Shown: positions 1 through 53,650 of the stretch, piece by piece
How the letters are laid out: each line of letters opens with the position of its first letter
Numbering within the stretch: position 1 is the first letter of the stretch
NCBI RefSeq assembly: GCF_001601825.1
Contig: NZ_LUJK01000018.1
Location: 1-53,650, forward strand
Direction of reading: 5' to 3'
DNA length: 53,650 nucleotides
Origin: Limnobacter sp. CACIAM 66H1
GTDB taxonomy: Bacteria > Pseudomonadota > Gammaproteobacteria > Burkholderiales > Burkholderiaceae_B
Position numbers and translations under genes: made by a program
The notes under the pieces: model-generated
What the model was told of the DNA's origin: nothing
Databases searched by the model: none
Seen by the model: only the letters and a program-made list of their open reading frames with translations

Positions 1-27
1 CCTGTGTGCCTTGCAAACAGGAAAAAA

Positions 28-1107
28 ATGATGAATGCATGTTTAAAAAACAGCCTGCGTATCGCAGCTGTTTTCAGTTTAATGATGTTGGTTTTTCTGG
101 CCTTCCAGAACACGGCACGTGCTCAAACGGTTAGCGGTCAAGAGCCCAACATTTGCGTATTCGATTTGCTCGGTGCCAAAGGACCTATTTTTAATCTGGC
201 TCAAGAGTACGCGCTTGAGGGCCGAAAAAACGGTTATGGCTTCAAGCCTGTGGTGTATACCAACGAATCAGTAGCTGCCAAAGACTTTGAAATTGGTGTG
301 TGTGATGGCTTGGTGGCCACCGGTATTCGAACCCGGAAATACAACAGTTTCACCGGCAGCCTGGATGCGATTGGTGGTTTGCCCAATTACGATGCAGTGT
401 TGTTGGCTTTGAGGTCCATGGGTAGTCCTCAGTTGCAAAGTGTGATGCAGCAAAGCGATTTTGAAGTGGGTGGTGTACTGCCTTTTGGAACTGCGTATGT
501 GTTTGTGCGCGATCGTGAAATCAATTCCCTGGCCAAGGCCGCGGGCAAGCGAGTGGCTGCGTTGTCGCACGATGAATCCCAGCGCAGGCTGATTGAGCAG
601 GTTGGCGCACAACCAATTTCCGCTGACGTTTCCAATTATGGTTCGATGTTCAACAATGGTGCGGTGGATATAATTGTGGCGCCCTCTATCGCCTATTCAC
701 CTCTTGAACTCTACAAGGGCCTTGGCAAGCGTGGCGCAATTATTCAGCTCCCGGTGGCCATGGTGACCTACCAAATCATTTTGCGGAAGTCGAAATTTCA
801 GCCAGGTTCTGGCCAGAAGTTGCGTGCTTTTGTCGCACAGGAAATGCCCAAGGCCTTGGATGCGGTGAAAAAAATTGACCGGCAAATTCCAGACAAAGCC
901 TGGCTGAAAATGAGCGAGGCTGACAAGGTGGAATACACCACCATGATGAGGGAAGCCCGAATCAGCTTGAGCAAAGATGGCGTGTATGACGGTTGCGCCT
1001 TGCGCTTGTTGAAAAAGGTGCGCTGCTCGATCGATGGCAAAGCCTCCGAGTGCAGTTTGCCTGAGGGGTACACTGTGCCCAAAAGCTGCCCAATCCAGGC
1101 GATGTAA
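28..1107 (+). CDS. AdeT/TRAP-like periplasmic solute-binding protein
   Basis: Predicted exported protein of about 359 residues. The first 31 residues form a classic signal peptide: a basic start, a hydrophobic core ending FLAFQNTARA, then QTVSG. The mature part begins with a beta-strand (ICVFDLLGAKGPIF) and has a two-lobe solute-binding look, including a GVCDGLVATGIRTR segment and a C-terminal cysteine cluster (CALRLLKKVRC, CSLPEGY, SCP). It resembles the AdeT1/2 family, which was once called an efflux component but is built like TRAP-type binding proteins. The ligand cannot be read from sequence. I chose ATG 28 because AGG lies six bases upstream; ATG 31 is equally possible. It stands alone and converges on the TPM genes. 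The family call is from memory of the pattern, not a search. Confidence 0.75.
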   Translation: MMNACLKNSLRIAAVFSLMMLVFLAFQNTARAQTVSGQEPNICVFDLLGAKGPIFNLAQEYALEGRKNGYGFKPVVYTNESVAAKDFEIGVCDGLVATGIRTRKYNSFTGSLDAIGGLPNYDAVLLALRSMGSPQLQSVMQQSDFEVGGVLPFGTAYVFVRDREINSLAKAAGKRVAALSHDESQRRLIEQVGAQPISADVSNYGSMFNNGAVDIIVAPSIAYSPLELYKGLGKRGAIIQLPVAMVTYQIILRKSKFQPGSGQKLRAFVAQEMPKALDAVKKIDRQIPDKAWLKMSEADKVEYTTMMREARISLSKDGVYDGCALRLLKKVRCSIDGKASECSLPEGYTVPKSCPIQAM

Positions 1108-1122
1108 GCTGGCACCCGATAA

Positions 1123-1623
1123 TCAGCCAATCACAACCGGGGTGTCGGGAAGTTCATTCTTGCCACCCCCCTTGTGTGGAAAGTGTTCGATCAGTTGTTT
1201 GCTCACGGCCTCGATACAGTCCATCACCCCGGCTTCAAATTGTCCTTCCCTGAAAGCGCGTCCAACTTCCTTGCACAATTCTTCCCAATAAGCGTTGCCT
1301 ACTTTGGCATGAATGCCTCGATCGGCAACGATTTCGATGGCATGGTCGGCCAACAAGACGTAAATGAGCACCCCGTTGTTCAGTTCGGTGTCCCAGACAT
1401 GCAACTCGCTAAACACCTCAATGGCGCGTTCTCGAGGTGTTTGTTGCCTTAGCAAGGGTTGCAGTTCAAGCGAGCTTTCCACGGCGACCCGAATTTCCCC
1501 GGAGTGGAGCATCTCACTGGTTTTGATCGCATGGGCCAGATGATCCAGTTGTTCACGCTTAAAGATCCTTCGCACGTGGCGTTCAGCAGTCATCAGGTGT
1601 GTGTAGATTCGCTTGAAACCCAT
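1123..1623 (-). CDS. TPM-domain protein, short cytoplasmic form
   Basis: Protein of 166 residues made almost entirely of one TPM domain (TLP18.3/Psb32/MOLO-1 type). The recognisable core is ELNNGVLIYVLLADHAIEIVADRGI followed by a conserved WEELC helix. There is no signal peptide or membrane segment, unlike the gene just upstream, which carries a longer version. The two often sit in tandem after lemA. ATG 1623 is preferred over GTG 1632 because AGGAAGG lies at a good distance before it and the start then falls just after the upstream stop codon. It is the last gene of a lemA-TPM-TPM operon. The function is unknown; roles in membrane-protein turnover or envelope stress are only suggested for the family. 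Confidence 0.85.
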   Translation of the reverse strand: MGFKRIYTHLMTAERHVRRIFKREQLDHLAHAIKTSEMLHSGEIRVAVESSLELQPLLRQQTPRERAIEVFSELHVWDTELNNGVLIYVLLADHAIEIVADRGIHAKVGNAYWEELCKEVGRAFREGQFEAGVMDCIEAVSKQLIEHFPHKGGGKNELPDTPVVIG

Positions 1624-1625
1624 GT

Positions 1626-2495
1626 TTACCACCTTCCTGAGGCACCACCGCCTCCAAAACCACCGCCGCCACCGCTGAAGCCGCCACCCCCACCAAAGCC
1701 TCCGCTACTTCGGCCAAAGCCACCACGTCCGCCGCCGATACCCCCCACCGAACTCCCAAAGAGGGTAAGCAGGGCAGCTACGGCTGAGGCGAGCAGTGCA
1801 AAAATGATTACTCCTGCAAACAGCCAAGCCACCACGAACACCAAACTGCCTGTGAGCACTGCCGCCGGTAACTTGCCAATTGCTTTGCGCAAGAACCCAC
1901 CCACGAACAGCGAGAGCATGAACAACACGGGTGCGATATCCTCGATGGGGTCTTTGACGCTGTTTTCCGTCGCCTGCGCTTGGGGTTCAGGCAGTGGCTC
2001 GCCTTCAATGACCCTCATCATCTGATCCACCCCGGCCGACACACCGCCCGCAATATCACCCCGGCGAAACAGAGGCACAATCACTTCTTCAATGATTCGT
2101 TTCGAAGTAATGTCGGTGAGGGCACCTTCAAGGCCATAGCCCACCTCAATGCGCAGCGCACGGTCTTGCAGGGCCACCACCAAAATTGCACCATCATCAA
2201 TATTCTTGCGCCCAATTTTCCATTGTTCGGCCACGCGCAAGGCGTATTGTTCAATTGCCTCAGGTTGAGTGGTCGGCACCAGTAGCACCGCAATCTGGCT
2301 GCCTTTGCTGGCCTCAAACACCTGCAATTTTTGGATCAGCGCAACCTTCTGTTGCTGGCTCAGCGTGCCGGTGGTGTCCACCACTTGAGCGCTTAAAGGG
2401 GGCACCGGTATTTCATCGGCCCACAACAAGCCCGGTGCAAGAAGGGCGATTGCATACAGCAAAAATTGGCCGAAAGTATGACGGATGGCGATCAT
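1626..2495 (-). CDS. TPM-domain membrane protein (YgcG family)
   Basis: Protein of 289 residues with a signal peptide ending LLAPGLLWA before DEIPVPP. A TPM domain covers roughly residues 30-150 (QQKVALIQKLQVFEASKG and a DDGAILVVALQDRALRIEVGYGLEG core). One or two membrane segments follow around 190-240, and the tail is a long Gly/Ser/Phe-rich stretch ending GGASGRW. The TPM domain probably faces the periplasm, and the glycine-rich tail is typical of YgcG proteins. ATG 2495 overlaps the lemA stop as TGATG, implying translational coupling; a GTG one codon earlier is the alternative. LemA and YgcG proteins are commonly paired, but their joint role is not established. Confidence 0.88.
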   Translation of the reverse strand: MIAIRHTFGQFLLYAIALLAPGLLWADEIPVPPLSAQVVDTTGTLSQQQKVALIQKLQVFEASKGSQIAVLLVPTTQPEAIEQYALRVAEQWKIGRKNIDDGAILVVALQDRALRIEVGYGLEGALTDITSKRIIEEVIVPLFRRGDIAGGVSAGVDQMMRVIEGEPLPEPQAQATENSVKDPIEDIAPVLFMLSLFVGGFLRKAIGKLPAAVLTGSLVFVVAWLFAGVIIFALLASAVAALLTLFGSSVGGIGGGRGGFGRSSGGFGGGGGFSGGGGGFGGGGASGRW

Positions 2496-3088
2496 CACTT
2501 GGTGCCGAAGTCCACAGTGGGTGGCTTGGAAATTGCCGCTTCATTCTCAACCGTGAAGCTGGGTTTGACGTCGTAACCCATTACCATGGCGGTGAGATTA
2601 TTGGGGAATGAGCGCACGGTCACATTGTAATCCTGAACCGATTTGATGTAACGGTTGCGGGCCACTGTAATCCTGTTTTCCGTACCCTCAAGCTGCGTTT
2701 GCAAATCACGAAATCCCTGGTTTGCTTTCAAATTCGGGTAGTTCTCGGTGATCAGCAACAACCGTGACAGGGCTCCGCTCAGTTCTCCTTGAGCTTGTTG
2801 AAACTTGTTGAAAGCGTCTGGGTCGTTGATCAGTTCCGGGGTGGCCTGAATTGAAGTTGCTTTTGAGCGCGCTTCAACTACCTGGGTCAGAGTTTCCTGC
2901 TCAAAATTGGCCTCTGCCTTGACTACATTTACCAGGTTGGGCACCAGGTCGGCCCGGCGCTGATACTGGTTCAACACTTCTGCCCAGGCTGCTTTCACTT
3001 GTTCGTCATTGGTTTGAATGGTGTTATATCCGCAGCCGCTGAGAGCCAGCGCAAACATCAGGGTGAACAGAGAGAAAACGCGATTCAT
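2495..3088 (-). CDS. lemA: LemA family lipoprotein
   Basis: Protein of 197 residues. The N-terminus is a lipoprotein signal with lipobox LSGC (Cys19), so it is probably anchored to a membrane by a lipidated cysteine. The rest is the LemA helical bundle: NQYQRRADLVPNLVNVVKA is the signature first helix, followed by long amphipathic helices and the FPNNLTAMVMGY segment. The reading frame extends upstream to 3304 into rho, but ATG 3088 has AGGAG nine bases ahead and begins a proper signal peptide. First gene of the lemA-TPM-TPM operon. LemA proteins occur across bacteria with TPM partners; the molecular function is unknown. Confidence 0.92.
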   Translation of the reverse strand: MNRVFSLFTLMFALALSGCGYNTIQTNDEQVKAAWAEVLNQYQRRADLVPNLVNVVKAEANFEQETLTQVVEARSKATSIQATPELINDPDAFNKFQQAQGELSGALSRLLLITENYPNLKANQGFRDLQTQLEGTENRITVARNRYIKSVQDYNVTVRSFPNNLTAMVMGYDVKPSFTVENEAAISKPPTVDFGTK

Positions 3089-3130
3089 GTGAACGCTCCT
3101 TAGTGGGGTGGGTTGACTGATTGTGCAATT

Positions 3131-3165
3131 AAAAAAGCCCATGGTGCAACTGCAGCATGGGCTTT
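3131..3165 (-). terminator. Rho-independent terminator after rho
   Basis: A perfect 10-base inverted repeat (AAAGCCCATG at 3134-3143 and CATGGGCTTT at 3156-3165). Read on the minus strand it is followed by a run of six T. It lies about 20 bases past the rho stop codon and before lemA, so it probably ends the trxA/rho transcript and separates it from the lemA operon. Confidence 0.85.
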
Positions 3166-3186
3166 GCTTTGAAAAGATGATCCGCT

Positions 3187-4443
3187 TTACTTCTTCATCA
3201 TCTCGAAAAATTCTGCGTTGTTTTTCGTTTGACGGATCTTGTCCATCAGGAATTCCATCGCAGCAATTTCGTCCATGTCGTGCAGCAAGCGGCGCAGTAC
3301 CCAAATCTTCTGCAGCAGATCGGGCTTGATCAGCAGTTCTTCGCGGCGTGTGGAAGAACGGTTGATGTTGATGGCCGGGTACACACGTTTTTCGGCCATA
3401 CGGCGTTCCATGTGAATTTCCATGTTACCGGTGCCCTTGAATTCTTCGTAAATCACTTCATCCATGCGGCTGCCAGTGTCTACCAGTGCAGTTGCGATGA
3501 TTGTGAGCGAACCACCTTCTTCAATGTTTCGGGCGGCGCCGAAGAATCGTTTGGGGCGGTGCAGGGCGTTGGCATCTACACCACCGGTCAGCACCTTGCC
3601 AGAAGACGGCACGACGGTGTTGTACGCACGGGCCAAACGGGTAATGGAATCGAGCAGGATGACGACATCGCGCTTGTGCTCAACCAGTCGCTTGGCCTTT
3701 TCAATCACCATTTCTGCAACCTGCACGTGGCGGGTCGCGGGTTCATCGAATGTGGAGGCGATCACTTCGCCACGCACGGAGCGCATCATTTCCGTTACTT
3801 CTTCGGGGCGTTCATCGATCAGCAACACAATCAAGGTGATGTCGGGGTGATTGGCGGTGATTGCGTGGGCAATATGCTGCAGCATCACGGTTTTACCTGA
3901 TTTCGGCGGGGCTACCAGCAAACCTCGCTGGCCCTTGCCAATGGGTGCCACCAGGTCAATGATACGGCCCGTGTTGTTCTCTTCACCGCGCATGTCGCGT
4001 TCCAGCTTCAATGGCTGGTTGGGGTGCAGCGGCGTCAGGTTTTCAAACAGAATTTTGTGTTTGCTGGCCTCAGGCGCTTCGCCGTTGACCTTGTCCACTT
4101 TCACCAGCGCAAAATAACGCTCACCGTCTTTCGGGGTGCGTACCTCACCTTCAATGCTGTCACCCGTATGCAGGTTGAAGCGGCGGATCTGGCTGGGGGA
4201 AATGTAAATGTCGTCCGGGCTGGCCAGATAGGAAGTTTCCGGTGAGCGCAGGAAGCCAAAGCCATCCGGCAATACTTCGAGCACGCCGTCACCAAAAATT
4301 TGTTCGCCGTTTTTGGCACGTTTTTTCAGGATTGCGAACATCAATTCCTGCTTGCGCATGCGGTTGGCGTTTTCAATTTCGAGGCCACCAGCCACTTCAA
4401 GCAGGGCAGAGACGTGTTGCGTTTTGAGTTCAGATAGATACAT
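3187..4443 (-). CDS. rho: Transcription termination factor Rho
   Basis: Protein of 418 residues, the usual length (E. coli 419). The N-terminal helical and cold-shock-like RNA-binding domain contains the primary-site motif GFGFLRSP (about 61-68). The ATPase domain has its P-loop at APPKSGKT (178-185, Lys181 and Lys184) and the Walker B region [12 protein letters not shown]. The Q- and R-loop regions are intact, so it should be an active hexameric RNA helicase that releases transcripts. It lies downstream of trxA on the same strand, an order often seen in proteobacteria, with about 120 bases between. That leader contains a GC hairpin at 4530-4547. Rho usually controls its own leader, but nothing here proves it. 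Confidence 0.98.
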
Positions 4444-4529
4444 GTTTGGCTATTTGTGTAGGTGGCGAACGCCGCGAGGTAAACAGGTTAACGAAGGGTG
4501 GGGGTTGTGCTGCAGTGAGGGGGTTCGAT

Positions 4530-4547
4530 GCCCGGCACACGCCGGGC
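4530..4547. other. GC-rich stem-loop between trxA and rho
   Basis: Seven-base perfect inverted repeat GCCCGGC / GCCGGGC with a four-base loop, 18 bases past the trxA stop codon in the rho leader. No T-run follows on either strand, so it is not a standard intrinsic terminator. It could be a processing or attenuation element between trxA and rho. Confidence 0.4.
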
Positions 4548-4565
4548 TACTCAATCAATATTGTA

Positions 4566-4895
4566 TTACAGGTGGCTGTCGATAAAAGCAGCCAGCTGTG
4601 ATTTGGACAACGCGCCTACTTTCGTAGCCACCACTGCACCATTCTTGAACAACATCAAGGTTGGAATGCCGCGGATGCCGTACTTGGCGGGTGTTTCCGA
4701 GTTTTCGTCGACGTTCATCTTGGCGATTTGCAGTTTGCCCTGGTATTCAGAGGACAAATCATCAAGAATTGGCGCGATCATTTTGCAAGGACCACACCAT
4801 TCAGCCCAATAATCCACCAGCACTGGGCCGTCGGTTTTCAAAACATCGCTGTCGAAAGATGCGTCACTGACGTGTTTGATCAGGTCACTGCTCAT
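4566..4895 (-). CDS. trxA: Thioredoxin 1
   Basis: Protein of 109 residues, the standard cytoplasmic thioredoxin length. It has the active site WCGPC (Cys34, Cys37), the conserved DYWAEW strand before it and the cis-proline loop in [12 protein letters not shown]. It reduces protein disulfides using electrons from thioredoxin reductase, which is not in this window. A GAGG ribosome-binding site lies about eight bases before ATG 4895. It diverges from the addB-like gene across about 180 bases and is followed by rho. Confidence 0.98.
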
Positions 4896-5078
4896 TTAAA
4901 TCCTCAAGTGGGTAATTGCTTTGGAGGGTATTCACAAAGCATGTCCGGGTGATTAAAGCACACGCGCAGACCATGAAAGTTCTTCATTTAAGAAAATGCT
5001 ATTCTGAATGGTACAGCGAAATCGAACTGAAACACAAACCCGTGCTCGTTTTAATTGACTTAACAACACATACACGCT

Positions 5079-7595
5079 TTGACCCTACACCCCGTTTCCA
5101 TCGATCCTTTTCAAGGCACTCCTTTTGCCAAGGCCTTTGACTGGCTGAACCAATCGGGTCTTGAGGCCGGGCGAGTCTTGTGGATCATGCCCCGAATCGA
5201 GACGGTGGGTGGCTTTAAACAACTTTGGGCGCAGCACCATGCTGGCCGGGCCACACTGGGGCCCTGGATTCAAACCGCAGACCGTCTGAGCCAGCCTGCA
5301 GCCCTTGGTCCCTGGTTGACCCTGCAAGCTGATTTGGTGGGGGTGTTGCGACAATTGCCTCTGCTAAGTGGTGGGTCATCGCCCTCGCAATTGTGGGGTT
5401 TGGCACAGGAATATCTGGAGTTGGCGTTGCGACAGGTGTTGGTGCAAAAACGCAACACCAGCGCGCTGGTTCAATATTCAGAGAACAATGCTTTCGCCGC
5501 TGAAGAGGCCCAAGTGGTGGCCACACTGGCTCAAACCTACGCCAGCGAGCTGATGAACCTGCTGCCCAAACCAACCGAACCGGGGGGGCAGCCGCCTGAG
5601 CAGGTAGTGTGGTTTGACGACGGCGAGACGGTGCCTGGCTTGTGGCTTGAGCAGTTTTATCCCGAGGTTCCGGTGAAAGTTTTCAAGCTTGCCAACATTG
5701 AGGGGGCGCAACCCTGGCAAATTCTGGGGGCGAAGCGTTTTGAAGGCCAGAACAGTCCAGTGGCGTTGCAAGTGGCCCCCGACGAAACCACACAGGCCCA
5801 GCAAGCCGCGCATCAAATTCTGAGTTGGTTGCGCGAAGACCCGGCCAGCGAAATTGCAGTCGCTGTGCTTGATCGTTTGGCTGCACGCCGCATGGTCGCG
5901 CTGCTCGCTGATGTCGGTGTGTCGGTGGATGACCGCACCGGTTGGCGTTTGTCCACATCCAATGTGGCTGGCTGGTTTGACCAGCTGTTGCAACAGTTTG
6001 CTGAGCAAGGCGAGCTCACGGCCATCGCCCAGCCTTTCTCAGGTTTGCCTATCGAACAAACAGAGCCTTGGGCTTTTGGTAAAACAGGGAGCCGGTACAC
6101 GCTGGCGCGGTGGGCTTGTGCCTTTTTGGGCCTGTTCGAAAAACATGGTTTGAACGAAGCCTTGGGGCCAGATGAGGCGGGGCAACAACTTTTGACCGTG
6201 TTGGGTTTGATGCAGCGGGTGCCCGCACAGACCGAATTTGACGCACAGGAATTTCTGGCGGCCTGGCGCAGTTGGGCTGAGTCACAGCGTTTTCGTCCGC
6301 TGGACATTGAGAGCCCCGTACGCATGGTGCCCTTGCTGAGCACGCGCATGCGGCAATTCAGCCGCGTGTTGGTCTTGGGTTGCGCACAATCGCATTTTCA
6401 AGAGAGCCCACCCGGTTTGTTGCCGCCTGCTGTGGCGCAGGAACTGGGTTTTCCCGGCCCGCGCCTGGCACGCATACAAAAAATATCCGCCCTGTACGAA
6501 TTGCTGTTGTACAGCGATGAGGTCACCTTGGTACACAGTGCTCAGGTGGCTGGCAAACCAGAGATGTTGTTGCCCGAATTGATGTGGCTGGATATTGTGT
6601 TGCGAGATGCTGAAAGCCATTCGGAACATTGGTCCACAAAGTGGTATCGCGCACCGGGCAATTGTGAAATTGAAGTGCGCGAAACGCCCGAGCAGGCTTT
6701 GCAACTGACTGCCCTGAGCGATTTGGGCTCAATACCGGATTCACTCAAGGTCACAGCGCTGGACGACTGGAAGGCCTGCCGCCTCCGCTTTGGTTTGAAA
6801 CACGCTTTGCCCTGGCCTGCCCAGCGTAATGAGAGCGCCATGCGCTACGAACAGCTGCGCGGAATTTTTGTGCACAAGGTGCTGGAGAAAACCGCGCAGC
6901 ATATGGCTTTGCCAGGTCAGCCCGTGAACCAACTACAAGCGTGGAAGCAGGCCTTGCTGGACCATGCCCAGTGGGTGTGGGACAAGCTCGAACTGGACGA
7001 TCGTGCGACGGTGTACCCGTTTCTGAAATTTTTTGATCAAATCGTGCCGCGCCTTGCTGGTAAATTGATGGAACGTCAAATTCAGGGCTGGCAATTCAAG
7101 GGAGCAGAGCAGCAACTTGAACACACCCTGGTGCTTCAACCGAGCGGTGCTACCCTCACATTGAAAGGCCGTGTTGACAGGCTGGATTTCCGGGGCGATG
7201 CACTGGCCATCGCCGACATTAAATTCACCAACCCGGCTGTCTTGAAAAGACGATTGGAAGACCCTTTAAGCCAGCCTCAATTGCCTGCCTATCAGGCCAT
7301 GTTGAACAACCCAGGTGCGCGGCTTGATTTTCTGGGCTTGCACAAGGACAAGGTGGATTGGGTCAGTTTTCCGCCTTTGGATGATGAGCACCGTGAACAG
7401 GGTTTTCAGTCTTGGGGCGAGGTGTTGATCAGTGAACTGTCCAGTGAACTGGATTTGTTTTTTGAAGGCCGGGCGGTATGGCAAGCCAACCCGGGCGATG
7501 CCTGCGAATACTGCGATGTGCGCGGCGTGTGCAGGCCTGAAACTCACCCTTTGTTTAATGATGGCGTGGCTGGCGACGAGGGCGACGATGAGTAA
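5079..7595 (+). CDS. AddB-like PD-(D/E)XK nuclease, recombination repair
   Basis: Protein of 838 residues, a divergent AddB-type subunit of a dual helicase-nuclease that processes double-strand breaks. The C-terminal nuclease fold is clear: VDRLDF then ADIKF with the D-x-K pair Asp713/Lys715. It also has the four cysteines that hold the iron-sulfur cluster in AddB nucleases (Cys567 in DDWKACRLRFG; Cys809, Cys812 and Cys818 in the CEYCDVRGVC segment). The N-terminal helicase-like part has no obvious P-loop, as expected for an inactivated AddB helicase. TTG 5079 is the only start codon after an in-frame stop at 5061, and no strong ribosome-binding site is visible. It overlaps the addA-like gene by eight bases. 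In betaproteobacteria this pair replaces or accompanies RecBCD. Confidence 0.88.
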   Translation: MTLHPVSIDPFQGTPFAKAFDWLNQSGLEAGRVLWIMPRIETVGGFKQLWAQHHAGRATLGPWIQTADRLSQPAALGPWLTLQADLVGVLRQLPLLSGGSSPSQLWGLAQEYLELALRQVLVQKRNTSALVQYSENNAFAAEEAQVVATLAQTYASELMNLLPKPTEPGGQPPEQVVWFDDGETVPGLWLEQFYPEVPVKVFKLANIEGAQPWQILGAKRFEGQNSPVALQVAPDETTQAQQAAHQILSWLREDPASEIAVAVLDRLAARRMVALLADVGVSVDDRTGWRLSTSNVAGWFDQLLQQFAEQGELTAIAQPFSGLPIEQTEPWAFGKTGSRYTLARWACAFLGLFEKHGLNEALGPDEAGQQLLTVLGLMQRVPAQTEFDAQEFLAAWRSWAESQRFRPLDIESPVRMVPLLSTRMRQFSRVLVLGCAQSHFQESPPGLLPPAVAQELGFPGPRLARIQKISALYELLLYSDEVTLVHSAQVAGKPEMLLPELMWLDIVLRDAESHSEHWSTKWYRAPGNCEIEVRETPEQALQLTALSDLGSIPDSLKVTALDDWKACRLRFGLKHALPWPAQRNESAMRYEQLRGIFVHKVLEKTAQHMALPGQPVNQLQAWKQALLDHAQWVWDKLELDDRATVYPFLKFFDQIVPRLAGKLMERQIQGWQFKGAEQQLEHTLVLQPSGATLTLKGRVDRLDFRGDALAIADIKFTNPAVLKRRLEDPLSQPQLPAYQAMLNNPGARLDFLGLHKDKVDWVSFPPLDDEHREQGFQSWGEVLISELSSELDLFFEGRAVWQANPGDACEYCDVRGVCRPETHPLFNDGVAGDEGDDE

Positions 7596-10500
7596 ATTCA
7601 CCTCGATTGCCTGCGACCCCGCCAACAGCGTTGTTGTGGAGGCTTGTGCGGGCAGTGGTAAAACCTGGTTGTTGACCGCACGCCTGTTTCGTTTGCTGTT
7701 AAGTGGTGCAAGGCCTGATCAAATTTTGGCGATTACCTTCACCCGCAAAGCCGCACAGGAAATGCAGGAACGCCTGTTTGGCTTATTGCGTGAATGTGCC
7801 TTGTTGAGTGACGACAAGCTGAGCGTTTTGTTGACCGAACGTGGTGCCGTGGCCAATCAGGCAAACCTGAATAAAGCGCGTGAACTGGCGGGAGAGGTGT
7901 TGACCAATTCACGGGGGGTGACCATTGACACCTTTCACGGCTGGTTCGCATCGTTGTGCCAAATGGCACCCTTGGCCAGTGGCTTTTCAAGGCAAAGTGA
8001 ACCCACCGATCAAACCGAGTTCTGGATGGACATGGCCATTGATGTGTTCACCGCCAATTTGTTGAATGATCAATCGGAATTGCTGCCAGCCTTTGACACG
8101 CTGGCCTCACAAATGGACCGCGCGGTGGTGCGTCAGGTATTGCAGCATGCGCTCAGCAATCGTGTGGCTTGTAGTTTGTGGTTGGGCAACAGCGATGCGC
8201 CGCCATTGAACACGGTGTTTGGCATTGATGAAGGCGAGCAATGGCCTGTTGAGGTGTTGAACAACAAGCATTATCTGGATCAATGGCAACAGGCTGCACG
8301 GTGGCTGTCCTTGGGCACAGCCAAGCAACAGGGCCATGCTATAGACATTGAAAAGGCGCTGACTGCGCTGCGCGAGGGCGCTGACGCAGCAGAGGTATTT
8401 GATCAGTTGAAAGCGGTTTGTTTGACTGCAAAAAATGAACCGAGCAAAAACTTTTTCAAGATCACCGCAGGGCAGAAAACTGCAGTGGACGAAACACTGT
8501 ATGTGCAAACCCTTGAAGGTCTGGCCCTGAAAACTGCACAGGCTTTGCAACTTGAAAAAGACCAGCTTGATATGCAGGCCACAGCTGCTTTGGCGCAATT
8601 GATTGAGCCGCTGTTTGACACGTACAAATCAATCAAGCTTGAGCAGGGTTTGTGCGATTTCGATGACCTTGAAGCGACCGCATTGCGCATGTTGATGAAT
8701 GATGAACAGCGTGCTTACATGCAGCAAAAACTGGACACGCGTGTGCGTCATTTGCTGGTCGATGAATTTCAAGACACCAATCCGGTGCAGTGGAATATCT
8801 TGAAACTCTGGTTGCAAGACTACAGTGGTGATGACAAGCCCAGTGTGTTTTTGGTGGGAGATCCGAAGCAATCAATTTACCGTTTTCGACGGGCGGAGGC
8901 CCGATTGTTCAACCACGCGCGCGCTTGGCTGGTTGAAAACTTCGCAGCCAAAACTTTGGAATCGGATTCAACACGGCGGTGTGCGCAGTCTGTGGTTGAT
9001 GTGGTCAATACCGTGTTTGAGCCGGGGCAAACGCGGGGGCAAACTGCCTTTCGCACACACACCAGTTTGGCTGGGAAAAGTGAATCAACGCTGAGTGGCT
9101 TGAATGTGTATCCCAAGCTGCTCAAAGAAGACGAAGGCCCGGATGAAGCGCAGCGCGTGGTGAACACCCTGCAACACTGGCTGAAAAACGGATGCATCAA
9201 GCATTTGAGTGAAGTGATGGTGTTGGTGCGCGCCCACAAAAGTGGTGTACCCCTCATGGCTGCCCTGCGTGAGGCTGGCCTGGCTTACACCATCAAAGAC
9301 AAAGGCGAGCGTTATACCTCCCCGGTGTGGTCTGACACCATCGCCTTGCTTGGTTTTTTAAATGATCCACATGCCAATCTGTACTTGTTGCAGTTGTTGC
9401 GTTGCCCACTCATTGGTCTTTCTTCCCCGCAATTTCAGACGCTGATACAGGCCGGCAAAACAAGCAAGACCACTACGGTGTGGAGCACCCTCGAGGTGTT
9501 GGCAGGCAAGGGTGAATGGCCTTGGGCGAACCTGCATGCGCAATTGTCAGAATGGCTGCGCATGGCGCGCGCCTTGCCGCTGTTTGAAACACTTTCAAAG
9601 GTGGTCACTGATACAGGTGCCTCTGAAAAATACTTGAATTGTGCGTCACCGCGCCAGCGGGTCATGATGGCTGAGCACTGGGATTGGTTGAAAGCTTGGG
9701 CACTGGGTTTGAACAAGGGGCGTTTTCCAAGCCTGCAGCACGCTTTGGATGAGGCGGTGAAACTGCAAACCTATGCCAGCTCCGACAGCGAAGGCGCAGC
9801 CAACAACCCCGATGTGCTGCGCATCATGACCGTACATTCCGCCAAGGGTCTGGAGGCAAACCATGTGTGGCTGTTCGATGCCAATTCCTCGCCCAAACCC
9901 GGTGGAAGCAATGCAGGTTTGCTGATCGATTGGGCTTTGGGTGAATCGCACCCCAGCGCAGTCACAGTGATGGGCAACCTGAACAACCCGAGCCCTGGCC
10001 GCGCGGCTGCGCAAACGATTGAACAGCAAGCCTATGTCGATGAAGAGGACCACTTGCTGTATGTGGCATTGACCCGGGCCCGGTATTCCATTCATTTGAG
10101 TGGCAGTGAAAAACGCGGCGCAAGCAAGGGGTGGTACGAGCGCTTGTCGCCTTTCGCCACCCAGGTCCATGAAAACTGGCCTGTGCCTGAAAGCTCCCGG
10201 CACACTACCGTGCCGGGGCCGGCACAAACAGAATTGACTGGCTTGTTTGACCCGCCCGCGGTGTGGGTTCGTCCTCAATTTCCGGTGCTCAAGGCGTTGA
10301 ACACGCCGGTGGGCAAGGTGGTACCCCGATTAACCTCACCTGAACTGCGCAAAGGTACGGCTTGGCATGCCGCGCTGGAATGGGTCGATGAATTGAAAGA
10401 CATGTCGTTCGACGTTTGGTGGGCGCAGGTGCAGTTGCGTTGCGAGTCCGTATTCCAGCGTTTGCAGGACGATGAATTGTCGCATGTGCAGCAAGCCTGC

Positions 10501-10824
10501 CAGTTGCTGGTCAACAAATCGGATTTGCAGCCCTGGTTGCAAGGGGCAAAGGCCAACAAGAATCGGGTGTTCAATGAACTGGAGTGGGTGTTGGGCGATG
10601 GACGGTCGCTGCGGGCTGACCGGGTGCTCGAGTTGCCCGACCGTTTTCTGGTGCTTGACTACAAATGGGCTGTTAATTCAGACAATTTGGAAGGCTATAC
10701 CCGGCAAGTGATTGAATACGTGGGTTTAGTTGACCTCACGTTGAACAAGGGCAACAAGCCTGTCCCCACACAAGCTGCACTGATTGACCGGCACGGCGAA
10801 GTTCACTGGCTGACTTCGGTGTAG
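7588..10824 (+). CDS. AddA-like UvrD-family helicase-nuclease
   Basis: Protein of 1078 residues combining a superfamily 1A helicase with a C-terminal nuclease. The P-loop is EACAGSGKT (Lys25), motif Ia region ITFTRKAA, Walker B LLVDEFQDT (Asp392, Glu393), motif III GDPKQSIYRFR, and motifs V/VI lie around MTVHSAKGLE and VALTRAR. The RecB-type nuclease at the end has LRADRV and LDYKW (Asp1024, Lys1026). The frame is open from 7432, but ATG 7588 sits inside ATGAGTAA at the end of the addB-like gene, giving a coupled overlap and a canonical N-terminus. With the upstream partner it should resect broken DNA ends for RecA. Its stop codon overlaps the probable ffs promoter. Confidence 0.93.
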   Translation: MSKFTSIACDPANSVVVEACAGSGKTWLLTARLFRLLLSGARPDQILAITFTRKAAQEMQERLFGLLRECALLSDDKLSVLLTERGAVANQANLNKARELAGEVLTNSRGVTIDTFHGWFASLCQMAPLASGFSRQSEPTDQTEFWMDMAIDVFTANLLNDQSELLPAFDTLASQMDRAVVRQVLQHALSNRVACSLWLGNSDAPPLNTVFGIDEGEQWPVEVLNNKHYLDQWQQAARWLSLGTAKQQGHAIDIEKALTALREGADAAEVFDQLKAVCLTAKNEPSKNFFKITAGQKTAVDETLYVQTLEGLALKTAQALQLEKDQLDMQATAALAQLIEPLFDTYKSIKLEQGLCDFDDLEATALRMLMNDEQRAYMQQKLDTRVRHLLVDEFQDTNPVQWNILKLWLQDYSGDDKPSVFLVGDPKQSIYRFRRAEARLFNHARAWLVENFAAKTLESDSTRRCAQSVVDVVNTVFEPGQTRGQTAFRTHTSLAGKSESTLSGLNVYPKLLKEDEGPDEAQRVVNTLQHWLKNGCIKHLSEVMVLVRAHKSGVPLMAALREAGLAYTIKDKGERYTSPVWSDTIALLGFLNDPHANLYLLQLLRCPLIGLSSPQFQTLIQAGKTSKTTTVWSTLEVLAGKGEWPWANLHAQLSEWLRMARALPLFETLSKVVTDTGASEKYLNCASPRQRVMMAEHWDWLKAWALGLNKGRFPSLQHALDEAVKLQTYASSDSEGAANNPDVLRIMTVHSAKGLEANHVWLFDANSSPKPGGSNAGLLIDWALGESHPSAVTVMGNLNNPSPGRAAAQTIEQQAYVDEEDHLLYVALTRARYSIHLSGSEKRGASKGWYERLSPFATQVHENWPVPESSRHTTVPGPAQTELTGLFDPPAVWVRPQFPVLKALNTPVGKVVPRLTSPELRKGTAWHAALEWVDELKDMSFDVWWAQVQLRCESVFQRLQDDELSHVQQACQLLVNKSDLQPWLQGAKANKNRVFNELEWVLGDGRSLRADRVLELPDRFLVLDYKWAVNSDNLEGYTRQVIEYVGLVDLTLNKGNKPVPTQAALIDRHGEVHWLTSV

Positions 10825-10827
10825 AAT
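10822..10827 (+). promoter_or_regulatory. Probable -10 box of the ffs promoter
   Basis: TAGAAT, five of six matches to TATAAT, ends eight bases before the predicted 5' end of the SRP RNA at 10835. Its first three bases are the TAG stop codon of the addA-like gene. No good -35 element is visible at 16-18 bases, so the promoter may depend on an upstream element or other contacts. Confidence 0.5.
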
Positions 10828-10834
10828 TCAGTCT

Positions 10835-10928
10835 GGCGGGCCTCCCCGCATGGCGTAGCGGCCAACCTGGTCAGGTCCGGAAGGAAGCAGCCACAACCGT
10901 GAAGTCAGTGCCGGGGTTCTGGCTCGCC
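10835..10928 (+). ncRNA. ffs: Signal recognition particle 4.5S RNA
   Basis: Small bacterial SRP RNA of about 94 nt. It contains the invariant apical and internal-loop core GGTCAGGTCCGGAAGGAAGC at 10869-10888 with its partner strand ending in GTGCCGGGG. The molecule closes on itself: 10835-10842 pairs with 10921-10928, allowing one G-U pair. It binds Ffh and targets nascent membrane proteins to FtsY and the translocon. It starts ten bases after the addA-like stop codon and lies directly upstream of dnaX, the usual ffs-dnaX-ybaB-recR order. Confidence 0.96.
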
Positions 10929-10966
10929 TCTTAATTTGTTGGACCCAACTGCTGGACCCAATCTGA

Positions 10967-12805
10967 ATGAATCAAACCGTATCTCAGGCTTTGGCACGAA
11001 AATGGCGACCGCGAGACTTTGATTCGCTGGTGGGCCAGGCCCATGTGGTCAAAGCCCTCTCCCACGCACTCGACAATCAACGCCTTCATCATGCCTACCT
11101 GTTCACGGGAACCCGTGGTGTGGGCAAAACCACCATTGCCCGAATTTTGGCCCGCGCCGTGAACTGCGAGCAGGGCATTGGCCGCACGCCTTGTGGGAAG
11201 TGCCAGGCCTGTGTGGAAATCAGCCAAGGTCGTTTTGTCGATTTGCTGGAAGTGGATGCAGCCACCAACACGCGCGTGGATGAGATGCGTGCCCTGCTCG
11301 AGAACGCCATGTATGCGCCTACCGCAGGCCGCTACAAGGTGTATGTCATCGACGAAGTGCACATGCTGTCCACCAGTGCGTTCAACGCCATGCTGAAAAC
11401 GCTGGAAGAGCCACCAGGCCATGTGTTGTTTATTCTGGCCACGACCGACCCGCAAAAAATACCGGCCACAGTCTTGTCGCGTTGCCTGCAGTTCGCCTTG
11501 CGTCAATTGCCGCCCGACCAGCTCGCAGACCACCTGGCTCACATTCTTTCCGAGGAACAAATTGCCTTTGAGCCGGGTGCGCTGCGCCTCTTGGCCAAGG
11601 CCGCGCGCGGCAGTGTACGTGATGCGCTGTCGCTGACCGACCAGGCCATTGCTTACAGCGCGGGCCATGTGGGTGAGGAAACCGTTCGAACCATGCTGGG
11701 CGCCGTGGATCAGCAAGTGGTGCACCAGTTATTGCAAGCCTTGGCTGTTGGCGATGCCAAGGCATTGCTTGAATTGAGCAATGCGCTGGCCACAGCCAGT
11801 GCGCCTTTTGGTGCCATTCTAGATGAACTGGCCGCCGTTGCTTACCGGCTTTCGGTGGCGCACTTTGCGGGCGGCCTTGATTCCGAAGACCCTGACCAGG
11901 CTGCGTTGCAGCACCTGCAAGCTGCCTTTGGTGCTGAAGACCTGCAATTGATTTATCAAATTGCCACACATGCTCGGGCTGAATTGCACCTGGCCCCAGA
12001 GGAATCCATCGGGTTTTCCATGGCCTTGATCCGCATGCTGGCCTTCAAGCCAGGTGGGCACAGCGCTGTGACGCGTTCTGCACCCTTGGCTCCAGCAGCC
12101 ATCAAAGCGACCGTTCCCCTGTTGGCTGCCAAACCCGCTGCGGCTAAGCCAGTGGTGGCTGCTGTGCCTGCAATGCCTGTTGAGGTTCCCGCTGAGGTCC
12201 CTGCTGCGCCTGTCATGGAGTCGATCACACCCAAGGGCCCATCGCCTGTGCTTGTGGAGGAATTCGATGAGTCCCCGCCGTGGGACACAGCCGATGATTT
12301 GCCGGTGGCTCAATCAAAACCTGTCGTGTCTGCATCCGCAACCGCATCCGAATTCAAGCCGCAACCGGTTTATATCCAGTCGGCCAGCGGCGATTTGCCC
12401 AGTGCTGCCAACTGGCCGCAAGTATCCCAGGAAGTTCCTGCCAAAGGTTTAACACGACAGGCACTGGTACAGGCCGAACTGGTCGAGGCCAGCCGTGATG
12501 GCGAAGTGCTGCAAATTGTGTTGCGCACAGCGATCAAGGCTTACACCGAACCCAGCATGGTGACCCGTCTGGAGGGTGCGCTGGGCCAATACTATGGAAC
12601 TGCCGTGCGTTTGCAAATGCAGTTTGGCGAGGCGCAGCAAACCGCACACGCAGTTCAAAGTGAAACCCGCAGGCAAGCTCTGGAAGGGGCCAAGCTGGCT
12701 TTACAGGAAGATCCGTTTTTAAAAGACATTCAGAACTTGATGGGCGCAACTGTGGTCTCAGGTTCAGAACGCACGCTGAGCAACACAGGCCCAGCCGACA
12801 TTTGA
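10967..12805 (+). CDS. dnaX: DNA polymerase III subunits gamma/tau
   Basis: Protein of 612 residues. The AAA+ clamp-loader part has the P-loop GTRGVGKT (48-55), a zinc module with Cys67, Cys76, Cys79 and Cys82, Walker [10 protein letters not shown], and the SRC motif (LSRCLQF). The collar domain ends near residue 360, followed by an Ala/Pro/Val-rich linker (about 365-470) and a tau-type C-terminal domain. It loads the beta clamp and tethers the polymerase and DnaB at the fork. I did not find an A-rich slippery site like the E. coli gamma frameshift signal, so a separate gamma form is not predicted. It leads a compact dnaX-ybaB-recR operon. Confidence 0.97.
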
Positions 12806-12821
12806 CAGGAGAGATTTCGAC

Positions 12822-13154
12822 ATGAACATGATGAAAGGCCAACTGGCCGGCTTGATGAAACAAGCCCAGCAAATGCAGGAAAAGATGGCCAAAATGCAGG
12901 CCGAGATTGGTGCGCTTGAAGTGGAAGGGCAATCGGGCGGTGGCATGGTGAAAGTGGTGATGACCTGCAAGCATGACTGCAAGCGCATTACCATTGACCC
13001 ATCGCTGTTGGGCGAAGACAAGGACATGCTGGAAGACCTCGTGGCCGCGGCCTTTAACGATGCAGTGCGCAAGGCCGAAGCCACCATGACTGAAAAAATG
13101 TCCTCAGTCACGGCCGGTTTCCCAATGCCTCCCGGCTTCAAAATGCCATTTTAA
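12822..13154 (+). CDS. ybaB: YbaB/EbfC nucleoid-associated protein
   Basis: Protein of 110 residues with the family layout: a basic, Met/Gln-rich N-terminal helix ([19 protein letters not shown]), the [11 protein letters not shown] strand, and a C-terminal helix followed by a Pro/Met-rich tail ([11 protein letters not shown]). It forms dimers that bind DNA. AGGAGA lies nine bases before ATG 12822. It sits between dnaX and recR, where it is almost always found, suggesting a link to recombination or replication repair. Confidence 0.96.
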
Positions 13155-13183
13155 TTAATACCCATGATAATTAATACCCATGA
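13152..13183 (+). repeat. Perfect 16-bp tandem duplication at the ybaB-recR junction
   Basis: TAATTAATACCCATGA occurs twice back to back (13152-13167 and 13168-13183). The first copy carries the ybaB stop codon and a decoy ATG at 13164 that is out of frame with recR. The second copy carries the recR start at 13180. No Shine-Dalgarno sequence remains ahead of recR. Confidence 0.95.
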
Positions 13184-13815
13184 GCCGTTCCGCGTTTGAC
13201 GCCTTTGATGGCCTCGACCCCTTGGTTGATCTGGTGCGGGCGCTCAAGCGTTTGCCCGGCGTGGGGCCGAAGTCTGCGCAACGCCTGGCTTTTCATTTGT
13301 TGCAAAATGATCGTCAAGCTGCGACTGCGCTTGGCGAATCACTGCTGAAAGCGGTGGCGGAAATACGCCACTGCAGCATGTGCAACAACTTTTGTCATGC
13401 GGATGTGTGCTCTATTTGCAGCGACACCCGCCGCAATCCGGGTTTGTTGTGTGTGGTTGAAACACCTGCAGACCTCGCTGCCATTGAGGCCACGCAAACC
13501 TATCGCGGTTACTACTACGTGCTGATGGGCAGGGCATCGCCCCTGGACGGAGTGCGCCCTGAGTCCTTGGACTGGCCAAAGCTTAGCCAACGCCTGGACG
13601 ACAGCGAGGTCAAAGAAGTCATTCTGGCCACCAACTTCACCAACGAGGGTGAGGCCACAGCCGTGTTTCTCACCGATCGAATTCGCCGAATGGCATTGAA
13701 AGTAAGTCGCCTTGCCCGTGGTGTGCCCATTGGCGGTGAGCTTGAATACACCGACCCCAGCACCGTGGCGCGGGCTTTGTTGGACCGCCGTCAGTTGGGC
13801 TCTGACCCGGAATAA
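13180..13815 (+). CDS. recR: Recombination mediator RecR
   Basis: Protein of 211 residues, typical length about 200. It has an N-terminal helix-hairpin-helix ([20 protein letters not shown]), a zinc finger with Cys65-x2-Cys68 and Cys77-x2-Cys80, a Toprim domain starting [14 protein letters not shown], and a C-terminal [14 protein letters not shown] segment. It works with RecF and RecO to load RecA on gapped DNA. The start codon lacks a Shine-Dalgarno sequence and lies in a tandem duplication, so translation may depend on ribosomes ending ybaB 26 bases upstream. Confidence 0.97.
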
Positions 13816-13842
13816 CTCTTTTATTTTTGCCAGCGGCTTTCC

Positions 13843-15063
13843 ATGACCAATCCTTCTGAGCAATCTTCCACCACCAACCTTGGTCCTTTGGCAGGCATCC
13901 GTGTGCTTGAATTGGGGTCACTGATTGCCGGGCCTTTTGCGAGCCGAATGCTTGGCGAATTTGGTGCCGAAGTCATCAAGGTTGAAACCCCGGGCAGTGG
14001 CGATCCGATTCGCAAATGGCGCGTGCTGCACGAGGGCAATTCCCTGTGGTGGGCTGTGCAGGCCCGCAACAAGAAATCAATTACCCTGAATTTAAAAGCC
14101 GAAGAAGGGCTGGCTGTATTGCGCAAGCTGATCGAAAGCGCCGACATGCTGGTGGAAAATTTCCGCCCAGGCCAACTCGAAAAGTGGGGCTTGAGTCCCG
14201 AACAACTGCAGGCCATGAACCCGGGCCTGATTGTGGTTCGCTTGAGCGGCTATGGTCAAACTGGCCCCTACAAAGACCGCCCCGGTTTTGGTGCGATTGC
14301 GGAATCGATTGGGGGCATGCGGTTTTTAAGCGGTGACACTGATCGCCCACCAGTGCGTGTGGGGATTTCGATTGGCGATTCACTGGCTGGTTTGCATGCG
14401 GTAATTGGCGCGCTGTTGGCTTTGCAACACCGCCACAAAACAGGCAAGGGGCAGGTTGTGGACGTGGCCCTGTACGAGTCGGTGTTTAACATGATGGAAA
14501 GCCTGTTGCCTGAATATGACTTTGCAGGTGTGGTGCGCAAGCGCTCGGGGGCCAGCTTGCCAGGCATTGTGCCGTCGAACACCTACACTTGCGGATGCGG
14601 CGGATTCATTGTGATTGGTGGCAATGGTGATGCCATTTTCAAGCGCCTGATGGTGGCAATTGGTCGAAGCGATTTCGCGGAGAACCCTGACATGGCCAGC
14701 AACGATGGCAGAGTTCGCCACACCGAGTTGATTGACAACACCATTGCCCAGTGGTGCAAGGAACGCAGCATTGATGAGGCACTTGAGGTGCTCGAAAACG
14801 CCGACGTGCCAGTCAGCAAAATTTACAGCATTGAAGACATTGTGCGCGACCCGCAATTTGCTGCACGCGGCATGATTGAAGAACATGCCTTTGGCGATGA
14901 CCGTACTTTGAAAGTGCCGGGCATTGTGCCCAAGCTAAGCGACACGCCGGGGCAAACCCGTTGGCTTGGGCCCAAGCTGGGTGAGCACAACGAGCAAGTG
15001 TTGGCGGGACTGGGTTATTCGGCTGAAGAGATTCAGCAGATGAAGGATGGTGGGGTGATTTGA
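13843..15063 (+). CDS. CaiB/BaiF family (class III) CoA-transferase
   Basis: Protein of 406 residues. The N-terminus GIRVLELGSLIAGPFASRMLG and GAEVIKVE is diagnostic for family III CoA-transferases, and the NKKSITLNLK and VENFRPG segments follow. The family uses an Asp nucleophile to move CoA between carboxylic acids (formyl-CoA, carnitine, succinyl-CoA and others). The likely catalytic Asp is in the middle of the protein; I could not assign it with certainty. The substrate is unknown and neighbours give no clue. It begins only 27 bases after recR without a visible terminator, so it may be read through from the dnaX operon. Confidence 0.9.
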   Translation: MTNPSEQSSTTNLGPLAGIRVLELGSLIAGPFASRMLGEFGAEVIKVETPGSGDPIRKWRVLHEGNSLWWAVQARNKKSITLNLKAEEGLAVLRKLIESADMLVENFRPGQLEKWGLSPEQLQAMNPGLIVVRLSGYGQTGPYKDRPGFGAIAESIGGMRFLSGDTDRPPVRVGISIGDSLAGLHAVIGALLALQHRHKTGKGQVVDVALYESVFNMMESLLPEYDFAGVVRKRSGASLPGIVPSNTYTCGCGGFIVIGGNGDAIFKRLMVAIGRSDFAENPDMASNDGRVRHTELIDNTIAQWCKERSIDEALEVLENADVPVSKIYSIEDIVRDPQFAARGMIEEHAFGDDRTLKVPGIVPKLSDTPGQTRWLGPKLGEHNEQVLAGLGYSAEEIQQMKDGGVI

Positions 15064-15114
15064 ATTGTGGGGAGTTGATGCGATGCTGCTGCAAATCTGC
15101 GCCTCACCAACACC

Positions 15115-16065
15115 TCACGCTTTCAACAACCCATCCAGCGTAACCGAATCTTTCACAAATGCCCGAATGCCTTCCGCCAGTTTCTCAGTGCCCATGGCAT
15201 CTGCATTCAGTTCAAAGCGAAAAGCCGCTTCGCCGTCGGGGAATGTTTCACGTGGCTGTGCAAGTGCCCAATCAATGCCCAAGTCAACCTTCAGTGGTGC
15301 ATCGTCCGCCCGCAGCTCAGCCAACAATTCAGGGCTGATGGTGAGCAGGTCGCAACCCGCAAGCGCCTTGATTTGTCCTGCATTGCGAAAGCTGGCCCCC
15401 ATCACTTCCGTGCGAATTTCATTCTGTTTGTAATAGGCATAAATGCGGCGTACCGATTGCACGCCGGGGTCGTTCACGCCCGCATTGGCCGCCTCATCCC
15501 AATTGCTGCCGACCGATTTTTTGTACCAGTCATAAATTCGACCCACAAAAGGTGAAATCAATTGAACACCGGCTTTGGCGCAAGCATGCGCCTGAATGGG
15601 CGAGAACAGGAGTGTGAGGTTGCAATGAATACCCTCGGCTTCAAGAATCCTGGCTGCTTGAATACCCTCCCAGGTGGAGGCGATTTTGATCAACAGGCGT
15701 TTTTCAGTATCGATACCTTCGGCTCGGTACAGGGATACGATTCGCTTGGAGCGGGCAATGGTGGCCTCCGTGTCGAAGCTTAGCCTTGCGTCCACTTCCG
15801 TTGAAACACGACCAGGAATGATTTTCAGGATTTCAGTGCCGAATGCCACCAGCAGACGATCCGTTTGCAGTTCAAGCGGCTCATGGCCATACGCAATCTT
15901 GATCTGCTCCAGCAGTGGCAAATATTGTGGTTTTTGAACTGCTTTTAAAATCAGCGACGGGTTGGTGGTGGCGTCTTGGGGAAGAAAGGCGGCCATGGCC
16001 TGAAAATCACCCGTATCAGCCACCACAGTGGTGGCTTGTTTCAATTGTTCTAATGCGTTGCTCAT
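15115..16065 (-). CDS. tal: Transaldolase
   Basis: Protein of 316 residues, the TalA/TalB length. Motifs: DATTNPSL (31-38), [12 protein letters not shown] (85-96), and [12 protein letters not shown] with the Schiff-base lysine at Lys127, followed by [11 protein letters not shown]. It interconverts sedoheptulose-7-phosphate plus glyceraldehyde-3-phosphate with erythrose-4-phosphate plus fructose-6-phosphate in the pentose phosphate pathway. The frame opens at TTG 16089, but ATG 16065 gives the family N-terminus ([10 protein letters not shown]). It stands alone, converging with the CoA-transferase and diverging from the Hpt-like gene. Confidence 0.96.
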
Positions 16066-16194
16066 GTCTTGATGGTTGTGAAAATTCAACGAAGTACGCT
16101 TCAGTATAGGCTTTTAAGGCATTTATTTGATCAATGAAATAGTATCCTTTGAACAGGAATAAAAAAAACACAACAAACTCAATGAGTACTTGCC

Positions 16195-16548
16195 ATGTAT
16201 TCTGAACAAGAATTGGAACAACAACCCTTGATTGATGATGATCAATGGGGACGCCTCGAGAATGAACTGGGGCTTGAAATGCTGCAGGAGTTTGCAGCGG
16301 AGTTTTTTGAGGAAACCCGCGAAATCTGGTTCGTACCCGGTTTCGATCCTTTTTCGATGGATGAGAAGGCATTTAAATCGATGGCACACCGCAGCGCGGG
16401 CGCGGCGGGCACTATCGGCTTTAAAAAACTGAGGTTTGCTTTTCTGTGCATGGAGCACAACCCGCTGGGGGAGGCAACTCTGCGTTACTTGTCAGCCATG
16501 GGTGCCGTTTTTCAATCGACCCAGGACTGGGTTAAAAGCAAACAATAA
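16195..16548 (+). CDS. Orphan Hpt-like domain protein
   Basis: Small acidic protein of 117 residues. The segment FKSMAHRSAGAAGTIGFKKLR resembles the core of histidine phosphotransfer (Hpt) domains, with His65 at the phosphoryl-accepting position. The usual H-x-L-K-G pattern here reads H-R-S-A-G, so the helper lysine is Ala68. The LGLEMLQEFAAEFFEETREIW helix before it also fits an Hpt bundle. It lies three bases before dsbB and near an HD-GYP protein and a histidine kinase, so a phosphorelay role is possible but unproven. Phosphotransfer may be reduced or absent. The Hpt call is mine from pattern only. Confidence 0.65.
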   Translation: MYSEQELEQQPLIDDDQWGRLENELGLEMLQEFAAEFFEETREIWFVPGFDPFSMDEKAFKSMAHRSAGAAGTIGFKKLRFAFLCMEHNPLGEATLRYLSAMGAVFQSTQDWVKSKQ

Positions 16549-16551
16549 ATC

Positions 16552-17055
16552 ATGCAATATTCTTCAGCACGACCCTGGGCAGGCCTTGGCCTGGCAATAA
16601 GTCTTGGTGCGCTGGGTGCAGCACTTTTCTTTCAAATCAGCAAAGAATGGTTTCCATGCCCTTTGTGCATCATTCAGCGTTATGCCTACATTGCAACTGC
16701 CCTGGGTTTTCTTGGCATTGCTTTGACCAGCCGAAAGAGCATGTGGTCAGCGGTGTTCGTGATGTTGGCGCTGCTTGGCTTTGCAGGCGGTGCGGGTGTG
16801 GCTTTCTACCATGTGTGGGTGTTGTCCAACCCGGCTCAGACCTGTGGCGTAGACCCGTTACAAAACACCTTGAATGCATTGCCCTGGGTGCAGTACTGGC
16901 CAGATATGTTCATGGCCGACGGTTTGTGTACCGATGACTACCCTCCCCTGTGGGGCCTGTCATTGCCCATGTGGAGTGGGTTGGGTTTTCTGGCGCAAGG
17001 CCTTGTGCTGTTGATCGCCGTTCGTACCAGGCAGTACGTTAAAGGCTCATGGTGA
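16552..17055 (+). CDS. dsbB: Disulfide bond formation protein DsbB
   Basis: Inner-membrane protein of 167 residues with four predicted transmembrane helices. The first periplasmic loop carries CPLC (Cys36, Cys39) followed by the quinone-region QRYAY. The second loop carries Cys98 and Cys126. It reoxidises DsbA and passes electrons to quinone. Starts three bases after the Hpt-like gene; its 3' end overlaps a small opposite-strand frame by 17 bases. Confidence 0.95.
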   Translation: MQYSSARPWAGLGLAISLGALGAALFFQISKEWFPCPLCIIQRYAYIATALGFLGIALTSRKSMWSAVFVMLALLGFAGGAGVAFYHVWVLSNPAQTCGVDPLQNTLNALPWVQYWPDMFMADGLCTDDYPPLWGLSLPMWSGLGFLAQGLVLLIAVRTRQYVKGSW

Positions 17056-17317
17056 TTGGGTTGGCCAGGGTCACCCAGTTTTGGGTACTTTGGCTGGCCT
17101 GCTGTTTTCTTTCCAGGTTTTCCATGTAACCCAGCAAGGTACCCAAGGCGTCCATTGCATATGGGTTTCTGCTTTGCCGCACTGCGTTCAATACCACTGC
17201 CAAAGCGTCATCAAGGTTGACATCGCTCTCCTGCAATGGAGCTGCCATTTGAAGCTCAACAGTTTCCGGAAAGCGGAAGTCGTGTTTGGGTGTGGCATCT
17301 AATTGTATGGCTTGCAT
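17039..17317 (-). CDS. Hypothetical protein, about 92 residues
   Basis: I do not recognise this protein. It has a short N-terminal part (MQAIQLDATPKHDFRFPETV), an acidic amphipathic helix (NLDDALAVVLNAVRQ) and a second helix (ALGTLLGYMENLERKQQ). There is no signal peptide or membrane segment. The frame is open from GTG 17374, so the start is uncertain; neither start has a convincing ribosome-binding site. It ends inside the last codons of dsbB, tail to tail, and diverges from the HD-GYP gene. Without it, the 440-base gap between dsbB and the next gene would be empty, which is modest support for it being real. Confidence 0.45.
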   Translation of the reverse strand: MQAIQLDATPKHDFRFPETVELQMAAPLQESDVNLDDALAVVLNAVRQSRNPYAMDALGTLLGYMENLERKQQASQSTQNWVTLANPITMSL

Positions 17318-17473
17318 GGTGGTGAACCCGAAGATGAATTGCTTCAAGAATCTCACCTTTGCCTGGGTGCCCACTTCCTGAATAAAGCGATTTTTTTCAT
17401 CCAGTTCAGCGTATCCCTGAAATGGACTCCACCGATCGGGCGATCATTTTTCGGGCAACTTATTCGTTAAGAA

Positions 17474-17493
17474 GCAGACGAAGAGGAGTCTGC
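17474..17493 (+). promoter_or_regulatory. Hairpin presenting the Shine-Dalgarno sequence of the HD-GYP gene
   Basis: Perfect six-base stem GCAGAC / GTCTGC with the loop GAAGAGGA. The ribosome-binding sequence AGGAG begins in the loop, seven bases before ATG 17496. A GGA in a hairpin loop over the ribosome-binding site is the typical layout of CsrA/RsmA targets, though a hairpin that only modulates ribosome access is equally possible. Confidence 0.5.
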
Positions 17494-17495
17494 CC

Positions 17496-18581
17496 ATGTT
17501 GATCAATATCTCAGATGCCAAGGTGGTACAACCGTTGTTGCAACGGAAGTCGCTGTCACCCGAGCATTTGTATCTTTATTCCGGCAAGCATTACAACCCG
17601 GCCACACGATTGGCAGGTGAAAGCCTGGTTGCCTTGGAAACCGAACTGACTCAATCCACATTGCTGTACCTCCAGGCGCAGGACTTGTTTGAAGAGCTGG
17701 ACTGTTGTTACAAGGTGCTGTCCAAAGCCTTGGTGGATGAAGAACCAGAGACTTTTGTCCTGGTGATGGACGAACTCGCTGAGCGGTTCAAGCACATCGC
17801 CATTCATCATTTTGACCTGGCTTATGCTTATCTCGCCTGGCACACGGCGGATGATTACCCAGTGATGCACCACATGTTGGTGGCTTTGACCCTGTTTCGA
17901 GTGGGTTTGTGTAGCGACCGGTTTTCAGAGGCCGAGTTGACCTCACATTTGAAAGCTGCATTGACCATGAACATCAGCATGTTGACCTTGCAGGCGCGTT
18001 TGCGGGCTCAAACTGAACCGTTGTCACGAGATCAGCGGGAAACCATCCGCAAACATCCGGAGCAAAGCGCCAACAAGTTGAAGTTGCTGGGTGTCAAGGA
18101 TGACATCTGGATTGAATCCGTACGCATGCATCATGAGCTGCCCGATGGTTCCGGTTATCCCAATCAGATACCGAACAACAATGTGGGCTCTGTGCTGTTG
18201 AGTGTGTGCGATTCCTTCAATGCAAGAATGGCCCAGCGTGATTACCGCAGCAACTTTACAGCGGAACAGGCCGTGAAAGACCTGTTCGCGCATGCAGATC
18301 ATCTGTATAGCTGTTTCACGGCCATTATTCTTGAGGAGTTGGGAATATATCCGGCTGGCAGCCTGGTGCAACTGACTGGCAGTCAAATTGGTTGCAGCCT
18401 GATTCGAGGTGAGACCGCGATCAGCCCGGTGGTGTTGGTGTTTCGCAATTTGCCCAGCCCCGGACCGGGGGTCGCGTTGGTCGACACTTCAAGCGATGGC
18501 AATAAAGTGCGCAATGCTTTGCCCAGGCGCGACCTTGGCAAACTGCCCAGCCTGCTGGAGTTGCTGTCCAAGGTGGTTTAA
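17496..18581 (+). CDS. Degenerate HD-GYP domain protein
   Basis: Protein of 361 residues. The C-terminal half follows the HD-GYP template: HPEQSANKL (His187), HHE at 212-214, DGSGYP (217-222), and CDSFNARMAQRDYR. The HD dyad itself is missing: the expected AALLHDIGML reads AALTMNISML, with Met158 and Asn159 in place of His and Asp. Two metal ligands are therefore lost and cyclic-di-GMP hydrolysis is unlikely, so a binding or scaffolding role is more plausible. The N-terminal half has no recognised domain. The start is set by the ribosome-binding site in the hairpin just upstream. Its stop codon shares the palindrome TTAA with the stop of the opposing histidine kinase. Confidence 0.8.
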   Translation: MLINISDAKVVQPLLQRKSLSPEHLYLYSGKHYNPATRLAGESLVALETELTQSTLLYLQAQDLFEELDCCYKVLSKALVDEEPETFVLVMDELAERFKHIAIHHFDLAYAYLAWHTADDYPVMHHMLVALTLFRVGLCSDRFSEAELTSHLKAALTMNISMLTLQARLRAQTEPLSRDQRETIRKHPEQSANKLKLLGVKDDIWIESVRMHHELPDGSGYPNQIPNNNVGSVLLSVCDSFNARMAQRDYRSNFTAEQAVKDLFAHADHLYSCFTAIILEELGIYPAGSLVQLTGSQIGCSLIRGETAISPVVLVFRNLPSPGPGVALVDTSSDGNKVRNALPRRDLGKLPSLLELLSKVV

Positions 18582-19561
18582 ATACGTCCGTGATCCGGCA
18601 ACTGCAGACTGGCGACGGTTTGGTTGCCCACGCGGTTCAGCATGAGGATCATGTGATGTCGAGAGGCAATACGCTCGGCTGTGGCCAGGCCAATGCCTTC
18701 TCCTTCAAATTCATCATTGCCGTGCATGCGGTGAAACAGTTGAAATTTCTGGGCGTCGTGCGTGTCCGAGAAGCCCACGCCGTTGTCGATAATCTCAAGG
18801 TTGCTCGGGCTGCTTTGCCGAATGATGATTTTTGGAGAGTCGACCGGCTTGGAGAATTTCACCGCGTTGTCGATCAGTTCTTTGAATGCTTTCATCATCA
18901 GGGGCCTGTCAAAGCGCCATTTGCCCTGAACCTGAATTTCAATCGGCACCGGTGAAAAGTCAAAGTGCTCGTTGACCACCTGCACCAGTGTGTCGTGCAG
19001 GTCATGAAGTTGAACATTCAATGGACATACGCCAAGGCGCAAGTATTCAATCAGAGCGTCCAGTAACACACCCATTCGCTTGCCGTTCCGGCGAATTTCT
19101 TCCAGGGATTTGCTCGCCTCAGGTGGCGCGTTCTCGCCAAGATCGTCAGCCAGGAAAAAGGAATAGGCGTCAATGGCGCGAAGCGGTGCCCGAAAGTCGT
19201 GGGCAATGGTGCCAGACAACCAGTTCAACTGGCTGAGCAAATCATTGTTCTCTTTCAGTTGCCGCTGGGTTTCAATGTCGACACTAAGATTGAGCTGCCC
19301 CAGCGTTTCTTTCAAGCTGTCAATTTCAGACTGTCGTGCGGCCAACGCCTGTTCATGCGAATTCCGGGTTTCTCTTAGCAGTTCGTTCGCAAGGGCCTGC
19401 TGGCGTTTCATTTCGCTGCGAAGTTTGCTGGACAATAATTCCAGCGCGGCCTGTTTGCTGCGCAGGTCGTTGAGTTCAAGTTGTTGGCTTGCTACCTGCT
19501 CGGGTGTCAGCAGCCGTTGGCCGGTAACAAAAGACAGCAGTTTGAGCAACAGGCGCAGCAC
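18578..19561 (-). CDS. Soluble sensor histidine kinase ending the Tad operon
   Basis: Protein of 327 residues. A coiled coil (about 20-110, rich in Leu/Glu/Arg) leads to the phosphoacceptor H-box GTIAHDFRAPLRAI (His121). The ATPase domain follows: N-box ELIDNAVKFS, G1 DNGVGF, F-box FQLFHRMH, G2 GEGIGLATA. There is no periplasmic sensor and only a short amphipathic N-terminus, so the input must be cytoplasmic or come from a partner. No response regulator is adjacent. It starts at GTG eight bases after the DUF3613 gene, making it the last gene of the Tad operon. An HD-GYP protein converges on it and an Hpt-like protein lies 2 kb away. The start is not firmly supported by a ribosome-binding site. 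Confidence 0.88.
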   Translation of the reverse strand: MLRLLLKLLSFVTGQRLLTPEQVASQQLELNDLRSKQAALELLSSKLRSEMKRQQALANELLRETRNSHEQALAARQSEIDSLKETLGQLNLSVDIETQRQLKENNDLLSQLNWLSGTIAHDFRAPLRAIDAYSFFLADDLGENAPPEASKSLEEIRRNGKRMGVLLDALIEYLRLGVCPLNVQLHDLHDTLVQVVNEHFDFSPVPIEIQVQGKWRFDRPLMMKAFKELIDNAVKFSKPVDSPKIIIRQSSPSNLEIIDNGVGFSDTHDAQKFQLFHRMHGNDEFEGEGIGLATAERIASRHHMILMLNRVGNQTVASLQLPDHGRI

Positions 19562-19569
19562 GTGGAAAA

Positions 19570-19875
19570 TTAGTTGGTCTTGATGGTTGAAACTTGAGAC
19601 ACAGGCGCTTTTTGGTCTTTGGAACCGATTGAATCGGTGTAAGCCCTGTAGGCTTTGCCCGCCGATTCCGCCCTGTAGGCTTCAACTTCCCCCCGATTGA
19701 TGCCCTCGGCCTGCTCTTTGAGCCAAGTGCGTGTACTCAAGCCGGTTTCGGCATCGGTGGTGCCGGAAAACTGTGTTGAGGCCTGATTTGTAGTGGCTGT
19801 GTTGTCTTGTGCGCCGACCAGCATGGGGAATGCACCTAACATCGCTGCCAATATCCAGGTAGTGCGTGAGTTCAT
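19570..19875 (-). CDS. DUF3613 family exported protein of the Tad locus
   Basis: Protein of 101 residues with a signal peptide ending AMLGAFPMLVGA before QDNTA. The conserved part, STRTWLKEQAEGINRG and ESAGKAYRAYTDSIG, matches the pattern of DUF3613 proteins that accompany Tad pilus genes in Burkholderiales. The function is unknown; it is probably periplasmic. Its ATG overlaps the tadD stop as ATGA, which ties its expression to the pilus genes. Confidence 0.8.
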   Translation of the reverse strand: MNSRTTWILAAMLGAFPMLVGAQDNTATTNQASTQFSGTTDAETGLSTRTWLKEQAEGINRGEVEAYRAESAGKAYRAYTDSIGSKDQKAPVSQVSTIKTN

Positions 19876-20708
19876 TGGGAGTTTCCTTTGGCGTCAAAAC
19901 GCCGTTTGATGGAATTGGCTTGCGACATCACCTGATTGCGGGTGTTGTCTGACCATTGCAGACGGTCTGCGATGTCCATGGCCATGTTGAAATCATCAAA
20001 GACCAAACCCCACAATGCGAGGTTGGCCATGATCTTCGAGTCGCCGCTGGCCAGTTGATTGGCTTTCATCAGTGTGTTGTAGGAGGGCTCTTTTTGGCCT
20101 TCCAACAGATAAACCAATCCGAGGTCAGAATAGGCATTGATATTCAACGGGTCGACTTGAATGGATTTTTCCAGTCGGGTTGCTGCAGTTTTCAAATCGC
20201 CTCGTTCAATCGCTACCTTGCCCAAACCGTACCAAACCGGCCCGCTTTTTTGTTGGCCTTGGCCACTGAGCAAGGATTTGTAGACCAACTCGGCCTGGTC
20301 CAACTGACTGGTTTTTCGCAATGAATCGGCGCGCAGTTGTTTGCTTTGGCGATCGGATCCCCACTTTTGATCGTAGGCATCCAGATGGGCCAAGGCGGCA
20401 TATGCGTTGTCTTGTTCAATCATGGTTTGAACAAGTTTGAGATGCAGGTTCTTCTCACGTTCTGCACGGGCTTTTCGGGCTTCCTCGTCCTCTCGTTCAA
20501 GCTCTTGGCGTTCGGCCTGGATAAGTGCGTCTTGTGTAGGACTTGTGGCACTGATGTTGGGTGCACTTGGGGTCACTGTGGGCTCAGGTGCCGGGGCAGG
20601 CGCGTTGGGTGCCCGTTGTGGTGTCGCACATGCGGCCAGAATTACGGGCAAGGCCAGTGTGGCCAGTTGCCGACCGAATTGTCCTGAAATCAAACGACTG
20701 CTCAACAC
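19872..20708 (-). CDS. tadD: TPR lipoprotein TadD
   Basis: Protein of 278 residues. The N-terminus is a lipoprotein signal with lipobox ILAAC, followed by a Pro/Ala linker. An acidic/basic coiled segment (ERQELEREDEEARKARAERE) comes next, then tetratricopeptide repeats (ARLEKSIQVDPLNINAYSDLG style) across about 95-270. TadD is the outer-membrane-associated pilotin-like factor that helps the secretin of Tad pili. GTG 20708 is preceded by GGAGG seven bases upstream, within the tadC stop region. Confidence 0.85.
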   Translation of the reverse strand: MLSSRLISGQFGRQLATLALPVILAACATPQRAPNAPAPAPEPTVTPSAPNISATSPTQDALIQAERQELEREDEEARKARAEREKNLHLKLVQTMIEQDNAYAALAHLDAYDQKWGSDRQSKQLRADSLRKTSQLDQAELVYKSLLSGQGQQKSGPVWYGLGKVAIERGDLKTAATRLEKSIQVDPLNINAYSDLGLVYLLEGQKEPSYNTLMKANQLASGDSKIMANLALWGLVFDDFNMAMDIADRLQWSDNTRNQVMSQANSIKRRFDAKGNSQ

Positions 20709-20711
20709 GCT

Positions 20712-21665
20712 TTAACCTCCAACCCGTTCAAATGCACGAATAATGGAGATGATACCGGGACCACCGGTCATGATCAGCAAGGCCGGCAGCATGGTAATCA
20801 CCATCACACCGGTCAGTTTAACAGTCAGTTTGCCCATTATTTCTTTGGCGTTGGCTCTTTCTTTTTCGACAAGGCGATCCGAGAACTGCTTCAGAGGTTC
20901 CTGAACAGCACCACCGAACTTTTCAATTTGCTCCAGAACCTGCACGAATGATTTGAATTCGTCGCTCGAATACATGTTGCTCATTCGTTTCAACATGACA
21001 ATCCAGGGCACACCAGACTTCACTTGGGCTCGAGACCGGCGCAACATACGGCCTGTGATGGGTACAAGGTCGTACAGCTGTGAGGTCATGACCTCGATGG
21101 ATTGATCCACGCTAAGACCCACGCCTTGTAATAGACGCATCACGTCCACCACTGCCACCAGTTCTCGCTCGAAAGCCGCTTCACGGCCTTCTCCAACTGC
21201 TTTGAGGTACCACTTGGGTCCCATAAAACCGATGCCGGTCACTGCGATGACCTGAATCATGGAAATGGGACCAAAGCCTGCATCCCAATTCAGGAAAAGT
21301 CCAATCGCCAAACCAAGAAGTCCCAGCGCAATACGCATCAGCACAAATCGGCTCAGGTCTTCTTCGCGGCCAAAGCCTGCGCGCCCCAAGAGCTTTTTGT
21401 CCTCTTCTTCGACAAAATAGGTGAATGCCTTGGTTTTGCTGAATTGTTGACCCAGGCGCTCGATGCGCCCCGTGAGTGCACTGGTCGGTACCTGATTGCG
21501 AACTGCAGCCGAACTTTGAACCCGACGGCGCAATTCGGTGTACTCATCAATTCGGGCCAATGCCTTTTCTTTGCGACTGGATTGGCTCAAAAGACTCCAG
21601 GCCAAGCCAACAAAACCCAAGCCCAGCAGAAAGATGCCAATTGCCAGTAATGTGTTCATGTCCAT
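20712..21665 (-). CDS. tadC: Tad pilus inner-membrane platform protein TadC
   Basis: Protein of 317 residues with the GspF-type (T2SSF) domain and about four membrane helices. One is the N-terminal NTLLAIGIFLLGLGFVGLAW; others lie near residues 110-150 and at the C-terminus. The segment MRLLQGVGLSVDQSIEVM and the EPLKQFSDRLVEKERANAKE motif are typical of TadB/TadC. It should form the inner-membrane base with TadB, driven by the CpaF ATPase. ATG 21665 is chosen (GAGG about ten bases ahead) though the frame is open further upstream; ATG 21659 is an alternative. Confidence 0.92.
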   Translation of the reverse strand: MDMNTLLAIGIFLLGLGFVGLAWSLLSQSSRKEKALARIDEYTELRRRVQSSAAVRNQVPTSALTGRIERLGQQFSKTKAFTYFVEEEDKKLLGRAGFGREEDLSRFVLMRIALGLLGLAIGLFLNWDAGFGPISMIQVIAVTGIGFMGPKWYLKAVGEGREAAFERELVAVVDVMRLLQGVGLSVDQSIEVMTSQLYDLVPITGRMLRRSRAQVKSGVPWIVMLKRMSNMYSSDEFKSFVQVLEQIEKFGGAVQEPLKQFSDRLVEKERANAKEIMGKLTVKLTGVMVITMLPALLIMTGGPGIISIIRAFERVGG

Positions 21666-21675
21666 GTGGGCGCCC

Positions 21676-22584
21676 TCAGATGCTCTTGACCATGCGATAG
21701 ATGATCGCAGCGCCAGCGATTTGCAATATCCCGGCGACGAACAGCAGCATGCGACCTGTGTCGTCATTCCACATCGTGCCCAGGTAGGCCGGGTTCAGCG
21801 TCAGAATAATGCCGGCCAAAGCAGGCGTCAGGCAGCACATGAACACCGCAGACATTCGAGCCTCCGACGACATCGCCAGCATTTCCTGATGGTGTTGTTC
21901 GCGGTCACGCAGGTATTGCGCCAGGCGGCCCAGCAAAATATCGCTTTTGCCACCGTAGTTCAACGCCAGTGCAACAACGGAGGCAATCAGCTTGAATTCG
22001 CTCAAACCATAAACGCGCGCCAGGCGGTGCATCGCTTGGTCAAGTTCCAGGCCGGCATACTGCATTTGAACAGCAAGGCCCAGGGCTTCTTTCAGGGGTT
22101 GCTCGGCATTTTCAAGGGCGGTGTTGAATGACACGGTCAGGCTGTAACCCACTGCGCTGACCCTGACTACACCGTCCAGAAAGTTGGGCAGCTGACTCAA
22201 CATTTGCAGTCTGCGTTTGCGCTGGCGATACAGCACGTAGGCCGCAATGCCCAGAATGGCGAGAATCAGCGCGCCAGTTGCGCTTGCCGCACCCCGGAAA
22301 ACGAAGGCAGCCAGCGCGGGTATCAGTGTAACCATCGCCACGCGAATACCCAGTGTCCGATCAATGGTTAGACCTGCAGAAATCAGGCTGTCTGTGATCC
22401 ATTGCGGAATGTATTTTTTGCGCAGGGGGTCTTTTTCCAGCGCCAATGGATCGCGGGACTTGCTCAGGGCTACATCCAGTCGGCTTTCTGCCAGTTTGCG
22501 GTTTTGTTCTTCAGCACCGCGGCCCAGCAACAGCAGGGCCAGAGAGATGAATACCAAGGCAGCAGCGATCAGTCCGAATGTCAT
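21676..22584 (-). CDS. tadB: Tad pilus inner-membrane platform protein TadB
   Basis: Protein of 302 residues with N-terminal and central membrane helices and the GspF-type domain (LPNFLDGVVRVSAVGYSLTVSF, PLKEALGLAVQMQYAGLELD, and the EMLAMSSEARMSA helix). Partner of TadC in the inner-membrane platform that assembles Flp pilin. Its ATG overlaps the cpaF stop as ATGA. The close TadB-TadC order matches known tad loci. Confidence 0.93.
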   Translation of the reverse strand: MTFGLIAAALVFISLALLLLGRGAEEQNRKLAESRLDVALSKSRDPLALEKDPLRKKYIPQWITDSLISAGLTIDRTLGIRVAMVTLIPALAAFVFRGAASATGALILAILGIAAYVLYRQRKRRLQMLSQLPNFLDGVVRVSAVGYSLTVSFNTALENAEQPLKEALGLAVQMQYAGLELDQAMHRLARVYGLSEFKLIASVVALALNYGGKSDILLGRLAQYLRDREQHHQEMLAMSSEARMSAVFMCCLTPALAGIILTLNPAYLGTMWNDDTGRMLLFVAGILQIAGAAIIYRMVKSI

Positions 22585-23954
22585 GTCAGGCGAATGTGCG
22601 AGATTTTCGGGTTTTTGGGGTAGGGCACCACGGGTACCCAGTTGTCCAGTTCCTGGCCATCGGGTCCGAGTCGGCTTTCATGGCGATACAGGTCTTGAAG
22701 CAAAATATTGTCATCCACAATGCCAGCCACTTCCGTAATGCTGTAAATGCGGCGTTTGCCCGAGGGCAAGCGAACAATCTGAACAATCAGATCAAGTGCC
22801 GACGCAATTTGCCTGCGCAAACTCATTTCATTGCCTGTAAAGCCCGCAAAGCCGGACAACATTTCAAGCCTGTGCAAACAATCGCGAGGTGTTGAGGCGT
22901 GAATGGTGCCCATGGAGCCATCGTGACCCGTGCTCATGGCCTGCAACATGTCGAGTACTTCAGCGCCGCGCACCTCTCCCACTACCACGCGGTCAGGGCG
23001 CATACGCAAGCTGTTCTTGACCAGGTCGCGAATTGAAATCGCGCCGGCACCTTCGTGCCCACCCGGACGGCTTTCCAGGCGAACCACATGGTGGTGGTTC
23101 AACTGCAATTCAGCGGTGTCTTCAATCGTAATCAAACGCTCGCCGGGTGGAATAAATTCCGCGAGTACGTTCAGCATGGACGTCTTGCCTGTGGACGTAG
23201 CACCACTGACCACCAGGTTGCAGCGTTTGCGAACAGCCTCTTGCATCAGTTCATAGACGCGCGAATCGAAAGTGCCCAAACCCATCAGGTCTTCTGCGCG
23301 CAGTGGCGTGCTTCTGAATTTACGAATGGACACCACCACGCCATCGCGAGCCAGTGGGGAAATGATGACGTTGATCCGGCTTCCATCGGGCAGGCGGGCG
23401 TCTACCATGGGGCTGGATTCGTCGAGCCGGCGGCCCAGCGGTGCCAGAATGCGTCGAACAATTCTCAAAAGGTGAGCATTGTCGACAAAGCGGGCCTGCA
23501 CACGTTCCATGCGACCCATTTTGGACACATACACGTCCTTGTAGCCGTTGATCATCACATCTTCAACGTTGGGGTCTGCCAGCAGGTCTTCCAATGGACC
23601 AAAGCCCGCAATTTCTTTGTACAGCGAGTCGGCGACGAAGGCCACTTCAGAATCGTTCAGCGGGATCTGCTTGCCATAAATCAGGCTTTGCACTTCACCT
23701 TGAATGAATTTTTCAAGGGCGCTGTTATCCATTTTGGCAAAGGTGGCGCCTTTCTTTTCGATGATGGCCAAAATGTGTTCATGGGCCATCTCCTTCACGT
23801 CCGCGAGCACGGCAGAGTCCATGTCGCTGACTTTGGTTGTCGCAAACTGCACGTCTTCAAGGGCGTTCGCAGTGTTGGACACGGAACCGACCAGATGCTC
23901 GGGCTCCTTGGGCTTTGGGGGCGGCGCTTCCTGGCCGAAAATGATCTCACTCAT
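22581..23954 (-). CDS. cpaF: Tad pilus assembly ATPase CpaF/TadA
   Basis: Protein of 457 residues. Walker A is SGATSTGKTSML (Lys257); the Asp box ITIEDTAELQL, the Walker B region and the His box (STGHDGSMGTIHA) of secretion ATPases follow. The N-terminal extension (about 1-100) contains the helical region usual for CpaF. As a hexameric ATPase it powers pilus assembly and, in some species, retraction. It overlaps both cpaE and tadB by ATGA, so translation of the three is coupled. Confidence 0.96.
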   Translation of the reverse strand: MSEIIFGQEAPPPKPKEPEHLVGSVSNTANALEDVQFATTKVSDMDSAVLADVKEMAHEHILAIIEKKGATFAKMDNSALEKFIQGEVQSLIYGKQIPLNDSEVAFVADSLYKEIAGFGPLEDLLADPNVEDVMINGYKDVYVSKMGRMERVQARFVDNAHLLRIVRRILAPLGRRLDESSPMVDARLPDGSRINVIISPLARDGVVVSIRKFRSTPLRAEDLMGLGTFDSRVYELMQEAVRKRCNLVVSGATSTGKTSMLNVLAEFIPPGERLITIEDTAELQLNHHHVVRLESRPGGHEGAGAISIRDLVKNSLRMRPDRVVVGEVRGAEVLDMLQAMSTGHDGSMGTIHASTPRDCLHRLEMLSGFAGFTGNEMSLRRQIASALDLIVQIVRLPSGKRRIYSITEVAGIVDDNILLQDLYRHESRLGPDGQELDNWVPVVPYPKNPKISHIRLT

Positions 23955-25150
23955 TTGTTAAACCATTTTTTGAAGGTGCTGGCGAGGCTGCCCTGGCCGT
24001 CTTGGTGTTTGCGGTTGGCATTCACTTTGTCGAGCAACTGGGCAACTGCTTTGGCATACGGGTCTTTTGAATCGGCTGCAGACAACACCTGGCCGCCATT
24101 GACCGCGTTGATCAACGGTGCGCGTCGGTCGGGCAGCGTGTGTACTGTTTCAATGTTCAGTTTCTTGGCAATCGAGTCTGCGTCCAATGCCACATCTTTG
24201 TGATAGGGCGTCACCACCAAATCAAATGTCTGAGTAGCAATGCCTTTGTCATTCAGGCTTTTAATCAACTCGGCAGCAGTCACGATACCTGGCACCGATT
24301 GGGGTGTGAGTACCATTGTCGCGTCTGCGCTTCGCAGCAGGCTGGCCACAAACTCAATGTTCGAAAACCCGCACAAATCAATCACGATATTCTCGAAAAA
24401 TGATTTGATCAGGTTCAAAAATTTCAGAGCATCGGATGCGGAAATATCCCGAAGGTCTGCCAGGTTTCGTGGCAGTGAAAGTATCGCCACGCCAGTGGCA
24501 TTGTTGCGGCGAAAGGCGGTCTTCGCGAGGGTGGCATCAAAGCGTTTCAGGTTGCGCACGCATTCCACAAAGTCCATGGCGCCCTGTTTGTCTTCCGCAG
24601 GAAGGTGCACCAGGCCATCGCCCAGGGGCAGGCCAAAGTCAAGCAGCAAGGTGCTGTCCTTGTTTTGTTTGGCCAGTTGCACGGCCAGGTTGACCGCCAG
24701 TGTGGTGGAGCCCACACCTTGCCGTCCACCCAGCACTACCAAGGCGTAGCCCTTGCGTTCATTGCTTTGTTTGGGCGCTTTTTCAACCACGCCTGTCAGA
24801 ATTTTTGTAACTTCGCCTGCGCTGGAATCCAGGCTTAAAAAGTCTTTTACACCCGAGCGCAAGGCATTGACCACGTCTTCGGTCGAGTCCTTTGAACCCA
24901 TCGCAACCACAGGCAGGTCGGGTGCCAGTTCGCGCAATTCTTTGACGATCAGGCTGGCGTCCAGGCCCACTTGAGGCGAGTAATCCACCACCGCCATGCT
25001 TGGCGATACCAGGCCAACACGTTTGGTAATTTCACTGAAGGTGCCTGATTCACGCACCAACATGAAACGGTCACCCACCGCGTCAGACAGCCATAGCCAG
25101 TTGGCGTCCGACCCACTGATAAACAATATTCGGGGCATGCTTTGTTGCAT
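23951..25150 (-). CDS. cpaE: Tad pilus localisation ATPase CpaE/TadZ
   Basis: Protein of 399 residues. An N-terminal receiver-like domain (1-120; Asp56 in AVVDYSP) is followed by a ParA/MinD-like ATPase domain. The P-loop GGRQGVGSTT (141-150) has Ser148 where the catalytic lysine should be, and Arg143 where the MinD signature lysine usually lies. Loss of the P-loop lysine is common in CpaE/TadZ proteins. It probably acts as a polar anchor rather than an efficient ATPase. Ribosome-binding site AAGGGGAA lies ahead of ATG 25150. Confidence 0.9.
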   Translation of the reverse strand: MQQSMPRILFISGSDANWLWLSDAVGDRFMLVRESGTFSEITKRVGLVSPSMAVVDYSPQVGLDASLIVKELRELAPDLPVVAMGSKDSTEDVVNALRSGVKDFLSLDSSAGEVTKILTGVVEKAPKQSNERKGYALVVLGGRQGVGSTTLAVNLAVQLAKQNKDSTLLLDFGLPLGDGLVHLPAEDKQGAMDFVECVRNLKRFDATLAKTAFRRNNATGVAILSLPRNLADLRDISASDALKFLNLIKSFFENIVIDLCGFSNIEFVASLLRSADATMVLTPQSVPGIVTAAELIKSLNDKGIATQTFDLVVTPYHKDVALDADSIAKKLNIETVHTLPDRRAPLINAVNGGQVLSAADSKDPYAKAVAQLLDKVNANRKHQDGQGSLASTFKKWFNK

Positions 25151-25162
25151 CGCTAATTCCCC

Positions 25163-26584
25163 TTAATTGGTGGTGAAGCCAGGAACAGGCTCTTTGGCGG
25201 AAGGCAGGAAAAGTTGGCCCCAGACACTGCGCGGGCGCATGCCTACGTTTTGACCAGGAAGGGCCAAACCGGGCGCGTCTGCTGCGCGGGGTTTTACAAA
25301 TCGCGGTGTCACAATAATCAGCAATTCCTTGTCTTCCCGGCTGTAGGTGTTGCCTTTGAAGAAGGCACCCAGAATCGGAATTTCAGACAACCAGGGCACA
25401 CGGTTGGCGTTTGCAATAATGTTTCGGCTGATCAAGCCGCCGATGACAAAGCTTTGGTTTTCGCCCAGTTCAACCGTGGTGCTGGCACGGCGCGTCAAAA
25501 TGGCGGGAACCAGCACACCTTGAATGGAGGTACCACGAGAGAAGTCGAGATCGCTGACTTCGGGCGACACTTTCAAGGCAATTGTTTTGTTCGACAAAAT
25601 GGTGGGTGTGAAACTTAAACCCACACCAAACTTCTTGTACTCAATGCCAATAGTGCCGTTGCCGGAAGGCACGGGAATTGGAATTTCGCCACCCGCTAGA
25701 AACGATGCATCCTGGCCAGATTGAGCAATCAATGAAGGTTCGGCGAGAACTTTGGCATAGCCGTCGGCTTGAAGGATGTTCAGACCCGAAACCAGATCGC
25801 AGGTGCGTGGACCAACAGGCGTCGGGTTAAGCGCGCCAATTACTGCCTCTCCAACGCACCCCGCACCATTAAAAGCCAAAGAGAATGCATTCGATACACC
25901 GCCCGAACCGCTCACACTTGCCGGCCCCGCAATTGAGTATGTGAATCCACCACCATTAACTTGGCCTGTCAGGTTAATCCCCAAGCGTTGCAATTCACTG
26001 CGTGTGAATTCAACCACCTTCACATCCACTTGCACTGTGCCTGATGTTTGGATGGTGGCTTGGTCAATCAGTTCTGCAGGTTTGCCGTCACTACCGGGCT
26101 TGATCAAACTCTCGCGCGCTTGCTGATAGGTGCTTACATTGGGCGTGGAGCCTGACAGTTTCAACACCTGCCCTTCGGTTTCAAGGTTCAAGTCTTTCAA
26201 GGTAGAAATGGTTTCAGCGGCTTTGCCAGTGACAGCCACAGTGATCACCCGGGCCATGCTGGCACCACGGTCCCAAATCAACAGGGATGTCGAACCGGTT
26301 TTCAAACCGGTGACCAATACGCCAGCATTTTTGCCACCGCGGTCGGTGGGTTTAAGCACCGTCACAGAAGCAATCGTAGGGTCGCCAATCGATACCCGTG
26401 CCGGAATGCCAGGCAGGCTGATGACTTTCTGAAAGCCAGTGCTCAAAGTGAGTACAAAAGGTGCTGCGCTGCTGGGTGCTGCGGGGGTTTGCCCCACTGC
26501 AATTTGAGGGCTGATCAGCCCAGCGCAGGCCACCAATGACATTGCTGCGACTATGCTTTTCAATGTGATCTTGCTTTTATTCAT
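25163..26584 (-). CDS. cpaC: Tad pilus secretin CpaC/RcpA
   Basis: Protein of 473 residues with a signal peptide, an N-terminal pilus-secretin domain (TLSTGFQKVISLPGIPARVSIG), a BON-like region near 120-160, and a C-terminal secretin barrel. The barrel has the typical VEFTRSELQRLGINL, AEPSLIAQSGQDASFLAGGE and ENQSFVIGGLISR segments. It forms the outer-membrane channel for the Flp pilus. Its ATG overlaps the cpaB stop as ATGA. The rcpB/cpaD partner of other loci is not visible here. Confidence 0.94.
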   Translation of the reverse strand: MNKSKITLKSIVAAMSLVACAGLISPQIAVGQTPAAPSSAAPFVLTLSTGFQKVISLPGIPARVSIGDPTIASVTVLKPTDRGGKNAGVLVTGLKTGSTSLLIWDRGASMARVITVAVTGKAAETISTLKDLNLETEGQVLKLSGSTPNVSTYQQARESLIKPGSDGKPAELIDQATIQTSGTVQVDVKVVEFTRSELQRLGINLTGQVNGGGFTYSIAGPASVSGSGGVSNAFSLAFNGAGCVGEAVIGALNPTPVGPRTCDLVSGLNILQADGYAKVLAEPSLIAQSGQDASFLAGGEIPIPVPSGNGTIGIEYKKFGVGLSFTPTILSNKTIALKVSPEVSDLDFSRGTSIQGVLVPAILTRRASTTVELGENQSFVIGGLISRNIIANANRVPWLSEIPILGAFFKGNTYSREDKELLIIVTPRFVKPRAADAPGLALPGQNVGMRPRSVWGQLFLPSAKEPVPGFTTN

Positions 26585-27546
26585 CGCGCTGTTTCCCGGG
26601 TAGTTTCACCGCCGCGAATGACTTCCACAGTGGCTGGTTCGGCCGTGCGTTGTGTAGTTTGTGCGGGTTTTTTGTTGTCTTTGGTGTTGCCGCTGCCTGG
26701 CAATATGGCGTTGTCCAGCGAAATGCCCGCGAAAGCTTTGTCGCTCGCAGTCAACTCAACGGGGGGTTGGTTTTTCAGCACTTTCCCATCGGGGCCCTTC
26801 ACCGGCGCAGGCTTCAATACAGGTTCTGCTTGAGGGTACTTGCTCATGTCCGGAAGTTCTTCTTCTTCGGGGCTGCGCAACACCACAAACAATTCGCCTT
26901 GGGTTTGAGCAATCGCCAGTGTGTTGATATCCGCGGTGGGTACTTCGACCATCATCGCTTTCAATCGAACTGGGCGATTGTTGACGTCTTTCTCATTGGC
27001 GGCATTCGTTGTCTCAGGTGCATTCACCAGTTGTGAACCCACCGACAGAACGCGCAGCTTGGGCATGATCAAACGAGAAATGGTTTCTTCAATATCACGA
27101 CTGTTGGATTTGAAGATCGAAAACACATCGACATAGTCACCTGCCTTGATTTTGGCGGTGGCCACGTTGTTCTCATCCAGACGCAGGGCAAAAGCGCGGT
27201 AACCTTCACGCACCTCAGCCGCGACGGCACCCGATTCAAAATATTGGTTGGTCACTGGCAAGCCTTTGCCAATATTGAACAATGGTTTTTTACCGATCAC
27301 ATCGCCAATGTCCGTGAAGGCGCCACTGGGGGCGATGGCAAATTTCTCCACCTTCAGCATTTCAGGTGTTACGGGCTTTCCAAACTGAATTTCAACAGTG
27401 CTGACGACCACCGGGAAACGCTCGAGTTCGGTTTTGATGGCTTCTCCGCCCTTCTTCACGTTTTGGCCGGACAAAAAAGCCATGACCATGAAAATCAATC
27501 CGATTCCCAATAGCAGCAGTGCGAGTATTTTTGTTTTTCCTGACAT
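26581..27546 (-). CDS. cpaB: Tad pilus periplasmic protein CpaB/RcpC
   Basis: Protein of 321 residues anchored by one N-terminal membrane helix (KILALLLLGIGLIFMVMAFL). An SAF domain follows (PVVVSTVEIQFGKPVTPEMLKVEKF), then a CpaB/RcpC domain (REGYRAFALRLDENNVATAKIKAGDYVDVF). It likely couples the inner-membrane platform to the secretin. The C-terminal 80 residues are Pro/Lys-rich and low in complexity. Confidence 0.92.
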   Translation of the reverse strand: MSGKTKILALLLLGIGLIFMVMAFLSGQNVKKGGEAIKTELERFPVVVSTVEIQFGKPVTPEMLKVEKFAIAPSGAFTDIGDVIGKKPLFNIGKGLPVTNQYFESGAVAAEVREGYRAFALRLDENNVATAKIKAGDYVDVFSIFKSNSRDIEETISRLIMPKLRVLSVGSQLVNAPETTNAANEKDVNNRPVRLKAMMVEVPTADINTLAIAQTQGELFVVLRSPEEEELPDMSKYPQAEPVLKPAPVKGPDGKVLKNQPPVELTASDKAFAGISLDNAILPGSGNTKDNKKPAQTTQRTAEPATVEVIRGGETTRETAR

Positions 27547-27570
27547 GTCGCGAAGGGCTCCCGGAAGAAA

Positions 27571-28065
27571 TTACAGTGCGTCGGTGTTCTGGTACAGAAC
27601 CACAGCGCTGGCGCTGAGTTGTTCTGGAAAAAAAGTATCTGCAAAAGGAATGTTGGACAAAAACGGATTCTCGGCGGTGTTGAAAAATCCCCGAAACTCC
27701 AGGCAACTCAGGGCTGGGTTGGTACCCGCGCCCAATGCGTTGCCACAATCTGCTGCACCGGCCAATTGGTCGGTTGAAAAACTAAATCCTGCCGGATACA
27801 TCGCGCTGGGCAGGGAATTCAATAACAATTGCCTGGCCGCAGCTTCCGGGTCGGCTGTGCTTCCTGCAACAGCCACGCTTCGCGCAGCCTGAGATACGGC
27901 TGAGCTCAGCGTGTGTTGCACCATGAACAACAGGCTGTAACCCACAATCGCAAAAATGACGGTGAGTACAACTGGCAACATCAAGGCCAACTCCACAAGC
28001 TGCGCACCGCGCTGTTGTTCAGCGCGGTTGAAGAAAGCAGAGTGTGCCCGCTTGGCTGTAGTCAT
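27571..28065 (-). CDS. tadE: TadE-like pseudopilin
   Basis: Protein of 164 residues. A basic N-terminus is followed by RGAQLVELALMLPVVLTVIFAIVGYSLLF, the TadE pattern of a pseudopilin-like hydrophobic helix with a Glu at the +5-like position. The remaining 110 residues would be periplasmic and include two cysteines. It is a probable minor pilin. It is the only TadE/F/G-type gene in this locus. The gap to cpaB is 24 bases. Confidence 0.85.
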   Translation of the reverse strand: MTTAKRAHSAFFNRAEQQRGAQLVELALMLPVVLTVIFAIVGYSLLFMVQHTLSSAVSQAARSVAVAGSTADPEAAARQLLLNSLPSAMYPAGFSFSTDQLAGAADCGNALGAGTNPALSCLEFRGFFNTAENPFLSNIPFADTFFPEQLSASAVVLYQNTDAL

Positions 28066-28086
28066 GATTACTTCATCGCGGGAGTA

Positions 28087-28272
28087 TTACTCTCCGCCAC
28101 CAGTCAAGGTGTTCACGATGTTGGTGAATGCTGTGTCCAGGCCATCACCCAAAGTCGCAAAACCAGCCACTGCAAGTGCTACTACCAAGGCCGCGATTAC
28201 TGCGTACTCGATCAAGGAGGCACCGTCTTCCTTACGTTTCAAAACCAACTGCTTGTTTGCTGCTTTGCTCAT
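28087..28272 (-). CDS. flp: Flp family type IVb pilin
   Basis: Prepilin of 61 residues. A short basic leader ends KRKEDG, then the mature pilin starts ASLIEYAVIAALVVALAVAG with the invariant Glu5 and Tyr6 of Flp pilins. Cleavage is expected between Gly and Ala by a TadV/CpaA-type peptidase not found in this window. The tail (TNIVNTLTGGGE) is typical. ATG 28272 is preferred over GTG 28281 because AAGGAG lies eight bases ahead. It is the first gene of the 11-gene tad operon. Confidence 0.95.
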   Translation of the reverse strand: MSKAANKQLVLKRKEDGASLIEYAVIAALVVALAVAGFATLGDGLDTAFTNIVNTLTGGGE

Positions 28273-28303
28273 GACATTCACTCCTTTGTGAAAACATCGA
28301 ACT

Positions 28304-28428
28304 CTAGGTCGAATTCCCCCATATTAGGGGTACTCCAAATGGATCAAAACCACAATCAGACTGTGAAATGCACCGTCTATTCACAATTTTGATCCCAAGG
28401 GCCACAGCATTCCTAGGGAATTACCCCC
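28304..28428. repeat. Pair of CTAGG-GAATT-CCCCC direct repeats in the flp/ecsC-like intergenic region
   Basis: CTAGG, two bases, GAATT, CCCCC at 28304-28320, and CTAGG, GAATT, A, CCCCC at 28413-28428. The copies are 109 bases apart and flank the likely flp promoter. The second copy also sits in a 13-base inverted repeat ATTCC-TAG-GGAAT (28409-28421). They look like regulator binding sites for one or both divergent genes. The remaining intergenic sequence up to 28522 shows nothing else I can name. Confidence 0.5.
28321..28347 (-). promoter_or_regulatory. Possible sigma-70 promoter for flp
   Basis: On the minus strand, TTGATC (28342-28347) and TAATAT (28321-28326) are separated by 15 bases, about 50 bases upstream of flp. 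TAATAT is centred in a CCCC-N6-GGGG palindrome. The spacing is short, so this is tentative. Confidence 0.35.
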
Positions 28429-28522
28429 AAACTGATTACTCCTTGTGAGTTACGATAGTAAACCAAGTCTGTGACTTGTTGATTAGTACCATTAGAAACA
28501 ATTTGCCTTTGGTGAATTATTC

Positions 28523-29239
28523 ATGCAAAAGACCAATTTACCCAGAGCCCTAATGGGGCCCCTCCACGCTGTAATCGGTTTGGTCACTGGTGGGGTGCCC
28601 GTTTCCAAAGAGCCTGGCAAGGCCAAACGTCCGTATGAGCGCTCGAAAGAGATTACGCAAAAAGCCTGCGCGAAGGCTGCGGCTGTGTCGGGCAGCCTTG
28701 CTTTGCCAGTCGGCCCTTTGGGAATGCTCACCGTGCTGCCTGACCTTGTGATCGTTTGGCGCATCCAGGCGCAGATGGTGGCTGACATTGCCGTGGCATT
28801 TGGCCACAAGAAGCCGCTGACAGAACAGGAATTGATGACTTGTCTTTTTAGTCACGTGGCGGGCACCGCCGTGCGCGAGTATGAAAGATCAATTCCCCTG
28901 GAGCACGACGAGAAAATGGGCACGTCGGTGCTTGACTTGATCGACCGATTCACACGAAGTGGCAGCCGGGACGTCGCAGTAAGGGTCACCAAACAGATTG
29001 GGCAGGTGGTGTTTGAGCGAGTGGCCAAACGCACTGCATCCCGAATTGTGCCTTTGGCTGGGGCGGCCGTGGTATCTGCCTATGCAGCGCTGGATACCAA
29101 AGAAGTGGCGCGCACCGCTGTTGAAATGTTTTCTGGTGAAAAATTACCGGCCCGCAAAAACAAGAAAAGTTATCCACGGCCCGAGGAAATGTTCAATGTG
29201 GACAATGTAAAGGACATTCAACCCGACCAAGGGGCTTGA
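28523..29239 (+). CDS. EcsC-family-like protein
   Basis: Protein of 238 residues without a signal peptide. A hydrophobic, glycine-rich central segment (VSGSLALPVGPLGMLTVLPDLVIVWRIQAQMVADIAVAFG) resembles the core of EcsC-family proteins, and a second hydrophobic patch lies near 185-200 (RIVPLAGAAVVSAYAAL). The C-terminus is basic and polar. The biochemical role of EcsC proteins is not known; a membrane-associated role is likely. It diverges from flp; GGTGA lies seven bases ahead of the ATG. Confidence 0.6.
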   Translation: MQKTNLPRALMGPLHAVIGLVTGGVPVSKEPGKAKRPYERSKEITQKACAKAAAVSGSLALPVGPLGMLTVLPDLVIVWRIQAQMVADIAVAFGHKKPLTEQELMTCLFSHVAGTAVREYERSIPLEHDEKMGTSVLDLIDRFTRSGSRDVAVRVTKQIGQVVFERVAKRTASRIVPLAGAAVVSAYAALDTKEVARTAVEMFSGEKLPARKNKKSYPRPEEMFNVDNVKDIQPDQGA

Positions 29240-29244
29240 ACGCT

Positions 29245-29280
29245 CACGGGCTCTGTGTAACACTCAACTAGAGCCTCGTG
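29245..29280 (+). other. Imperfect stem-loop downstream of the EcsC-like gene
   Basis: CACGGGCTCT (29245-29254) can pair with AGAGCC-t-CGTG (29270-29280) with one bulged base and a 15-base loop. It lies just past the stop codon. There is no T-run, so it could be a processing or weak termination element. Confidence 0.35.
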
Positions 29281-29350
29281 TTGCTCACAAGGCAGTTACA
29301 AGGCACCTCGCACTCGCGCAAACTCATCCGTTTCGTGGAGGAAAGTGGTC

Positions 29351-32300
29351 ATGAATGCCCCTCAGCACCCGCAACATCCCTTACACCGCGCAGTCACGCT
29401 CAGTGACAAGTACACACTCTCTCACGGAAAAATTTTCCTCACAGGCACGCAAGCGCTGGTGCGCCTGATGCTGCTTCAGTCCCAACTGGACCGCATGAAT
29501 GGTTTGAACACAGGTGGATTTGCGTCGGGTTATCGCGGTTCGCCGCTGGGTGGCGTGGACCAGGCCTTTTGGGCAGCAAAACAGTTTCTGAAACCTGCGA
29601 ATGTTCACTTTCAAGCTGGCGTGAATGAAGATCTTGCCGCGACTGCGGTGTGGGGTAGCCAGCAACTCAACCTCTTTCAGGGCGCTACGGTCGACGGTGT
29701 GTTTGGCCTTTGGTATGGCAAAGGGCCGGGCGTTGATCGAAGCCTTGACGTATTCAAGCATGCCAATGCAGCAGGCACATCCAAACACGGCGGTGTATTG
29801 CTGGTGGCTGGTGATGACCACGCCGCGAAAAGCTCCACCTTGCCGCACCAGTCTGACCATGTGCTGAAAGCGGCCATGATTCCGGTGCTGTTTCCAAGCA
29901 ATGTGCAGGAAATTCTCGACTTCGGTGTGCTCGGATACGCGATGAGTCGCTATGCCGGTGTATGGGTTGGCATGAAGGCGGTGGCCGATGTGGTGGAGTG
30001 CTCTGCCACTGTGGATATTGACCCCGACCGACACCAGTTTGTATTGCCCACTGATTTCGACATGCCCGAAGGTGGTTTGAACATTCGATGGCCAGACACT
30101 GCATTGGCGCAGGAAGCCCGATTGCTGGATCACAAGTTGTATGCGGCGCTGGCTTTTTGCAGGGCCAATGGCATTAATAAAACAGTGATTGATTCGCCCA
30201 AGGCACGTTTTGGCATCGTGGCCACCGGCAAAGCATTTCAGGATACTTTGCAGGCCTTGAATGATCTGGGATTAAACCCTCAGCGCTGTGCCGAAATGGG
30301 TTTACGGGTTTACAAGGTGGGCATGGTGTGGCCGCTGGATGCGGTGGGCATCCGGGAGTTCGCCGAGGGACTGCAGGAAATTCTCGTGATTGAAGAGAAA
30401 CGCCAGTGGGTGGAGTACCAGATTAAAGAGGAACTCTACGCATGGCGCGAGGATGTACGCCCCAAGGTGTATGGCAAGTTTGACGAAAGGCTGTCGGAGG
30501 ACGGTCGCGAAGGCGGGGAATGGTCATTGCCTCAAGGCAACTGGCTGCTGCCCAGCCACTACGAGCTGGACCCGGCTTTGATTGCCCAGGCCATTGCCAA
30601 GCGCCTGCGACACATGCAGTTGCCTGCCGATATCAAAACCTTGATTGATCAACGGATTGCCACCATCGCGCGCAGTCATGAGGTGGGGCATTCAGCACAC
30701 CCGCCTGTCGAGCGCAAACCGTACTTTTGCTCGGGGTGCCCGCACAACACTTCGACAAAAGTACCTGAGGGCAGCCGGGCCATGGCCGGCATTGGATGCC
30801 ATTACATGGCTGTCTGGATGGACCGCAATACCCAAACCTATACACAGATGGGCGGTGAGGGCGTACCCTGGATAGGGCAGGCGCCTTTTACACAGACCCA
30901 GCATGTGTTTGCCAACCTGGGCGATGGCACTTATTTCCACTCGGGTATTCTGGCTATTCGGGCCAGCGTTTCCGCAGGCGTGAATATCACCTACAAGTTG
31001 CTGTACAACGACGCCGTGGCCATGACGGGCGGACAACACCTTGACGGCACGCTTACGGTACCGCAATTGACACGTCAGTTGGCCGCTGAGGGTGTGGCCA
31101 AAATCGTCATTGTCAGCGACAACCCCGCCTTGCATTTGCGCGACTTGCCAGATGATCCCAAAGCCGAGGGAATTGAAGTGTTCCACCGCCGCGATATGGA
31201 CACCGTGCAAAGACTGCTGCGGGATATCAAGGGCACCACAGTACTGGTGTACGAGCAAACCTGTGCCTCGGAAAAGCGACGTAGGCGCAAGCGCACCGAC
31301 CCGGTCACAGGCCAATTGCAGTTTCCAAACCCGGCCAAGCGCGTGTTGATTAACCCCCGGGTATGTGAGGGCTGCGGTGACTGCTCCAAACATTCCAATT
31401 GTTTGTCGATTGAACCCATATCAACGCCCTGGGGGGTCAAGCGCACAATTAACCAATCCACCTGTAACAAAGACTACAGCTGCCTTGAAGGGCTTTGCCC
31501 GAGCCTGGTGACGGTGGAGGGTGGGGAGTTGCGAAAGCCCGAGACTTCAATGCACCACAGCGCACTGGCCAAAGCCTGCGCCAGCCTGCTTGAGCCTGAA
31601 TTTAAGGTTCATCCCGATGAACTGGAACAACGCTTCGCAGTCTTGATCAACGGTGTCGGCGGCACTGGCGTAGTCACGATCGGTGCATGGCTGGGCATGG
31701 CCGCGCATTTGCAGGGTATGGAGGCCTTGGCACTGGACATGGCCGGGTTGGCGCAAAAGGGTGGTGCCGTGTTTTCACATGTGCAGTTTGCACCGGCGGG
31801 CTACGCTTTGGCATCTTCCAAAATTCCGGTGGGCGAGGCTGACCTGATGATTGGCGGCGACCTGGTGGTGTCTGCCCATGAGAAAACATTGGAACTACTC
31901 AATGGCGCAGCATTTGCAGTGGTGAACACGGACACGCCTCCTACTGCCGATTTCATTGCCCAACGCGATTGGTGCGCGCCGGTTGAACAAATGCATTCGG
32001 ATATTGCACGGGCCCTGAATGATCCCGGGCAGCGTTACACGCCGATTCGGGCCCAGTGGTTGGCCCAGAGGCTGTTTGGCGATACCGTGTATGCCAATGC
32101 ACTGCTGCTGGGCGCCGCCTGGCAACGCGGTTGTTTGCCCTTGCATCTCGCCGCTTTGCGCAAAGCCATCGAACTCAATGGTGTGAAGGTGAATGAAAAC
32201 CTGCAGGCCTTCGATGCTGGCCGGGTGGTGGTGTCAAATCCCGGTTTGCTTGAGCAGATGCTGGAGAAGAACCTGACACCCGCTGGTCCGCTCGAAAGCG

Positions 32301-32950
32301 ATGACGAGAAATTGGGGCGTTATCAAAATGAATTGACGCACTATCAAAACAGTCAACTGGCCGAGCGCTTCAATGCCAGGGTGTTGCCCTTGCGTACCGG
32401 GTTTGAGGCGCTTGGTTTGAAGCACCAGTGGATGCGCCTTTGCAGCACCTACTTCAAATTACTGGCTTTCAAAGACGAGTTTGAGGTGGCCCGCCTGCAC
32501 ACCAACCCCGAGTGGAAACAGCAGACCATGTCGCAATTTGAACCGGGTGCGAAGTTGTATTTTCACTTTGCCCCCACTTGGCTGGCGGGGCACGGCAGCC
32601 GACCACGGAAAATCAGGCTGGGTCCCTGGATTTACCCGGTGCTCAAGGCCTTGGCGGCTTTGCGCCACTTGCGAAACACGATATTCGATCCATTTAGAGG
32701 AAGTTTAGAGCGTAAAAACCAGACTTTACTGGTGAGTTGGTTTGAAACATGGTTGGAACTGATGCACAATAATCCTTCAATGTTGCAGCACAGCAAACAG
32801 ATCGATCATCTTCTTGACCTGTTCAATCAGGTGAAAGGATTCGGTCAGGTTCGTGCCCAATCATTTGAACAAGTGCGGTTCGAGATTCAAAAGTCCGTGG
32901 AAAACAAGCACAACCTGGATCAGCATGACCAAAGCAGACAACAAACCTGA
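29351..32950 (+). CDS. Indolepyruvate ferredoxin oxidoreductase, fused subunits
   Basis: Protein of 1199 residues, the single-chain form common in proteobacteria. The N-terminal part is the pyrimidine and thiamine-diphosphate-binding alpha-type region (SGYRGSPLGGVD, FCSGCPHNTST, GIGCHYMAVWMD, GDGTYFHSG). A ferredoxin-like insert carries the clusters CEGCGDCSKHSNC and CNKDYSCLEGLC. The C-terminal gamma-type domain begins LINGVGGTGVVT. It oxidatively decarboxylates aryl-2-oxo acids from aromatic amino acids to acyl-CoA and reduces ferredoxin. ATG 29351 has GGAGG nine bases upstream; GTG 29345 is too close to that site. It overlaps the PPK2 gene by 26 bases. Confidence 0.93.
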   Translation: MNAPQHPQHPLHRAVTLSDKYTLSHGKIFLTGTQALVRLMLLQSQLDRMNGLNTGGFASGYRGSPLGGVDQAFWAAKQFLKPANVHFQAGVNEDLAATAVWGSQQLNLFQGATVDGVFGLWYGKGPGVDRSLDVFKHANAAGTSKHGGVLLVAGDDHAAKSSTLPHQSDHVLKAAMIPVLFPSNVQEILDFGVLGYAMSRYAGVWVGMKAVADVVECSATVDIDPDRHQFVLPTDFDMPEGGLNIRWPDTALAQEARLLDHKLYAALAFCRANGINKTVIDSPKARFGIVATGKAFQDTLQALNDLGLNPQRCAEMGLRVYKVGMVWPLDAVGIREFAEGLQEILVIEEKRQWVEYQIKEELYAWREDVRPKVYGKFDERLSEDGREGGEWSLPQGNWLLPSHYELDPALIAQAIAKRLRHMQLPADIKTLIDQRIATIARSHEVGHSAHPPVERKPYFCSGCPHNTSTKVPEGSRAMAGIGCHYMAVWMDRNTQTYTQMGGEGVPWIGQAPFTQTQHVFANLGDGTYFHSGILAIRASVSAGVNITYKLLYNDAVAMTGGQHLDGTLTVPQLTRQLAAEGVAKIVIVSDNPALHLRDLPDDPKAEGIEVFHRRDMDTVQRLLRDIKGTTVLVYEQTCASEKRRRRKRTDPVTGQLQFPNPAKRVLINPRVCEGCGDCSKHSNCLSIEPISTPWGVKRTINQSTCNKDYSCLEGLCPSLVTVEGGELRKPETSMHHSALAKACASLLEPEFKVHPDELEQRFAVLINGVGGTGVVTIGAWLGMAAHLQGMEALALDMAGLAQKGGAVFSHVQFAPAGYALASSKIPVGEADLMIGGDLVVSAHEKTLELLNGAAFAVVNTDTPPTADFIAQRDWCAPVEQMHSDIARALNDPGQRYTPIRAQWLAQRLFGDTVYANALLLGAAWQRGCLPLHLAALRKAIELNGVKVNENLQAFDAGRVVVSNPGLLEQMLEKNLTPAGPLESDDEKLGRYQNELTHYQNSQLAERFNARVLPLRTGFEALGLKHQWMRLCSTYFKLLAFKDEFEVARLHTNPEWKQQTMSQFEPGAKLYFHFAPTWLAGHGSRPRKIRLGPWIYPVLKALAALRHLRNTIFDPFRGSLERKNQTLLVSWFETWLELMHNNPSMLQHSKQIDHLLDLFNQVKGFGQVRAQSFEQVRFEIQKSVENKHNLDQHDQSRQQT

Positions 32951-33860
32951 CACCAAAGTCACCAAACGCAAGGAAACCAAGCGCTCTGAAAAAGTGTTAC
33001 CGGATGCTTTGGTGCCCGAGAGCCAGTGGGAAATTTTAGGCCAGGCCTGCATGGTCAACGGCAAGGCAGTTCGTTTGCGACAATGGCCTACGCGATATGG
33101 TGACATGCCTTCCAAGGAAGACATGCACGAGCGGGTTGATCAATTGTCAGAACGACTCAATCACTTGCTGACCTGCCTGTATGCTCAGGGTGAGCACAAG
33201 CTGCTGGTGATTTTGCAAGGCATGGACACCGCCGGCAAGGACGGCGCAGCCCGAGCCATCATGCGTTCAGTGCACCCCATGGCTTTGCGCATGGTGTCTT
33301 TCAAAGAACCCTCTGAGCAAGAAGCAGCCCATGATTTTTTGTGGCGGGTTCATCCGCACGTGCCTGGCGCGGGCCAATCCGTGATTTTTAACCGCTCTCA
33401 TTACGACGGCATCATCATGCCGATTATTCAGGACAATGTGTCGAGCAACTGGATTGAGGAGCGCATTCGTCAGGCCAATGACTTTGAGCGCTTATTGGTC
33501 GAGACCGGCACCACGGTCTTGAAGATATTCTTGAATATTTCCCGTGAAGAACAGCACCAGCGCATGATCGAACGTTGGGAAACTCCTGACAAACGCTGGA
33601 AGTTGACTGAAAAAGACCTTCACTGTGGTGAAAACTACAGCATGTATGCCAATGCCTATGAACAAGTGCTGGAGAAAACCTGCACCAAGCAGGCGCCTTG
33701 GTGGATCATTCCCGCTGATCACAAAGGATTCCGGAACATGTTGGTGGCTGAAATTTTGGTCGGTACGCTCGAGCGCATGGGCCTGGCTTGGCCCGAGCCC
33801 GACCCGGTTGTGGCCAAAAGCGAGTTCTGGAAAAAGCCGTCAACCGGCCAGGCCACATGA
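32925..33860 (+). CDS. Polyphosphate kinase 2 family protein
   Basis: Protein of 311 residues. The P-loop is LLVILQGMDTAGKDG (Walker A at 99-107), followed by the SFKEPSEQEAAHDFLWR segment, the catalytic-region motif FNRSHYDG (155-162), the lid-like RMIERWETPDKRWK, and WWIIPADHKGFRN near the end. PPK2 enzymes transfer phosphate between polyphosphate and nucleotides. FNRSHY rather than FNRSWY places it in the PPK2-related subgroup, for which nucleotide preference varies. The start ATG 32925 lies inside the upstream gene. The lysine-rich first 20 residues may be disordered. Confidence 0.88.
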   Translation: MTKADNKPDTKVTKRKETKRSEKVLPDALVPESQWEILGQACMVNGKAVRLRQWPTRYGDMPSKEDMHERVDQLSERLNHLLTCLYAQGEHKLLVILQGMDTAGKDGAARAIMRSVHPMALRMVSFKEPSEQEAAHDFLWRVHPHVPGAGQSVIFNRSHYDGIIMPIIQDNVSSNWIEERIRQANDFERLLVETGTTVLKIFLNISREEQHQRMIERWETPDKRWKLTEKDLHCGENYSMYANAYEQVLEKTCTKQAPWWIIPADHKGFRNMLVAEILVGTLERMGLAWPEPDPVVAKSEFWKKPSTGQAT

Positions 33861-33862
33861 CC

Positions 33863-33884
33863 GTTATCTGGGTTCCCAAATAAC
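33863..33884 (+). other. Inverted repeat after the PPK2 gene
   Basis: GTTAT-c-TGGG-tt-CCCA-a-ATAAC: nine paired bases on each side with one mismatch and a two-base centre. It starts two bases past the PPK2 stop codon and lies before the next gene's AAGGGGA ribosome-binding region. It has no T-run. It could be an operator or mRNA structure. Confidence 0.45.
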
Positions 33885-33905
33885 ATTCGAAAGGGGACTT
33901 TTATC

Positions 33906-34292
33906 ATGAATAAAAATACATTGAAACTTGCCGTGCTCAGCAGTGCCCTGATGTTCTCTGCCTCCGCCATGGCGGTAGGCCTTGGTGTGAACACCGGCGT
34001 CGGCGTGAAAGCTGAAGTGCCCGGTGTTTCCTTGAATGCAGACGCCAAAGCCAAGGCCGATGCCAATGCAAACGCCGATGCTGATTTGAAAGGCAAGTCC
34101 AGTGCAGCCGTGAAAGGCGCCAAGTCTCAAGGCGATGAAATGCGCAGCGAAGCAGGTGCCTTGCATTCTGAAGCCAAAGGCGAAGTAGGCAAGCGTACGG
34201 GTCAAATTGAATCCGCTGCGGATGTGAAAGCCAAAGCAGATGTGAAAGCCGATGTGAAGGCTGGCGGCAAGCTGAAAGCTGACAAGAAGTAA
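33906..34292 (+). CDS. Exported Ala/Lys/Asp-rich low-complexity protein
   Basis: Protein of 128 residues. A signal peptide (KLAVLSSALMFSASAMA) precedes a short Gly/Val segment (VGLGVNTGVGVKAEVPGVSL). The rest is almost only Ala, Lys, Asp, Glu and Gly in heptad-like repeats (ADAKAKADANANADAD, ADVKAKADVKADVKA). The DNA repeats imperfectly too: GATGTGAAAGCC-type units recur at 34223-34259. It is probably periplasmic and disordered or helical, reminiscent of stress-protective hydrophilic proteins, but I do not recognise a family. It has its own ribosome-binding site and a strong terminator, so it may be highly expressed as a single gene. Confidence 0.8.
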   Translation: MNKNTLKLAVLSSALMFSASAMAVGLGVNTGVGVKAEVPGVSLNADAKAKADANANADADLKGKSSAAVKGAKSQGDEMRSEAGALHSEAKGEVGKRTGQIESAADVKAKADVKADVKAGGKLKADKK

Positions 34293-34330
34293 TTCGGCTC
34301 CCAATTCAGCTTCCTGAAACGTTGTATTCA

Positions 34331-34355
34331 AAAATGCCCCTGTCGGGGCATTTTT
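34331..34355 (+). terminator. Rho-independent terminator
   Basis: Stem AAAATGCCCC (34331-34340) and GGGGCATTTT (34345-34354) with loop TGTC, running into TTTTTGTTG. It is about 40 bases after the Ala/Lys/Asp-rich gene. The stem starts with four A, so it may also work on the other strand. Confidence 0.92.
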
Positions 34356-34406
34356 GTTGTTCAGGTTCTCTACACTGTCCCTTTCAGATATCAACAAAAA
34401 GTAGTC

Positions 34407-35546
34407 ATGAATTTTTCCAGCCTGCGAGAATGGCTTATCGACTTGGGTCTGCCCAGCCATGTTTTTGCCTACAACACCTGGGTTTATCAGGTTTTCATGG
34501 TGGTGTTTCTCACTCTGCTGGTCAGCTACACCGTGGGATTGGTTTTCAATCGCTTGGGTCGATTCGCAGAAAGATCAAACAATCCCTGGGATGACCTGTT
34601 CCTGGAAAGTGCCCGCGAACCGTTGAAAATTCTGATCTGGTTGTTGGGTATTTCCTGGGCCGCCAAAATTACACACACTGCAAGCAACGCCGAAGTTTTT
34701 GAGTTGATCGACCCTGTTCGCAGGGTGGGTGTGATTGTGCTGATTACCTGGTTCTTGTTTGGCTTGGCCAAACGATTCGAACTTGCACTTCAAAGCCCGG
34801 ATAGAGTGAAAGAGCCGCTTGATGCCACCACGGCCAGTGCGATTGGCAAGTTGCTTCGCGCCTCTATTGTGATCACTGCTGCTTTGGTGATTCTTCAAAA
34901 CCTCGGGTTCAGTATTTCTGGTGTGCTGGCGTTTGGTGGTGTGGGTGGCATTGCAGTGGGTTTTGCTGCGAAAGATTTGCTGGCGAATTTTTTCGGTGGC
35001 CTCACCGTGTACATGGATCGCCCCTTTGTCGTGGGCGACTGGGTGCGGTCACCTGACAAGAACATCGAGGGCACCGTCGAACACATTGGCTGGCGACTCA
35101 CGCGCATACGTACCTTTGACAAGCGCCCACTGTACGTGCCCAATGCCACTTTCAGCACCATTTCACTGGAGAATCCATCGCGGATGACACACCGTCGAAT
35201 TCAGGAAACAATCGGCGTACGTCATGAAGACTTGCGACAGGTGCGCAGCATTGCAGACGCGGTCAAGCGGATGTTGATTGAGCATCCCGAAATTGACGAC
35301 AATCAAACCCTGATTGTGAATCTGAACCAGTTTGCAGACTCAAGCGTGAACCTCATGGTGTATACCTTTACGAAAACCACAGTTTGGGTGAAATACCATG
35401 AGGTGAAGCAGGATGTATTACTGAAAATCGCCGAAATTATTCAGCAGCACGGCGCTGAAATTGCTTTACCCACTACCAGGTTGCACGTGGCCAGCCTGCC
35501 GGAGCAATTTGCACAGGCAAGTGTGACCCCCGTCAACCAGCATTAA
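34407..35546 (+). CDS. MscS-family mechanosensitive ion channel
   Basis: Protein of 379 residues with about four or five membrane helices. The pore-lining helix and following beta domain are clear: FSISGVLAFGGVGGIAVGFAAKDLLANFFGGL then DRPFVVGDWVRSP. It resembles the YnaI/medium-length group rather than the 286-residue MscS. It should open under membrane tension to release solutes during hypo-osmotic shock. Its stop shares TTAA with the stop of the opposing rfaE2-type gene. Confidence 0.92.
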   Translation: MNFSSLREWLIDLGLPSHVFAYNTWVYQVFMVVFLTLLVSYTVGLVFNRLGRFAERSNNPWDDLFLESAREPLKILIWLLGISWAAKITHTASNAEVFELIDPVRRVGVIVLITWFLFGLAKRFELALQSPDRVKEPLDATTASAIGKLLRASIVITAALVILQNLGFSISGVLAFGGVGGIAVGFAAKDLLANFFGGLTVYMDRPFVVGDWVRSPDKNIEGTVEHIGWRLTRIRTFDKRPLYVPNATFSTISLENPSRMTHRRIQETIGVRHEDLRQVRSIADAVKRMLIEHPEIDDNQTLIVNLNQFADSSVNLMVYTFTKTTVWVKYHEVKQDVLLKIAEIIQQHGAEIALPTTRLHVASLPEQFAQASVTPVNQH

Positions 35547-36037
35547 AGTTTGCGGATTTTCTCGAGCGTGGCGGTGGTGCTGCGCTCATGTTCAAACGCG
35601 ATTGACAGCGCAGTGCCTCCCCAGCCTTGAACCTCTTTGGCCCCAACCATTTTTTCCACCGGCCAATCGCCACCTTTCACCAGCACATCCGGGCGTGCTG
35701 CAAGAATGGCGTTCAAAGGTGTGTCCTCTTCAAAGTAAGTGACCAAGGTCACACACTCCAGTGCAGCCAGCACATGCATGCGGTCAATTTGGGAGTTGAT
35801 GGGGCGGTCTGGGCCTTTGCCAAGACGTTTGACCGATTCGTCGGAATTGACTGCCACGATCAGGCTTTGGCCCTCTTGTGCTGCCTGGTCAAGGTAAGTC
35901 ACATGTCCACGGTGCAACAAATCAAAAACCCCGTTGGTAAACACCACGGGGCCTTTAAGTTGTTTTGCGCGCTCGGCAAGCTCGGCGGGATGGCACACTT
36001 TTTTCTCAAAGCGGGCCGGTTTTCCAGTTGTTGTCAT
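35543..36037 (-). CDS. rfaE2: D-glycero-beta-D-manno-heptose 1-phosphate adenylyltransferase
   Basis: Protein of 164 residues, the stand-alone nucleotidyltransferase half of HldE. It has the nucleotide-binding motif NGVFDLLHRGH (35-45, His42 and His45), VNSDESVKRLGKGPDRPI, and the VKGGDW segment; the ISSTK-type region reads ERSTTATLEKIRKL. It makes ADP-heptose for the LPS inner core, so the organism should have heptose-containing LPS. The kinase partner is not in this window. It follows the ferritin-like gene by 14 bases. Confidence 0.93.
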   Translation of the reverse strand: MTTTGKPARFEKKVCHPAELAERAKQLKGPVVFTNGVFDLLHRGHVTYLDQAAQEGQSLIVAVNSDESVKRLGKGPDRPINSQIDRMHVLAALECVTLVTYFEEDTPLNAILAARPDVLVKGGDWPVEKMVGAKEVQGWGGTALSIAFEHERSTTATLEKIRKL

Positions 36038-36051
36038 GTTTAACCAATCAA

Positions 36052-36916
36052 TCAGGCTGCATTGCCCACCGGGGTGTCGTTGGTACCCAGGCGCGCCATC
36101 ACTTCCTTTCGGTAGCGGTTCAAGTCTTGTACCGATTCAAATGTGCGTTCAAACAGCAGGCTCATGTTGTGCAAAATGCGGTCAACCACCTTCTTTTCCC
36201 AATCGGCATCGAAGCGAATCTGGCCATCCAGCCAGTTTTCAAGCCAATCTGGATCGGGCAGTCGACTTTGCACGGTGTCGTTTGGAAACAGGTCTTTGTT
36301 CACGTGCAAATTGGTGGGATGCAGGGGCTTTTGGGTGCGGCGGGCTGACGCCATGAGCACGCCAATTTTGCTGAAAGCAGCACGTGCACCATCACCCACT
36401 TCAACCAATGCTTTTTTCATGTAACGCAGGTAAGCACCACCGTGGCGTGCTTCATCATGCGAAATGATTTTGTAAATTTGTTTGATGACAGGCTCAGTGT
36501 GCCAATCGGAGGCGCAACGGTACCAGTGGTTCAGGCGAATTTCACCGCAAAAATGCAGCATCAGTGTTTCCAGGGGGGGTGCCGGATCGAATTCAAAGCG
36601 AACGGCATGCAATTCTTCTTCGGTGGGCAGCAAGTCGGGGCGGAAACGGCGCAGATACTCCATCAACACCAGTGAGTGCTTTTGCTCTTCAAAAAAACCA
36701 GATGGACATGAAGGCCGAGAAGTCACTGTCGTGTTTGTTGTCACGCAAGAACATTTCCGTGGCAGGCAAGGCAGACCACTCGGTAATGGCGTTCATTTTG
36801 ATGGTTTGGGCCTGTTCTTCAGACAACTTGGAGGCGTCAAACTGGTCCCAGTTGATGTCTTTTTCCATGTTCCAACGAACGGATTCCAATGACCTGAATA
36901 ACTCTGGATACAACAT
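36052..36916 (-). pseudogene. Ferritin-like di-iron protein gene, frameshifted
   Basis: Two frames join into one protein of about 287 residues. The first 75 residues (from ATG 36916, ribosome-binding site GGAG) end in FMSIWFF; the second part (36052 onward) resumes with FEEQKHSLVLMEYL. The break is a run of seven T on the coding strand (36691-36697) where six would keep the frame; the codons read TTT TTT TGA. Across the join, di-iron ligands appear in order: Glu in ITEWSALP, EEQKH, GEIRLNHW and DEARH. This is a ferritin-like four-helix bundle, possibly related to acyl desaturases or ribonucleotide-reductase-like oxygenases. A true mutation, a sequencing error or a +1 frameshift are all possible. 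Confidence 0.82.
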
Positions 36917-37049
36917 GTTGCTCCACCTTCACTGAATAGATTGAACTTTGTGATTTTAACAAGACATGTCATGAAGCGCATGAAGATTTGGTGACACAAG
37001 GCATTTATGTGCACATGTGTACGCCGAATCCTTCCTGATTCAGGCTCTT

Positions 37050-37538
37050 TTAGCCGGCCTGCTTTTTCAACCAGCGCATCAGTCCTCCCAGCACCGGGAT
37101 CTTTTCATACAGCTCTTCAGCCGTGTCCCAATAGTCCCTATGTGACTGAACAAGCCCGTTTTGGTTCAATTGCAGGTGAGATGAGCCTTTGATGCACTGC
37201 ACTTGCCCCACTTTGAAACGTTTCATCTCGAACAGAAAGTCCCAAGCCATGAATACCTGTTGACCCGATTGAAATGCGGTGTGCACCACAAAGCGAGGGT
37301 TGTTGACCTGATGGAACATCTCGCCAAAGATTCGCGCGATGTCCTCCACCCGGTTTACTTCATTGAACGGGTCTTTAAAGTAAGCGTTGTCTGCATAAAA
37401 CCTGGGCATGTCGGCTACGGTGTGCTCGGTCAGGTGCTCAAAAAAATCGATTAGTCTGCGCAAAGGTTCAGACAATTGTTGACGATCCAGCGGTGCAAGG
37501 CCGCCTGTTTTCCCGGTGCTGTTACTTGCTTTGTTCAT
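37050..37538 (-). CDS. NTF2-like (SnoaL-type) protein
   Basis: Protein of 162 residues with an NTF2-like cone fold pattern: helix LRRLIDFFEHLTEHTVADMPRFYADNAYFKDPFNEV, then strands around RFVVHTAFQSGQQVFMAWDFLFEM and the SSHLQL segment. Such proteins bind or isomerise small hydrophobic molecules. It is the last gene of the eight-gene operon starting at 44236 and overlaps the SDR gene by 17 bases. An NTF2-SDR pair next to amine oxidase, DUF1365 and CFA genes recurs in many proteobacteria; the exact role is not known. About 130 bases free of genes follow (36917-37049). They hold a weak inverted repeat GAATC-N6-GATTC at 37026-37041 and presumably the promoter of the ferritin-like gene. Confidence 0.85.
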   Translation of the reverse strand: MNKASNSTGKTGGLAPLDRQQLSEPLRRLIDFFEHLTEHTVADMPRFYADNAYFKDPFNEVNRVEDIARIFGEMFHQVNNPRFVVHTAFQSGQQVFMAWDFLFEMKRFKVGQVQCIKGSSHLQLNQNGLVQSHRDYWDTAEELYEKIPVLGGLMRWLKKQAG

Positions 37539-38331
37539 GGCCCAGTTCCGCTTTGTTTTTGTTGGCGGTCAGTTTTCGCACTGCAGCAAAGTACAGTGAA
37601 TAAGGCAGTATGCGCAGGGTGCGCAGGGTGCGCGTGAATGCCTTGGGGAAATGGATTTCAAACTCTCCCTTCTCAAGGCCTGTAATAATTTCCTGCGCCG
37701 CTTTTTCTGCGGTGATTAAAAACGGCATTGGAAAAGTGTTTTTGCGGGTCAGCGGAGTGTCCACAAAGCCTGGGTTGACGACACTGACGCCCACATGGTG
37801 AGGCTGTAACTCCACATGCAAGGCCTCGGCCAGGTTGATCAATGCTGCTTTGGTAGGGCCATAGGCCAGTGAATTTGGTAAACCTCGATACCCTGCCACG
37901 CTTGACACAATCGCCAGGTGGCCTGACTTTTGTTCGAGCAGCTTGGGCAGTGTATTGGCCAGTACATACATGGTGCCGTTCAGGTTGACATCAATTTGTT
38001 GTTTGACCTTGTCAATGTCAAATTCAGCAACTGACATTTCCGAGTAGGTGCCCGCCATCAACACAATCAAATCCACGCCACCCCATGCGGCGATTACATT
38101 GTCGAAGGCGGTTTTCACCGCCGCTTGTTGGGTAATGTCCAAGGGCAGCGCTGTGGCATGTTGTAACTCGCCAGCCAGGGTGGTCAGTTTGTCTGCACTG
38201 CGAGCCGACAACATTTGCCTGCAGCCCAGTTGGTCCAACTGGCGTGCCAAGGCTTCACCAATGCCGGTGGATGCGCCCACCAGCCACACCCGTTTGTTTT
38301 GCCACTGAGTCAGTTTCGGGTTAAAGCTCAT
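37522..38331 (-). CDS. Short-chain dehydrogenase/reductase
   Basis: Protein of 269 residues. It has the cofactor motif VGASTGIG (18-25) and the catalytic set Ser143/Ser144, Tyr157 and Lys161 (SLAYGPTKAAL). The C-terminus VNPGFVDTPLT and a long basic tail are typical of classical SDRs acting on lipids or ketones. The arginine at position 43 suggests NADP preference, but this is weak. GGAAGG precedes the ATG. It is the seventh gene of the putative light-stress operon; substrates are probably modified fatty acids or their products (inference from neighbours). Confidence 0.93.
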   Translation of the reverse strand: MSFNPKLTQWQNKRVWLVGASTGIGEALARQLDQLGCRQMLSARSADKLTTLAGELQHATALPLDITQQAAVKTAFDNVIAAWGGVDLIVLMAGTYSEMSVAEFDIDKVKQQIDVNLNGTMYVLANTLPKLLEQKSGHLAIVSSVAGYRGLPNSLAYGPTKAALINLAEALHVELQPHHVGVSVVNPGFVDTPLTRKNTFPMPFLITAEKAAQEIITGLEKGEFEIHFPKAFTRTLRTLRILPYSLYFAAVRKLTANKNKAELGHEQSK

Positions 38332-38343
38332 GCGGGTTCCTTC

Positions 38344-38898
38344 CTAATCTCGTTTGCGAAAGCTCAACAGAACTTCGCCCAATTCAATCCCGAATTTACT
38401 CATGGTGGCACGGTTGAGCATCACCTTGTCATCCATCTGGTACATCCAGTCGTCAAATTGCACTTCGTAGGTCGTACCATCCACTGGCAGCAGCATGGTG
38501 TACTTCCATTGAAATGCATTGCCAGAGGTTTCGCCATAGGCTTGGCCAAGCACATCACCTGCGGTCCCCGTGTATTTGTTGCCATCCTTTTTCAGGGTCC
38601 AGACACGCTTTTGAGTGGTGCCATCGGAATAAGTAAAGTCCTCGTCCAGTACACCAGTGTTGCCATCCCATGTGCACTTCATGACCACAGTGAAGCGCTT
38701 GACCACTTTGCCCGATCGGTCTTGAAACACTCCCCAGGCATCGATGGTGCCATTGAAATACTCTTTCAAATCCAGCACCGGTTTTTCCTGTGCGTAGTCG
38801 GCTGGTTGCGGGCTCGCGCAGGCAGTTAAAACCAGCGCACCTGCCAGTGCGAGGAATCCCATTTGCAGTTTGCGTGCCCAGTGTTTTGTTTCAATCAT
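38344..38898 (-). CDS. DUF3833 family lipoprotein
   Basis: Protein of 184 residues with lipobox VLTAC (Cys at about 27). The body follows the DUF3833 pattern: LKEYFNGTIDAWGVFQDRSGKVVKRF, DEDFTYSDGT, and WKYTMLLPVDGTTYEVQFDDWMYQMD. It is likely an anchored lipocalin-like beta-barrel in the envelope. It overlaps the MFS gene by ATGA. DUF3833 genes are repeatedly found with chalcone-isomerase-like, CFA and DUF1365 genes, so a role in handling a lipid product outside the cytoplasm is plausible. Confidence 0.9.
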   Translation of the reverse strand: MIETKHWARKLQMGFLALAGALVLTACASPQPADYAQEKPVLDLKEYFNGTIDAWGVFQDRSGKVVKRFTVVMKCTWDGNTGVLDEDFTYSDGTTQKRVWTLKKDGNKYTGTAGDVLGQAYGETSGNAFQWKYTMLLPVDGTTYEVQFDDWMYQMDDKVMLNRATMSKFGIELGEVLLSFRKRD

Positions 38899-40298
38899 GC
38901 TGTACTCCCAATCGCGGTGTTACTTGTGTTTCGGTTCAGGCTGGCCAGGCCGCTGCGGCCCAGCAATACGATGGCCAGCAGTTTCAGGCCGCAGGGCACC
39001 AAGGCGTAAACCCACAGCAGCGGGTCGTTGGCCAGTTGTTGCAGCAAACCCATGCTTTGGTAAGACTCGGTCTTTGCCATGTCTGCTGAATAGCTGAACC
39101 ACTGCAATGTACCCAGCGCAAAGCTGGGTGCCAGTGCCAGGTTGAATTTATTCACCCAATTCCAAAGCCCAAAGTAAGTGCCTTCTGTTTTGCCTCGTTC
39201 GCCGTTTTCCTCAATCAGCCGGGCCACCAGAGCCGCCGGCAGCGACAAATCAGCGCCCAGCGCGAAACCAGTCACAATACAGACAAACAGATAGCCAGCC
39301 AGATCGCCTTCACCCAGCACAATCACAATGATGAAGGCAGGTATGGATAACACCATGCCCCACAGCCATGAACGCGCCAAACCAATTTTGCTGGCCAACC
39401 ACACCCAGAATACTGTGGAAGCTGCGCCTACCAAAAAGTACACGGCAAGCACCCATTGATCAGAATCGCCCAGCCCCAGGCGGTCGCGCATATAAAAAGG
39501 CACCAGAGTGGCTGGCAGTGCCGCGGCCAGGCCGTTGCACAAAAAGACACCCATCAATTTTCGAAAATTTCGTCGACGCAAGGGTTGAACAATGTCAGCA
39601 AATCCTCTGCGGATCACGCTGGCCGCACCAGCTTGTACCTTGTTGAATGTTTCGCCAAACGGGCTTGCAGCTTGCTGCGCCGTTCGGTCGGGTTTGGGGG
39701 AAAACTTCAACAGCAAAAACATGCCCAACACCAACATCACTGCGAATACGGTGAATATCAGTCCTGCATTGGTTTCCAGTGCCAGTGACACGGCGAACAC
39801 CACACCGAGAATACCTACACCTTCACGCACTGCCACATAGGTTGAGCGTTCCTTGTCGGTGTGCCCAAGTTCAGCCCCCCAAGCCTGGTAGGCGATGCTG
39901 GCGAAGCTGTAGCCAAGGTGTACCACGATTAAGCTCACCATCAGGCTGGCGGCGTACTCGGTGGGTGTGTCGCCCACCGGGAAAAATACACCCGCCATGC
40001 CCAATAACAACAAGGGCACTGCCAGAAGCAGGGGCAGGGCATAACGATTGCCTGGGTTGGCTGAATTTCCTTGCGAGCTTCGCCGATCAACCCACAGACC
40101 AATGGCTGGGTCCAGCACTGCATCGAGTAGGCGCGACAACAGCAAGATGAGCCCCACCCACGCTGATGGCACTTCGTAGATGCGGGAGTACAGGTAGGGA
40201 ACTTGGATATAGATGGGCACGGCCACCGCGCCCAAGGCCCAGCCCAGAAGGCCATAGTTCAGCAAATTCCTGGCGCTGGTTCGGGGCTGTTGTGTCAT
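38895..40298 (-). CDS. GPH-type MFS transporter
   Basis: Protein of 467 residues with about 12 membrane helices. The signature LLLSRLLDAVLDPAIGLWVDRRSS near the N-terminus (about 53-76) is the GPH/melibiose-symporter (MFS_2) motif. Family members usually carry sugars with cations, but a related transporter is also found in singlet-oxygen-induced CFA clusters of Rhodobacter. Here it may move a lipid-derived or glycoside compound; the substrate is unknown. It starts 17 bases after the chalcone-isomerase-like gene. Confidence 0.88.
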   Translation of the reverse strand: MTQQPRTSARNLLNYGLLGWALGAVAVPIYIQVPYLYSRIYEVPSAWVGLILLLSRLLDAVLDPAIGLWVDRRSSQGNSANPGNRYALPLLLAVPLLLLGMAGVFFPVGDTPTEYAASLMVSLIVVHLGYSFASIAYQAWGAELGHTDKERSTYVAVREGVGILGVVFAVSLALETNAGLIFTVFAVMLVLGMFLLLKFSPKPDRTAQQAASPFGETFNKVQAGAASVIRRGFADIVQPLRRRNFRKLMGVFLCNGLAAALPATLVPFYMRDRLGLGDSDQWVLAVYFLVGAASTVFWVWLASKIGLARSWLWGMVLSIPAFIIVIVLGEGDLAGYLFVCIVTGFALGADLSLPAALVARLIEENGERGKTEGTYFGLWNWVNKFNLALAPSFALGTLQWFSYSADMAKTESYQSMGLLQQLANDPLLWVYALVPCGLKLLAIVLLGRSGLASLNRNTSNTAIGSTA

Positions 40299-40315
40299 GT
40301 CGGCGTGGCCGCTGA

Positions 40316-40885
40316 TCAGCGCTTCAAACCAATCAATTCACGGCGCATTTCAGGCGCAGAAGTTTTTGGATCGAGCCAAATACCCATGAATGCCTCGGCC
40401 AGTTCAGGGTCGTCCACTTTGGCCAAAGGCAGGCCGTTGCGGAAAAACTGAATACTTTTGCCGGGAACAAACAAGGCGCTTAATGTGTGGCCTTTCTTTA
40501 CATCTGGAAAAATTTCGTTGAGCTTTACCAGCCAACCCTGGCGTTGCACCTCAGTGCCCGCACCAATTTCTTCCATTTCATCGATGCTGCGTTCCGCGAT
40601 GTCACTTCCATCAAAGTCGCGGGCATATTTCAGTTCGAGCCAAGACGGATCACGTTTGTAATTGAAGCCCTCGGGATCAGCATTGGACCACAGCTGCCCG
40701 TCATACACTCGCAGACCGAACCAACGCAGGGTGCCGTACCCCATGAGTTTTGCATTTTCAATTGTTTGCGTAACCTGTTTGGGCGGCGCGTTCAAATTGC
40801 TGTTGGCCACGGCCAGGGGTGTAGTGCCCAGCAGAGCCAGACACAACAAAGCATGTTGAATAAACTGAACCTGAAACAGCTTCAT
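40316..40885 (-). CDS. Chalcone-isomerase-like exported protein
   Basis: Protein of 189 residues with a signal peptide (ALLCLALLGTTPLAVA) and a chalcone-isomerase-like fold region (MGYGTLRWFGLRVYDGQLWSN, LELKYARDFDGSDIAERSIDEM, and FFRNGLPLAKVDDPELAEAFMGIWLDPKT). Bacterial members lack the plant enzyme's active-site set and are thought to bind fatty acids. It is probably periplasmic. It overlaps the CFA-like gene by ATGA and so belongs to the same operon. Confidence 0.9.
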   Translation of the reverse strand: MKLFQVQFIQHALLCLALLGTTPLAVANSNLNAPPKQVTQTIENAKLMGYGTLRWFGLRVYDGQLWSNADPEGFNYKRDPSWLELKYARDFDGSDIAERSIDEMEEIGAGTEVQRQGWLVKLNEIFPDVKKGHTLSALFVPGKSIQFFRNGLPLAKVDDPELAEAFMGIWLDPKTSAPEMRRELIGLKR

Positions 40886-42108
40886 TGGTTTTCCACCTTC
40901 TCGAGGTAAAACTGGATCACATCGGTACTTTCATATTCAAACCCTGCTTCGCAGTAGGCCAGATAAAACTCCCAGGTGCGAATAAATGGATCGTCAAAGC
41001 CCTGGTTTTTAACCTGTTCCAGTGTTTTCATGAATTGCACTCGCCAGCGGCGCAAGGTTTCAGCATAGTCTTTTCCAAACGCTTTTTCCGACACCACACG
41101 CAAACCATGCTTTTCAGCCATGGTTCTGAACTTCGCAGGTGAAGGCAACATGCCACCAGGGAAAATATACTGTTGAATGAAATCGGTGCCTTTGCGGTAG
41201 CGGTCAAACAACTCGTCCTGAATCACAATGGTTTGAATGGCAGCCTTGCCACCTTTTTTCAGCAGTCGATTCACTGACTGAAAGTAAGCAGGCCAGTATT
41301 CTTCACCGACCGCTTCAAACATTTCAATCGAGGCAATGTGGTCGAACTGACCGCGACAATCGCGATAATCCTGCAGGCGGAAGTCGGCTTGTTCAGCAAA
41401 GCCCTGTTTTGCCAAGCGTGCTTTGGCGTAAGCCAGTTGTTCGGTTGACAATGTCAGGCCCACCAGACTCGCGCCGGCTGCGCATGCCTTCTCTGCAAAA
41501 CCACCCCATCCACATCCAATTTCGAGGACTTGCTCGCCCGCCTTGGGGGCAAGGTAGTTCAGCATGGCTTGGTATTTGGCGTGCTGGGCCTGCTCGAGGC
41601 TCAAGCTGGTGTCCCCATCGAACAGCGCGCTGGAGTAGGTCATCGTGGGGTCTAGCCAGAGCTGATAAAACGGATTACCCAAGTCGTAATGGGCATGAAT
41701 GTTTTTCTTGGCCTGAGCCTTGGTGTTGCGGTTCAGCAGGTGTTTGATTTTGTAGGCGATGCTGCCCAGAAAGCTGCCATAGATGACTGTTTCAACTGCT
41801 TTGCGGTTTTCCAGAAACACGCCCAGAACGGAAGCGATGTCCTGTGTTTCCCACTCGCCAGCGATATAGGCCTCGGCAAAACCAATGTCGCCTGCTTTCA
41901 AGGCTCGTTGACAAACTGCCCACGAATTCAATTTGATTTTCGCGCTTGGCTGGTCTCCTTCTCCACCAAAAAGCAGGTGAACACCTTCGGGGGTCACAAT
42001 CTCGAGGCGGCCTTTCTTGAGTTTGGTGAGTAATTTCAGGGTCCACTGGGCCGACGAGGGGGCGTGGCTTGGCAGTTGAAACTGGGAAAAAGTAATGGCT
42101 TGAGTCAT
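40882..42108 (-). CDS. CFA-synthase-like lipid methyltransferase
   Basis: Protein of 408 residues. The SAM site is VLEIGCGWGG (194-203); HYDLGNPFYQLWLDPTMTYSSALF precedes it and the DHIASIEMFEAVGEEYW segment follows. It methylates the double bond of unsaturated acyl chains in phospholipids. The YSCAYW motif of E. coli Cfa reads YSSALF here (Ser160 in place of Cys139). Together with the DUF1365 neighbour, this fits the CFA-like group active in light or singlet-oxygen stress, some of which make methylated or furan fatty acids rather than cyclopropanes. The product here is an inference. It overlaps both neighbours. Confidence 0.93.
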   Translation of the reverse strand: MTQAITFSQFQLPSHAPSSAQWTLKLLTKLKKGRLEIVTPEGVHLLFGGEGDQPSAKIKLNSWAVCQRALKAGDIGFAEAYIAGEWETQDIASVLGVFLENRKAVETVIYGSFLGSIAYKIKHLLNRNTKAQAKKNIHAHYDLGNPFYQLWLDPTMTYSSALFDGDTSLSLEQAQHAKYQAMLNYLAPKAGEQVLEIGCGWGGFAEKACAAGASLVGLTLSTEQLAYAKARLAKQGFAEQADFRLQDYRDCRGQFDHIASIEMFEAVGEEYWPAYFQSVNRLLKKGGKAAIQTIVIQDELFDRYRKGTDFIQQYIFPGGMLPSPAKFRTMAEKHGLRVVSEKAFGKDYAETLRRWRVQFMKTLEQVKNQGFDDPFIRTWEFYLAYCEAGFEYESTDVIQFYLEKVENQ

Positions 42109-42923
42109 GCTTCGAGTTCAGTCTGCGTAATTGTTTGATGGGGTGGGGCAGGCTTGCTGTGAAACTTCGCGCCTTTGAACAGAAGTTTCACTGCTTGCCA
42201 ATGAATTTTTGCAATTACGGCCAATGTAAACCAACCGTATTTCAATAAGGTTTTACACCAAAGCAGGGTGTCTGGATGCATCAGTTCTCCGCTCACGCTG
42301 GTACTGAGCTGCTGAATTGAACCTTCAAAGTAGTTGATTCGCGCCAAGGTACGCTCCGCGCTGCTGACAAACCGGAACTCATAACGCCCCGAGACCGGGA
42401 AAAAAGGTGAGACATGAAACTCTTTTTTGGCGTGCAGTAACATGCCTTTGTTTATGGGTGCTTGACTGTCCGGGGCGTTTAGCAAATAAAAATGCCTTTC
42501 ACCAAAGGTGTTGTTCACCTCGCACAGCACCACACGGCAGTGCTGGGCTTCATCGTGAAAATACCAAAAGCTGACTGGATTGAACACATAGCCCAATACC
42601 TTGGGAAAAGTGTGCAAATGCACATCACCTTGCAGCGCCATGCCGGTTTCCGATTCCACCTTGCTCACCAACTGACTGACAAACTCCGGAAACTTGAGTG
42701 TGTGTGCTTCGAAGCCATAATTGTGGGCTGACACGGACACCAAACCTTTGCCGTCAATTACTGGGTAAGTGTGCTTGGGAGTTGAATCCGATTGTGTCGA
42801 AAAAACAAGACGTACAAAGCAGGCGCCCGTGGAAAAGCCGTTGGCTTTGGGAAGTGCCCGATGATGTTTCACCAAGCCCCAGGCCAGTTTTACTTCGCTG
42901 AGTTGAAAACGCTTTTGCGCCAT
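42105..42923 (-). CDS. DUF1365 family protein
   Basis: Protein of 272 residues. The family is recognised from the GYVFNPVSFWYFHD motif, CEVNNTFGERHFYLL, KKEFHVSPFFPVSGRYEF and the C-terminal hydrophobic helix region (LLKYGWFTLAVIAKIHWQAVKLLFKG). The frame extends upstream to 43025, but ATG 42923 overlaps the amine-oxidase stop as TGATG and gives the usual N-terminus. DUF1365 almost always lies between an FAD amine oxidase and a CFA-like gene. The enzyme activity is unproven; a link to fatty-acid modification is inferred. Confidence 0.93.
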   Translation of the reverse strand: MAQKRFQLSEVKLAWGLVKHHRALPKANGFSTGACFVRLVFSTQSDSTPKHTYPVIDGKGLVSVSAHNYGFEAHTLKFPEFVSQLVSKVESETGMALQGDVHLHTFPKVLGYVFNPVSFWYFHDEAQHCRVVLCEVNNTFGERHFYLLNAPDSQAPINKGMLLHAKKEFHVSPFFPVSGRYEFRFVSSAERTLARINYFEGSIQQLSTSVSGELMHPDTLLWCKTLLKYGWFTLAVIAKIHWQAVKLLFKGAKFHSKPAPPHQTITQTELEA

Positions 42924-44236
42924 CAAGCCGCCTTTTGTCTGCTTTTCGTCAACTTGTCGATCAATGTGCGTGCCGCATTCAAGCCAGACGTATGGCCATC
43001 TTCGTGAAAACCATATTTCATCCACGCCCCTGCCAGGTAGACATTGTTCAGACCCTGAAGTTCGACCAGAGCCTGTTGGGCTTGAACAGCAGGCACGTCA
43101 AACACAGGGTGTGAGTAATGAATTTCCCTGAACACCTGATTTGCGTCTGGCTGGACAATCGGATTCAGCGTGACGAAGATCGGTTTTTTTACCGGCAGTG
43201 GTTGGAGGCAGTTGCTCCAATAAGTCACAGAAACACTGGGCTGGGGATTCAATACATCACTCAAATAATTCCAGGATGACCAGGTGCTTCGGGTTTTGGG
43301 CATCAGTTTCACGTCGGTATGCAGGTATGCCACGTTGGCTTGGTACTTGATGTGTTGTAACTGATCTTTCTGGGCCTCGTTGCCTTTGAGCATTCCCAGC
43401 GCTTCATCGCTGTGGCAGGCCAAAATTACCTGGTCAAATTCCCGCTCGCCCAGGTGCGTTTTTACAATCGGTTTCACGCCCGTAGTGGTTACCTCAAGCA
43501 CTGGTGTGTTCTTGTGAACCTCATCCACGAAAGGCAATATTTTTTGTACATAATTGCGGGCACCATTTTTCACGGTGAACCATTTGGGTCTGTCATTGAC
43601 TTGCAACAACCCGTGGTTGTGACAGAACTGAATGAATGTAGCCAATGGGAAGGCCAGCATTTGTTCACTGGGGCAAGACCAAATGGCGGCAGCCATCGGA
43701 ATCAGATACCAGTCGCGGAATTCTGCACTGTACTTTTCCTCGACCAGATAGTCGCCCAAATGCATTTTTGCCTTGCTCTGGAATAGCGCGGCTCGCCCGG
43801 CATCAGCAACCATGGCGGTGGCCTCTTTGTTGAACCGTAAAATATCCAGCAGCATGCGGATAAAACGGGGGCGCAACAAATTGCGGCGCTGCGCGAACAC
43901 TGTATTCAGGTTTGTGCCAGCCCATTCAATGTTCAACTCTGGCAAACACACTGAAAAAGACATGTCCGATTCCACGGTCTCCACAGCGAGCTCATCGAAC
44001 AAACGAATCAGATTGGGATATGTTCTTTCGTTGTAGACCAGAAATCCCGTGTCCACTGCGACTTGTGTTCCTTCAACCTCGATGTCCACCGTATTCGTAT
44101 GGCCGCCAATGTAATCGTTGGCCTCAAACAAGGTGGTGTGTGCATGGTCTCGCAGTGCGTAAGCCGCCGTGAGGCCAGAGATTCCTCCGCCCACGATTGC
44201 GACTCTGGGCAATAAATCTTTTGAATTCTTGGTCAT
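42923..44236 (-). CDS. FAD-dependent amine oxidase/phytoene-dehydrogenase-like protein
   Basis: Protein of 437 residues. The dinucleotide-binding motif VAIVGGGISGLTAAYAL (12-28) leads to EANDYIGGHTNTV, and the C-terminus has the FAD-binding LAGAWMKYGFHEDG segment. It resembles NAD/FAD oxidoreductases that occur with DUF1365 and CFA-like genes; it probably oxidises a lipid intermediate. First gene of the eight-gene operon running to 37050. The 110 bases upstream hold a palindrome and the folE2 hairpin, and presumably the operon promoter. Confidence 0.92.
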   Translation of the reverse strand: MTKNSKDLLPRVAIVGGGISGLTAAYALRDHAHTTLFEANDYIGGHTNTVDIEVEGTQVAVDTGFLVYNERTYPNLIRLFDELAVETVESDMSFSVCLPELNIEWAGTNLNTVFAQRRNLLRPRFIRMLLDILRFNKEATAMVADAGRAALFQSKAKMHLGDYLVEEKYSAEFRDWYLIPMAAAIWSCPSEQMLAFPLATFIQFCHNHGLLQVNDRPKWFTVKNGARNYVQKILPFVDEVHKNTPVLEVTTTGVKPIVKTHLGEREFDQVILACHSDEALGMLKGNEAQKDQLQHIKYQANVAYLHTDVKLMPKTRSTWSSWNYLSDVLNPQPSVSVTYWSNCLQPLPVKKPIFVTLNPIVQPDANQVFREIHYSHPVFDVPAVQAQQALVELQGLNNVYLAGAWMKYGFHEDGHTSGLNAARTLIDKLTKSRQKAA

Positions 44237-44290
44237 GTGTACTCAGGGTTTAAGAGAAGCAAGGGTATTCACTAACATCCTAACCTTTTA

Positions 44291-44302
44291 TTACTGCAGT
44301 AA
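44291..44302. promoter_or_regulatory. Perfect 12-bp palindrome upstream of the amine-oxidase operon
   Basis: TTACTGCAGTAA, fully self-complementary, about 55 bases upstream of the amine-oxidase ATG. Its position fits an operator near the -35 region. The regulator is unknown; the B12 photoreceptor encoded 1.7 kb away is a candidate. Confidence 0.4.
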
Positions 44303-44310
44303 GTGAAACT

Positions 44311-44335
44311 GGTTCTGGCTTTTCCAGCCAGAACC
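44311..44335 (-). terminator. Probable folE2 terminator hairpin
   Basis: Perfect ten-base stem GGTTCTGGCT / AGCCAGAACC with a five-base loop, 11 bases past the folE2 stop. The T-tract on the minus strand is weak (AGTTTC), so termination may be partial, letting some folE2 transcription enter the amine-oxidase operon. Confidence 0.55.
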
Positions 44336-44345
44336 GCGTTAATGA

Positions 44346-45149
44346 TTAATTTTGTTTGCGTTTGTCTTCTTCGATCCAGGCCACTGCTGAATGGTTGTGA
44401 ATCGATTCGAAGTTTTCACTCTCAATTCGATAGGCCAAAACCTTTTTGTTGGCCCGCAGGCGAATCGCGACATCACGAACCAGGTCTTCAACAAACTTGG
44501 GGTTGTCGTAGGCGCGCTCGGTCACATATTTTTCGTCTGGACGCTTCAACAAGCCCCACAGTTCGCAAGACGCTGATTCCTCAGCCATTCGAATCAGTTC
44601 CTCAACAGCGATGCCGTCGGCCACCAATGCGCGGATCGTAATGTGGCTGCGCTGGTTATGTGCACCATACTCGGAAATCTTCTTGGAGCAAGGGCACAGG
44701 CTGGTCACGGGTACCACCACTGTCATGAATACGTCTGTATTCGAGCCATTGTTGTCAGCTTCCAACGTGACCTCGTAGTCCAGCAGGCTAGCCACACCCG
44801 ACACGGGCGCAACCTTGCGCACGAAGTAAGGAAATTTCATCGTGATGGTGCCGGCGTTTGAATCCAGACGTTGAAGCATGTCCCTCATCATCTGTTTCAT
44901 GCCAACGGGGGTCAGTGCACTCTCCTGGGTTTGCAGGATTTCGAGAAAGCGCGACATGTGTGTGCCCTTTACATCGCTGGGCAAAAACACCGACATATCA
45001 ATCGTGGCCACCGAAGGCTGTGGACCTTCCAGTGTTTCCACAATGATCGGGTGCTTGATTGATCGCACCCCCACTCGTTGAATGGCGATGTTGCGTTTGT
45101 CTGCACGTGATTGTTCGTCAGGTAAAAATAGTCCGTCCGGTGCATTCAT
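44346..45149 (-). CDS. folE2: GTP cyclohydrolase FolE2 (type IB)
   Basis: Protein of 267 residues. The diagnostic motif [21 protein letters not shown] carries the metal and catalytic residues (Cys152, Cys154, His164, His169). It converts GTP to dihydroneopterin triphosphate, the first step to folate and other pterins. FolE2 can use several divalent metals and often replaces FolE under zinc limitation. Here it sits 21 bases after a glutathione peroxidase gene and close to a cryptochrome, so it may supply pterins under light stress (inference). ATG 45149 follows GGAG at about ten bases; the TTG upstream is unlikely. Confidence 0.95.
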
Positions 45150-45170
45150 GACGAAGCGCTCCAATAATAA

Positions 45171-45737
45171 TTACTGCTCTGTGATTGGATGTGCATCGAG
45201 TGCACGGCGAATTGCCTGGGTAATCTGGGGGCTTGTGGGTGAGACACCGCTTTTGAAGGTGCCGACCACTTCGCCCTTGCGATTGATCAGGTATTTATGG
45301 AAATTCCAGCCGGGTTGTTCTCCGCTGGCGTTGGCCAATTGCTTGTACAAAGGGTTGGCCCCATCCCCTTTCACCACGGTTTTTGCAAACATCGGAAACT
45401 TCACTCCGAATGTGTTGTTGCAAAAAGCCGCAATTTCCTTGTTCGATTTGTATTCTTGATTACCGAAGTCGCTTGATGGAAAGCCCACGACACTAAAACC
45501 TTTCGATTTGTATTGGCTGTGCACTTTTTCGAGTTCTTCATACTGGCTGGTAAAACCGCAGAAGCTAGCCGTATTGACCACCAACAAGACTTGTCCCTTG
45601 AAGTTGCAAAGTGAAATCGCCTTCTCGTCCTGAAGTCTGGGAAACTCGTGGTTCAGCAAAGCGGGGCATTGCTGGCCTGGCTTGGCCTGTGCAGAGTTCC
45701 ACAGCAACAAGCCAAACACCGCAATCATGCCAGCCAT
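45171..45737 (-). CDS. Exported glutathione peroxidase family protein
   Basis: Protein of 188 residues from ATG 45737. The first 18 residues (MAGMIAVFGLLLWNSAQA) form a signal peptide, so it acts in the periplasm. Catalytic Cys60 lies in VNTASFCGFTSQY; the Gln and Trp-Asn of the active site appear in FGNQEY and GWNFHKYL. It uses cysteine, not selenocysteine, and in bacteria such enzymes often use thioredoxin-like donors rather than glutathione. The frame extends to 45863; TTG 45752 would add Arg to the signal peptide and is a fair alternative. It is followed by folE2 and diverges from the LitR-like gene. Confidence 0.9.
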   Translation of the reverse strand: MAGMIAVFGLLLWNSAQAKPGQQCPALLNHEFPRLQDEKAISLCNFKGQVLLVVNTASFCGFTSQYEELEKVHSQYKSKGFSVVGFPSSDFGNQEYKSNKEIAAFCNNTFGVKFPMFAKTVVKGDGANPLYKQLANASGEQPGWNFHKYLINRKGEVVGTFKSGVSPTSPQITQAIRRALDAHPITEQ

Positions 45738-45770
45738 AACCCGCTGCCCAAGGTTTACCCGGACTGGACT

Positions 45771-45786
45771 AGACAGATGCTTGTCT
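45771..45786. promoter_or_regulatory. Inverted repeat upstream of the glutathione peroxidase gene
   Basis: AGACA-N6-TGTCT, 34 bases upstream of the likely gpx start. It shares TTGTCT with the palindrome ahead of the LitR-like gene. Candidate operator only. Confidence 0.35.
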
Positions 45787-45908
45787 TTACAATGCGCATT
45801 ATCCACTTGAATGTCTCTATATGTGTGGTTAAATCTCAGCCAATGTGCTAATTTGATTGGCAATCAGGCTTTGAGTTCCATTATTATTCGTTCAGTGTGG
45901 CAAGTCAA

Positions 45909-45923
45909 TTTGTCTAGGACAAA
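45909..45923. promoter_or_regulatory. Inverted repeat upstream of the LitR-like gene
   Basis: TTTGTC-TAG-GACAAA, a perfect six-base inverted repeat with a three-base centre, 38 bases before the regulator's ATG. It is well placed for autoregulation by a dimeric or tetrameric MerR-type protein. Confidence 0.5.
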
Positions 45924-45961
45924 ACAAAGATGTTGAAGTTTCACCGTGGTCAGGTTCAGGT

Positions 45962-46903
45962 ATGAATGAGCGTGCAGATTTAAGCCAACCCTCATTTTCA
46001 ATCGCAGCAGTCGAGCGGGACACCGGCTTGCCCAAAGACACCTTGCGCGTCTGGGAAAAGCGCTACAACTTTCCACAACCTGGCCGGGATTCCTTCGGTG
46101 AGCGTATTTACTCCATCGATCAAGTCGAGAAATTGCGAGTCATCAAAAGGCTTCTCGACGGCGGTCACCGCCCCGGAAAAATCATTGGTTTGAGTATCGA
46201 CGAACTCGTCAAGTTGGCAGAGGTCAGTAGCGCGGGTTCGAGAATGAACGTGGCGCCAGACAGCCTGGACGAATTGAATGGCTACATGGAGCTCATCAAG
46301 CGACATGATGCAGAAGAATTCCGCCAGGCGATGTCTCGCCTGGCCTTGACTATGGGTCTGCGCCGTTTTGTGGTTGAAATCGTGGCGCCCATGAATGCAA
46401 TGGTGGGAGATGCCTGGGCTCGTGGGTACTTTGAAATTTTTGAAGAACACATTTACACCGAGACCATTCAGGTGGTGCTTCGCAATGCATTGAACACCAT
46501 TCCCTCCACCCGAAAGGGTCCACGCGTACTGCTCACCACACTTCCCAACGAGTTGCATGGTTTGGGTTTGCTGATGGCCGAATGCATTTTTTCAATGGAA
46601 GGTGCTCAGTGCGTATCACTGGGTACCCAAACGCCCATCTACGACATTGTATTGGCTGCCCGCGCGCAGAACATCAATATTGTGGCCTTGTCATTCTCGG
46701 TGATACAAAGTTCGCCCGCAGTGCTTGAAGCGGTTGCCGAGTTGCGCGAGAAGTTGCCTCCCATGGTTGAAATCTGGTGTGGCGGTTCCTCCACGGCCCT
46801 GCGCAAAAAGCCTTCAGAAGACTTCGTGCTGCTCTCCAGCCTTGAGTCGATCAGCGAGTCGATTGCAGACTGGCGACTGCGCAACAAATTCAATCAGCAG
46901 TAA
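45962..46903 (+). CDS. LitR/CarH-like B12-dependent MerR-family photoregulator
   Basis: Protein of 313 residues. The N-terminal MerR helix-turn-helix (SIAAVERDTGLPKDTLRVWEKRYNFPQP, 13-40) is followed by a helical B12-cap domain and a Rossmann-type B12-binding domain. The key adenosylcobalamin residues of CarH are all placed as expected: Trp152, then Glu162-His163 at the same spacing, and the E-x-H-x-x-G motif with Glu197, His199 and Gly202 (PNELHGLG). In this family the dark, B12-bound tetramer represses and light breaks it apart. It is followed by DUF2256 and a cryptochrome and diverges from gpx-folE2, the gene set that LitR proteins control elsewhere. Light sensing here is inferred. Confidence 0.88.
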   Translation: MNERADLSQPSFSIAAVERDTGLPKDTLRVWEKRYNFPQPGRDSFGERIYSIDQVEKLRVIKRLLDGGHRPGKIIGLSIDELVKLAEVSSAGSRMNVAPDSLDELNGYMELIKRHDAEEFRQAMSRLALTMGLRRFVVEIVAPMNAMVGDAWARGYFEIFEEHIYTETIQVVLRNALNTIPSTRKGPRVLLTTLPNELHGLGLLMAECIFSMEGAQCVSLGTQTPIYDIVLAARAQNINIVALSFSVIQSSPAVLEAVAELREKLPPMVEIWCGGSSTALRKKPSEDFVLLSSLESISESIADWRLRNKFNQQ

Positions 46904-46908
46904 CTCCA

Positions 46909-47082
46909 GTGTCGGGCAAGCAGCAAACTTTCAAAGGCAACAAGTCGTATTTGCCCAGCAAGCCGTGTACTGTTTGCGGCAAAGACATGACCTGGCGCAA
47001 AAGCTGGGCCAGGAACTGGGATGATGTGAAGTACTGCTCCGACGCATGCCGCAAGGCAGCGCCACGAACGAGCGGCAAATAA
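46909..47082 (+). CDS. DUF2256 family small zinc-finger-like protein
   Basis: Protein of 57 residues, starting at GTG five bases after the regulator's stop. Two cysteine pairs (CTVCG and CSDAC) frame the conserved [18 protein letters not shown] segment, which is diagnostic for DUF2256. It probably binds zinc. It contains no acidic patch and has a basic C-terminus ([10 protein letters not shown]). DUF2256 genes are nearly always next to cryptochrome/photolyase genes, as here (16 bases before the next start); the function is unknown. No strong ribosome-binding site is visible, so translation may be coupled to the regulator gene. Confidence 0.9.
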
Positions 47083-47098
47083 ACTGGCAGCAAACAAC

Positions 47099-48642
47099 AT
47101 GGGCAGTGACACAAAAGCAGTGGTGGTGTTGGGCGACCAACTCGATATGAACAACCCCGCGCTGCGACTCAATCCCCCGGAAAACACACACATCATCATG
47201 GTGGAGTCCGCCACCGAATCCACTGTGGTTTGGGTTCATAAGGTTCGCATTGCTTTGTTTCTAAGCGCCATGCGCCATTTCGCCGATGAGTTGCGCCATG
47301 CAGGTTACACGGTGCACTACCGCACTTTGGCAGACACGGGTCGACGCAGTCTTGTGCAGGAAGTCGCTGCACTGTGCAAGCAACACGGATATACCAGCAT
47401 CGACATGGCCGAAGCCCGGAGAATCGGCGCTTGGAGCAAGACTTCCTGACGCTTGCCAAATCAGACAATCTCAAGTTGCGTCTTCTCGAAGACTCGCATT
47501 ATTTGTGCAGCCGCGCTGAATTCGCAAAGTGGGCCAGTGGCTACAAACAGATGCGCATGGAGTATTTTTATCGCGAAATGCGCAAGCGCACGGGCGTATT
47601 GATGGAGGGTGCTGAACCGGCGGGTGGCAAATGGAATTTTGACGCGGACAATCGCAGTGCCTTTCCCAAGGCAGGTCCAGGCGACATTACGCCCCCTGCA
47701 TTTTTCGAACCCGATGAAATCACTCAGGCAGTATTTGCAGAGGTTGAAGCGAGTTTTCCTGATCACCCAGGCACATTGAAAAATTTTGCGTGGCCAGTGA
47801 CACGTGAACAGGCTCTGCAGGCGCTCGATGCCTTCATTGAGAACCGTTTTGTCAACTTCGGCACCTATCAGGATGCGATGTGGACTGACACGCCGTTCGG
47901 TTGGCACTCACTGGTGTCCAGTTCAATCAACTTGCACTTGCTACATCCTCTAGAAGTCATTCAAAAAGCAGAGGCGGCTTACCGCGCGGGCAAGGTGGAT
48001 GTCGCCAGTGCAGAAGGGTTTGTTCGGCAAATTCTGGGCTGGCGTGAATTCATGCGCGGGGTGTATTGGCTCGATATGCCGAAAATGCGTGACGACAACC
48101 ATTTGCAAGCCGAACTTGATTTGCCCAAATGGTTTTGGACTGGCAATACCCAGATGAACTGCCTGAAAGACTCCATCGGCCAAACGCTCGATTACGGCTA
48201 TGCACATCATATTCAACGTTTGATGGTGATTGGCAATTTTGCCTTGTTGGCCGGGCTAGTGCCACAGCAGGTGGAAGAATGGTTCTTGGCGGTGTACGTA
48301 GACGCCGTTGAGTGGGTTGAGCTGCCCAATGTGGCCGGCATGGCTCTATTTGCCAATGGCGGGCGTTTCACCAGCAAGCCCTACATTGCCTCGGGTGCTT
48401 ACATCAAACGCATGAGCAACTATTGCGGCGGTTGCAAATACGACCCAGCTGAGAAAACTGGTGACAAGGCCTGCCCATTCACGACGCTGTACTGGGGGTT
48501 TCTTGACCAGCATGAAAAAATGCTGTCCGCCAACCCGCGAACCGGCCTGATGGCCAAAAACATTGCGCGACTGGATGAGGCCCAGCGCCGTGCTCTTCGG
48601 CAAAAAGTAGCCGATACCTTCAAGAATATTGAACAACTGTAA
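47099..48642 (+). pseudogene. FeS-BCP type cryptochrome/photolyase, frameshifted
   Basis: One gene in two frames. The first 105 residues or so ([23 protein letters not shown]) are the alpha/beta domain. After IDMAEA near 47424-47432 the frame changes, and the rest ([18 protein letters not shown] onward to 48642) is the FAD-binding helical domain. It includes the iron-sulfur cysteines in YCGGCKYDP and KACPF and the GGRFTSKPYIASGAYIKRM segment. Restoring one C in the CCC at 47430-47432 gives an intact protein of about 514 residues. The family includes (6-4) photolyases and cryptochromes carrying a 4Fe-4S cluster, FAD and a lumazine antenna. As sequenced, it would not be made in full. Confidence 0.88.
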
Positions 48643-48695
48643 GCCTCCGTTTTGTTAAGGTGAGGCCTTGTTGTTGCAGTTCAAGGAGTGGAAGC

Positions 48696-49691
48696 ATGGG
48701 TCTGTTGGTCGATGGTCAGTGGCAAGACAAGTGGTATGACACCAGTTCAAGCGGTGGCAAATTTCAGCGAGAAAGCGCCAAGTTGCGCAACTGGGTGACC
48801 GCAGACGGCAGTGCTGGGCCAAGCGGTATAGGTGGATTCAAGGCTGAAAGTGGCCGCTACCATTTGTATGTGTCCCTTGCTTGCCCATGGGCGCATCGCA
48901 CCCTGATTTTCCGCAAGCTGAAAAATCTTGAAAATCACATTGACGTTTCGGTTGTTAGCCCGGACATGCTCAGCCATGGCTGGACATTCAACACAGATGC
49001 GGGCAGCACTGGCGACATGCTTTTCAACAGCGAATTCATGCACCAAATTTACACGCGTAACAAAAGCGACTACTCCGGGCGGGTCACAGTGCCCGTGTTG
49101 TGGTGTAAAAAAACCAATCAGATTGTCAGCAATGAATCGTCTGAAATTATTCGCATGTTCAATTCAGCGTTCAATGAAATCACTGGCAATCACGATGATT
49201 ACTACCCTGAAAACCTGCGTGCCATGATCGATCGGGTCAACGGACTGGTGTATGACAACATCAACAACGGTGTATACCGGGCTGGCTTTGCCACTGAGCA
49301 GGGCGCTTACGAAGAAGCCTACAACGCCGTGTTCATGGCGCTAGATTCTGTCGAAAAAATCCTGGAGAACAACCGCTATTTGGTGGGGCCAAGAATGACA
49401 GAAGCGGATTGGCGCTTGTTCACCACCTTGATCAGGTTTGATGCGGTGTACCACGGCCATTTCAAGTGCAATCGCCAAAGGCTTGAAGACTTTCCAAACA
49501 TTTCCAACTATGTGCGCGAGTTGTATCAGTGGCCTAGCGTGGCAGAAACCGTCGATTTTTATCACATCAAACGCCATTACTACTACAGCCATGACATGAT
49601 CAACCCCACACGGGTTGTGCCCGCTGGCCCAGCCATCGACTTCACCCGTGAGCACAACCGCACGCGTTTGCCTGCAAGCCACGCCGCATAA
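48696..49691 (+). CDS. Glutathionyl-hydroquinone reductase (YqjG/ECM4 type)
   Basis: Protein of 331 residues, a xi-class glutathione transferase. The catalytic cysteine is in LACPWAHR (Cys63); the N-terminal thioredoxin fold includes TVPVLWCKK-like VTVPVLW, and the helical domain has GVYRAGFATEQGAYEEAY and RYLVGPRMTEADWRLFTTLIRFD. It reduces glutathionyl-hydroquinones with glutathione, a detoxification step for quinones. ATG 48696 has AAGGAG eight to nine bases ahead; the longer frame start is unlikely. It follows the cryptochrome by 53 bases, so it may be part of the same stress response, but that is not certain. Confidence 0.94.
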   Translation: MGLLVDGQWQDKWYDTSSSGGKFQRESAKLRNWVTADGSAGPSGIGGFKAESGRYHLYVSLACPWAHRTLIFRKLKNLENHIDVSVVSPDMLSHGWTFNTDAGSTGDMLFNSEFMHQIYTRNKSDYSGRVTVPVLWCKKTNQIVSNESSEIIRMFNSAFNEITGNHDDYYPENLRAMIDRVNGLVYDNINNGVYRAGFATEQGAYEEAYNAVFMALDSVEKILENNRYLVGPRMTEADWRLFTTLIRFDAVYHGHFKCNRQRLEDFPNISNYVRELYQWPSVAETVDFYHIKRHYYYSHDMINPTRVVPAGPAIDFTREHNRTRLPASHAA

Positions 49692-49706
49692 TTCGGTGGT
49701 AATCTT

Positions 49707-49732
49707 GGGCAACATTCATTCTCGTGTTGCCC
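49707..49732 (+). promoter_or_regulatory. Stem-loop abutting the cca start codon
   Basis: Perfect eight-base stem GGGCAACA / TGTTGCCC with a ten-base loop, ending at the base directly before ATG 49733. If formed in mRNA, it would occupy the ribosome landing site. It has no T-run and so is not a typical terminator for the upstream gene. Confidence 0.5.
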
Positions 49733-50905
49733 ATGGCCCGCCACCCTGAACTGCAAGGTTTTCAAGTCGATTCCGCCATTGAACGATTGCCCGCCCGTGC
49801 CAAAGTGTATGTGGTGGGCGGTGCAGTTCGCGATGCGCTGATGGGTCGCACCAGCAGCGATAGGGACTGGGTGGTAGTCGGTGCGACCGTGGACAATATG
49901 CTGGCTGCTGGTTTTACTCCGGTGGGTTCAGACTTCCCCGTATTTTTGCACCCGCGTACCCACGAAGAATACGCCCTGGCCCGCACCGAGCGCAAAAGCG
50001 GACACGGCTACAAAGGCTTTACTTTTCACGCAGACCCCTCGGTTACCCTCGAAGAAGACTTGGCTCGCCGTGATTTCACCGTGAATGCCATGGCCATGAA
50101 TGCGAAAGGTGATTTAATCGACCCATTTCATGGGTTTGTCGACCTTCAAAACAAATGCATGCGCCATGTTAGCCCTGCTTTTTCTGAAGATCCGCTGCGA
50201 GTGCTTCGCCTGGCGCGCTTTCTGGCCCGTTTTCTCGATTTTTCAGTGGCCGAGGAAACCATGGACTTGTGCCGGGAATTGCGGGCAAGCGGCGAGTTAA
50301 AACACCTTGTGGCCGAGCGTATATACGCCGAGTTGAACAAAGGCATGGGCGAGGTGAAGCCTTCCCGCATGATCAAATTGATCAGCAAGCTCAATGCCTG
50401 GGGTGAGTTGGCACCGAGCTGCCCTGTGCCGTTTTCTGGTTTCGACAAGCCAGAATACGATCGTTTGAATGGTCTTTCCGCCGCTGAAGCGCGCTGGGTT
50501 TATTGTCTTGGGTTTTTCCTGGATGTTGCACAGATCCGGGCTTTGGCCAAGGCATGGCGTTTACCGCGCAACACCGAAGATTTGTCGATCGTCACGCGTC
50601 AGTGCCTTGATTTTCTGGCGCAGTGTACGACCGATTCCAACAGTTTTGGCAGGTTTTTCAATCAGGTCGATCTTTACAGAAAGCCAGCCCGTTTGCGGCA
50701 GATTAACCAGCTTGTGGCCCAGCTAAGTGGTACAGGGCCAGTACACGAATTTGTCGAGAAGGCTGTCGCGGAATTGGAACAAGGGCATTACAAAACTTTT
50801 GTTGGTGATAAAATCGCCGATGTCCTGCCAAGTGAACAGGTGGCCCAAGTGGCCTCGGAAGCGCGACAGGCTTGGGTCAGTGAATTACATTCCAGATACT
50901 TTTGA
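49733..50905 (+). CDS. cca: CCA-adding tRNA nucleotidyltransferase
   Basis: Protein of 390 residues. The nucleotidyltransferase core has VYVVGGAVRDALMG (26-38) and the metal pair Asp43/Asp45 in SSDRDWVVVG. The nucleotide-selecting region is RRDFTVNAMAM (112-122), followed by EDPLRVLRLARFLARF. It adds or repairs the CCA end of tRNAs. It lacks a clear HD phosphohydrolase motif, unlike the longer E. coli enzyme. GTG 49724 is an alternative start, but ATG 49733 is the better fit; no clear ribosome-binding site is visible and a stem-loop sits directly upstream. Confidence 0.94.
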   Translation: MARHPELQGFQVDSAIERLPARAKVYVVGGAVRDALMGRTSSDRDWVVVGATVDNMLAAGFTPVGSDFPVFLHPRTHEEYALARTERKSGHGYKGFTFHADPSVTLEEDLARRDFTVNAMAMNAKGDLIDPFHGFVDLQNKCMRHVSPAFSEDPLRVLRLARFLARFLDFSVAEETMDLCRELRASGELKHLVAERIYAELNKGMGEVKPSRMIKLISKLNAWGELAPSCPVPFSGFDKPEYDRLNGLSAAEARWVYCLGFFLDVAQIRALAKAWRLPRNTEDLSIVTRQCLDFLAQCTTDSNSFGRFFNQVDLYRKPARLRQINQLVAQLSGTGPVHEFVEKAVAELEQGHYKTFVGDKIADVLPSEQVAQVASEARQAWVSELHSRYF

Positions 50906-50913
50906 TTCTTGAA

Positions 50914-50957
50914 GTGAGGACGACCTCACCGCTCAACCTTCGATCGGGGACGGCCCC
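50914..50957 (+). promoter_or_regulatory. Guanidine-II (mini-ykkC) riboswitch
   Basis: Two short hairpins each capped by an ACGR tetraloop: GTGAGG-ACGA-CCTCAC (50914-50929) and GGGG-ACGG-CCCC (50946-50957), joined by a 16-base linker. This is exactly the guanidine-II architecture. It lies 11 bases before the GGGAG ribosome-binding site (50969-50973) of a SugE/Gdx exporter gene. Guanidine binding should bring the loops together and free the ribosome-binding site, turning on export. Confidence 0.94.
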
Positions 50958-50978
50958 ATTTGCTTGATGGGAGTTGTC

Positions 50979-51290
50979 ATGTCCTGGTTAATTCTGTTTG
51001 TAGCGGGTCTCTTTGAAATCGTTTGGGCCATTGGCCTGAAATACACCGATGGTTTCACCCGCCTAGTTCCCTCTGCCATCACCTTGATTGCCGCCGCAAT
51101 CAGCTTCGGGCTGTTGGGCCTGGCCATGAAAACCCTGCCTGTTGGCACCGCGTACAGTGTCTGGGTCGGTATTGGCGCGGCTGGTACAGTGCTCATGGGT
51201 ATTGTCTTGTTCAACGAGCCTGTCAATGCACTGCGCATCGGCAGCGTCGTGCTGATTGTGTTGGGTGTATTGGGCTTGAAGCTGTCATGA
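50979..51290 (+). CDS. sugE: SugE/Gdx guanidinium exporter (SMR family)
   Basis: Protein of 103 residues with four membrane helices. [23 protein letters not shown] carries the essential Glu13 and matches the Gdx subfamily; the [15 protein letters not shown] segment follows. Gdx proteins export guanidinium in exchange for protons, and the guanidine-II riboswitch just upstream supports this substrate rather than quaternary amines. ATG 50979 is set by GGGAG five bases ahead and by family length, although the frame opens at TTG 50964. The stop overlaps the LOG gene start as ATGA. Confidence 0.95.
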
Positions 51291-51853
51291 AAAATATTTG
51301 TGTGTACTGCGGCTCCAGTGCGGGCAACCGGGTTGAATACACCGAGGGTGCGAAAGCCTTGGCCCGTGCATTGGTCGACAATAGTTTCGGCCTGGTGTAC
51401 GGCGGGTCTAATTTGGGCTTGATGGGTGTGGTGGCGGAAGAGGTATTGGCTTTGGGCGGCAATGTCACTGGCATTATTCCCGAATCGCTGGTGACCAAGG
51501 AACTGGCCCACCCTGCCTTGACTGAGTTGATCGTAACTCGCAACATGCACGAGCGCAAAGCCCTGATGGCCGAGCGTTCTGATGGCTTTGTTGCTTTGCC
51601 CGGTGGTTTGGGAACTTTCGAAGAACTCTTTGAAATCCTGACCTGGGCGCAACTCAGTTTTCATCACAAGCCAGTGGGTGTGTTGAATGTGAGTGGCTAT
51701 TACGACGGTTTGCTCGCCTTTCTGGATCATGCTCATCAGGAGGCATTCATTCGGCCCCAGCACCGCAATATGTTGATGGCCAATACCTGTGCATTCTCGC
51801 TGCTCGAAGCTTTCAAAACGTACAGCGCGCCCGCGGTCGTAAAGTGGGTTTAA
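51287..51853 (+). CDS. LOG family nucleotide phosphoribohydrolase
   Basis: Protein of 188 residues, often misannotated as lysine decarboxylase. The motif PGGLGTFEE (105-113) and MHERK (87-91) form the active site of LOG-type cytokinin riboside 5'-monophosphate phosphoribohydrolases; CVYCGSS and [11 protein letters not shown] complete the Rossmann-like fold. It cleaves base from nucleoside monophosphates. It is translationally coupled to the SugE gene (ATGA), so it should also come under the guanidine riboswitch; that link has no known metabolic reason. Confidence 0.93.
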
Positions 51854-51859
51854 GCGGCC

Positions 51860-52408
51860 ATGCAACACGCTACAAGATCAGCTTTTCAAATCCGGGATGC
51901 CTGCCTGGCCGACATGCCTGCTGTGCAGGCTTTGTATGCGCATTATGTACTTCATGAGCTGGCCACATTTGAGCTGGTTCCGCCGACAGTGGAAGAAATG
52001 TGTGCCCGACGGCAAGCCATACTCGAGTCCGGTCTGCCTTATCTGGTTGCACAAATCGATCAGGAGATTGTTGGTTACGCCTATGCAGCCAGTTACAGGC
52101 CCAGGCCCGCTTACCGCTACACCGTTGAAGATTCAGTGTATTTGTCACCAAACCACAAAGGCATGGGCTTGGGTGCGGCTTTGCTTGGAGAGGTCATTCG
52201 CAGGTGCGAGCAGGGCCCCTGGCGGCAAATGGTGGCAGTAATTACGCAGGGAGGCATCGCAGGTTCCGCGGAATTACACCGAAAACTGGGCTTTCTGGAA
52301 GTTGGGCGCATGCCCAACGTAGGCTACAAATTCAATCGTTGGGTGGGCACGCTCATCATGCAACGTGCTTTGGGAGAGGGTGATAATTCTTCACCCGTTC
52401 CTCTTTAA
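51860..52408 (+). CDS. GNAT acetyltransferase, phosphinothricin acetyltransferase-like
   Basis: Protein of 182 residues. It has an N-terminal IRDACLADMPAVQALYAHYVL typical of the Pat/YncA group, the acetyl-CoA-binding loop GMGLGAALLGEVIRRCEQ, and the C-terminal GFLEVGRMPNVGYKFNRWV. Members acetylate phosphinothricin, methionine sulfoximine or related amino-acid analogues; the substrate here is unknown. It starts six bases after the LOG gene, so it is probably in the same transcript. Confidence 0.9.
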   Translation: MQHATRSAFQIRDACLADMPAVQALYAHYVLHELATFELVPPTVEEMCARRQAILESGLPYLVAQIDQEIVGYAYAASYRPRPAYRYTVEDSVYLSPNHKGMGLGAALLGEVIRRCEQGPWRQMVAVITQGGIAGSAELHRKLGFLEVGRMPNVGYKFNRWVGTLIMQRALGEGDNSSPVPL

Positions 52409-52412
52409 GGAC

Positions 52413-53165
52413 ATGGCTCTGGACATTAACGACTACACCCTGATCGTTGGCCTGGCATTTTTGGTGGCAGGTTTCGTCAAAGGCGTCACCGGCATGGGTT
52501 TGCCCCCAATCGCAATTGGTTTGATGGCGGTGGTGGTTGCGCCCGTGCAAGCAGCCGCGCTGATTGTTGTGCCCTCCATGGTCAGCAATGTCTGGCAAAT
52601 GCTGATAGGCCCGGGATTTTGGATTGCCTTGCGCCGCTTTGCCGGTTTACTCGTCATGGTGTGTATCGGCGCTGCCTTCGGTGTGGGCGTTTTGACCGGT
52701 AGCACGCCTGCGTATGCCACCCTGGTTTTAGGTCTTGTCCTGTTTGTGTACGCCGTGTTGGGTCTGTTCAAGTTCAACATGCATGTGAACGCCAGTCAGG
52801 AACGCTGGGCTTCGCCCCTGGTGGGTGGGCTTACCGGGTTTCTGGCGGGTGCAACCGGCGTTTCATCGGTGCCTTCCGCACCGTACATGAATTCCTTGGG
52901 TATGGACAAAGACGAGTTGTTGCAGGCTTTGGGTTTGGTATTCACCGTGGGCACTTTTGCTCTGGCAGTGGGCCTGTACCTCAAGGGGCGGTTTGAATTG
53001 GCTGCGGCCTGGGAATCCACTTTGTGCCTGATACCCACCATGGCCGGGGTGCTGGCGGGGCAAAAATGCCGAGCCCTGTTGAGCGCAGAGACTTTCAAAA
53101 CCGTGTTTTTCCTTGGCTTGCTGCTATTGGGCAGCTACATGATTGCCCGTGTGCTTTGGCTGTAG
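52413..53165 (+). CDS. TauE/SafE family membrane permease
   Basis: Protein of 250 residues with about seven or eight membrane helices. The N-terminal LVAGFVKGVTGMGLPPIAIGLM and the repeated half (GGLTGFLAGATGVSSVPSAPYMNSLG) are the two internal repeats of the TauE/SafE (DUF81) fold. Such proteins move sulfite, sulfonates or other organic anions. ATG 52413 has AAGGA directly ahead and starts four bases after the GNAT stop; the frame is open from 52365. Likely the last gene of the riboswitch-led group. Confidence 0.9.
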   Translation: MALDINDYTLIVGLAFLVAGFVKGVTGMGLPPIAIGLMAVVVAPVQAAALIVVPSMVSNVWQMLIGPGFWIALRRFAGLLVMVCIGAAFGVGVLTGSTPAYATLVLGLVLFVYAVLGLFKFNMHVNASQERWASPLVGGLTGFLAGATGVSSVPSAPYMNSLGMDKDELLQALGLVFTVGTFALAVGLYLKGRFELAAAWESTLCLIPTMAGVLAGQKCRALLSAETFKTVFFLGLLLLGSYMIARVLWL

Positions 53166-53206
53166 GCTGATATACACTGAGAACTCGAACACCCAGGGAG
53201 AAAAGC

Positions 53207-53596
53207 ATGCGTCGCATGTGGGTAGCAGTGTGCATCATGGCGGGCGCAGCTGGTTTGCTCAACGCCGGTCAACTTCATGCCGCACCTATCACGGTCGAGA
53301 AAGCACTGGCTCGTTTGAATCAGGAAGTGCAGGTTCAAATGAAAGTCCGTTCCAGCAAATTGCGCACCGAACGCGATGAAGTCGACTTGAATTCACACAC
53401 CAGTTTTCGGGATCCAGCGAATCTCTCCGTGGTCATTGATGGTCGCGTGGCGGCTTGGTATTCGTATCAAGGTATTCACGACTTGCCAAAATTCTTTTTT
53501 GGTAAAAATATTGTGGTGTCGGGTGTGGTTGAGCAATTTGGCGATCAAACCCGAATCCTTGTCGTCGACCCAGCCCAAATTCAAATCGTGAAGTAA
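53207..53596 (+). CDS. Hypothetical exported protein, about 129 residues
   Basis: A signal peptide (MWVAVCIMAGAAGLLNAGQLHA) precedes a small domain of mixed strands. The segment SVVIDGRVAAWYSYQGIHDLPKFFFGKNIVVSGVVEQFGDQTRILVVDPAQIQIV alternates hydrophobic residues as in an OB-like beta barrel; this is a guess from pattern. I do not recognise a family. AGGGAG lies about seven bases before the ATG. It is four bases upstream of the PaiB-like gene. Confidence 0.75.
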   Translation: MRRMWVAVCIMAGAAGLLNAGQLHAAPITVEKALARLNQEVQVQMKVRSSKLRTERDEVDLNSHTSFRDPANLSVVIDGRVAAWYSYQGIHDLPKFFFGKNIVVSGVVEQFGDQTRILVVDPAQIQIVK

Positions 53597-53600
53597 GCCC

Positions 53601-53650
53601 ATGTATTTGCCCAAGCAGTTTGAGGAAACCTCGATTCCGGTGTTGTTGAA
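53601..53650 (+). CDS. PaiB-like FMN-binding protein, 5' end only
   Basis: The frame starts at ATG 53601 and runs off the window after 16 codons. The visible MYLPKQFEETSIPVLL closely matches the N-terminus of PaiB-type FMN-binding (negative regulator) proteins, which start MY-x-PKHFEE. Only the start is available, so the rest cannot be judged. Confidence 0.65.
   Translation, partial: MYLPKQFEETSIPVLL

Follow-up and report, generated by a model that had tools for sequence, protein, structure and literature searches.

A predicted B12 light sensor appears to control furan-fatty-acid and DNA-repair genes in Limnobacter and many relatives

Introduction

What does a regulator that resembles a B12 photoreceptor control, and is it light that it reads? 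We address this question for a locus in a window of 53,650 nucleotides (the whole stretch of DNA that was analysed) from Limnobacter, a member of the Burkholderiales. In Pseudomonas, known LitR regulons include photolyase, ufaM and folE, and the LitR there is of class II and LOV-driven (PMC9758184). Here a predicted B12 light sensor adjoins, and appears to control, genes for making protective furan fatty acids and pteridines, for removing peroxides and for repairing DNA, in Limnobacter and in many of its relatives.

Results

Genes of the locus

A preliminary description of positions 36,052 to 48,642 had named a regulator, its neighbours and an eight-gene operon. Profile matches to families recovered every one of these genes within that interval. 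On the plus strand lie litR (45962..46903), encoding a MerR-type regulator with two B12-binding domains, a gene for a small Cys-rich DUF2256 protein (46909..47082; 72.3 bits) and a DPRP photolyase gene of the FeS cryptochrome/photolyase type (47099..48642). The photolyase gene changes frame in the Limnobacter assembly (pieces 47099-47449 and 47374-48642), while the same stretch is a single open 513-codon frame in the relatives L006, L010, L012 and L018.

On the minus strand, a glutathione peroxidase gene (GPx, 45171..45737), whose product is probably exported given an N-terminal signal peptide judged by eye, and folE2 for a type I GTP cyclohydrolase (44346..45164) head the same run as the operon. 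The operon itself spans 44236 down to 37050. It encodes a UfaD-like FAD amine oxidase (42923..44236) and a UfaO-like DUF1365 protein (42105..42923), with roles taken from PMC7380195, then a UfaM-like SAM methyltransferase of the CMAS family (40882..42108), a chalcone-isomerase-like protein (40316..40885), a GPH/MFS_2 transporter (38895..40298), a DUF3833 protein (38344..38898), a short-chain dehydrogenase (SDR, 37522..38331) and a SnoaL/NTF2-like protein (37050..37538). The boundary at 36052 belongs to a gene that had been left unnamed, a frame-shifted AurF/ferritin-like gene on the minus strand (36052..36916; downstream piece 36052-36744, upstream piece from 36916). This AurF-like gene is associated with genomes that carry ufaO, and it and hldE are frequent neighbours of the locus in relatives.

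The CMAS-family methylase, the FAD oxidoreductase and the DUF1365 protein occur together, and this is the Ufa gene set. Judged by family and gene order, the amine oxidase, DUF1365 and CFA-like proteins match UfaD, UfaO and UfaM of furan-fatty-acid synthesis; in Rhodobacter, UfaD is described as a methyl-acyl desaturase and UfaO as the furan-forming oxygenase (PMC7380195). The UfaM-like protein does not reach the cut-offs of the NCBI models for cyclopropane synthases. DUF1365 does have a defined role, that of UfaO, so the product is most probably a furan fatty acid, and the core pathway leading to it has been described. Two earlier suggestions are therefore not supported, namely that DUF1365 lacks an assigned step and that the pathway is incompletely described: the Ufa pathway already accounts for much of what looked puzzling in the operon (PMC7380195). 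As in Rhodobacter and Rhodopseudomonas, all three families are present and UfaD adjoins UfaO. In Rhodobacter, however, the ufa genes are under ChrR/sigma-E and ufaM lies elsewhere (PMC7380195), whereas Limnobacter has all three together with five further genes and LitR.

Linkage of LitR and the ufa genes

The arrangement of LitR and ufa genes recurs throughout the Burkholderiales and is thus not due to chance. The ufaO gene (DUF1365) is present in 43 of 46 genomes with this LitR and in 21 of 104 without it, counts that ignore kinship. UfaD adjoins LitR in 24 of the 28 loci recovered with LitR. At 28 of 33 held-out LitR loci the regulator gene and the head of the operon are divergent. Loss of this linkage in relatives had been named beforehand as a refutation, and the linkage is conserved. 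Exceptions do occur: LitR lies away from ufaO in 8 of the 43 genomes that have both. At seven loci without LitR a TetR-like gene takes its place, so the regulators of the ufa operon do change. Both the co-occurrence of LitR with ufaO and the replacement by TetR-like genes are apparently new.

Could the operon instead respond to RpoE-ChrR, the system at work in Rhodobacter and Vibrio, with LitR incidental? The Rhodobacter ufa operon is under ChrR (PMC7380195), and the blue-light response of V. cholerae is split between ChrR and a MerR protein (PMC5241685). However, a ChrR above the family cut-off was found in none of the 64 genomes with ufaO (weak matches in 31), and the best match in the Limnobacter genome itself reaches 40.7 bits where 124.5 are needed. 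We rejected ChrR control in the Burkholderiales on this count and regard this explanation as extremely improbable.

A candidate operator and its targets

The palindrome TTGTCYWRGACAA marks LitR-linked promoters, which is apparently a new observation. This candidate operator was found at 25 of 28 discovery loci. In a held-out set of 62 ufaO loci, the 33 with LitR contain 36 sites and the remaining 29 a single one (backward control, 1). Upstream of recognised genes, 12 of the 33 held-out LitR loci lack any site with one mismatch or none, in a neighbourhood table that under-counts genes wherever reading frames overlap. Two loci (L118 and L119) have no site before litR even at two mismatches, and in two others (L099 and L124) litR is at the far end of the operon and the site lies before ufaD.

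In Limnobacter the litR-GPx intergenic region holds a perfect palindrome, TTGTCTAGGACAA (45910..45922). The genome has just one other perfect match, on C13, and that site is conserved in relatives. Exact TGTCTAGGACAAA occurs 30 times in 16 Limnobacter genomes, against none for the backward control. Two exact sites were seen in one relative (L139, L152). Loose forms carry little signal, with 240 matches genome-wide at up to two mismatches, barely above the 217 of the backward control, and no enrichment in the window at up to three (43 vs 38). One-mismatch sites at C1:47502, ahead of a MarR/OhrR-like gene, and at C4:29506, ahead of a receiver-like gene, were treated as chance; both genes were named by eye. 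A weak operator-like site at 45764..45776 has four mismatches, overlaps a plus-strand promoter-like pair and is tentative.

The operator known for Pseudomonas class II LitR is TRTACA-N12-TGTAYA (PMC9758184), unlike TTGTCYWRGACAA. This pattern was tried and discarded for the window, where there is no match with fewer than two mismatches and one with three in the litR-GPx gap (45800-45823). At up to three mismatches the window holds 52 matches vs 30 expected, and the surplus is scattered along its length. Genome-wide, at up to two mismatches, there are 257 matches vs 179 for the backward pattern; a single match is perfect (C19:9850).

A sigma70-like promoter (TTGACT, 17 nt, AATAAT; 10 of 12 matches; 45880..45908, minus strand) is directed at GPx-folE2-ufa, and its -35 box stops one base short of the operator. 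Promoter-like sites as such are not in excess in the litR-GPx region (3 vs 1.8 in shuffles). In 23 of 59 litR upstream regions a sigma70-like promoter is flanked by two operator sites at a spacing of 62-64 bp, an arrangement seen in none of 100 shuffles and apparently new. Limnobacter has one good site only, without a paired operator. Between folE2 and ufaD lies a 10-pair hairpin with a weak T tail (44311..44335, minus strand; folding z -2.2), where transcription could stop; terminator-like sites in this region show no excess (2 vs 2.7 in shuffles).

The operator also precedes genes that are unlinked to the locus. It stands before an SDR-cryptochrome-DUF3429 operon in all 13 Limnobacter genomes that have the SDR, and before the gene of a 137-aa protein in 15 of 16, the exception being a genome with no LitR match. 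Both targets are apparently new. Searched against the PDB, the 137-aa protein yielded nothing better than weak hits to designed or unrelated chains (best E 1e-4). The shared operator argues for one regulon. The earlier reading of the interval as one light-released response set is supported in part, and the regulon extends beyond the window to these unlinked genes.

Two other readings of these data deserve attention. The genes may simply be neighbours by descent within the Burkholderiales, with no single regulon; the AurF-like gene and hldE, too, often lie nearby, and the association of LitR with ufaO was counted regardless of phylogeny. However, LitR stays with ufa where the surrounding gene order is rearranged, the same operator stands at unlinked genes, and the analogous Pseudomonas set is light-induced (PMC9758184), so that we hold plain synteny to be highly improbable. 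Alternatively, the palindrome may be bound by another regulator or be part of a promoter class, the LitR operator lying elsewhere. The site does touch the -35 box in the window, and TetR replaces LitR at some loci, but the palindromic form is what is expected for a MerR-type dimer, the held-out sites fall almost wholly at LitR loci, and the site before the 137-aa gene is absent only where LitR has no match. We consider this very unlikely.

The LitR protein

The MerR-type DNA-binding domain of LitR is clear (PF13411, 48.6 bits, cut-off 21.6). Its B12-binding_2 domain is barely above threshold (PF02607, 25.1 bits, cut-off 23) and its B12-binding domain barely reaches it (PF02310, 32.1 bits, cut-off 32.1). 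CarH chains are the top PDB matches (E 1e-27). The NCBIfam equivalog model TransRegCarH (NF052513) gives 121.4 bits where 400 are required, so LitR is not classed as a CarH equivalog. The motif W-x9-EH (residues 152-163) is kept in all 60 strong LitRs and in all 4 weak ones, and ExHxxG (197-202) in all 60 strong ones. The prediction of a B12-photoreceptor regulator is borne out at the level of these motifs. Against the pattern [D/E]xHx2[G/P]-x41-Sx[T/V]-x22-27-GG, the window LitR differs at one residue (SxS for Sx[T/V]), and a looser form fits 53 of the 60. The adenosyltransferase BtuR is encoded in the genome.

One residue is missing. The His after the Trp, which is the upper ligand in the light state of TtCarH, is absent from all 60 strong and all 4 weak LitR orthologs; the window LitR has Ala153 there. 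Retention of the photoreceptor motifs without this His is apparently new. TtCarH needs the His for light-driven dissociation (PMC10442372).

It may thus be that LitR acts through the operator but reads cobalamin supply or cobalt redox state rather than light, which would make the regulon B12- or oxidation-gated. Apart from the missing His, this is favoured by the TtCarH variant H132A, which stays mostly tetrameric after light (PMC10442372), and by targets that suit oxidative stress as well as light. On the other hand, LitR retains the Trp and Glu in contact with the adenosyl group, photolyase and cryptochrome-like genes belong to the set, an earlier study mentioned in PMC10442372 saw H132A dissociate, and this His is present in many, though not all, CarH homologs (PMC9304148). 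We judge a LitR blind to light to be rather unlikely.

Discussion

We think it probable that LitR is a B12-dependent repressor of the GPx/folE2/ufa regulon that acts like class I LitR/CarH and is released by light. In the dark, AdoCbl-bound LitR would occupy TTGTCYWRGACAA, or in many relatives the two palindromes flanking the GPx/folE2/ufa promoter, and block that promoter. It would probably also repress litR-DUF2256-photolyase on the opposite side of the same intergenic region. Light would cleave AdoCbl and LitR would leave the DNA. UfaM, UfaD and UfaO would then make methylated furan fatty acids, a singlet-oxygen scavenger in membrane phospholipid, and the same release would supply photolyase, an exported glutathione peroxidase and, by way of FolE2, pteridine precursors. 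The operator would in Limnobacter also serve the unlinked SDR/cryptochrome-like/DUF3429 operon and the 137-aa protein gene, and transcription from the GPx promoter would read through the folE2-ufaD hairpin.

This proposal has partial parallels. Pseudomonas class II LitRs (PplR, PmlR, with a short LOV protein) are likewise LitR-family repressors beside photolyase, SDR, FAD oxidoreductase and ufaM genes, and folE and cryB are light-induced there too. However, they have one of the two B12 domains present in Limnobacter LitR and are released by the LOV protein, and Limnobacter has folE2 in place of folE (PMC9758184). With class I LitR/CarH of Thermus, Bacillus and Myxococcus, Limnobacter LitR shares the MerR HTH, the helical-bundle and Rossmann B12 domains, W-x9-EH and ExHxxG; the known members mainly control carotenoids, unlike the furan-lipid set (PMC10442372, PMC9304148), and Limnobacter LitR differs in the His and the equivalog score. 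In Vibrio cholerae, the genes of a MerR-like regulator and a photolyase share a predicted operon and a CFA-like gene is induced by blue light, but two regulators (MerR and ChrR) share that response (PMC5241685), and the class IV LitRs of Vibrio have no B12-binding domain (PMC9758184).

A bolder and more doubtful idea, which we offer tentatively, is that the betaproteobacterial B12 LitRs are a distinct type of light switch. They would work without the TtCarH upper-His ligand switch, bridge a pair of palindromes that flank a promoter at a distance of six helical turns, head a furan-lipid/repair regulon in place of carotenoids, and have the uncharacterised 137-aa protein as a core target.

In summary, these data link a predicted B12 photoreceptor with the synthesis of furan fatty acids across a large order of bacteria. 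The operator TTGTCYWRGACAA predicts the remaining members of the regulon, and the 137-aa protein, DUF2256, DUF3429 and DUF3833 can now be placed in a definite setting. Natural LitRs without the upper His would allow a direct test of whether the TtCarH ligand switch is essential for light sensing by B12.

Gene content and linkage of litR to the ufa operon

The window is one of 108 contigs of a 3.2 Mb genome. Pfam confirmed all of the gene families named in the preliminary description, whose observation of the gene set is sound, although the AurF/ferritin-like gene at the start of its interval went unnamed. The gene litR (45962..46903, plus strand) encodes a predicted B12-type MerR-family regulator and is divergent from GPx, folE2 and eight minus-strand genes, here called the operon. 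These encode UfaD-like (amine oxidase), UfaO-like (DUF1365) and UfaM-like (CFA-like) proteins and five others: chalcone-isomerase-like, GPH/MFS, DUF3833, SDR and SnoaL/NTF2-like. Downstream of litR are DUF2256 and then a DPRP photolyase. Both the photolyase (47099-48642) and the AurF-like gene (36052-36916) are frame-shifted in this assembly, through either a sequencing fault or real decay; the photolyase is a single open frame in the relatives L006, L010, L012 and L018. A strong hairpin at 44311-44335, between folE2 and ufaD, is perhaps an attenuator or a processing site.

A LitR scan of genome contigs gave 28 discovery loci, of which the closest named ones are from Limnobacter. UfaD adjoins LitR in 24 of these, the exceptions being L016 (a contig end), L031, L032 and L033, and the complete set of eight operon genes is found in 17 by our own count, some loci being cut by contig ends. 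The linkage of regulator and operon, which the preliminary description had offered as its own test, held up in 150 Burkholderiales genomes sampled evenly (LitR threshold E <= 1e-30). DUF1365 occurs in 64 and LitR in 46, with DUF1365 in 43 of the 46 LitR genomes versus 21 of the 104 others (Fisher p 4e-18, which ignores phylogeny). The neighbourhood of every ufaO gene except that of the window's genome was fetched (63 of 64), and one Limnobacter locus was set aside, leaving 62 held-out loci. LitR matches were strong in 33, weak in 4 and lacking in 25. Among the loci with a strong match, litR and the operon head are divergently arranged in 28; in 4 litR comes after the last operon gene, and in 1 it lies apart from the operon. 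LitR is outside the fetched ufaO neighbourhood in 8 of the 43 genomes that have both.

A putative operator

The palindrome TTGTCYWRGACAA, a predicted LitR operator, was spotted by eye upstream of litR in the discovery loci. It occurs with at most one mismatch in 25 of the 28, always upstream of litR, and is absent at that level from L025, L030 and L032. No segment shared at 90% identity between held-out and discovery loci exceeds 41 bases. The held-out loci contain 36 sites at the 33 LitR loci versus 1 at the 29 others, this one within ufaD, and the backward control gave 1 site in all 62. The site is upstream of a recognised gene in 21 of the 33 LitR loci and not in 12, for which approximate gene starts are partly responsible. 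Where litR sits at the operon end, a site with one mismatch still precedes ufaD in L099 and L124, while the best sites before ufaD in L073 and L093 have 2 and 3 mismatches and are nearer the Pseudomonas TGTACA type. L124 also carries a site resembling that type upstream of ufaD.

The window's genome holds two perfect sites. When up to two mismatches are allowed the count rises to 240, close to the 217 of the backward control, and we therefore trust only conserved sites. Operator-like sites with one mismatch also occur at C1:47502 (L036), preceding a MarR/OhrR-like gene that is next to an Ohr-like one, and at C4:29506 (L037), preceding a receiver-like gene; these genes were named by eye. A search of the accessible literature for the operator in several spellings yielded one unrelated paper.

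Paired sites around a promoter-like sequence

The 59 litR upstream regions (26 discovery, 33 held-out) contain 88 sites at up to two mismatches, forming 40 pairs. The spacing is 62-64 bp in 23 of these, one per locus in 23 loci (8 discovery, 15 held-out), and exactly 63 in 15; in 100 shuffles the sites averaged 1.3 and pairs at 62-64 bp never arose. This spacing was first noticed at one mismatch (6 of 16 pairs) and the two-mismatch level was applied afterwards. Within the pairs is a minus-strand TTGAC box, followed after about 17 bases by a TA-rich -10, both facing the ufa side, a layout that would suit a repressor bridging two palindromes around a promoter. The pair is absent from all eleven loci nearest the window (L006-L015, L018). 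The window itself has one perfect site adjacent to a promoter-like TTGACT-17-AATAAT pair, and a weak site 146 bp from it.

Unlinked predicted targets

Two further targets are predicted elsewhere in the genome. The first is an operon of SDR, photolyase-FAD-domain and DUF3429 genes on contig C11 (L049:1158-3699). Of the 16 Limnobacter genomes searched, 13 have the SDR, and in each of these the operator lies 46-48 bp upstream of the operon start, with one mismatch in 11 and perfect in 2. In the held-out locus L086, a similar SDR with a perfect site is found near the ufa operon. The second is a 137-aa protein without a Pfam match (C13:53294-53704; L034, L159), whose gene is flanked in the window's genome by an ABC1-kinase gene and one for a metallo-beta-lactamase-fold protein. 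In 15 of the 16 genomes its start is preceded, at a distance of 23-32 bp, by a perfect operator. The sole exception, G007 (85% complete), is also the only genome of the 16 in which no LitR match was obtained, and it lacks an SDR match as well; incompleteness could account for the missing LitR and SDR, not for the missing operator. Across the 16 genomes there are 30 exact copies of TGTCTAGGACAAA and none of its backward control; coordinate matching places 13 at litR, 13 at the SDR and 2 at the 137-aa gene, leaving 2 unexplained, both in G013.

Putative light-sensing residues

The motifs W-x9-EH and ExHxxG are found in all 60 strong LitRs (59 distinct) and all 4 weak ones, and the window's genome encodes a BtuR-type adenosyltransferase. 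The His that follows the Trp in TtCarH (His132) is found in none of these 64 proteins, the residue being Ala (26), Met (15), Val, Leu, Ser or another. This His is present in many CarH homologs, according to PMC9304148. TtCarH H132A is described in PMC10442372 as remaining mostly tetrameric in light; an earlier study cited there saw it come apart. Since the His is missing, these LitRs would release DNA by another route or sense something else.

A predicted furan-fatty-acid pathway

The preliminary description suspected an incompletely described pathway. The operon is less mysterious than that, as steps for the amine oxidase, DUF1365 and CFA-like proteins have been published. As shown in PMC7380195, furan synthesis begins with UfaM, which adds a methyl group to cis-vaccenate chains of phospholipid. 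UfaD then desaturates the product, and UfaO inserts oxygen to give the furan; deletion of RSP1087, RSP1088 or RSP1089 left fatty acids unchanged. From its families and its gene order (UfaD, UfaO, UfaM, then five others), we assign the window operon putatively to furan synthesis. The UfaM-like protein scores under the cut-offs of the NCBI models for cyclopropane synthase that it matches (278 vs 600, 246 vs 400 and 202 vs 650 bits).

An AurF-like protein, whose Pfam AurF match is under the cut-off (25.1 vs 29.6 bits), is found in 42 of the 64 ufaO genomes versus 17 of the 86 others (Fisher p 1e-8, which ignores phylogeny). This association may partly be synteny, because in genomes with rearrangements the gene lies close to LitR or the operon, and hldE frequently accompanies it.

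Other regulators at ufa loci

Of the 29 loci that lack a strong LitR match, all but L074 and L120 were inspected for the gene upstream of ufaD, 27 in total. Seven of these (L070, L081, L089, L100, L105, L109, L114) have a gene divergent from ufaD whose product reads as TetR-like, and TetR_N matched all three that were scanned. We read this as an exchange of the operon's regulator, with LitR missing from these loci. In L065, L067, L068 and L076, a second, weakly matching LitR type with the B12 motifs and no TTGTCYWRGACAA sites adjoins a second UfaM-like gene.

A predicted B12-type LitR regulon

Our search of the openly accessible literature found no study of the B12-type version. A comparable kind of LitR regulon is known in Pseudomonas, as PMC9758184 describes. 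What appears to be new is the B12-type version, which has an operator of its own, paired sites and unlinked targets and lacks the His.
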